A stretch of DNA of 37,566 nucleotides from NCBI GenBank assembly GCA_016873715.1, contig VGWF01000034.1:1-37566 (forward strand), read 5' to 3'. The notes beneath the pieces were generated by a model, which worked only from the letters and a program-made list of their open reading frames with translations, was not told the DNA's origin and searched no databases. Each line of letters begins with the position of its first letter. The first letter of the stretch is position 1. Made by a program: the position numbers and the translations under genes. This DNA comes from Lentisphaerota bacterium. Lineage in GTDB: Bacteria > Verrucomicrobiota > Kiritimatiellia > PWTM01. This document shows positions 1-37,566 of the stretch, one piece after another.

Positions 1-175
1 GATCCCCGCCGCGAATACTCTCATGCCGCCATCATGCCATCGCGGGGACCCGACGGCCATAGCGCGCGAGAGGCGGCGGAGAGCAGGGAGCCCGGAGCGG
101 AGGCTTCGCGGGCGGAAGGGCGGACGCGGGGCCGCGGACATCCCCCTCCCGTTCCGCGCGCCAAGCATCGATGAG
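1..175. other. Left-edge sequence with no supported gene
   Basis: No reading frame here has recognisable protein character. The open frames that cross it run into the palindrome array and have the arginine/proline/glycine-rich look of shadow frames in GC-rich DNA. It may be the upstream region of a gene lying to the left of the window, but nothing in the sequence proves that. Confidence 0.4.
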
Positions 176-433
176 GTGTAACATTATCGGATGCGGTCGC
201 ATCGGTTAATGTTACACGTGGGTAGCGTTCCAAGGATCGCCCCAGAGCATTCCGGGCTCTTTCAAGGCCTCGCCGGCCGCAGATGTAACATTATCGGATG
301 CGGTCGCATCGGTTAATGTTACACGTGGGTAGCGTTCCAAGGATCGACCGAGAGCGCATTCCGGGCTCTTTCAAGGCCTCGCCGGCCGCGGGTGTAACAT
401 TATCGGATGCGGTCGCATCTATTAATGTTACAC
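176..433. repeat. Tandem array of three AT-rich 42-bp palindromes with conserved spacers
   Basis: Three copies of a near-palindrome lie at 176-217, 284-324 and 392-433. The outer arms are GTGTAACATTA and TAATGTTACAC, which are exact reverse complements. The inner arms are GATGCG and CGCATC around a central GT. The second copy lacks the first outer G. The third copy changes the inner right flank from GGT to TAT. The spacers (218-283 and 325-391, 66-67 bp) are almost identical to each other, so the true unit is about 107-109 bp, present 2.4 times. The arms are much richer in A+T than their surroundings. Each copy could fold into a 20-bp-arm hairpin or bind a dimeric protein. Its role is unknown: a multi-site operator, a dispersed palindromic repeat family or a recombination site would all fit. 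Confidence 0.93.
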
Positions 434-608
434 CTTGGACGCCGGGGTCTGGCCGCCAGGGACGGTGTCGGATTGGAGGCGGGCCGCGGGGAGCCGCGGT
501 TCCGCCGGGCCGGAGCCGCCGTTCCGCCAGGCCGGAGCCGGCGGTGCACGGTGGCCCCCGGGCCAAGGTTGAAGGTCGGCCGATGGGGCCCAAGCCCCCC
601 TGCGGGCG
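434..608. other. Intergenic stretch downstream of ApbE gene
   Basis: Very GC-rich sequence between the palindrome array and the ApbE stop codon. It contains a 22-bp tandem duplication (497-540) and a GGCCAAGGTTGAAGGTCGG word near 560 that resembles the degenerate AAGGT-type intergenic repeats seen elsewhere in the window. No gene or clear terminator with a T-tract was found. Confidence 0.5.
497..540. repeat. 22-bp tandem direct repeat, two copies
   Basis: Positions 497-518 and 519-540 match at 20 of 22 bases. The core is TTCCGCC[G/A]GGCCGGAGCCG. It is non-coding as far as can be seen. Confidence 0.85.
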
Positions 609-1505
609 TCACCGGGCCGCTACGGCGGGCCAGGCGCCGAAGGCGAGCGTTTCGCGGCGGCCGTCGCGGTCGAGGACGAGCCGCGCGCCGGTGCCGGGAT
701 GGGCCGCGACCCAGCGCTCGACCTCCGCGGGCGTCATCACGGTGAAGGCCGTCGATAGCGCGTCGGCAACCGTGGCGGACGGCGCGCGGGACCAGGTGCC
801 AACGTAGGCCTGCGCGGGCTTCCCGGTGCGGGGATCGAGGATGTGCGCGCCCTTGACGTCGAACCCGGACGCGCTGATCGCGACGCGCTCGAGCCGGAAG
901 AGGTCCTTGCCCTGCGCGCCCTGCAGCGTCACCGGCCAGCCGGCGCGGCCCTCGGGCGCGTCGAGCGCAAGGACCGTACTGCCGCCGCCGTGGAGCATCG
1001 CGCGGCGGACGTCCCACTCCGCCTCCAGCAACGTGCCCATGCGATCCAGCGCGTAGCCCTTGCCGATCGCGCCGAGGCCGACGCGCAGGCGCGGATCGCG
1101 GAGGCGGATCGCATGACGGGTCGGGTCGAACTCGAAGGCCCCCTCCCCCCGCACCGCCGCCAGCGCCTCGGGGGGCGAACTGAAGCAAGGATCGAACGCG
1201 CCGCCCGTGCTGCGGCACAACTCGGCGGCGGACTTGAGCGCGTCCCACGTGTCAGGGTTCACGACGACGAACTGTCCGCCGGCCGCGTTGAGCTGCCCGA
1301 TCTCGCTGTTCGGGAGGAAGTGGCTCAGAAACTCTTCGATCCGCTTCAGTTCGCCGAACGCGGCGTTGGTCGCGCCGAGGGCGAGGTCGGGATCGAGCGT
1401 CGCCTCGACGAAGATCTCCCAGCGCGTCGCCATCGCGTTCGTCGAGAACGAGCGTTCGGCCGGCGCGGGCGGCTTCGGGGGCCGGGAGGGTTCGGGAGGA
1501 GTCAT
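609..1505 (-). CDS. apbE: ApbE-type FAD:protein FMN transferase
   Basis: 298 aa. ApbE enzymes move FMN from FAD onto a threonine or serine of target proteins such as Nqr/Rnf subunits. The family motifs appear in order: MATRWEI near residue 25, SEIGQLNAA near 65, GLGAIGKGYALDRM at about 142-156 (nucleotide-binding), a GGGST loop near 170, HILDPRTGKP near 220, and SATVADALSTAFTVM near 240 (divalent-metal/FAD region). The length is close to the usual 300-350 aa. Unlike many Gram-negative members it shows no signal peptide or lipobox. The first 24 residues are proline-rich and no Shine-Dalgarno sequence precedes the first ATG, so the start is uncertain; Met25 is an alternative. It follows the Agl23-like gene by 37 nt in the same direction. 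No flavinylation target is encoded in the window. Confidence 0.92.
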   Translation of the reverse strand: MTPPEPSRPPKPPAPAERSFSTNAMATRWEIFVEATLDPDLALGATNAAFGELKRIEEFLSHFLPNSEIGQLNAAGGQFVVVNPDTWDALKSAAELCRSTGGAFDPCFSSPPEALAAVRGEGAFEFDPTRHAIRLRDPRLRVGLGAIGKGYALDRMGTLLEAEWDVRRAMLHGGGSTVLALDAPEGRAGWPVTLQGAQGKDLFRLERVAISASGFDVKGAHILDPRTGKPAQAYVGTWSRAPSATVADALSTAFTVMTPAEVERWVAAHPGTGARLVLDRDGRRETLAFGAWPAVAAR

Positions 1506-1542
1506 CGGGGAGGTGCCAGGGTTCAGGTTCCGGGTTCTCCGC

Positions 1543-3102
1543 TCACGGCGGGGTGCCGGCGCGGCGTTCGAGCAGCTTCGTCCACAGGTCCTCGCGGACG
1601 AGGACCTGGAGGGCGACGCCGGGGCGCAGGCCGGCGACGGACGGAACGTAGCGGTCCTTCAGCGCCGCCTCGAGGGCGGGCATGAGGTTGGGCGAGGCGA
1701 CGACGACCGGCGCATCGGCCGGCTGTGGAACCTCCGTCCAGTATCCGACGTTGGGCAGGCTGCGCAGGTACCACGGCAGGGGCCAGTACTCGGGCGAGAC
1801 GACGCGGACGAGCATCGAGCGTCCCTCCGGCGCGACGGCCGCGGCGTCGAGGATCGTCCGCACGCCGTTGAGCAGATCGCTCGACGTGTGCTCGTAGGCG
1901 CAGGGGTTGCGCGGGTCGGCGGCGTAGCGCCCGTTGATCCACCGCCCCTGCCGGAGAAGGTCCGCCGCGCCCGCCGCGAGCAGGAGCACAAGGCCGGCGC
2001 GCGCCGCCGCGCCCGGGAACGCAAGCCACAGGCCCCGCGCGCCGGCGCCCGCGAGAACGGAGAGGGCCCACAGCGGCGTGAGGATGAGCCACGGGGTCTT
2101 GTAGGGGATGATGGAGTAGGCGGCGAACGACGCGGCGGCGAAGACGGCGAGGAAGCGGGCAAGGCCCCGGGACGGCGGCGCGCCGCGCCCGCCGCGGAAC
2201 GCGAACCAGGCCCCGGCCGCACCAAGAAGGAGCGGCGCCCACTGGCTCCAGATCCCGAGCGGCCCGGCCCGGTGGAGGAACAGGATCTGCAGGTAGTGGG
2301 ACCACGGCTTGGCGTGCCCGGCGCCCTCGGCGCGGCGGGCGAAGAAGCCGTAGGCGGCGATCGAGTCCCACAGGCCGCGCATGTTCGTGAAGAACGACGA
2401 GAAGAAGAGCACGACGACGACCGCGGCGGCGGCGGCGAAGACGGCGGCGTGCGCCGGACGGACCGCGGTCCAGGCGCGGCGCCCGTCCGCCCCGCGCGCG
2501 AACGCGCCCGCCGCGACGAGTCCGGCCGCGGCGGCCGCGTAGGCGATCGCGGACGTCTCCTTCGTCGCGAACATCAGGCCGGCCGCGAGGCCCGCGGCGG
2601 CGGCCCATGCCGCGGAGGGCCGCCGCAGGTGCCGCCAGCCGCAGGCGACGGCGGCGGCGGTGAAGAAGACCAGCAGCGTTTCCTGGATGTAGTAGCGGCC
2701 GTAGTAGACGAGGAACGGATTGAGCGCGACCGCCGCGGCGGCGAGCGCGGCGCCGCCGCGTCCGAGCGCGGGGACCAGGAGCGCCGACAGGAGGACGAGG
2801 CCGACGCCGAACGCCAGCGGCACCGCGCGAAGGCGTGTCTCGGTCATGTCCCCCAGCGACCGCGCGCCCAGGGCGCGCGCCCAGGGGACGGTCAGGTAGT
2901 ACAGCGTCGGTCCGTGGTATTCCCGCGGGTTGTAGACGTAGCTGCCCTGCTCGAGCAGGTCGCCGAACTTCACGGCCTGGACGGCCTCGTCGGTGTGCAT
3001 CGGGCGCGCCCCGAGGCGCTCGGCGCGCAGCCACGCGCCGGCGGCCGCCACCGCCAGCAGGACCGCCCAGAATGGAAGGCCGGGTTTCATCCCCCGCGCC
3101 AT
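1543..3102 (-). CDS. Agl23-like (TIGR03663-type) GT-C membrane protein
   Basis: 519 aa polytopic membrane protein with about ten or more hydrophobic segments. The N-terminus has a membrane segment (about 11-25), then an acidic pair in MHTDEAVQAVK (D38, E39) and an EYHGPTLYYLTVP motif (about 61-73). These are signatures of the TIGR03663/Agl23 family, which has a GT-C glycosyltransferase-like fold (known family trait). The acidic pair sits where GT-C enzymes place their catalytic or metal-binding aspartate. The C-terminal 120 residues are soluble and probably periplasmic, with VVSPEYWPLPWYLRS as a landmark. Such proteins act with polyprenyl-linked sugars or flippases in surface glycosylation; the exact substrate cannot be read. 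ATG at 3102 is preceded by a G-rich stretch; Met5 at 3090 is the alternative start. Confidence 0.85.
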   Translation of the reverse strand: MARGMKPGLPFWAVLLAVAAAGAWLRAERLGARPMHTDEAVQAVKFGDLLEQGSYVYNPREYHGPTLYYLTVPWARALGARSLGDMTETRLRAVPLAFGVGLVLLSALLVPALGRGGAALAAAAVALNPFLVYYGRYYIQETLLVFFTAAAVACGWRHLRRPSAAWAAAAGLAAGLMFATKETSAIAYAAAAAGLVAAGAFARGADGRRAWTAVRPAHAAVFAAAAAVVVVLFFSSFFTNMRGLWDSIAAYGFFARRAEGAGHAKPWSHYLQILFLHRAGPLGIWSQWAPLLLGAAGAWFAFRGGRGAPPSRGLARFLAVFAAASFAAYSIIPYKTPWLILTPLWALSVLAGAGARGLWLAFPGAAARAGLVLLLAAGAADLLRQGRWINGRYAADPRNPCAYEHTSSDLLNGVRTILDAAAVAPEGRSMLVRVVSPEYWPLPWYLRSLPNVGYWTEVPQPADAPVVVASPNLMPALEAALKDRYVPSVAGLRPGVALQVLVREDLWTKLLERRAGTPP

Positions 3103-3176
3103 TGTGCCCCCGGACCGCGGGCGGGGGCAAGCAATGCGGCGGAGGCCCCGGGCCGCGGCCCGGGATCCGCCGGCCG

Positions 3177-4091
3177 CTACCCGCCGTTCCGGCCGCCGAT
3201 CGCGACCGCGGTGGCGATGACGATCAGGGCCCCGCCGACCAGCGTGGCCGTTCCGAGCGGCTCACGCAGGAGGATCCACGCCAGCACGGAGGCGAGGACG
3301 GGCTTGGCGAAGAAGATCATCGAGCCGCGCGACGCCCGCACGTGGCGCAGGCCGTGGAAATAGGCCGCGTAGGCGACGGCCGTCGCGAACACGGCGAGGA
3401 AGCCGACCGCCAGCCAGTGCCAGGGGGTCAGCAGCCGCCAGGGAGGCCCCTCGGCGGCCCACGTCAGCGGCAGCAGGAACAGGCCTCCGAGCAGCGAGGC
3501 GAAGGCGGTCAGCACGACCGAGCCGTGGCGGGCGACGACCTTCTTGGACAGGACCGTGTAGAGCGCGAAGGCGACCATCGACGTGATCATCAGCGCGACG
3601 CCCGCCGCGGCATGGAGGGAGGGGCCGCCGCGGTCCCAGACGAAGCAGGCCATCCCCGCCACGCCCAGCGCGAGGGCCCCGGCGTGGCGGCGGTCGATCC
3701 GCTCCTTCAGCAGCAGCGGCGCCAGCGCGGCGACGAAGACCGGGTTGCCGCTGAAGAGGATGGCGGACTGGTTCGCCTGCAGCCTCGCCACGGCCATGTG
3801 AAAGAGGCCGATCCCGGCCGTCACGCCCACGAGGCCGAGGCCGGAATAGAGAACCCAGTCCTTCCGCTCCAGCCGCTTCCCGTCACGGCGCAGCGTGCGC
3901 AGCGCGAACGGCATCAGGACCAGCCCGGCGACGAAGAACCGGAGGAAGGCGATCTGGAGCGCCGGACGGGCCGGCCCCATCGCCTTGGAAATCACCTCGA
4001 TCGTGCTGAAGAGCACGACGGCGAGGAGGACCCAGGCATATCCGGCCCTGGGGGATGGGGTCACTTCCCGCGCCTCGCGCGGCGTGCTCAT
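3177..4091 (-). CDS. EamA (DMT superfamily) transporter
   Basis: 304 aa. Ten hydrophobic segments fall in two homologous halves of about 140 residues, as expected for two EamA repeats. The second half begins near AAAGVALMITSMVAFALYT. The motifs RFFVAGLVLMPFALR and ANQSAILFSGNPVFVAALAP in the first half, and RASRGSMIFFAKPVLASVLA in the second, are typical of the drug/metabolite transporter superfamily. It is an inner-membrane exporter or permease with unknown substrate. The start ATG at 4091 overlaps the glycogen phosphorylase stop in an ATGA (4088-4091), so translation is probably coupled. A longer in-frame reading through the phosphorylase region has no protein character and is rejected. Confidence 0.88.
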   Translation of the reverse strand: MSTPREAREVTPSPRAGYAWVLLAVVLFSTIEVISKAMGPARPALQIAFLRFFVAGLVLMPFALRTLRRDGKRLERKDWVLYSGLGLVGVTAGIGLFHMAVARLQANQSAILFSGNPVFVAALAPLLLKERIDRRHAGALALGVAGMACFVWDRGGPSLHAAAGVALMITSMVAFALYTVLSKKVVARHGSVVLTAFASLLGGLFLLPLTWAAEGPPWRLLTPWHWLAVGFLAVFATAVAYAAYFHGLRHVRASRGSMIFFAKPVLASVLAWILLREPLGTATLVGGALIVIATAVAIGGRNGG

Positions 4092-6595
4092 CCTCCGTCG
4101 CCGTTTCCGTTCGCGATCTCGACGGCGATGGGGCTGATGTGCCAGATCTGCTCGGCGTACTCGCGGATGGTGCGGTCGCTCGAGAACGCGCCCATGCGCG
4201 CGACGTTCAGGATGGCCTTCCGGGACCACTCGTCCGGTGTGTGCCACAGGGCCGAGACCTTCGCCTGGGCATCGACGTAGGACCGGTAGTCGGCGAGATG
4301 GAAGAACCGGTCGCCATGCTCGACGAGCTGCTGCCAGATCTCGACGAAGAGATCGGGCTGGTCCGGGATGAAATCGTTCCGGCGGATCGCGTTCATCACG
4401 CGCGCCAGGTCGGAGTCCCCGGCGACGAAGCGCCCGGGGTTGTAGTCGTTCGAATCGCGCAACGCGGCGAGATCCTCGGCGCGGTGGCCGAAGATGAAGA
4501 TGTTGTCGAGGCCGACGGCCTCGGCGATCTCGATGTTGGCGCCGTCCCACGTGCCGATGGTCAGCGCGCCGTTGAGCGAGAGCTTCATGTTGCCGGTGCC
4601 CGAGGCCTCCATGCCGGCGGTGGAGATCTGCTCGGAGAGATCGGCCGCGGGGATGATGGTCTCGGCGAGCGAGACGCGGTAGTCGGGAAGGAACACGACC
4701 TTCAGGCGGCCGTCGACGTCGGGGTCGCGGTTGATCGCGCGCCCGAGGCTGTTGGCGAGCTTGATGATGCGCTTGGCGACGTGGTAGCTCGGCGCGGCCT
4801 TGGCCCCGAAGACGAAAACGCGCGGCGCGATGTCGGCGCGGGGGTTGTCCTTGATGCGGTGGTAGAGCGTGATGATGTGCAGCACGTTCAGGAGCTGCCG
4901 CTTGTACTCGTGCAGCCGCTTGACCTGGACGTCGAACATCGCGTCGGGGTCGACGCTCTCGCCGCAGAGCCTCCGGATGAGGTTCGCGAGGCGGACCTTG
5001 TTGCGACGCTTGATCGCGCGGAAGCGGTCGCGGAAGCCGGCGTCCTCCGCGCGCGGCTCGAGCCCGCGCAGGAGATCGAGGTTGCGGGTCCAGCCCTGGC
5101 CGACGACCTCGGTGGCGAGCGCCGCGAGCTCCGGATTGCACTGGAGGAGCCAGCGGCGGTGGCTGATGCCGTTGGTCTTGTTGTTGAAGCGGTCGGGCCA
5201 CAGGTCGACGAAGTCCGGCAGCAGCCTCTTCCGCAGCAGCTCGGAGTGGAGCGCGGAGACGCCGTTGACCGAGTGGCTGCCGGCAACGGCGAGGTTGGTC
5301 ATGCGGACCTGCTTCGGCGTGCTCTCCTCGATGATCGAGAGGGCCTGCAGCTTGCCGACGTCGCCGGGGAAGCGGGCCTCGACCTTCTGCAGGACGCGCG
5401 CGTTGATGTCGTAGATGATCTGCATGTGGCGCGGCAGCACGCGATCCAGCAGGTCCACGGGCCATTTCTCGAGCGCCTCGGGCAGCAGGGTGTGATTGGT
5501 GTAGGCGAACGTGCGGCTGGTGATGTCCCACGCGGTCTCCCACGGGAGATCGGTCTCGTCGAGGAAGTAGCGCATCAGCTCCGCGACGGCGAGGGCCGGG
5601 TGCGTGTCGTTCATGTGGATCGCGCTCTTCTTCGGGAACGCGGCCCAGTCGGAGTGGTTCTTGAGGAACCGGCGGATCAGGTCGCGGATGGAGCAGGTGA
5701 CGAGGAAGTACTCCTGGATCAGGCGCAGTTCCTTGCCCGCGTAGACGAAGTCCGAGGGATAGAGCACCTTCGAGATCGTCTCGGCCCAGTTCTCGCTCTC
5801 GACGGCCTTGACGTACTCGCCGCGGTTGAAGATGTCGAGCCGGAAGCCCTCGGACGCGCGCGAGGCCCACAGGCGCAGGATGTTGACGGTCGGGCAGCCG
5901 TAGCCGAAGACGCCGACGTCGTGCGGCACGCCCTCGATCATCTGCCAGTCGGTCCACACGCTGCGCTCGCGGCCGCCGGGGCCGGGGATCTTCTGGACGC
6001 GGCCGTAGAGCAGCACGGGCACGGCGTATTCCGGGCGGACGACCTCCCACGGCGTGCCGTACTTGAGCCAGTCGTCCGGCTTCTCCACCTGCCAGCCGTC
6101 CTCGAACTCCTGCTTGAACATGCCGTGCTCGTAGCGGATGCCGTAGCCGTAGCCCGGGAGCTGCATCGTCGCCATCGACTCGAGGAAGCAGGCGGCGAGG
6201 CGGCCGAGGCCGCCGTTGCCGAGGCCGGCGTCGGGCTCCATGTCGCAGAGCTGGTCGAGGTCGAGGTCGAGCGTGCGCAACGCCTCGCGGGCGCTGTCGA
6301 GCACGCCGAGGGCGAGCAGGTTGTGCCTGAGGAGCTGGCCGATCAGGAACTCCATCGAGAGGTAGTACAGGCGCTTGACGTCGCGGTCGAGGTAGGTGCG
6401 CTGCGTGACGATCATCCGCGTGGCGGCCAGGTCGCGCGCCACGTGGCAGAGCGACATCAGCTTGTCGAAGTTGGTCGACGTCCGCCAGTCCTTGTAGCAC
6501 GTGTACTTGATGTGCCCGAGGAAGCGGCCGCGGATCTGCTCCGCCGTCACCGTGCCGTTCGCATCGGCCAGATGGATCTCGTTCTGCGCCTTCAT
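4088..6595 (-). CDS. glgP: Glycogen/starch phosphorylase
   Basis: 835 aa. It releases glucose 1-phosphate from the non-reducing ends of alpha-1,4-glucans using pyridoxal phosphate. GT35 landmarks are DAGLGNGGLGRLAACFLES, FNNKTNGISHRRW, FDVQVKRLHEYKRQLLN, and the PLP site EASGTGNMKLSLNGALTIG, with Lys671 as the Schiff-base lysine. The length matches the family norm (about 800-850). ATG at 6595 was chosen over an in-frame ATG at 6637 because GGGAG lies six bases upstream and the extra N-terminal residues are not phosphorylase-like. The cytoplasmic enzyme is translationally coupled to the EamA gene. No other glycogen gene is in the window. Confidence 0.97.
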   Translation of the reverse strand: MKAQNEIHLADANGTVTAEQIRGRFLGHIKYTCYKDWRTSTNFDKLMSLCHVARDLAATRMIVTQRTYLDRDVKRLYYLSMEFLIGQLLRHNLLALGVLDSAREALRTLDLDLDQLCDMEPDAGLGNGGLGRLAACFLESMATMQLPGYGYGIRYEHGMFKQEFEDGWQVEKPDDWLKYGTPWEVVRPEYAVPVLLYGRVQKIPGPGGRERSVWTDWQMIEGVPHDVGVFGYGCPTVNILRLWASRASEGFRLDIFNRGEYVKAVESENWAETISKVLYPSDFVYAGKELRLIQEYFLVTCSIRDLIRRFLKNHSDWAAFPKKSAIHMNDTHPALAVAELMRYFLDETDLPWETAWDITSRTFAYTNHTLLPEALEKWPVDLLDRVLPRHMQIIYDINARVLQKVEARFPGDVGKLQALSIIEESTPKQVRMTNLAVAGSHSVNGVSALHSELLRKRLLPDFVDLWPDRFNNKTNGISHRRWLLQCNPELAALATEVVGQGWTRNLDLLRGLEPRAEDAGFRDRFRAIKRRNKVRLANLIRRLCGESVDPDAMFDVQVKRLHEYKRQLLNVLHIITLYHRIKDNPRADIAPRVFVFGAKAAPSYHVAKRIIKLANSLGRAINRDPDVDGRLKVVFLPDYRVSLAETIIPAADLSEQISTAGMEASGTGNMKLSLNGALTIGTWDGANIEIAEAVGLDNIFIFGHRAEDLAALRDSNDYNPGRFVAGDSDLARVMNAIRRNDFIPDQPDLFVEIWQQLVEHGDRFFHLADYRSYVDAQAKVSALWHTPDEWSRKAILNVARMGAFSSDRTIREYAEQIWHISPIAVEIANGNGDGG

Positions 6596-6698
6596 GCCGT
6601 CTCCCGTGCCTGTCGTTTTCCCCTCGCGGGGACGCACAACGTGCGCCAGAACGGCGTCAAAGGCAAGCGCGGAGACGGGCGGGGACGCGGACGGCGGA

Positions 6699-7040
6699 TC
6701 AGCGGATGTCCCTCGCGTGGAGGAACACGAGTTCGGCGCGGCGGCGGAACGAGGGGAGGACCAGGTCGGCGTCGGGCTGGAGCGAGAGAATCAGGACGCG
6801 CGGTTCCGGGCGCAGCCCCTTCAGCCCCTCGAGAACGCCGATGCCGTCACCGGAGGCGAAGGAGGCGTCGAGGACGCGGACATCGGGCCGCAGGCGCTCC
6901 ACCTGCTGGCGGATCCGGCCCGAGCTCTTCATGGCCGCGACAACGCGGATGTCCTCGGAACCGGCCAGTGCGCGCGCCAGGCCGTCCCGGGCCTCCGCGT
7001 GGTCGTCCGCCAGAAGCGCCCGGATCACGGAGGACGCCAC
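6699..7040 (-). CDS. Short stand-alone response-regulator receiver domain, C-terminally truncated
   Basis: 113 aa if read from the GTG at 7040, which has GGAAGGGGAT just upstream. A longer ATG start at 7151 would run into the end of the preceding gene and adds residues without receiver character. The receiver pattern is clear: acidic pair D12/D13 in LLADDH, phospho-acceptor D58 in VRVLDASF, and the GDGIGVLEGLKGL helix. The protein stops right after beta-5: the conserved lysine is not visible (FLHARD where LLKD is expected) and there is no alpha-5 helix or output domain. It resembles the N-terminal half of NarL/FixJ regulators. It may be a degenerate or single-domain adaptor, or a decaying gene. 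It lies 64 bp downstream of the LPG-synthase-like gene on the same strand. Confidence 0.7.
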   Translation of the reverse strand: MASSVIRALLADDHAEARDGLARALAGSEDIRVVAAMKSSGRIRQQVERLRPDVRVLDASFASGDGIGVLEGLKGLRPEPRVLILSLQPDADLVLPSFRRRAELVFLHARDIR

Positions 7041-7104
7041 ATCCCCTTCCGGCCGGCACACTCCTCCTGCCGCCCGGCGCTCGTCGTTCGACCGAGCAGG
7101 GGGC

Positions 7105-8172
7105 CTATCGCGGCGATGGGGCCGGAACCGCCGCGGACGAGCCCGGGGCATCCTTCCGGAACCGATCCCCGTGGGCCAGGTAGGCGACGAGGCCGACCAC
7201 CCCGAGCAGGACGAGTTTCAGCCGCATCAGCAGCGCCATGGCCGCCGTCGGCGCCGCCGGCATGCCCAGCAGGCCGAAGTAGAAGACGTAGGAGGTCTCC
7301 GTGATGCCGAGGCTGCCGAGCGTGATCGGGATCATCGCGACCAGCATCGCGGTCGGAAGCACCGCGATGATCTCCCAGACCGGCGGCGCCTGCGTGAAGG
7401 TCTGGAACGCGAGCCAGATGTTCAACCCGGCGAGCAGGTAGAACAGGATCGTCAGCGCGATCACCTTCCACAGCACGGCGCGGTCGGTCCGGAGCACCGT
7501 CACGCCCGTCGCGAGCTTCAGGTGGAACCCCTCGGCCTTCCCGATCGCCTTGCGCAGGACCGTCTCGATCCGTCCCAGGACCTTCCGCGCCGCGGAACTG
7601 CGCGCGCCGGCCGAAAGCCGGCCCGCCCGCGCGGCCGCCGCACCGAAGATCCTCGTGAAGGGGTCGCGCATGCGCATCATCATCAGGAACAACGCCAGCA
7701 GCCCCGCCGCTCCCGCCGCCGGGATCCAGACGGCCGGGTGCCGGTAAAGCGCCGGCCGGATCAGCGGCGCGAACGCGACCAGCGCCAGCAGCAGCAGGAT
7801 GCCGGTGAACCGCTCGAGGAAGATGCTCGCCGCCGCGTGGCCGTGGCTTCCGACGCGCTTCCCGGCGTAGTAGAGCCGCACCAGGTCGCCCCCGACCATC
7901 GACGGCAGGAGGTTCGAGAAGTAGTAGCCGATCAGGTAGACGCGGATCAGAAACAGGAACGGCACGCGGCACCCCTGCGCGTCGAGCAGCACCTTCCACT
8001 TCGCACAGCTCGTCACCAGCAGGACCGGCACGATCGCGATCGACAACGCGAAGTACATCGGGTCGGCGCCGCGCACGATCGCCGCGAAATCATGCCCCCG
8101 GACCACCCGGTAGAGCAGGTAGAAGAACGCCGCGCTGACCGCGGCCTTGACGAGGGCGCCCAGGATTCGCAT
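7105..8172 (-). CDS. Lysylphosphatidylglycerol synthase transmembrane (AglD2-like) family protein
   Basis: 355 aa integral membrane protein with about eight hydrophobic segments. It has the PF03706-type landmarks YYFSNLLPSMVGGDLVRLYY (about 83-102), a following SIFLERFTGILLLL, and a late IPITLGSLGITETSYVFYF. These glycine- and acid-containing loops are the family signature. Members include the flippase half of MprF and many uncharacterised proteins linked to lipid or polyprenol-glycan handling. The soluble aminoacyl-transferase half of MprF is absent, so lysine transfer to lipid is unlikely. GAGGGGG lies just upstream of the ATG. The gene is divergent from the metallophosphoesterase gene across a 137-bp gap that must hold both promoters, and it may head the run down to ApbE. 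Confidence 0.85.
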   Translation of the reverse strand: MRILGALVKAAVSAAFFYLLYRVVRGHDFAAIVRGADPMYFALSIAIVPVLLVTSCAKWKVLLDAQGCRVPFLFLIRVYLIGYYFSNLLPSMVGGDLVRLYYAGKRVGSHGHAAASIFLERFTGILLLLALVAFAPLIRPALYRHPAVWIPAAGAAGLLALFLMMMRMRDPFTRIFGAAAARAGRLSAGARSSAARKVLGRIETVLRKAIGKAEGFHLKLATGVTVLRTDRAVLWKVIALTILFYLLAGLNIWLAFQTFTQAPPVWEIIAVLPTAMLVAMIPITLGSLGITETSYVFYFGLLGMPAAPTAAMALLMRLKLVLLGVVGLVAYLAHGDRFRKDAPGSSAAVPAPSPR

Positions 8173-8309
8173 GACGCCCCCTCATAGCATCCGCCGCCCC
8201 GATTGGAAAGCGGCAAGCCGGGTGGACGGCGGTTCGCGGGTCCCGGAGTCCGGAACGGAGGGATTGCCCTCCGCCATCCGCCCGCTATGATCGGAACGGG
8301 AGTCAGCCC

Positions 8310-9770
8310 ATGAGATACGCCGTCGTGTCCGATCTGCACGGGAATCTCCAGGCGTGGCGCGCCGTGCTGCGCGACATCGCCGCCTCGCGCATCGACCGCA
8401 TCCTCTGCCTCGGCGACGTCGTCGGCTACGGCCCGAACCCGGCGGAGGTGCTCGAATCGGTCTACGCCGAGGCCCACCGCATCGTGCTGGGCAACCACGA
8501 CGCCGCCCTCTGCGGACGCATGGACACCTCGCGCTTCAACGAGGAGGCGCGCCAGATCCTGGAGTGGACGCGCGCCCGCGTCAGCCGCGACGCCGTGAAG
8601 CTCGCCTCCACGTGGCCGCTCCAGCTGCAGGGCCGGGGCTTCCGCTGCGCCCACGCGACGTTCGATGCCCCCTCGCGGTTCGGCTACGTCGAGGAGCCGG
8701 CCGACGCGGCCGCGTGCTGGGCCGCCGCGCCGGACCCTCTGTTCTTCGTCGGGCACACCCACCGCCCGGCGGTCTTCGTCCTCGGCGCCAGCGGCACGCC
8801 GCACGTCATCGAGGCGCAGGACTTCGTCGTCGAGCCGGGCAAGCGCTTCCTCGTCAACGTCGGCTCCGTCGGCCAGCCGCGCGACGGCGACCCGCGGGCG
8901 AGCTACGCGATCTTCGACTCGGAGACCGGCGCGGTGTTCTTCCGGCGCGTCCCGTTCGACCTCGACGCCTGCCGCGCCGCGATCGAGGCCGCGGGCCTCC
9001 CGCCCGTCGCCTCGGTGTTCCTCGATGCCGATCCGTTGCGCGGCCGCCGCCCGCTGCGGGAGATCGTGTCGTTCCGGCCGCCCGAAACCGCCGAGCAGGG
9101 CGCGCGGGGCGCCGTGGAGATCGAGGATCTCGACGTCCTCCGAGGCCGCGTCCGCCGCTGGAAGGCCGTCACCGCCGCGCTGGCCACCTTCCTCGTCGCC
9201 GGCGCCGCGGCCGCGGGCTGGCTGGTCTGGCGCCACGCCTCGCAGGCCGCGGAGATCGCGCCCGCCTGGATGCCGACGCTCGTCGCGGCGGACCGCGCCG
9301 TCGACGCGAACCTGCTGCCCGTCCCCTCCCCGGGCGTTCCCCCGCTGGAGGGGTGGATCGTCCGCCTCGGCAACCACCGGCTCCAGGAGGCCAACGCGCT
9401 GACGAAATCCGAGGAGGGCTTCCCGGCGTTCGTGATGACGTCGCGGTCCGCGCGCGATCCGGTGGAGATCGCCTCGGCGGCGATCCTCGTGACGCCGGGC
9501 CAGCGCATCGCCCTGGAGGCGGTCTTCGAGAAGTCGGCGGACTTCGAGGGGACGGTGGCGCTGTCGGCCTCGCTGCTGCGGGCCCAGGGCGGCACGGAGG
9601 AGACGGTCGAGAACTTCGCCGTCAAGGAACCGAATCTCCGGCGCAAGGAGGGGGTTGCGGCGCGCGAGACCGTCGAGATCCCCGCCGGCGCCCGCGAGCT
9701 TCGCGTCCGCGTCGGCGGCCGCTTCCGCGGCACCGTCCGGGTGCTCTCCGTCAGCGCCAGCCGTAGATAA
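8310..9770 (+). CDS. Membrane-anchored metallophosphoesterase with C-terminal ectodomain
   Basis: 486 aa. Residues 1 to about 225 form a calcineurin-like phosphoesterase of the YfcE/MJ0936 group, with the metal-binding motifs SDLHGN (D8, H10), GDVVGYGPNP (D36), GNHD (61-64) and GHTH (148-151). The LVNVGSVGQPRDG loop near 185 is also typical of this group. After an arginine-rich stretch (LRGRVRRWK) comes one hydrophobic segment at about 286-308. A roughly 175-residue beta-rich tail follows that I do not recognise. Positive charge before the membrane segment predicts the enzyme in the cytoplasm and the tail in the periplasm. Family members usually end near 160-250 aa, so the anchor and tail are an addition. 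GGGAG is seven bases upstream of the ATG. The substrate is unknown. Confidence 0.87.
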   Translation: MRYAVVSDLHGNLQAWRAVLRDIAASRIDRILCLGDVVGYGPNPAEVLESVYAEAHRIVLGNHDAALCGRMDTSRFNEEARQILEWTRARVSRDAVKLASTWPLQLQGRGFRCAHATFDAPSRFGYVEEPADAAACWAAAPDPLFFVGHTHRPAVFVLGASGTPHVIEAQDFVVEPGKRFLVNVGSVGQPRDGDPRASYAIFDSETGAVFFRRVPFDLDACRAAIEAAGLPPVASVFLDADPLRGRRPLREIVSFRPPETAEQGARGAVEIEDLDVLRGRVRRWKAVTAALATFLVAGAAAAGWLVWRHASQAAEIAPAWMPTLVAADRAVDANLLPVPSPGVPPLEGWIVRLGNHRLQEANALTKSEEGFPAFVMTSRSARDPVEIASAAILVTPGQRIALEAVFEKSADFEGTVALSASLLRAQGGTEETVENFAVKEPNLRRKEGVAARETVEIPAGARELRVRVGGRFRGTVRVLSVSASRR

Positions 9771-9774
9771 GAAA

Positions 9775-9800
9775 AACGGGGCGCCCGAGGGCGCCCCGTT
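9775..9800. terminator. Bidirectional hairpin terminator between groEL and phosphoesterase genes
   Basis: A perfect 12-bp stem (AACGGGGCGCCC / GGGCGCCCCGTT) surrounds a two-base GA apex. Read leftward, for groEL, it runs straight into TTTTTCTTATC, a proper U-tract. Read rightward, for the phosphoesterase gene, the tail CCTTCG is weaker. It lies 25 bp beyond the groEL stop codon and 5 bp beyond the phosphoesterase stop. Confidence 0.9.
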
Positions 9801-9824
9801 CCTTCGTCCGGATTCGGATCCGGA

Positions 9825-11447
<1,623 letters not shown>

Positions 11448-11481
11448 GGTCGTAGTTCTCCTGTGGATGGATCTTCGGGGC

Positions 11482-11772
11482 TTAGTCCTGGATCACGCCG
11501 AGGATGTCTTCCTCGCGCACGATCTGGTAGTCCCTGTCGTTCAGCTTCACCTCGGTGCCACCGTACTTCGGCATGAGGACCTTGTCGCCGACCTTGACGT
11601 TGAACGGGATCTTCTTCCCGCTGTCGTCGAGCTTCCCGGTGCCGATCGCGATCACCTTGCCCGTCGTGGGCTTTTCCTTCGCCGTGTCGGGAATGATGAT
11701 CCCGCCCTTCTTCTCGTCGCCTTCCTTGACCGGTTCAACCAGGACGCGGTCTGCGAGCGGTTGAATCTTCAT
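11482..11772 (-). CDS. groS: Co-chaperonin GroES (10 kDa)
   Basis: 96 aa, the normal size. It caps the GroEL ring. Recognised by [10 protein letters not shown] at the N-terminus, the mobile loop [20 protein letters not shown] that binds GroEL, and the [17 protein letters not shown] strand. AAGGAG lies about nine bases upstream of the ATG. It sits between dnaK and groEL, all on one strand, 89 bp after the dnaK stop. That gap contains an imperfect hairpin. Confidence 0.99.
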
Positions 11773-11812
11773 GCGTGTTGCTCCTTACTTGTGGGGTTTC
11801 TGCCTACGTGAT

Positions 11813-11847
11813 GGCCGGCCTTCCCGGTCCCCACCGGGCGTCCGGCC
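11813..11847 (-). other. Intercistronic stem-loop between dnaK and groES
   Basis: The outer stem GGCCGG/CCGGCC and inner stem CCCGGT/ACCGGG enclose a CCCC (GGGG on the minus strand) loop, with a small internal bulge. Read in the direction of transcription it is not followed by a U-tract, so it is more likely a processing, pausing or partial-attenuation element than a full terminator. It could let dnaK and groESL levels differ within one transcript. Confidence 0.5.
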
Positions 11848-11861
11848 TTTGGGAACTCGGT

Positions 11862-13811
<1,950 letters not shown>

Positions 13812-14066
13812 GATCGTCTCCCCAGAAATCCGGGGGCAGAATGGAGCAGAGGGTGTGCCACAACCTGCACCAGGGCCACAGAACGATCCTTCGGATCATA
13901 CTTATCCGATTGATCAACAGCGTGATAGTGCTTGGAGTCCGCCGCCGATTCCTTGCGCCGGACCGAGCGACACGGGTGTGCCATCCCGGCACAGGCCGGA
14001 CCGGATCGGGCCGTTCTGTCGCCGAAGAGCCCCCCGGGGGAGGGGGACAGAGACGCGCTGCGGAGT

Positions 14067-15233
14067 TCAGGGAACGACGAGCCGGTAGAAGCGGCGGGGG
14101 GCGGTCTGGATCGGCGGATTGGTGATGACGCCCCCGTCGTCCGTCCAGGACAGCGGCGACGGGATGACCGGGGGGATCGGCAGAACGCCCGGAACCGCCG
14201 TCCAGGCGTTGGAAACCAGGCTGTCCGTGTATTCGACGGCATACGGCAGCGCATCCATGGCCGTCCACCGCAGTTCGACCGAGTCGGGCGCGCGGTTGGT
14301 GGTGACCACCAGGAGGTTCAGGGCCGCCCGCTCGCCGGCCGTGTGGCTGTCGAAGAAGACGGAGGCGTTGCTGGCATGGAGGTACTCCGGCTCCCCCGAC
14401 GGAGCCCTGATCCACGTCCCCTGGTCGACGAGGAGATGGTCGATCCAATGACTGATCTTGAGGGAATCGCTGCGGTTGTAGAGCACGTCACCCCCGTTGA
14501 GAAGGCTGAACCGGATCACGCTGTGCCGGAGATCCGACGAGGGCATGGCCGACGCCGCGCCCCCCGGCAGCGCGATGCGAAAGACCATCAGGACGTTCGT
14601 CTGTCCGCCGGGCGGGATGTCGCCCAGATCCCAGGCGGGAACCAGGAATCCGCCGGCCGGCTGGTGCGGCGGATCCGGCAGGCCCGGCGACCAGCAGTAC
14701 CACGCCGCCGTGGGCTCGTTCATGGCCTCGATCACGAAGGTGCCGCCCGGATCGGGGTAGTAGGGCGGCGCCCAGCCCGCGAACCCGGGGATCCGGGTCG
14801 CATCGGCCACCGCGAACTCGGCGACAACCCGCGCGCCGTGCATCGTGCCGTTGTAGGCCGACGGCGGCGTGGACTGGACTTCCTTGTGGCTGTTCGACGA
14901 GACGCCTCCCGGCAGGTGCGGAATCGCGTTGGCGACGGTGGCCAGCACGGTGAAGCCGACGATGTTGGAGGCCGGCGTTCCATCCCAGAGGATCTGCTGG
15001 ACCTGGCCCTGGATCGCCAGCGTCGTGGGCCAGTCATCGTGCAGCTCCCAGGACCGCACGTCCGCCTGGAGCGTCGTCGGGTTCTCAAACCACTGGCCGC
15101 GTGTGGCGGAAACGTCCCAGGCCGGCCCGCAGGGCGTCGCGGGGAGGAAGGCCCCCGACCCGATGTTCCGGATCGGATCCGCGGATGCGGAGGCGAGACA
15201 GAGCAGTGGCGCAAGCCAGCCGATGCTTTTCAT
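14067..15233 (-). CDS. Secreted protein of unknown function with PVC-type FYRL C-terminus
   Basis: 388 aa. A signal peptide (MKSIGWLAPLLCLASASA, cleavage before DP) is preceded by GGGAGAGG at good spacing, which fixes the start at 15233. The body is beta-rich with many Trp, Pro and Gly residues and shows no catalytic motif I recognise. Residues from about 310 have a fibronectin-III-like look, with AVEYTDSLVSNAWTAVPGV, then WTDDGG, and the end RRFYRLVVP. This tail closely resembles C-terminal segments I know from secreted proteins of Verrucomicrobiota/Kiritimatiellota (recalled, not searched). It is probably extracellular or surface-located. It follows the cyclophilin gene by 182 bp in the same direction. 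Confidence 0.75.
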   Translation of the reverse strand: MKSIGWLAPLLCLASASADPIRNIGSGAFLPATPCGPAWDVSATRGQWFENPTTLQADVRSWELHDDWPTTLAIQGQVQQILWDGTPASNIVGFTVLATVANAIPHLPGGVSSNSHKEVQSTPPSAYNGTMHGARVVAEFAVADATRIPGFAGWAPPYYPDPGGTFVIEAMNEPTAAWYCWSPGLPDPPHQPAGGFLVPAWDLGDIPPGGQTNVLMVFRIALPGGAASAMPSSDLRHSVIRFSLLNGGDVLYNRSDSLKISHWIDHLLVDQGTWIRAPSGEPEYLHASNASVFFDSHTAGERAALNLLVVTTNRAPDSVELRWTAMDALPYAVEYTDSLVSNAWTAVPGVLPIPPVIPSPLSWTDDGGVITNPPIQTAPRRFYRLVVP

Positions 15234-15415
15234 GACCCTCTCCCTCGATGCAAGGGTCGGCCCGGGGAAGAGCCGGCGCCCCTTGGCCGGCCGGCGCTGC
15301 GGGAAACCCTCGACCTCGAGGGGATTTTGGCCCCGCCGGAGGATCACGACAACACAAAAACGAAACGAACTGCAGCCTCGCGGCGGCGGGAGGAGGCGGA
15401 TCGTCCGGGGCGCCC

Positions 15416-16054
15416 CTACCGGATCTCGACCTTCTCGATCAAGACCGGCTGGACGGGCACGTTCTCATGGCCGCCGACGGAGGTCGTGGGGACGGTCTTG
15501 ATGCGGTCGACCACGTCCATGCCGCGCGAGACCCGGCCGAAGACGCAGTAGCCGAATCCGTCGAACGTCGGGGCGCGATGGTCGAGCATCGGGTTGTCGA
15601 CGACGTTGATGAAGAACTGCGACGACGCGCTGTGCGGGTCGGGCGTGCGCGCCATCGCCACGGTCCCGCGCAGGTTGCCGAGGCGGTTCGTCGCCTCGTT
15701 CGGAATCGGCGCTCGCGTCGGCTTCTCGCGCATGTCCGGCGTGAACCCGCCGCCCTGGATCATGAAGCCATCCATGACGCGGTGGAAGATCGTGCCGTCG
15801 AAATGGCCCCGCCTCGCGTAGTCCGCGAAGTTCCTCACGGTCGCCGGCGCCCGGTCGCCGAAGAGGTCGATCTCGATCTCGCCGGCCGCGGTGCGGATCA
15901 CCGCGACGGCCGGGAGCTTCTCCGCGGCGGGAGCCTCCGGGGCCGCCTCCGCCGGCTTCCCGGCAACCGTCCTCGTCGGCGCCTGCGAGCACCCCGCCGC
16001 AACCGCCACCGCCGCCGCCATCCAGAGCCAACCGGACCTTGCTTGCTTCATCAC
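15416..16054 (-). CDS. Cyclophilin-type peptidyl-prolyl isomerase lipoprotein
   Basis: 212 aa. Proline isomerase that assists folding. An N-terminal membrane segment ends in the lipobox VAAGC (Cys22), so the protein should be lipid-anchored in the envelope; an Ala/Pro-rich linker follows. The catalytic domain is close to E. coli PpiB: TIFHRVMDGFMIQGGGFT (catalytic Arg in FHR), GTVAMARTPDPHSASSQFFINV, and GYCVFGRVSRGMDVVDRI. All the main active-site residues are visible. A second ATG follows immediately (16051). It lies 138 bp downstream of the oxidoreductase gene, with a repeat-filled gap between. Confidence 0.95.
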   Translation of the reverse strand: MMKQARSGWLWMAAAVAVAAGCSQAPTRTVAGKPAEAAPEAPAAEKLPAVAVIRTAAGEIEIDLFGDRAPATVRNFADYARRGHFDGTIFHRVMDGFMIQGGGFTPDMREKPTRAPIPNEATNRLGNLRGTVAMARTPDPHSASSQFFINVVDNPMLDHRAPTFDGFGYCVFGRVSRGMDVVDRIKTVPTTSVGGHENVPVQPVLIEKVEIR

Positions 16055-16103
16055 GAGAGATCTCCTTCTTGTTGCGCGTCGCGGAATCCGGAATCCCGCA
16101 CCC

Positions 16104-16190
16104 GTTTCGTGCTTCGGGACCCTTCCGTGCTTCGCGCTTGTTTCGTGCCTCGTGCTTGTTTCGTGCTTCGGAATCGGGATTTCGTGCTTT
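16104..16190. repeat. Degenerate TTTCGTGCTTCG repeats in intergenic gap
   Basis: Imperfect copies of GTTTCGTGCTTCG follow one another, for example at 16104-16116, 16121-16134 and after 16140, with variants CCTTCCGTGCTTCG and GTTTCGTGCCTCG. The whole 138-bp gap between the cyclophilin and oxidoreductase genes is nearly filled by them. No coding character was seen. Similar degenerate word repeats are common between genes in PVC-group genomes. Confidence 0.85.
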
Positions 16191-16192
16191 TC

Positions 16193-17473
16193 TTATCCGT
16201 GGGGGTGCTTCCACGGCGCGCGGTAGTCGCGCTTCATGCCCGACTTCGCGGCGCCGGCGGCCTCGTTCGCCGCCGCGTCCCAGGCGGCCGTCGCTCCGGT
16301 GTCGCTCGCGATCATCGCCAGCTTCACCGCCGCCGTGGAGAGAAGCCCCTCGTCCGTCGAACACGACGCGGGGCGCCGCGCGCGGACCGCGTCGAGGAAG
16401 TCGGCCATGTGCGCCTGCGCAAGATCCGCCTTGGCTTCGCTCACCTTCCGCTCCGGGTTCTTCGCCTTCGGAACATGAACCCAGCGGTTGTCGGTGACGA
16501 AGACCGTCCCCTCCTCGCCGTGCAGGATGATCCCGTTGGCGGTGTCCGGGTCGAATTCCTGCGCACCCCACAGGCGGTGACGCCAGGCGACGGGCGCGGA
16601 GGCGTAGTCGAACCACGCGGACATCGTATCGGGCGTCGTGATCTTTCCGGCGAACTTGACGAGCCGGCCGACGGCGGTGACGGAGCGCGGCATCGTCTCG
16701 CCGAGGATCCAGCGGGTTGCGTCGATCAGGTGGATGCCCCAGTCGACGAGGTGGCCGTGACCGTACTCCTTCTCGAGCCGCCACGCCTTGTGCCCGATCT
16801 GCGGACAATAGGGCAGCTTCGGCGCGGGGCCGCACCAGAGGTCCCAGTCCAGCGCCGCGGGCGGATCCTGCGGCGTCGTGTCGAGGATCCCCGCGCCGTA
16901 GTGGATCTGCACGTCCGCCTGGACCACGCGGCCGATGCCGCCGGCCTTCACGAAGTCGCGCACGGCGCGGATCGTCGGGCTCTGGCGGCGCTGGAAGCCG
17001 ATCTGGATCACCCGGTCGGGCTTCTTCGCCGCGGCCGCGGCCATCGCCTGCGCCTCGCGGATGTCGTACGCCAGCGGCTTCTCGCAGTAGATGTCGAGAC
17101 CCGCGTCCAGGGCGGCGAGGAACTGCAGCGCGTGCCAGTGCGGCGGCGTTGCGATCACGACCGCCTGCAGCCCGCCCGCCGCGAGCATCTCGCCGTACAG
17201 CTTGAACTCGCGCGGCCGCCGCCCCTGGAGCTTCTCGATCTTCTCGGCGGCCGCCTTGAGGTGGTCGGTATCGACGTCGCACACCGAGACGACCTCGACG
17301 CCGCCCGCACGGAACGCCGCCTCGATGTCGACGAGCCCGTACCAGCCGCACCCGATCAGGCCCAGCTTCACCTTCGGCGCCGCCGCATCCTGCGCGCGCA
17401 CCCGCCAGGCGCCGATCGCCGCCGCACCCGTTGCCGCCGCACCCAAGAACCGCCGCCGGTCCATCGCCTTCAT
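16193..17473 (-). CDS. Tat-exported Gfo/Idh/MocA family oxidoreductase
   Basis: 426 aa. An N-terminal twin-arginine signal (MDRRRFLGAAATGAAAIGA, with RRRF) indicates folded export. A Rossmann fold follows with GLIGCGWYG (about 40-48). EKP lies in IYCEKPLAYD, the family's catalytic-lysine motif. The C-terminal dimerisation/substrate domain contains HLVDWGIHLIDATRWILGE. It is an NAD(P)-dependent sugar or cyclitol dehydrogenase, or a glycosidase-like member; the substrate cannot be read. ATG at 17473 was chosen because GGAGG lies about eight bases upstream and the Tat signal follows directly. Extension to 17560 adds only non-conserved residues. Exported MocA proteins of this type are numerous in PVC genomes. 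Confidence 0.93.
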   Translation of the reverse strand: MKAMDRRRFLGAAATGAAAIGAWRVRAQDAAAPKVKLGLIGCGWYGLVDIEAAFRAGGVEVVSVCDVDTDHLKAAAEKIEKLQGRRPREFKLYGEMLAAGGLQAVVIATPPHWHALQFLAALDAGLDIYCEKPLAYDIREAQAMAAAAAKKPDRVIQIGFQRRQSPTIRAVRDFVKAGGIGRVVQADVQIHYGAGILDTTPQDPPAALDWDLWCGPAPKLPYCPQIGHKAWRLEKEYGHGHLVDWGIHLIDATRWILGETMPRSVTAVGRLVKFAGKITTPDTMSAWFDYASAPVAWRHRLWGAQEFDPDTANGIILHGEEGTVFVTDNRWVHVPKAKNPERKVSEAKADLAQAHMADFLDAVRARRPASCSTDEGLLSTAAVKLAMIASDTGATAAWDAAANEAAGAAKSGMKRDYRAPWKHPHG

Positions 17474-17523
17474 GTCGATTCCTCCGTTGCGCCGCCCCAT
17501 CCTGCCATGCCCGCGCCGGGCTG

Positions 17524-17582
17524 TCCAAGGTCTGGAAGGGCGGCCTCCCGCAAGGTCCAAGGTCCGGACGCCGGACGCAAGG
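17524..17582. repeat. Degenerate AAGGTCCAAGGTCC-type intergenic repeat
   Basis: The words CCAAGGTCTGG, GCAAGGTCCAAGGTCCGGACG and CCGGACGCAAGG lie in the 168-bp gap between the divergent oxidoreductase and TMTC-like genes. It is non-coding and belongs to the same class of degenerate intergenic word repeats as 16104-16190 and 19540-19631, but with a different word. Confidence 0.75.
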
Positions 17583-17641
17583 CGACGGAAACGCCGTCCC
17601 GCGCTGGTGCGGGGCGGGCGGATGACCTACGATGCGGCGCG

Positions 17642-19531
17642 ATGTCCGGCATCGACGACAGCGTGGCGCCTGCCGCCGCCCCACCGGCGCCCCCCGGGCG
17701 CCGGGCCGCCCTTGCCGCCGCGGCGGCCCTGCTCACCTTCCTCGCGTTCCTGCCGGCGATCCACAACGGATGGACCAACTGGGACGACACCGAGGTCCTT
17801 CTCCGGAACCCGCACTGGCAGGGGTTCACCGCGGAGAACCTCGCGTGGATGGCGACCGGTACGCGGATGGGCCACTACCAGCCGCTCACTTGGATCTCGT
17901 ACGCGCTCGACCACGCCCTGTGGGGCGTCAACTCGGCGGGCATCCACCTGGGAAGCCTCGTGCTGCACTCGCTCTCGGCCGGCCTGCTCGTCGCCGTCCT
18001 CGCCCGGCTCCTGCGCCGCATGCGGATTCCCGGGGCCGACGGCGATTCCTGGCCCTTCGCGCTGGCGTGCCTCGCCGGGGCGCTGCTTTGGTCGCTTCAC
18101 CCGCTCCGCGTCGAAGCCGTCGCGTGGGCGACCGCCCGGCGCGACGTTCTTTCCGCCCTTTTCCTCCTTGCCGCCTCGTTCGCGTGGCTGGGCGGTTCCT
18201 GGCCCGCCGGCGGGCCCGGTCCGCGGCAACGGCGCCTCGCCACGGCCTGGTTCCTCGCCGCCGTCCTCGCGAAAGGACAGGCCTTCGTCTTCCCGGCCCT
18301 GCTGCTCGTGACGGACCTCCTCGCGCTTCGTCGCCGGCGGGACGGCGAGCGCTTCGCAGCCTTCGCCACGCGCGTGATTCTCGAGAAGGCGCCGATGCTG
18401 GTGATCGCGCTCGCGTCCGCCGCCGTGTCCGCAGCCGCCTCGCGCGGCTCGGGTGCCATGCTCTCGCTCGCCACCCACGACATCGCCGGCCGGATCGTCC
18501 AGGCGGGCGACGGCATCGCGCTCTACCTCGGCCGCACGCTGGTCCCGGTCGGCCTGAGCCCCCTCTATCCCCTGCCCCTGCCCTTCGATGCCGCGGCGCC
18601 CGGTCATCTCCTCCCGGCCATGATCGGCTGGGCCGCGGCGCTCGCGGTTCTCCTCGCCGTCTTCCGGCGCCCGGCGCTCGCCGCCGCCGGAGCCTTCGCC
18701 CTTGTCGCCGTGGCGCCGGTGCTCGGCTTTGTACAGAGCGGACCGCAGATCGCGGCGGACCGCTACACCCACGTCGCGGCCTGGGCGCTGTCCGCCGCCA
18801 TCGCCGCCGGCATCCTCCGGCTCGCCGGCCGTCTCCGCGAGCGCCCGGATGCCGCGCGCCCCCTGGCCGCGCTGGCCGGCGGAGGCATCGTGGGCGCGCT
18901 GGCGCTCTGCGCGATGCTGTCCGTCCGGCAGGTCGCCGTCTGGCGCGACAGCCTGTCCCTCTGGTCCCACGCCGTCTCCCTCCACCCGCGCAGCGCGCTC
19001 GCGCTGAACAACCGGGGGCAGGCCCTCGAGGCCGCCGGGCACACGCTCGCCGCGATGGAGGACTACACCGCGGCCGTCGACGCCGACCCGCGTCTCGCCA
19101 CGCCGCTCGCCAGCCGTGCGACCCTGCGCGCGCAGACCGGGGACTCCGAAGGCGCCCGCGCCGACTTCGAGGCCGCGCTGGCCCGAAACCCCGGCCACGT
19201 CGAGTCGCTCAACGGGCTCGGCAACCTGGATCTCGCCGCCGGGCGCCCCGACGCCGCGCGCGCGCGCTACGAGGAGGCCCTGCGCCTCCGGCCCGACTAC
19301 GCGGACGCCCGGTACAACCTCGGCGTCCTGCTGCTGGGACGCGGCGATGCCGGCGGCGCCCGCGCCGCGCTGGAGGCCGCCGCGCGCCTGCGCCCGGACC
19401 ACGCCATGACGTGGCACAACCTGGGGATCACGCTGCAGAAACTCGGGGATCTCGACGCCGCGCGCGCCGCCTACCGCAGGGCCCTCGGCCTCGATCCGTC
19501 GCTGGCCGCGCTGTTCGAGAAGAAGCCCTGA
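17642..19531 (+). CDS. TMTC-like polytopic membrane protein with C-terminal TPR domain
   Basis: 629 aa. Residues about 22-430 hold ten or so membrane segments. Just after the first comes NGWTNWDDTEVLLRNPHW, with the acidic pair D48/D49 in the place of the GT-C catalytic aspartate. TARRDVLSALFLLAA near 165 matches the G-R-x-D-[LV]-L-x-A-L-F pattern of TMTC O-mannosyltransferases. Residues about 440-625 are tetratricopeptide repeats (for example ALALNNRGQALEAAGH, ADARYNLGVLLLGRGD, AMTWHNLGITLQKLGD). Eukaryotic TMTCs use this layout to glycosylate secreted proteins; here a protein- or lipid-glycosylation role is inferred. ATG at 17642 has only a weak ribosome site. It is divergent from the oxidoreductase and convergent with the sulfatase. 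Confidence 0.85.
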   Translation: MSGIDDSVAPAAAPPAPPGRRAALAAAAALLTFLAFLPAIHNGWTNWDDTEVLLRNPHWQGFTAENLAWMATGTRMGHYQPLTWISYALDHALWGVNSAGIHLGSLVLHSLSAGLLVAVLARLLRRMRIPGADGDSWPFALACLAGALLWSLHPLRVEAVAWATARRDVLSALFLLAASFAWLGGSWPAGGPGPRQRRLATAWFLAAVLAKGQAFVFPALLLVTDLLALRRRRDGERFAAFATRVILEKAPMLVIALASAAVSAAASRGSGAMLSLATHDIAGRIVQAGDGIALYLGRTLVPVGLSPLYPLPLPFDAAAPGHLLPAMIGWAAALAVLLAVFRRPALAAAGAFALVAVAPVLGFVQSGPQIAADRYTHVAAWALSAAIAAGILRLAGRLRERPDAARPLAALAGGGIVGALALCAMLSVRQVAVWRDSLSLWSHAVSLHPRSALALNNRGQALEAAGHTLAAMEDYTAAVDADPRLATPLASRATLRAQTGDSEGARADFEAALARNPGHVESLNGLGNLDLAAGRPDAARARYEEALRLRPDYADARYNLGVLLLGRGDAGGARAALEAAARLRPDHAMTWHNLGITLQKLGDLDAARAAYRRALGLDPSLAALFEKKP

Positions 19532-19539
19532 GGGGGCTT

Positions 19540-19631
19540 CAAGTTCCAAGTCTCACAGGAGTCCGAAGTCCGAACCTCGGTGTTGGATGTTCGATGTTCG
19601 GCGTTCGGTGTTCGCTGTCTGCCGTCCGAAG
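19540..19631. repeat. Degenerate GATGTTCG(GTGTTCG) intergenic repeat
   Basis: The gap between the convergent TMTC-like and sulfatase genes is filled with variants of TTGGATGTTCGATGTTCGG, GCGTTCGGTGTTCGC and GTCCGAAGTCCGAA. When translated it gives the spurious peptide MFDVRRS/MLDVRCS, a well-known misannotation source in PVC genomes (recalled). No real gene is present and no simple terminator hairpin is obvious. Confidence 0.85.
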
Positions 19632-19653
19632 CCGGGACGAAGGAGGGTTCGCC

Positions 19654-20952
19654 CTACTCGCCCTTCCACCACGCGTCGAGCTTCGCGCGGAGCGCCTTCA
19701 CGCGCGCGGGCTCGGCGGCGGCGAGGTTTTCCGTCTCATGCGGGTCCTTCGCGAGGTTGTAGAGCTCGATCACCCCGTCCGCCTCGTTCTGCGGGGCCGG
19801 GACGATGAGCTTCCAGTCGCCCTCGATCGCCCAGCGCCAGCGCAGGTTGGCGGCCGGACGGTCCAGGTCGACCGCGTTGTGCGTGAAGCACTCGCCGAAG
19901 ATGGCCTCGCGGCCCTTCACCGCCGCCTCGTCGAGCAGGTTGACGCCCTGCATTGCGGCGTCCTTCGGCAGCCCGAGCGCCGCGAGCACCGTCGGCATGA
20001 GGTCGATCGACATCGCCTTCTCCGCCGCGTCGCGCGGGGCGACGCGCCCCGGCCACCGGACCATGATGGGCGTCCGCACCCCGCCGTCGTACTGCGACTG
20101 CTTCGACTTCGGCGCGTAGCGCGGCGTCGCGGGGTTCTGGATCCACCCGTTGTCCGCGACGTAGAGCACGATCGTGTTCGTCGCGAGCCCCTCGCGGTCG
20201 AGCAGGCCGAGCAGGTCGCCGACCGTCTCGTCGAACCACTCGACCATCGCGTGGTAGCGCGCGACGTGGATCGAGTCGGTCGTATTCGTGGCCTTCGCCA
20301 GCAGCCGGTCCGGCGGCGTGTGAGGATCGTGCGGCATCATCGGCGCGTACCACACGAAGAACGGCTTGCCCTGCTTCTTTGCCTCCCCGATGAAATCGTG
20401 GATCGGCTGCATCGTCTTCCGGCCGATGTCGAGGCCCTCGTCGCCGTGTCGCTCCCCTTTCGTCATGCCGTGCGTGAAGCCGCCGCGGCCGTAGTGTCCC
20501 TGCCACCACTTGCCGGTCTGCAGGCTCAGGTAGCCCTGCTCCTTCAGCACGCGCGGCAGCGTGGCCACGGCCTCCAGGTGCCGGTTCATCACCTCGCGGC
20601 CTTCCTGGAACTCCTTGGACCCCGGCCCGGTCCGCTTCCCGGCCCCCCGCGGCGCGGGCGGATCGTTGCTCGTCACCTTGTGCTGGTGCGGGTAGAGGCC
20701 CGTGATCATCGTCGCGAGGCTCGGACAGCAGAGGCTCGACGGAACGTAGCCCCGCCGGAACGTCAGCCCCTCCGAGGCGAGCCGGTCGATGTTCGGCGTG
20801 CGGATGCACGGGTGGCCCATGAAGGAGTAGTCCGTCCACGCGTGGTCGTCGGACACGATCATCAGGATGTTCGGCTTCGTCTCCGCCGCCGGCGCGGCGG
20901 CGCAGAAGAAGAGGACCAAGGCGACGGACCGGCGGATCGTGGACAGGCTCAT
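19654..20952 (-). CDS. Secreted type I sulfatase with variant CCPSL active-site motif
   Basis: 432 aa. Signal peptide MSLSTIRRSVALVLFFCAAAPAA, then the sulfatase fold. Metal-binding aspartates lie in IVSDDHAW (D35, D36). The formylglycine position is Cys75 in SSLCCPSLATMITGLYPHQH, then TGKWWQGHYGRGGF, VLYVADNGW and SQYDGGVRTPIMVRWPG. The canonical motif is C-x-P-S-R; here Arg is Leu79. It should hydrolyse sulfate esters, probably on polysaccharides, in the periplasm or outside, and would need a formylglycine-generating enzyme not seen in the window. Met1 at 20952 was chosen over 20988 because the signal peptide begins there. The nearest upstream gene is the GTPase, 308 bp away, so it is probably transcribed separately. 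Confidence 0.93.
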   Translation of the reverse strand: MSLSTIRRSVALVLFFCAAAPAAETKPNILMIVSDDHAWTDYSFMGHPCIRTPNIDRLASEGLTFRRGYVPSSLCCPSLATMITGLYPHQHKVTSNDPPAPRGAGKRTGPGSKEFQEGREVMNRHLEAVATLPRVLKEQGYLSLQTGKWWQGHYGRGGFTHGMTKGERHGDEGLDIGRKTMQPIHDFIGEAKKQGKPFFVWYAPMMPHDPHTPPDRLLAKATNTTDSIHVARYHAMVEWFDETVGDLLGLLDREGLATNTIVLYVADNGWIQNPATPRYAPKSKQSQYDGGVRTPIMVRWPGRVAPRDAAEKAMSIDLMPTVLAALGLPKDAAMQGVNLLDEAAVKGREAIFGECFTHNAVDLDRPAANLRWRWAIEGDWKLIVPAPQNEADGVIELYNLAKDPHETENLAAAEPARVKALRAKLDAWWKGE

Positions 20953-21260
20953 GGCGTGTACTCCCGCGTTGCGCCGCGAGCATGCCATTCCGCCGCGCCT
21001 CCCCGCAACCCGCGATTCGCGCCGCCCGTCCGCCTCCCCGATTGTTTCATGAAATGTAACGATCGTTACATTTCATGCAACATTCAGGGCGGGACGCGGG
21101 CGATCCACGCGGCGGGGTTCGACAGCCGCCGGACATCAGCAGCGGTCCGCGCGCACCCGGACGCGCAGGGCGGATTCGGGGGTGCCCTTGCCGGGGGCGA
21201 CCGGATTCGATCGTGGCACACCTCGCGTCGCCACGCCGGGGCGGATGCGACGGGACGGCG
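20953..21260. other. 308-bp gap between GTPase and sulfatase genes
   Basis: No gene is supported. The only structure seen is the 40-bp palindrome at 21043-21082, about 90 bp upstream of the sulfatase start. The rest is GC-rich with no recognisable promoter boxes or terminator. Confidence 0.6.
21043..21082. repeat. 40-bp AT-rich palindrome, left copy
   Basis: Dyad centred between 21062 and 21063. The arms TGTTTCATGAAATGTAACGA and TCGTTACATTTCATGCAACA pair at 19 of 20 positions; the only mismatch is T21047 against C21078. Almost the same sequence recurs at 23693-23730. The similarity continues a few bases on the side facing the other copy (ATTC here, GAAT there). It contains no coding sequence. 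It may be an operator for a dimeric or tetrameric regulator or a boundary repeat. Confidence 0.95.
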
Positions 21261-22166
21261 TCAGGCGGATGCGTCGACGGAGGCCTCCAACAGCGGGCGG
21301 ACGCGATCCGCCGTGCCGCCGCGCACGATGCATACCAGCTCGAGCGCGCCGGCGACGTCCGGCGCCCGGACGATCTCCGGAGCACCGCCCGCCGCCTGCA
21401 CCGAGACGACGCGCCCGCCGCTTCGAACGAAGCCCTTGAGCCGGTGGAGGTCGTCGCCCGCCGCGGCGACCGCCGCCGCCAGGCGCGCGACATCCACCCC
21501 GCCCGGACATCCGATCCGGAACGTCTCGAAGGCCGGATCCCGGCAGGCGGCATACTCGCCCGCAGGCTCCCGCCCCGGCGCCGGGGGGAACGGGTCGACC
21601 TCCACCTCCGCCCGCACCGCGCGGAGCACCTCGGCGCCGGGGCGCACGCCGCGCGCGAGCGCCTCCGCCTCGTCGCACACCGCGGGCGGCGCGAGATCGC
21701 ACTTGTTCAGCACGACGACGTCCGCCGCCTCGAGCTGCGCCCGGATCGCCGGCAGCGTGCGGACCAGCTTGAGCAGGCGCACGGGGTCCGCCACCGCGAT
21801 CACGCGGGCCAGCGCGTAGCGCGCGTCGAGCCGCGTCTCCACGAGCAGCCGGACGATCACGCGCGGGTCGGCCATGCCGCTGGCCTCGATCACGACGCCG
21901 TCGAGCGGGCCGGCCGCCGCGCGCGCGGCGATCGCGTCGAGCTGGCCGATGAACTGCGTCACGAGGCACCGGCAGAAGATGCTTCCGCCCGGCAGCGCGA
22001 TCACGTCGAGCCCCTCCGCCGCCAGCGTCCGGCCGTCGATGTCCGAGGACGAGAACTCGTTGACGAGGAACAGGAGCCTCCTCCCGCGGTTCGCGGTCGC
22101 GATCCGCCGCAGGAGCGTCGTCTTGCCGCTGCCGAGGAAGCCGGCGACGAGGCAGAGCGGGATCAT
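21261..22166 (-). CDS. COG0523 (CobW/G3E family) GTPase
   Basis: 301 aa. Walker A is GFLGSGKTT (residues 9-17) at the very N-terminus. The switch region is NEFSSSDIDG, where the family usually has NEFG..GID. The DPVRLL region and NKCDL (guanine specificity) follow. G3E proteins load metals or cobalamin, or repair cofactors of partner enzymes. The usual CxCC metal motif after GG is altered: LPGGSIFCRCL keeps one of its three cysteines and gains a C-x-C spacing. The C-terminal half ends with an RLKGFVRSGGRVVSVQAAGG segment typical of the CobW C-domain. The ATG overlaps the stop of the URO-D/thioredoxin gene (ATGA, 22163-22166), so the two proteins are probably made in step and act together. Confidence 0.9.
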   Translation of the reverse strand: MIPLCLVAGFLGSGKTTLLRRIATANRGRRLLFLVNEFSSSDIDGRTLAAEGLDVIALPGGSIFCRCLVTQFIGQLDAIAARAAAGPLDGVVIEASGMADPRVIVRLLVETRLDARYALARVIAVADPVRLLKLVRTLPAIRAQLEAADVVVLNKCDLAPPAVCDEAEALARGVRPGAEVLRAVRAEVEVDPFPPAPGREPAGEYAACRDPAFETFRIGCPGGVDVARLAAAVAAAGDDLHRLKGFVRSGGRVVSVQAAGGAPEIVRAPDVAGALELVCIVRGGTADRVRPLLEASVDASA

Positions 22167-23533
22167 GCGCGGCCGTGGCTCGCGGCGGCCTCGCGGAACG
22201 CCGCGGCGAGCGTGTGCGGATCCGGGATGATCGAGGCGAAGCGGACTTCGCCGTCGATGCAGATCGTCGGCAGGTTCTTCACGCCGAGCTTCATCATCAT
22301 GCCGAGGCCCTGGCGGACCTTGATCTTGTGCTCGTTGATGTAGCAGCGGCAGCCGCTCGCGGTCGCGGCGCGACGGACGGCCTCCATCATGTACTGGCAC
22401 GGCGCGCAGGAGGTGGAGTCCAGCGTGATCACGTCGACGACCACCCCGTCGGCCGCGGCGTAGTCCGGCACGGCGACGTCCTCGAACGCGTCGGCGACAC
22501 GGGTGGACAGCGAGGTGCGGGCGACGTCGCGCGCGTAGACGTCGTGGATCATGTCCGACACGGCCTGCAGGTTCGCGGACGGCGTCGCGTAGGGCAGGTC
22601 GCAGCCCGGCGCGAGGACGAACCCCTTCGCCCCGGCGGCGTCCATGACGTCGATCGCCTCCTTGCGCGCGTCGTCCGGCTCGCCGAGCAGCAGCACGGCG
22701 GTCAGGCGCAGGTTGCCGCCGAAGGACTTCCCGGCGCCCTCACAGAGCGAGCGCAGGCGCGGGATCGGGATCTGTTCGTCGACGGAGAGGTTGTCGGCCT
22801 TCGTCCGGCTCATCGCCTCGAGGTTGCGCGACACGTCGCCGCAGACGAAGAGGGACGAGAGCGCGCCGCGGGCGCGGATGGACTCGAACACGCCGTCGAG
22901 CGCCGGCGCGACGAAGCGCGTGAAGTCCTCCGGCGAGATCTGGCTGACCATCGGATCGACGACGGCGATCACGTCCGCCCCGGCCCCGAGGTAGGCGGCG
23001 GCCGCCTCCCTCGCGACGCCGGCGCAGGTCGCGAGGAGTTCGTCGACCCGCGCGGGCTCGTCGAACATGTCGAGGAAGAGCGAGTTTCCCCGCAGGTGCG
23101 CGGCCAGCGTGAACGGGCCGCAGACGAGGCCGTAGAAGGCGGTCTCGTCCCCGAAGCGACGGCGGAGCGTTTGAAGGGCGCCCAGCGCGACCGGCATGCG
23201 GCCGGCCCCGGGATCGAATCCCGGCAGGGCGGAGAGCGGCGTCTCCTCGAGCGGATGCGTGATGACGGACGGCGGCACCTCCTCGGCCCAGTGGAGGCGG
23301 CAGCCGAGGATCTCCGCCTCGATCTGGAGGTCGAACATGACGGGCAGTCCGTCGGGGCGGTAGAGCCCGACCGCCGTGGTCAACCCCTGCACGACGCGGT
23401 CGGCCGACTGAAGGTACTCCGCGGCGCCGCGCCCGATCAGCCGCCCGCCGTGGCAGCCGACGAACGGCAGCCACGCCGGCCGCGGCGTGGCCCGGCCCCG
23501 CACCGCATTCAGAAGCAATTCGCGTCCCGTCAT
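22163..23533 (-). CDS. URO-D/MtaA-type methyltransferase fused to a thioredoxin-like domain
   Basis: 456 aa. Residues 1 to about 345 form a uroporphyrinogen-decarboxylase-fold protein of the MtaA/CmuA corrinoid methyltransferase type: ETAFYGLVCGPFTLAAHLRG, VIAVVDPMVSQISPEDF, FVCGDVSRNLEAM (Cys231) and FVLAPGCDLPYATPSANLQA (Cys311). MtaA-type enzymes bind zinc through H-x-C...C; here the His is Phe. From about 365 comes a thioredoxin-like domain with SCAPCQYM (Cys376, Cys379) and GVKNLPTICIDGEV, holding the cis-proline. Classical members end near 340 aa, so the redox domain is fused. ATG at 23533 has GGGAGG upstream. Likely a methyl or thiol/metal transfer enzyme; true heme-pathway decarboxylase activity is unlikely. 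Partner: the overlapping GTPase. Confidence 0.85.
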   Translation of the reverse strand: MTGRELLLNAVRGRATPRPAWLPFVGCHGGRLIGRGAAEYLQSADRVVQGLTTAVGLYRPDGLPVMFDLQIEAEILGCRLHWAEEVPPSVITHPLEETPLSALPGFDPGAGRMPVALGALQTLRRRFGDETAFYGLVCGPFTLAAHLRGNSLFLDMFDEPARVDELLATCAGVAREAAAAYLGAGADVIAVVDPMVSQISPEDFTRFVAPALDGVFESIRARGALSSLFVCGDVSRNLEAMSRTKADNLSVDEQIPIPRLRSLCEGAGKSFGGNLRLTAVLLLGEPDDARKEAIDVMDAAGAKGFVLAPGCDLPYATPSANLQAVSDMIHDVYARDVARTSLSTRVADAFEDVAVPDYAAADGVVVDVITLDSTSCAPCQYMMEAVRRAATASGCRCYINEHKIKVRQGLGMMMKLGVKNLPTICIDGEVRFASIIPDPHTLAAAFREAAASHGRA

Positions 23534-23946
23534 CGCCCGTCCTCCCGACATCGCCCGCAGCCTAGTGAATCGGCGGGGCACCGGCAAGGCGGGCGAATGC
23601 GCACGAGGCGGGCCCCATCCTCCGGGCCCCCCCCCGCTTGCGCAACGGTTGCCGCGCAACCGGTCGCAACGCCGTCCCGCATCGCTCCGAATGTTGCATG
23701 AAATGTAACGATCGTTACATTTCATGCAACGGATCCCGGGATAAACCGGCGAGGGTTGCGGGGTTCGGGGGCCGGAATGGCGGGACGGTCCGACAGGACC
23801 GGGCGCACCCGAATGCGCCGCCTGAATGGGGCACGCCCCCCCGCCTCTCTCTCCCTGCCGCCGGGAACCCTGCCCCTCCCCGCCGCGCTTTTCGGACTGT
23901 CCGCACGGCCGGCGGAAGGGCATGATGCCGCCGGGAGACGCAAGGC
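23534..23946. other. 413-bp divergent intergenic region upstream of URO-D fusion and GH97 genes
   Basis: It holds the perfect 38-bp palindrome (23693-23730), 160 bp upstream of the methyltransferase start and 216 bp upstream of the GH97 start. A GCGCAACGGTTGCCGCGCAAC cluster of short GCAAC/GTTGC words lies near 23640-23660. A C-rich run lies near 23628. No gene and no clear sigma-70 promoter were recognised, although both flanking genes must be promoted from here. Confidence 0.6.
23693..23730. repeat. Perfect 38-bp AT-rich palindrome, right copy
   Basis: The arms GTTGCATGAAATGTAACGA and TCGTTACATTTCATGCAAC are exact reverse complements, meeting at 23711/23712. The left copy at 21043-21082 differs in one arm base. 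The core TGTAACGATCGTTACA has the form of a helix-turn-helix regulator site. Confidence 0.97.
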
Positions 23947-25872
23947 ATGAAGACGTGGATTCTCGCGGGATGGGCGGCGGTGGCGGGCGTGGCGGCGGCG
24001 GAGTCGTGGACGGTCGCCTCGCCGGACGGGAAGCTCACGGCGACCGTGAAGCCGGGCGCCGCCCTGACGTACAGCGTCGCGCTCGGCGGCGCCGCGGTGC
24101 TGGACGAGTCGCCGCTGGGCATCGTCCGCGACGACCAGCGGTTCGTCGAGGGCCTCGCCTTCGTGGCGGAGAGCCGCGCGAAGATCGCCGGGGAGTACGC
24201 CATGCCCCACGGCAAGCGCAGCCGCTGCCGCGTCGACGCCAACGAGCTGACCCTCGCCTTCCGCGCCGCCGGCGGCGCGCGCGTCGACCTCGTCCTCCGC
24301 GCCTCGAACGACGGCCTCGCCCTCCGCTACGTCTTCCCCGAGACCAACGCCGCCGCGCGGACGGTCACGGAGGAGCTGACCGGCTTCCAACTGCCCGCGA
24401 AGTCGGCGTCGTGGACGCAGCCCTACGACGAATCGACCAAGTGGACCCCCGCCTACGAGCGCCTCTTCGAAAACGGACTGCCCGCCGGCACCTACACGAC
24501 CAACAAGGCCGGCTGGTGCTTCCCCGCCCTCTTCCGCGCCGGCGAGAACGGGCCGTGGGCGCTGCTGACCGAGGCGGGGGCCGACGGCTCCTACTGCGGT
24601 TCCCGGCTCGCCTCCGCCGCGCCGGGCGGCCTCTACCGCATCCGCTTCCCCGACGCCGGCGAAGGGCTCAAGACCGGCGCGGTCGCGCCGACCGCCCCCC
24701 TCCCCTGGGCCACGCCGTGGCGCGTCGTGATCGCGGGCGCGACGCCCGCCGCGATCGTCGAGTCGACGCTCGTCCAGGACCTCAACCCGCCCGGCCCCGC
24801 ACGCACGCCCTCGTGGATCCGGCCCGGCCGCGCCGCGTGGAGCTGGTGGTCGGAGCAGGACAGCCCCCGCAGGCCGGAGCGCATGAAGGCCTTCATCGAC
24901 CTCGCCGCGGAGATGGGCTGGGAGTACTTCCTCGTCGACGCGAACTGGAACTACGTCGACGAGCCCGCGGTCCTCGACCTGGTCCGGTACGCGAAGGCGA
25001 AGAAGGTCGGCCTCCTGTTCTGGTACAACTCCGGCGGCCCGCACAACGAGGTCACCGAGGCCCCGCGCGACCGCATGATGCCGCGCGACATCCGACGCCG
25101 CGAGTTCGCCTGGCTCCAGAAGCTCGGGGTGAAGGGCGTGAAGGTCGACTTCTTCCAGAGCGACAAGCAGAACCTCATGCAGCACTACCTCGACATCCTC
25201 CGGGACGCGGCCGACTTCGACATGATGGTCAACTTCCACGGCTGCACGATCCCCCGCGGCTGGCAGCGCACGTTCCCGCACCTGATGACGATGGAGGGCG
25301 TCCGCGGCGCCGAGTGCTACATCTTCGATCCGAAGTTCCCCGCCGCCGCGCCGTCGCACAACACGATCCTCGCCTTCACGCGCAACGTCGTCGGGTCGAT
25401 GGACTACACCCCCGTCACCTTCTCCGACAACAACAACCCGCGCAAGACCACGGCCGCGCACGAACTGGCGCTCTCGGTCGTCTTCGAGTCGGGCTGGCAG
25501 CATCTCGCCGACGGTGTCGCCTCCTACCGCGCGCAGCCGGACTTCGTGAAGGACTTCCTCCGCGCCGTGCCCGTCGCGTGGGACGACGTGAAGTTCCTTG
25601 CCGGCGCGCCCGGCGACCACATCGCCCTCGCGCGGCGCAAGGGCGACGACTGGTACCTCGGCGCGATCAACGGCATCGACCAGGCCGTGACGCTGAAGCT
25701 CCCGCTCGACTTCCTGTCCGCCGGCACCGCGTACGCGATGACCCGCATCGGCGACGGCAGCGGCCCGCGCGCCTTCGACAGGGCCGAGGCCGCGGTCCGC
25801 GCCGGCGCCGCACCGCTGGAAGTGACGTTGCAGCCGTTCGGCGGCGCCGTTGTGCATCTGAGGAAGAAATAG
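23947..25872 (+). CDS. Glycoside hydrolase family 97 (SusB-like) alpha-glycosidase
   Basis: 641 aa. Signal peptide MKTWILAGWAAVAGVAAA, then a beta-sandwich N-domain (to about 270), the catalytic (beta/alpha)8 barrel, and a C-terminal beta domain. WSEQDSPRRPERMKAFIDLA and YFLVDANWNY mark the barrel start. GVKGVKVDFFQSDKQ contains Asp401 where retaining GH97 enzymes have their nucleophile. MTMEGVRGAECY has Glu450, the likely acid/base. Inverting SusB enzymes lack that aspartate, so a retaining alpha-galactosidase or related activity is the better guess. NVVGSMDYTPVTF is a further family motif. It acts in the periplasm or outside. The pilin-like gene follows after 10 nt. Confidence 0.94.
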   Translation: MKTWILAGWAAVAGVAAAESWTVASPDGKLTATVKPGAALTYSVALGGAAVLDESPLGIVRDDQRFVEGLAFVAESRAKIAGEYAMPHGKRSRCRVDANELTLAFRAAGGARVDLVLRASNDGLALRYVFPETNAAARTVTEELTGFQLPAKSASWTQPYDESTKWTPAYERLFENGLPAGTYTTNKAGWCFPALFRAGENGPWALLTEAGADGSYCGSRLASAAPGGLYRIRFPDAGEGLKTGAVAPTAPLPWATPWRVVIAGATPAAIVESTLVQDLNPPGPARTPSWIRPGRAAWSWWSEQDSPRRPERMKAFIDLAAEMGWEYFLVDANWNYVDEPAVLDLVRYAKAKKVGLLFWYNSGGPHNEVTEAPRDRMMPRDIRRREFAWLQKLGVKGVKVDFFQSDKQNLMQHYLDILRDAADFDMMVNFHGCTIPRGWQRTFPHLMTMEGVRGAECYIFDPKFPAAAPSHNTILAFTRNVVGSMDYTPVTFSDNNNPRKTTAAHELALSVVFESGWQHLADGVASYRAQPDFVKDFLRAVPVAWDDVKFLAGAPGDHIALARRKGDDWYLGAINGIDQAVTLKLPLDFLSAGTAYAMTRIGDGSGPRAFDRAEAAVRAGAAPLEVTLQPFGGAVVHLRKK

Positions 25873-25882
25873 GAGAACACCC

Positions 25883-26455
25883 ATGAGTTCCATGCCGCCC
25901 GTGCCCGGTGTGAAGACCTCCGGAGCCGCCATCGCCAGCATGGTGCTGGGGATCCTGAGCCTGTTCTGCAGCATCTTCACCGCGATCCCTGCGCTCATCT
26001 GCGGCGCGGTCGCCCTGGTGAAGATCAACAAGTCGGGAGGCCGGCTCGCCGGCCAGGGTCAGGCCATCGCCGGCCTCGTCCTCGGCGGGTTCTGCATGCT
26101 GGTCCTGCCGATCTTCGCGGCGATGGTCATTCCGGCGGTCGCCGCCGCCCAGGGCAAGGCCCAGGAAGCCCAGTGCATGAACAACGTCAAGCAGATCAGC
26201 ATCGCGTGGGAGATGTATGAGGTCGAGACCGGCAAGCCGCCGCGCGTTCTTGCGGACCTGGAGAGGTTCTCCCCGGGCATCTCGGGCCGGAAGTGCCCCC
26301 TGGACAAGGGCGACGGACCGAGCTACGAGATCGTCCCCGCGGAGTCCACTGCGGCCCCGGACGCGGACACCGCGGTCCGCATCCGCGAGACCGAACCCCG
26401 CCACCGCAACCGCCGCGCCGTCGCCTTCGCCGACGGGCACGTGGAGATGAAGTAG
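25883..26455 (+). CDS. DUF4190-type membrane domain joined to pilin-like (H-x9-DG-type) domain
   Basis: 190 aa. The N-terminus has two hydrophobic segments in the DUF4190 pattern (SGAAIASMVLGILSLFCSIF, then GQAIAGLVLGGFCMLVLPI). Next is a pseudopilin-like helix with IPAVAAAQGKAQEAQCMNN and VKQISIAWEMYEVETGKPP, and a tail with RAVAFADGHVEMK, the ADGH[VS] end found in many PVC pilin-like proteins. CPLDKGDGPSYEIV lies between. The second membrane segment doubles as the pilin-like helix start. Its function is unknown; envelope location is certain. AGGAG sits in the 10-nt gap after GH97, so the two genes are co-transcribed. Confidence 0.8.
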   Translation: MSSMPPVPGVKTSGAAIASMVLGILSLFCSIFTAIPALICGAVALVKINKSGGRLAGQGQAIAGLVLGGFCMLVLPIFAAMVIPAVAAAQGKAQEAQCMNNVKQISIAWEMYEVETGKPPRVLADLERFSPGISGRKCPLDKGDGPSYEIVPAESTAAPDADTAVRIRETEPRHRNRRAVAFADGHVEMK

Positions 26456-26463
26456 TCGACTAC
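26452..26463. other. 12-bp palindrome spanning both convergent stop codons
   Basis: GTAGTCGACTAC is a perfect palindrome containing the TAG stop of the pilin-like gene (26453-26455) and the TAG stop of the PIG-L gene on the other strand (26460-26462). Only four bases separate the two genes, so neither has its own terminator here. Confidence 0.9.
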
Positions 26464-27209
26464 GGAATCGCGATCACTTCGAACGCCTCGGCGAAAGGGG
26501 CGTCAAGGGCGAGGTCGCGGGCGATGGCGCGGTTGACGTCGAGGATCCGGTCGTCGAAGCCGTGGCCGCGCGTTTCCAGGTTCCGGTGGTGCTGGGAGCG
26601 ATGGAACCGCAGCATCTCCCGCTTCCACTCCGCCTCGTCGTCGCCGAACGCGGTGACCAGGTCGATCCGCATCGCGACGGTCTTCGGGTCGCGGATGAGC
26701 CAGGCGGTCATCGGGAAGCCGGCGGCGGCCATCCGCGTCACCAGCGCGTGGATCTTGCGGTGGCCGCTGTTCGTATCGTTGCCGTGCGGCAGGACGACGA
26801 CATCCGGGCGCGCGGGCAGGACGGCGGCGGAGAGCGCCCGCAGGTTGGCCTCGTGGTCGAACGGCTGACCGTCGTCCGCGGGATCCCGCTCCACGTCGAG
26901 GAAGGTCACGCGGTCGTCCGGCAGGCCGAAGAAGCGGAGGCTGTCGCGCTGTTCCTGTTCGCGGAGCCACTGCTTCACCCCGGGGGTCGGCGGCGTGCAG
27001 AACGAGTCGAGGACGCCGCTCCACGAGGGGCACACGAAGGCGTGGACGTCCGCGCCCGCGTCCCGCAGCCGCTGCATCGTCACGGCCACCGCGTCGAAGT
27101 CGTCCGGGTGCGGACCGATCATCGCGACGACCAGCCCGGGGGGAACCGTCCCGGCGTCCAGCAGCACCGGTCCGGAGCCCGGCGCGATGGTGGGAAACGG
27201 ATGGGTCAT
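26460..27209 (-). CDS. PIG-L/LmbE family deacetylase
   Basis: 249 aa. Zinc-dependent N-acetyl-sugar deacetylases of this family carry HPDD[AED]E near the N-terminus; here GPHPDDFDAV (His34, Asp36, Asp37). The second zinc-ligand region appears as GNDTNSGHRKIHALV, with a histidine pair in place of the usual HPDH. The LRFFGLPDDRVTFLDVE segment is also typical. The substrate may be a glycan, glycolipid or thiol conjugate. The start overlaps the stop of the amidotransferase gene (ATGA, 27206-27209). Cytoplasmic; no signal peptide. Confidence 0.85.
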   Translation of the reverse strand: MTHPFPTIAPGSGPVLLDAGTVPPGLVVAMIGPHPDDFDAVAVTMQRLRDAGADVHAFVCPSWSGVLDSFCTPPTPGVKQWLREQEQRDSLRFFGLPDDRVTFLDVERDPADDGQPFDHEANLRALSAAVLPARPDVVVLPHGNDTNSGHRKIHALVTRMAAAGFPMTAWLIRDPKTVAMRIDLVTAFGDDEAEWKREMLRFHRSQHHRNLETRGHGFDDRILDVNRAIARDLALDAPFAEAFEVIAIP

Positions 27210-27898
27210 GCCGAGGCCAGCCGGTCGAGGACCGTGAAGAGCCAGGCGTTCGTCCGCCGGACGCCCTCGGCGGTCGCCGCGCGGATCGACGCGGCGTCCT
27301 GCACGTACGGACCGGGCGTCATCTCCCCCGCGCAATGGGCGAGCAGCGATTCCACGCCGGCCGCGGTGGACTCGACGTGGAACTGCAGGGCCAGCGCCCG
27401 GCGGCCGGCGAGGAAGGCCTGGTTGCGGCAGCCCTCGCTCGAGGCGAGGTGGACGGCGCCGGCCGGGAGGTCGAACGTGTCGCCGTGCCACTGGAAGACG
27501 ACGGGGCGGTCGGGCAGCCCGTCGAAGAGCCCGGAGCTCCGCGCGGCCGGGGAGAGGTCGACCGGCAGCCAGCCGATCTCGCGGTGGGCATTGCGGTAGA
27601 CGCGGGCGCCGAGGACGTCCGCCATCAGTTGCGCGCCGAGGCAGACGCCGACGACCCTGCGGTCCGCCGTGATCGCGGCGCGGATCAGCGCCTTCTCGCC
27701 GCGCAGCCAGGGCCGTTCCGCGTCGTCGTTCGCGCCCATCGGCCCGCCCATCACGACCAGCGCGTCGAAGGCATCGATTCCGGGCATCGTCTCCCGCCAC
27801 GCCTCGGTGACGGCCATCGCATGACCGCGCGCCGACGCCCAGTCCGCGATCGCCGCGGGGCCCTCGAACGGAACATGCTGAAGACATCGGATCCGCAT
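27206..27898 (-). CDS. Class I glutamine amidotransferase (GATase1) domain protein
   Basis: 230 aa. Motifs: VVMGGPMGAND near 49, nucleophile Cys86 in VGVCLGAQLMA, and the His174/Glu176 dyad in LQFHVEST, completing the catalytic triad. Stand-alone proteins of this type resemble GMP-synthase-like amidotransferases or gamma-glutamyl-polyamine hydrolases; no synthase domain is attached. GGGAG precedes the ATG. It is translationally coupled to the PIG-L deacetylase, which suggests both act on one nitrogen-containing compound (inference). Confidence 0.9.
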   Translation of the reverse strand: MRIRCLQHVPFEGPAAIADWASARGHAMAVTEAWRETMPGIDAFDALVVMGGPMGANDDAERPWLRGEKALIRAAITADRRVVGVCLGAQLMADVLGARVYRNAHREIGWLPVDLSPAARSSGLFDGLPDRPVVFQWHGDTFDLPAGAVHLASSEGCRNQAFLAGRRALALQFHVESTAAGVESLLAHCAGEMTPGPYVQDAASIRAATAEGVRRTNAWLFTVLDRLASA

Positions 27899-27981
27899 GG
27901 CTCGCTCCCGGCGCGGCCCGGCCCCGGCCGGGCCGCGCGTGCGGGAAGCCTACCCGGCCGGCCGGCGAACGCCAACCCGGC

Positions 27982-30006
27982 CTAGGCCCACCGGCTGCGC
28001 AGCCGCCCGCGGATGTCCGGAGGCGGACCGGCGTGCGGCGGATCGGCGGGGGTCTCGCCGGGCGCGGGCGGCGGCGTCACGGCGTTCATGACGGCGCGGA
28101 CCCCGGGGGTGAGGAAGCGGCTGAGCGGCGCGTACGTGTGCCAGTCGCGGGGCGGGCCGCCGCGCTGGGTGTAGCGCTGGGGCCAGCAGACGTGGAGGAA
28201 GTCCTTCGCGCGGGTCATGGCGACGTAGAGCAGGCGCCGCTCCTCGTCGATCTCCTCGGGCGAGCCGCAGGACATGTCGGTCGGGATGCAGCCGTCGGCG
28301 GCGTGGAGGATGAAGACGACGTCCCACTCGCAGCCCTTCGCGGAGTGGATGGTCGAGAGGACGAGCCAGTCCTCGTCCTTCGCGGGCGGCCCGGCGAGGT
28401 CGCCGGTGGAGGCGGGCGGATCGAGGATGAGATCGGAGAGGAAGTCGCGCCGCGTGGCGTAGCCGGCGGCGATGCGTTCGAGGTTCTCGATGTCCTTGCG
28501 GCGGATCTCGCCATTGTCGTAGTGGGCTTCGCAGACGGGATCGTAGAAGCGGCGGATGCGCTCGACATGGGAGGCGGGCGCGGCGGCATCGAGCGCGGCG
28601 AGATCGGCCATCAGGGCGGCGAGGGAGGCGAGTCCCTCCCGCGCGGCGGGCGGGGCGGCGAAGGCGCGCAGCGCGCCCGCGTCGTGTCCGGCGGCGGCGA
28701 CGTGCGCGACGGCGGCGGACGCGGTCGAGGGCCCGACGCCGTCGAGGAGCTGCAGCACGCGGAACCAGGCGACCTCGTCGCGCGGGTTCTCGGCCACGCG
28801 CAGCAGGGCGACGAGGTCCTTCACGTGCGCCGCCTCGAGGAAGCGCAGCCCGCCGTACTTGCGGTAGGGCAGGTTCCGCCGCGTCAGCTCGATCTCGAGG
28901 TGGTCGGAGTGGTCCGCCGCGCGGATCAGCACCGCCATGCGGCGCAGCGGGATGCCCTCCTCGTAGTGGCGCAGGATCGTCTCGGCGACCCACCGGCTCT
29001 GGGCGGGCTCGTCGCGGCACGTGACGAGGTCCGGCCGCGCGCCGCCCGGCCGTGCGGCGCGCAGGGTCTTCGAGAAGCCCTCCGAGACGCCGGCGAGGAC
29101 GAGGTTGGCGGCGTCGAGGACCGGCTGCACGGAGCGGTAGTTGCGTTCCAGCGTGACCACGGCCGCGCCGGGGAACCGCTCGGGGAAGCGGAGCATGTTG
29201 CGGACATCGGCCCCGCGGAACCGGTAGATGCTCTGCGCGTCGTCGCCGACGACGGTCAGGTTGCGGTTCGTGCGGCGCATGCCCTCGAGGATCTGCGCCT
29301 GGACGACGTTGGTGTCCTGGTACTCGTCGACGAGCACGTGGTCGAACCGCGCGCCGAGCCGTTCGCCGAGCCCGGGATCGGCCGCCATCTCGCGCCAGTA
29401 GAGGAGCAGGTCGTCGAAGTCGAGGACGTTCCTCTCCTGCTTCCGCCCGACGTAGGCGGCGAAGAGCTTCTTGAGATCCTCCTCCCACGCGCCGCACCAG
29501 GGGAAGGTGGTCCGGAGAACGTCGGCGAGCGGGGCGTCGGTGTTGACGCAGTGGGAGTAGATCGCGAGGCAGGTCGCCTTGCGCGGAAAGCGGCGTTCGC
29601 GCGCGGAGAGGCCGAGGTCGTGGCGGATGACGTCCACGAGGTCCGCGGCATCCCCGGGGTCGATGACGGTGAAGTCCGGGTCGATGCCCGCGGCGCGGCC
29701 CTCGAGGCGGAGCAGCCGGTTGGCGATCGCGTGGAAGGTGCCGCCCCAGACGCGCCCGGTGGTTTCGGGGCCGCGCCGGATCGCGGCGCCGGCGCGCTCG
29801 AGCATCTCGGCGGCGGCGCGCCGCGTGAAGGTCAGCAGCAGGATCCGTCCGGGCTCGGTGCCGGTGGCGATCAGGCGCGCGACGCGGCCGGCGAGCGTCT
29901 TGGTCTTGCCGGTGCCGGCCCCGGCGACGATCAGGAGCGGGCCGTCGCCGTGCGACACGGCGGCGCGCTGGACCTCGTTGAATTCCTGGAGCCAGGTCAG
30001 GTCCAT
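27982..30006 (-). CDS. UvrD/PcrA/Rep-type superfamily 1 DNA helicase
   Basis: 674 aa. ATP-driven 3'-5' helicase. Motifs in order: QRAAV (Q motif), Walker A AGAGTGKTKT (Lys34), LLTFTRRAAAEM, FDDLL, DEYQDTN (Walker B), VVGDDAQSIYRFRGA, NYRS, TIHSAKGCEWDVVF, RRLLYVAMTRAKD. It ends in a short proline-rich tail, like the linker to the RNAP-binding tail of PcrA/UvrD. It is somewhat shorter than E. coli UvrD (720). ATG at 30006 is supported by the Q-motif position but has no clear Shine-Dalgarno sequence. It follows the TPR gene by 31 nt. Role: repair or replication restart in the cytoplasm. Confidence 0.95.
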   Translation of the reverse strand: MDLTWLQEFNEVQRAAVSHGDGPLLIVAGAGTGKTKTLAGRVARLIATGTEPGRILLLTFTRRAAAEMLERAGAAIRRGPETTGRVWGGTFHAIANRLLRLEGRAAGIDPDFTVIDPGDAADLVDVIRHDLGLSARERRFPRKATCLAIYSHCVNTDAPLADVLRTTFPWCGAWEEDLKKLFAAYVGRKQERNVLDFDDLLLYWREMAADPGLGERLGARFDHVLVDEYQDTNVVQAQILEGMRRTNRNLTVVGDDAQSIYRFRGADVRNMLRFPERFPGAAVVTLERNYRSVQPVLDAANLVLAGVSEGFSKTLRAARPGGARPDLVTCRDEPAQSRWVAETILRHYEEGIPLRRMAVLIRAADHSDHLEIELTRRNLPYRKYGGLRFLEAAHVKDLVALLRVAENPRDEVAWFRVLQLLDGVGPSTASAAVAHVAAAGHDAGALRAFAAPPAAREGLASLAALMADLAALDAAAPASHVERIRRFYDPVCEAHYDNGEIRRKDIENLERIAAGYATRRDFLSDLILDPPASTGDLAGPPAKDEDWLVLSTIHSAKGCEWDVVFILHAADGCIPTDMSCGSPEEIDEERRLLYVAMTRAKDFLHVCWPQRYTQRGGPPRDWHTYAPLSRFLTPGVRAVMNAVTPPPAPGETPADPPHAGPPPDIRGRLRSRWA

Positions 30007-30037
30007 GGGGCGTGCGCGATCCGGGCGGACCGCGGGG

Positions 30038-31327
30038 TCACTCCATCTCCGGCGGCACGTCCAGCCGCCGTAGGATCGCGGTCTTGTTCGGGAGCTGGTC
30101 GAGGGCGGCCTCGAAGACGGCGTCGGACTCGATCCATCGCCGGAGGTCGCGCGGCCTCCGGTTGACGAGCTCGGCGTACAATGCCTGGGCATCGGCGGTC
30201 TTGCCGGAGAGGGCGAGCGAGCTGGCGAGCAGGAAATCGATGACGGCCTCCTCCGGCGCGAGTTCCTTCGCGTGGCGGATGACCGGCAGGGCCTCGTCGA
30301 AACGGGCGCTCCGGAGAAGGACGTGGCCGAAGCTGACCCAGCCCTGGGCTAGGGCGGGATGCTCGCCCAGGATCGCGCGCCATTCCGCGATCGCCGCGGC
30401 GCGGTCGCCGCCGTTCTCGAGGGCCTCGGCGAGCGCGGTGCGGATGCCGTAGCCCGACGCGCCGAGGGCGGACGCCTCGCGCAGGCCCTTGATGCCGGCG
30501 GACCACTTCTGCGACGCCCGGGCGGACGCGGCTGACTCGAGCGCGGCGTGGATCCGGTCGAGGCCCGACGGAGCCTTGGGGCCGAGGATCTCCGCCACGA
30601 GCCGTTCGTAGCCTGACGCCCCGACGATCTTCGCGAGGTCGACGCGGTCGGCGTGGAGCCATTGCGTGGCGGCCACGATCTCGTCGAAGGGACGCTGCGT
30701 CCAGTAGGCCCGGTCGGACCGGAACCGGTCCGCCGCGAGCTGCAGACAGGCGCGGTGGAACCGGAAGGGCATGAAGTCGGGCGAGAGCGCCTCGCCGGCG
30801 GAGAGGACGCGGTCGGCCTCGTCCATCCGCGAGAGCCGGAGGAGGACCGCGACGAACGCCGCGGTGTGCTGGAGATTGGCCGGATCCTGTTCGAGGAAGC
30901 GCCGGAAGTAGTTCGCCGCGGCGTCGAGGTCGCGCATCTGCGACGCGACCATCGCCGCCAGGCTCAGCAGGCGCGGATCGTCCGGCGCGTAGGTCAGGCC
31001 GTCGCGGATCTCCAGGGAGGCTTTCAGCGCGTCCGGCTGCCGGAGGTACTCGGTGGCCCGCGCGAAGTGCTTCTGCGCCTGCTCCTGCTCGGGCGCCGAG
31101 GGCGGCGGGCTCTCCAGGGGCCGCCGGATGAGCCGCCCCGCGCGGGCATCCATGTTGACCGACAGGTCGGGCGACTCGATGCGGACGCCGGGTTGCGGGG
31201 CGAGGAGATCGACGGCCATCCCGTCGATCAGCACGACCGGGCTCGCCGCGGCCGGAGCCTGCGCCCCCGTGACGGACGGCAGCAGGAGCGCGACGGCCGC
31301 CAGTCCCCTGAACCCTGTGCGTCTCAT
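30038..31327 (-). CDS. Exported TPR-repeat protein
   Basis: 429 aa. Signal peptide MRRTGFRGLAAVALLLPSVTGAQA. A region with IDGMAVDLLAPQPGVRIESPD follows, then helical repeats with TPR spacing (for example AQKHFARATEYLRQPDA, AANYFRRFLEQDPANLQ, ADRVLSAGEALSPDF, ALPVIRHAKELAPEEA, ADAQALYAELVNRRP). No enzyme motif was seen; it is probably a periplasmic or outer-membrane-associated scaffold. The ATG overlaps the HAD gene stop (ATGA, 31324-31327). The longer in-frame N-terminus that would overlap the HAD gene is a shadow. Confidence 0.82.
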   Translation of the reverse strand: MRRTGFRGLAAVALLLPSVTGAQAPAAASPVVLIDGMAVDLLAPQPGVRIESPDLSVNMDARAGRLIRRPLESPPPSAPEQEQAQKHFARATEYLRQPDALKASLEIRDGLTYAPDDPRLLSLAAMVASQMRDLDAAANYFRRFLEQDPANLQHTAAFVAVLLRLSRMDEADRVLSAGEALSPDFMPFRFHRACLQLAADRFRSDRAYWTQRPFDEIVAATQWLHADRVDLAKIVGASGYERLVAEILGPKAPSGLDRIHAALESAASARASQKWSAGIKGLREASALGASGYGIRTALAEALENGGDRAAAIAEWRAILGEHPALAQGWVSFGHVLLRSARFDEALPVIRHAKELAPEEAVIDFLLASSLALSGKTADAQALYAELVNRRPRDLRRWIESDAVFEAALDQLPNKTAILRRLDVPPEME

Positions 31328-31983
31328 GACCGGGCCAGGGCCTCCAGCGCCGCGGCGTCGACGGTCTCCAGCGAATCGACCACGCGGTCGGCGGCCGCGA
31401 GCCGGACGCGGTCGTGGGTGGTCGTCACGGCCAGCACGCGGAGCCCGGCCCCGCGGGCCGACTCGATCCCCGCCGGCGTGTCCTCGACCGCCGCGCCGGG
31501 GCGGCCGTCGAGCCGCTCGCGGGCGAGCCGGTAGCACGCGGGGTCGGGCTTGCTGGCGTGGACGTCCTCGGCGGTGACGACCGCGTCGAAGCGGTCCGCG
31601 AGGCCCGCCGCCCGCAGGATGGGATCGATGTCGCTGTGCAGCGCGCCCGTGCAGAGCGCCAGGCGGGCCCGCGGACGGAGGCCGTCGAGGAGCCGGCGCA
31701 CGCCGGGGTACAGCGGCGGCGGCTCGGTTTCGACGAGTCCGGCGAATCCCTCCGCCTTGCGGGCGACGAGGGCGCGGATCCCGTCCGGCGCCAGATCCCG
31801 TCCGGCGCGGTGGTGGACCAGGCGGAAGACGTCACGATCGTCGTAGCCGATGTACTCGGCCTGGTAGGCCTCCCACGAGAAGCCGAGACCCAGGGGATCG
31901 AGAACGAGCTGGTACGCGCGGTGGTGAAGGCGCTCGCTGTCCGCGATCACCCCGTCGAAGTCGAAAAAGACCGCGAAATCCAT
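31324..31983 (-). CDS. HAD-superfamily phosphatase/phosphomutase (beta-PGM-like)
   Basis: 219 aa. Motif I FFDFDGVIADSE (Asp8 nucleophile, Asp10 acid/base), motif II ALCTGA, motif III Lys in HASKPDP, and motif IV AVEDTPAGIESARGAG. The helical cap lies between about 17 and 85. It resembles beta-phosphoglucomutase and small sugar-phosphate phosphatases; the two activities cannot be told apart here. GGAG precedes the ATG. It overlaps the TPR gene. Cytoplasmic. Confidence 0.92.
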   Translation of the reverse strand: MDFAVFFDFDGVIADSERLHHRAYQLVLDPLGLGFSWEAYQAEYIGYDDRDVFRLVHHRAGRDLAPDGIRALVARKAEGFAGLVETEPPPLYPGVRRLLDGLRPRARLALCTGALHSDIDPILRAAGLADRFDAVVTAEDVHASKPDPACYRLARERLDGRPGAAVEDTPAGIESARGAGLRVLAVTTTHDRVRLAAADRVVDSLETVDAAALEALARS

Positions 31984-32071
31984 GGCGCTCCGCCGGCCCG
32001 GCCCGCGCGCCGCGCCGCGGCGGGGAACGTATCACCGGAAGGGGTGGGCGGCAAGGCGGCGGGAGGCGGCG

Positions 32072-32144
32072 TGGGCGGTGCAGGGCTCGAACCTGCAACA
32101 TTCACGGTGTAAGCGTGACGCTCTAGCCATTGAGCTAACCGCCC
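32072..32144 (-). tRNA. tRNA-Val (anticodon UAC)
   Basis: On the minus strand: 7-bp acceptor stem GGGCGGT/ACCGCCC, D-loop TAGCTCAATGGCTAGAGC, anticodon stem TCACG/CGTGA around the loop CTTACAC (anticodon TAC at 32109-32111), and T-arm GCAGG-TTCGAGC-CCTGC. The discriminator is A; CCA is not encoded. 73 nt. It lies 12 bp beyond the histidine kinase stop. Confidence 0.97.
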
Positions 32145-32156
32145 GGACGGCGGCGG

Positions 32157-33779
32157 TCACTGTACCGCGGGGTCTTCCCGGGGGACAAGGAGCGAATCGG
32201 CGGCGGCGGGCAGGCGCACCGTGAACGTGCTGCCCTCCCCCTCGCGGCTCTCGACCGAAACGGCGCCGCCCTGCGACTCGACGATCGCCTTCACGATCGA
32301 CAGGCCGAGCCCCGTCCGCCCGCTGGCGCGGGACCGCGACGGGTCGGCGCGGAAAAACCGCTCGAAGACGTGCGGCAGGTCGGCCGCGCCGATCCCGATG
32401 CCCGTGTCGACCACCGTCAGCACGGCCGCCCCGCCCTCCCCCGCCGTGCGGACCGTCACCGAACCCCCGGGCCGGTTGTAGTGGATCGCGTTGGAGACCA
32501 GGTTGACCGCCACCTGCAGGAGCCGGTCCTCCGGGCCCGCGCAGCGCACGGGCGCAAGGCCGGCCTCGAGACGCACGGACGTCTCGGCCGCGAGCGGGCG
32601 GAGCAGCTCAAGGGCCTCGGCCGCGACGCGGTCGAGGGCGACCGGCCCTGCCTCCTCCTCCGGCGCGCCGGAATCCAGCCGGGCGAGCGTGAGCAGCGAG
32701 TCCGTCAGGTGCCGCAGACGCCGCGCCGCGCGCCGGCACGCCTCGAGCGCCTCGCGGTACTCGCCCGTCGTGCGCTCGCGCGAGAGGATCGTCTCCGCCT
32801 GGGACAGGATCACCGCCACCGGCGTGCGAAGCTCGTGCGACGCATCGGCCGTGAACCGCGCCTGGCGCGCGAAGGCGTCGCACAGGCGGTCGAACGTCGC
32901 GTTCAACACCTGCGCGAGCCGGCCCAGCTCGCTGTCGGTCCCCGCGATCGCGATCCGCTCCGCCAGGTCGCCGGCCGCGATCTTCTGGGCCGTCGCGCTG
33001 ATGGCGTCGATCGGACGGATCGCCCGCGCCGCCACCCACGACCCTCCGGCGAGCCCGAGCGCCATCACGCCCGCCGCCGCGACCGCCAGCCACAGGGCGA
33101 GCCGTCGCAGTTCCGCGACATCGGACGCGACGGACTTTCCCACCACGATGCCGAAGCCGCCCCGGCTGCGATGCGCGCGCTCGCGCAGATCGCCGCGGTT
33201 CCGGAAGTACTCGTTGAAGAACCCGCCCTCGGGCGCCCCGACGCCGTCCGGAGCGTTCGGCGACCGCCGGAGCAGGCCGCCGGAGGGCGCAAACACCGCG
33301 AAGTAGAATCCCGCGTCCGGACCCTCCCCGGCCCGGAAGAGCTCCTCCTGGGCCGGGAGAAGCAGGATGTCCTGGGGCCCGGCCCGCCCGGGCGCTCCCT
33401 CGGGCACGGGGACCGGCCCCCCGTCGGGCGCCGGGCCCGGCGGCCGCGGAAATCCGCCGGGGCCGCGCCCGGGCCGCACCCCGCCGCGCTCCCCGTCGGG
33501 CCTCGGCTGCCCGGGCGCCCCCTCGTCCGGGAGCCGTTCGCGCGGACCGCCCCGCGGCCCGTCGCGCACGCCGTCGCGCGGGCCCTCGCGATGGACCGGC
33601 GGGCGGATCGCCGTCGCGAGCGCCGCCACCCGCCGCAGCAGTTCCTGGTCGACGCGCCGCAGCCGGCTCTCGCGGACAAGCAGGAACGACGTGAGGCCGA
33701 ACGCGGCGAGCACGACGAACAGCAGCGCGCCGTGCCACAGTTGCAGGCGCCACCGGATCGATCGGGGCAGGATTCTCAT
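32157..33779 (-). CDS. Membrane sensor histidine kinase with GPR-rich sensor insert
   Basis: 540 aa. TM1 is at about 14-36 and TM2 at about 232-252. Between them the periplasmic domain has an extraordinary low-complexity stretch (about 60-135) of Gly/Pro/Arg. HAMP follows (AIRPIDAISATAQKIAAGDL), then HisKA with DASHELRTP (phospho-His315), then HATPase_c with NLVSNAIHYN (N box), VDTGIGI (G1), FERFFR (F box) and GLGLSIV (G2). All kinase motifs are intact. The ATG overlaps the response-regulator stop (ATGA, 33776-33779), identifying that regulator as its partner. The signal is unknown. Confidence 0.96.
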   Translation of the reverse strand: MRILPRSIRWRLQLWHGALLFVVLAAFGLTSFLLVRESRLRRVDQELLRRVAALATAIRPPVHREGPRDGVRDGPRGGPRERLPDEGAPGQPRPDGERGGVRPGRGPGGFPRPPGPAPDGGPVPVPEGAPGRAGPQDILLLPAQEELFRAGEGPDAGFYFAVFAPSGGLLRRSPNAPDGVGAPEGGFFNEYFRNRGDLRERAHRSRGGFGIVVGKSVASDVAELRRLALWLAVAAAGVMALGLAGGSWVAARAIRPIDAISATAQKIAAGDLAERIAIAGTDSELGRLAQVLNATFDRLCDAFARQARFTADASHELRTPVAVILSQAETILSRERTTGEYREALEACRRAARRLRHLTDSLLTLARLDSGAPEEEAGPVALDRVAAEALELLRPLAAETSVRLEAGLAPVRCAGPEDRLLQVAVNLVSNAIHYNRPGGSVTVRTAGEGGAAVLTVVDTGIGIGAADLPHVFERFFRADPSRSRASGRTGLGLSIVKAIVESQGGAVSVESREGEGSTFTVRLPAAADSLLVPREDPAVQ

Positions 33780-34426
33780 TCGATGCAGTACCCGTGGCCG
33801 CGCCGCGTCGCGATGAAGTCGTGGCCGAGCTTCTTCCGGATGTTCGAGACGTGGACGTCGAGCAGGTTCGACATCGTGTCGTCATCCTCGCCGAAGAGGT
33901 GGTCGTAGAGCTCGGTGCGGCTGATCACCTGCCCGCGGTGCAGCGCCAGGTACTCGACCAGCGCGTACTCGCGCGGCGTCAGCGGAACGGTCTCGCCGGC
34001 CCGGGCGACCGTCCGGCCGCCGAGGTCGATCTCCGCCCCGCGCAGTTCGATCCGCGGCAGCGGCTTGCCCGCCCCGCGGCGGATCAGGGCGCGCACGCGC
34101 GCGAGCATCTCCGCGAGGTCGAAGGGCTTCGTCAGGTAGTCGTCGGCGCCGCCGTCGAGCCCGCGGACGCGGTCGCGGATCGCGTCCCGCGCCGTCAGCA
34201 CGAGCACCGGCGTCTTCCGCGTCTGCCGCAGGCGCCGCAGGATCTCCCAGCCGTCCATGCCCGGAAGCATGATGTCCAGCAGGATCGCGTCGTACGCCCA
34301 GCTCTCGGCCTTGAACAGGCCGTCGACGCCTTCGACCGCCGTGTCGACCGCGTAGTCCTCGTCCCGCAGCGCCCGCACGATGCCGGCCAGAAGGTCCGGT
34401 TCGTCCTCGATCACCAGGATTCTCAT
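33776..34426 (-). CDS. OmpR/PhoB-type response regulator
   Basis: 216 aa. Receiver: acidic pair E7/D8 in VIEDEP, phospho-acceptor Asp51 in ILLDIMLPGMDGW, T78, and Lys100 in DDYLTKPFD. The winged-helix DNA-binding domain follows with LTPREYALVEYLALHRGQVIS and SNIRKKLGHDFIATRRGHGY. ATG at 34426 is preceded by GGAGG; an in-frame ATG five codons earlier is less well placed. It is a transcription factor controlled by the overlapping kinase. Its targets are unknown. Confidence 0.97.
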   Translation of the reverse strand: MRILVIEDEPDLLAGIVRALRDEDYAVDTAVEGVDGLFKAESWAYDAILLDIMLPGMDGWEILRRLRQTRKTPVLVLTARDAIRDRVRGLDGGADDYLTKPFDLAEMLARVRALIRRGAGKPLPRIELRGAEIDLGGRTVARAGETVPLTPREYALVEYLALHRGQVISRTELYDHLFGEDDDTMSNLLDVHVSNIRKKLGHDFIATRRGHGYCIE

Positions 34427-34513
34427 CGCCGCCTCCGGCACGGCCCATCATGCCACGGGATCCGCGCCACGGCACGCATTCTGACCGGGCCGACCTGAAG
34501 GCAACATGAAGGC

Positions 34514-37198
34514 TCAGCCGCCGAAGGCCTGCATCAGGGCGACGAGTTTCTCCCGCTTCGCGACCAGCTCCGCGCGCTTCGTCCGCTGCTGCTCCACCGC
34601 CTCGGGCTTTGCGCGCTGGACGAAGTTCGCGTTGGAGAGCTTCCCGTCGACCTGCGCGATCCCGGCGTCGACCTGCGCGACCTGCGCCTGCAGCTTCGCG
34701 CGCTCGGCCGCCGTGTCGACGAGGCCCTCGACGGAGAGAAACACCGTGCCCAGCCGGCTCACCGCGCTCGGCATCGCATGCGGCGGCTCGAAGGCGGCGT
34801 CGACGCGGACCGTCCCCGCGCGGGTCAGGCTGGCGATCGAGGTCCGGTCGGCCTCCAGCCGCGCGGCGATCTCCGCGGACGCGGCGCGGATCGTCACGCC
34901 GGCCTCCTGCCGCGGCTGGAGCCCCACGTCCGCGCGCAGCGTGCGCGTGACGCGGATGAGGTCGTGCTTGTCCTCGACGTAGGCCACCGTCGCGGGGTCG
35001 AGACCCCACGCGGCCCGGCCGGCCCCGTCGCGCGCGACCGGCCACGGGGCGCGGACGATCGTGTCGTGCTTCGCCGCGTAGCCCATGCCGTGCCACAGCT
35101 CCTCGGTCACGAACGGCATCAGCGGGTGCAGCAGCCGCAGCGACGACGCGAAGACGTGGTGCATCGCGGAGAGCACCGTCGCGCGCCGCGCCGGGTCGCC
35201 GCCCTGGAAGGCGTCCTTCGAGTATTCGACGTACCAGTCGCAGAACTGGTGCCAGACGAAGTCGTAGGCGGCGAGCGCGTAGTCGTTGAAGCGGAGCTTC
35301 TCGAGGGCGTCGTCGCACGCGGCGATCGCGTCCTGGAGTTTCGCGAGGATGTGGACGTCGTCCGGCGCGAGCGCGGCCGGATCGAGCGCGGGCGCCTCGA
35401 AGTCCGCGGGCGGCGGCTCGCCCGGCGCCTGCATCTGCAGGTAGCGCGCGGCGTTCCAGATCTTCGTCGCGAAGTTCCGGCCGACCTCGAACTTGTCGTT
35501 GGAGATGTAGACGTCCTGCCCCGTCGCCGTCAGCATCATCAGGCTCGACCGCAGCGCGTCGGCGCTGAAAGTGTCGATGATCTGCAGCGGATCGATCGAG
35601 TTGCCGAGGCTCTTCGACATCTTCCGGCCCTGGTCGTCGCGGACCGTGCCGTGGATGTAGACCGTCGAGAAGGGCTTGCCGCCCATGAACTCGAAGCCGG
35701 CCATGATCATGCGGGCGACCCAGAAGAAGATGATCTCCGAGGCCGTCACGAGCGTCTGTGTCGGGTAGTAGCACGCGAGGTCGGCGCCCTTCTCCGGCCA
35801 GCCGAAGACGCTGAAGGGCCACAGCCACGACGAGAACCACGTGTCGAGCACGTCGGGATCCTGCCGGAGCGCCGTCGCGGCGCAGGCCGGGCAGCGCGCG
35901 GGCCGGCCGCAGGCCGCCCACACGTGGCCGCAGGCCTCGCAGGTGAAGACCGGGATGCGGTGGCCCCACCAGATCTGGCGCGAGATGCACCAGTCGCGGA
36001 TGTTGTCCATCCACTGCAGGTACACGCCCGTCCAGCGGTCCGGCACGAAGCGGATCTCGCCGCTGCGCACGGCCTCGGCGGCGGGCCCGGCAAGGGGCTT
36101 CATGCGGACGAACCACTGGCGCGACAGGCGCGGCTCGACGACCGTGTGGCAGCGGTAGCAGTGGCCGACGGCGTTGACGTGGTCCTCGATCTTCTCGATC
36201 AGCCCGTCGCGCTCGAGGTCGGCCAGGAGGCGCTTGCGGCACTCGAAGCGGTCCAGCCCCGCGTAGGGGCCGGCGGCCTCGTTCATCACGCCGTGGTCGT
36301 CCATGACGTTGATCGGCGCGAGGTCGTGGCGGCGCCCCATGTCGAAGTCGTTCGGATCGTGCGCGGGCGTCACCTTGACGAGGCCCGTGCCGAACGCGGG
36401 ATCGACGTAGTCGTCCTGGATGAACGGGATCTCGCGGCCGAGGGCCGGCAGGATCAGCGTGCGGCCGGCCAGGTGGCGGTAGCGCTCGTCCTTCGGGTTC
36501 ATCGCGACGGCGACGTCGCCGAGCAGCGTCTCGGGACGCGTGGTCGCGACGACGATCCGGTCGCCCGGGCCGCCGTCCTTGAGGCGGTAGCGGATGTGGT
36601 AGAGGTGCCCGTGCGATTCCTTGTGCTCGCTCTCCTCGTCGGAGAGGGCGGTCGTGCAGCGCGGGCACCAGTTGACGATGTAGTCGCCGCGGTAGATCAG
36701 GCCCTTGTCGTAGAGGCGGACGAACACCTCCTCGACGGCGCGGCTGAGGCCCTCGTCCATCGTGAACCGCTCGCGGTCCCAGTCGCACGAGCAGCCGAGC
36801 GTCTTGAGCTGGCGGATGATCGTGCCGCCCTTCTCCCCGCGCCATTCCCAGACCTTCTCGATGAACGCCTCGCGGCCGAGGTCGTGGCGGCGCCGGCCCT
36901 GTTTCTTGAGCTCGCGCTCGACGACGTTCTGCGTCGCGATGCCCGCGTGGTCCGTGCCCGGCACCCAGATCGCGTTGCGGCCGCGCATCCGCTGCCAGCG
37001 CGTCAGCACGTCCTGGATCGTGTTGTTCAGCGCGTGGCCCATGTGCAGGATGCCCGTGACGTTCGGCGGCGGGATGACGATGCAGTAGGGCTCGCCCGCG
37101 CGCGACGCATCGGAATGGAACAGGCCCCGGGCCAGCCACTCGGCGTACCACTTCGCTTCCACCTGTTTCGGATCGTAGGTCTTGGGCAGTTCGCTCAT
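34514..37198 (-). CDS. valS: Valyl-tRNA synthetase
   Basis: 894 aa, full length. Class Ia signature PPPNVTGILHMGHA (HIGH-type motif 52-55), an editing domain with RPETLLGDVAVAMNP, zinc-type cysteines in FTCEACGHVW and ARCPACAATAL, DPDVLDTWFSSWLWPF, and KMSKS at 526-530 (GRKMSKSLGN). The C-terminus is the usual coiled-coil arm (AERAKLQAQVAQVDAGIAQVD). It charges tRNA-Val; one such tRNA lies 2.4 kb downstream. No T-box is apparent in the 159-bp upstream gap, which it shares with the divergent epimerase gene. Confidence 0.99.
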   Translation of the reverse strand: MSELPKTYDPKQVEAKWYAEWLARGLFHSDASRAGEPYCIVIPPPNVTGILHMGHALNNTIQDVLTRWQRMRGRNAIWVPGTDHAGIATQNVVERELKKQGRRRHDLGREAFIEKVWEWRGEKGGTIIRQLKTLGCSCDWDRERFTMDEGLSRAVEEVFVRLYDKGLIYRGDYIVNWCPRCTTALSDEESEHKESHGHLYHIRYRLKDGGPGDRIVVATTRPETLLGDVAVAMNPKDERYRHLAGRTLILPALGREIPFIQDDYVDPAFGTGLVKVTPAHDPNDFDMGRRHDLAPINVMDDHGVMNEAAGPYAGLDRFECRKRLLADLERDGLIEKIEDHVNAVGHCYRCHTVVEPRLSRQWFVRMKPLAGPAAEAVRSGEIRFVPDRWTGVYLQWMDNIRDWCISRQIWWGHRIPVFTCEACGHVWAACGRPARCPACAATALRQDPDVLDTWFSSWLWPFSVFGWPEKGADLACYYPTQTLVTASEIIFFWVARMIMAGFEFMGGKPFSTVYIHGTVRDDQGRKMSKSLGNSIDPLQIIDTFSADALRSSLMMLTATGQDVYISNDKFEVGRNFATKIWNAARYLQMQAPGEPPPADFEAPALDPAALAPDDVHILAKLQDAIAACDDALEKLRFNDYALAAYDFVWHQFCDWYVEYSKDAFQGGDPARRATVLSAMHHVFASSLRLLHPLMPFVTEELWHGMGYAAKHDTIVRAPWPVARDGAGRAAWGLDPATVAYVEDKHDLIRVTRTLRADVGLQPRQEAGVTIRAASAEIAARLEADRTSIASLTRAGTVRVDAAFEPPHAMPSAVSRLGTVFLSVEGLVDTAAERAKLQAQVAQVDAGIAQVDGKLSNANFVQRAKPEAVEQQRTKRAELVAKREKLVALMQAFGG

Positions 37199-37357
37199 GG
37201 GATTCCGTCCGTTCGCAAGCGGGCCAGACTAGGCCAATCGACCCCCTGCCGCAATCGCAATCCGGCCGCGGACCGCCCGTTCGTCGCGCTTCCGCCGCGC
37301 CCCGCCTTCCGCTAGGATCGCCGCCCAACTCCGGGGGATCCCGGGAAGGAGCAGATC

Positions 37358-37566
37358 ATGGCGCGACCGGTGACGTTGTTTACGGGCCAGTGGGCGGACC
37401 TGCCGCTGGAGACGATGGCCCAGAAGGCGACGGCGTTCGGGTACGACGGGCTCGAGCTGGCGTGCTGGGGCGACCATTTCGAGGTCGCGAAGGCCACCCC
37501 GGCTTACGGCAAGGCCAAGAAGGATCTGCTCGCGAAGTACGGGCTGGGCGTTCACGCGATCAGCGC
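37358..37566 (+). CDS. Sugar phosphate isomerase/epimerase (xylose-isomerase-like TIM barrel), 5' part
   Basis: The first 69 codons are inside the window; the gene is cut by the right edge, not broken. It starts [19 protein letters not shown] and continues with [18 protein letters not shown], the first two beta-strands of an AP2Ec/xylose-isomerase-like barrel, then [21 protein letters not shown] lies seven bases upstream of the ATG. Proteins starting like this often cluster with MocA-type oxidoreductases in inositol or rare-sugar catabolism. It is divergent from valS. Confidence 0.88.

Follow-up and report, generated by a model that had tools for sequence, protein, structure and literature searches.

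Dispersed perfect palindromes with genome-specific arms: putative sites of PaaX-type proteins in Kiritimatiellia

Two palindromes enclose a pair of overlapping genes in the 37,566-nucleotide stretch of Lentisphaerota DNA analysed here (hereafter, the window), and raise the question of whether they are the ends of a two-gene module or sites of another kind. A preliminary description made from the letters of the window had proposed either that the module moves, or is regulated, as one block, or that the palindromes are two operators of one regulator controlling the module and its neighbours. Both palindromes are present as described, nearly identical and differing at one arm position, and so are the two ATGA-coupled genes, a URO-D/thioredoxin fusion with a CAPC motif and a COG0523 GTPase (Table 1). 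The start of the sulfatase gene faces copy 1, while copy 2 sits between the URO-D gene and the divergent GH97 gene, so that each palindrome lies upstream of its own gene set. We scanned ~1.47 Mb and, outside a related family of sites found in one other genome (G047, see below), found no perfect palindromes comparable to those of the window, which are far beyond chance.

Table 1. Palindromes and surrounding genes, in positions of the window
Feature	Position	Strand	Remarks
Sulfatase	19654..20988	-	Start towards copy 1
Palindrome copy 1, GTTTCATGAAATGTAACGATCGTTACATTTCATGCAAC	21044..21081	none	One mismatched pair; ~55 bp upstream of sulfatase start
COG0523/CobW-type GTPase, FCxC motif	21261..22166	-	Partner of the URO-D fusion
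URO-D/MtaA-fold protein with thioredoxin-like domain (CAPC)	22163..23533	-	ATGA overlap with GTPase gene
Palindrome copy 2, GTTGCATGAAATGTAACGATCGTTACATTTCATGCAAC	23693..23730	none	Perfect over 38 bp; ~160 bp upstream of URO-D start, ~216 bp upstream of GH97 start
GH97 glycoside hydrolase	23947..25872	+	Divergent from URO-D across copy 2

A search of the whole genome (5.1 Mb, 289 contigs), allowing up to three mismatches over 28 bp, returned exactly eight copies, all of them perfect over the 28-bp core and seven identical over 38 bp. The same search of the reversed sequence gave no match, and no half-sites were found in this genome outside full palindromes. All eight copies are intergenic, the one on contig C133 overlapping a gene's stop codon, and they adjoin unrelated genes: a sulfatase; the URO-D and GH97 genes; a radical SAM gene; a class III aminotransferase; TctA and a DUF5060/apiosidase-like protein; AlaRS and a Gfo/Idh protein; GatB and a PaaX-like gene; and a U32 peptidase and a Gfo/Idh protein. 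Two further, diverged sites were found on contigs C4 and C103 with an 18-bp core and up to two mismatches. Constraint extends beyond the palindrome itself: the next base is a purine in 16 of 16 arms of the copies in this genome, usually followed by T (11 of 16). Together with the G047 family, each arm shows 19 invariant or nearly invariant positions, then a purine (32 of 32 arms) and mostly T. The short ATTC/GAAT similarity that faces inward at the two window copies is thus real, but it had been taken as the sign of an inverted pair, and since the purine flank is common to every copy in the genome it belongs to the site itself.

Outside this genome, an exact scan of GTDB genomes and viral contigs gave no full copy of the palindrome, and the closest family relatives carry no such site. 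Searching 116 genomes with the 18-bp core and two mismatches uncovered nine sites in G047, which belongs to another family; eight of them have another common arm, AYTATCATTTTCATGTCACGA/TCGTGACATGAAAATGATARTR, and one of these eight differs by a symmetrical double change. Compensatory changes occur at 14 of 20 pairs, and none of 500 shuffles reached the covariation score. A covariance model, built from 13 sites after the counting of pairs had revealed these changes, matched 12 of 288 genomes of the class, judged from its named relatives to be Kiritimatiellia, including the one studied here (11 of the 287 others), although several of the matches are single and weak (E 1e-4 to 1e-2) and the one in G160 lies inside a gene. 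Genome G017 holds seven copies with the arm TCGTGACGCTAAATGAAACA and G052 three copies with the arm TCGTCAAATTAAATGACAGAT; in these two, and in several genomes that have a single site or a pair, the centre is almost always ACGATCGT, with differing arms. Each multi-copy genome presents its own arm sequence around a common ACGA/TCGT centre. Because arms change quickly, the covariance model probably misses further families.

In four families the site adjoins, within ~100 bp, a gene for a PaaX-type protein. In G017, a gene for a 269-aa protein lies between two copies (L199:5567 and 6499); in G226, two copies (L213:8430 and 9527) flank a gene for a 277-aa protein, and the second copy contains the gene's stop codon; in G098, a site lies ~70 bp upstream of the gene; and in the genome of the window, the C133 copy (L018:9225-9262) gives the last codons and the stop of a gene cut by the contig end. 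The palindrome thus supplies the stop codon of the paaX-like gene in two of the four families, i.e. in G226 and in the genome of the window. PaaX_M was found above cut-off in all four proteins, the partial one included, and PaaX_C in three, the match of the fourth falling below the curated cut-off. The site-linked proteins show 36-43% identity to that of G017, and when a profile was built from three of them, its positions 55-262 matched E. coli PaaX (8a39) with E 6e-9. These four site-adjoining genes are the only paaX-like genes in the loci examined at that point; by our own estimate (~70 gene slots beside sites, at most a few paaX genes per genome assumed), chance alone would give ~0.1 such neighbours. 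The majority of sites have no paaX-like gene nearby, and the paaX genes of G047 and G052 were not located among the matches listed. No PaaX-like relatives appeared in phages or viral contigs, and there were weak PaaX hits on actinobacterial plasmids. As a separate observation, at L216:5597-6660 in G098 the PaaX-like gene is divergent from a gene that we call ssb-like from reading its translation, with an imperfect, longer palindrome (~56 bp) between them.

Known PaaX systems offer a precedent for such an arrangement. E. coli PaaX binds TGATTC(N27)GAATCA, a 39-bp inverted repeat, and its own promoter is repressed (PMC9493321). In the palindromes, the conserved outer boxes are placed about as far from the centre as in this repeat. 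As with the operators of E. coli and actinobacterial PaaX proteins, we find a long inverted repeat (~39-44 bp) and a PaaX_M/PaaX_C gene at the site, in an autoregulatory position. Unlike those operators, the sites described here are perfect palindromes with genome-specific arms, in three to eight identical or nearly identical copies per genome, a quarter of them in convergent gaps and next to unrelated genes. ACG..CGT sites are also found near PaaX-type genes on actinobacterial plasmids: in Rhodococcus one lies at the paaX stop codon (L220:3115, 13 of 22 pairs), and in Arthrobacter pAL1 two have a common extended arm (L221:1189 and 4042). For the Arthrobacter regulator MeqR2, the binding sequence is reported to be TGACGNNCGTCA. 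The plasmid-borne actinobacterial sites match on a single arm, are not reported by the covariance model (R1), and the PWM from all sites is too loose for scoring them; their resemblance is suggestive of kinship with the palindromes, not proof of it.

We hold with moderate confidence, from these sequence comparisons, that the palindromes are sites recognised by a PaaX-type protein, and that in each genome they have been multiplied and homogenised. There would then be at least 11 candidate sites for one such protein in the genome studied here, the window's two among them. The regulator, encoded at the end of contig C133 by the gene whose stop codon a palindrome forms, would comprise an N-terminal DNA-binding domain, a Cas2-like middle domain and the PaaX C-terminal domain; its dimer would bind both arms of the 38-44 bp inverted repeat, and it would control its own gene. 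At promoter copies, such as those of the sulfatase and of the URO-D/GH97 pair, it would repress transcription until released by a ligand, probably an acyl- or aryl-CoA by analogy with E. coli PaaX. The site would further have been copied and homogenised into identical intergenic palindromes without promoter preference, some of which are probably inert or in another role. The earlier idea of two operators of one regulator thus survives in outline, with a PaaX-type gene at this class of site in four families, although each palindrome would face different genes (the sulfatase on one side, the URO-D operon or GH97 on the other).

From their distribution, one can suspect that not all copies act in this way. 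Across the four multi-copy genomes, 25 copies could be scored, and these fall in 6 divergent, 13 co-directional and 6 convergent gaps (approximate, since directions come from our own simple gene calls), which are the proportions expected for random intergenic placement; many copies may therefore not be ordinary operators. In single-site genomes, the site is mostly located in promoters. The neighbouring genes have no common function, and identity over 38 bp in eight copies far exceeds the ~19 bits that, by our own estimate, eight sites need in 5 Mb. Diverged, more degenerate sites also coexist with the current family in the same genome (L157, L158 and L209; L153 and L208). The link to paaX favours binding sites, and the excess identity, the gap proportions and the degenerate kin sites would fit copying and homogenisation within each genome. 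This amplification is what makes the system unusual.

Much of this evidence also bears on a different explanation, in which the palindromes are REP-like mobile elements, i.e. a non-autonomous repeat of 38-42 bp mobilised, in the manner of RAYT, by the PaaX-like protein or by a partner of it, and not primarily regulatory. Several features are compatible with it: copies are identical within each genome but not from one genome to another, the current family is accompanied by more diverged copies, placement is intergenic without promoter preference, and in G017 and G226 copies flank a single protein gene. REPIN families are each located next to a RAYT of their own (PMC3116915), and the palindromes resemble REP/REPIN in being small, extragenic, organised in genome-specific families and associated with the gene of a single candidate cognate protein. 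They differ in that the protein is PaaX-like and not an HUH tyrosine transposase, in their perfect symmetry, and in the lack of an asymmetric tag or any REP tag sequence. There are also three to eight copies per genome (eight in the one studied here), not hundreds, where REP/REPIN usually exceed 100. No target duplications were seen, and among the adjacent genes scanned there is no Y1/HUH transposase, the recurrent neighbour being PaaX-like. To our knowledge, no recombinase activity or DNA mobilisation has been described in the PaaX family, and the promoter location of most lone sites also speaks against mobility as the main role. We consider the REP-like explanation unlikely, albeit the strongest of the alternatives. 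An idea that joins it to recognition by PaaX, and that we put forward as equally tentative, is that the part of the RAYT transposase is played by a PaaX-like protein carrying a Cas2-like domain: flanked by its own sites, this protein may drive, or be driven by, the spread and turnover of the perfect 38-42 bp palindromes inside a genome, the site of each lineage evolving with its protein, which would make them a new class of dispersed palindromes.

A role in organising the chromosome, as parS-like or nucleoid-associated sites for ParB or some other protein and with paaX adjacency as a secondary feature, appears improbable. About eight exact copies would suit such a function; ParB is encoded in 58 of 58 genomes of the class searched while canonical parS is lacking, and one G052 site lies 13 kb from parB. 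The 16-bp canonical parS, TGTTTCACGTGAAACA, is essentially absent in the class, with one genome holding two matches at one mismatch. Yet ParB is conserved, whereas the palindromes are sporadic (12 of 288 genomes by the covariance model) and differ between genomes; no common palindrome was found near parB, and no copy lies on the stretch of the genome's own parB contig that was read. This parB gene (C45:23279-23831, L066) reads in two frames, perhaps because of an assembly error.

As to the block of 2.7 kb itself, the idea that the palindromes delimit a mobile or self-contained module is rejected. The two copies do enclose both genes, but six more copies stand beside unrelated genes across the genome, a distribution that had been named in advance as refuting the idea, no recombinase is encoded inside, and the gene pair occurs across many phyla without the window's palindrome; neither movement nor regulation as a block, as first suggested, agrees with these findings. 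The loci compared in relatives held no orthologous neighbourhood for an empty-site comparison. The URO-D-thioredoxin fusion, in which the thioredoxin-like CAPC domain is C-terminal, is present in Kiritimatiellia, Spirochaetes, Firmicutes, Bacteroidetes and others, and a COG0523 gene lies within 1.5 kb of its end in 34 of the 41 loci with room to see it, in several phyla. The two form an ancient gene pair with no link to the palindromes. The palindrome need no longer be read as the boundary of a methyltransferase module.

The chemistry proposed for the pair, a zinc-binding MtaA-like protein working with COG0523, was also weakened. The window pair resembles MtaA/CmuA methyltransferases and COG0523 GTPases in its URO-D fold and P-loop GTPase domain architecture. 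It differs from them in a fused thioredoxin domain, with the motif CA[AP]C in the fusion family, and in one motif of each protein. The His-x-Cys...Cys zinc site of MtaA, in which we take His to be a ligand, is absent: the His position is Phe in 47 of 47 fusion members compared (FVCG), although both Cys are kept. In the partner GTPase, the usual COG0523 motif CxCC is replaced by FCxC (40 of 40). Zinc methyltransferase chemistry is therefore not to be assumed. The fusion and its FCxC partner look like a distinct, conserved two-gene system.

An assembly or library artefact is the least credible explanation of all. The length and perfect symmetry of the palindromes recall mate-pair linkers, but all eight copies lie between genes and not at random positions, their flanking bases are constrained, and independent genomes carry different but related palindromes. 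Other candidates were tried and rejected. A Zur box, suggested by a resemblance to GAAATGT..ACATTTC, is not matched by a Fur-family gene, a search for PF01475 having found none in this 97.6% complete genome. A transposon with 19-bp terminal repeats is at odds with half-sites that occur only inside full palindromes and with the lack of a duplicated target. No terminator was found at either copy in the window, and divergent gaps contain about a quarter of all copies. A viral or plasmid origin was discarded, as neither the palindrome nor its G047 variant has a full match in phages, plasmids or viral contigs, where only short, chance-level pieces were found.

If the sites belong to the PaaX-like protein, the genomes described here would form a natural series: several times within a single class, a regulator would have changed along with all of its sites, and the copies inside each genome are identical. 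This would make both the genome-wide change of specificity of a transcription factor and the spread of operators as repeats testable. PaaX-type proteins of a class that has received little study would also gain a candidate binding site.

Two minor observations concern the surroundings of individual copies. In G047, two diverged palindromes (L153:2712 and 7835) flank the gene of a C25 (gingipain-type) peptidase, and another copy of one of the two lies at L208:198, which may mark a second subfamily. A stretch of low GC3 (L016:3689-5008; 0.62-0.64 versus ~0.95) lies ~5 kb from one palindrome copy, which suggests a recently acquired island.
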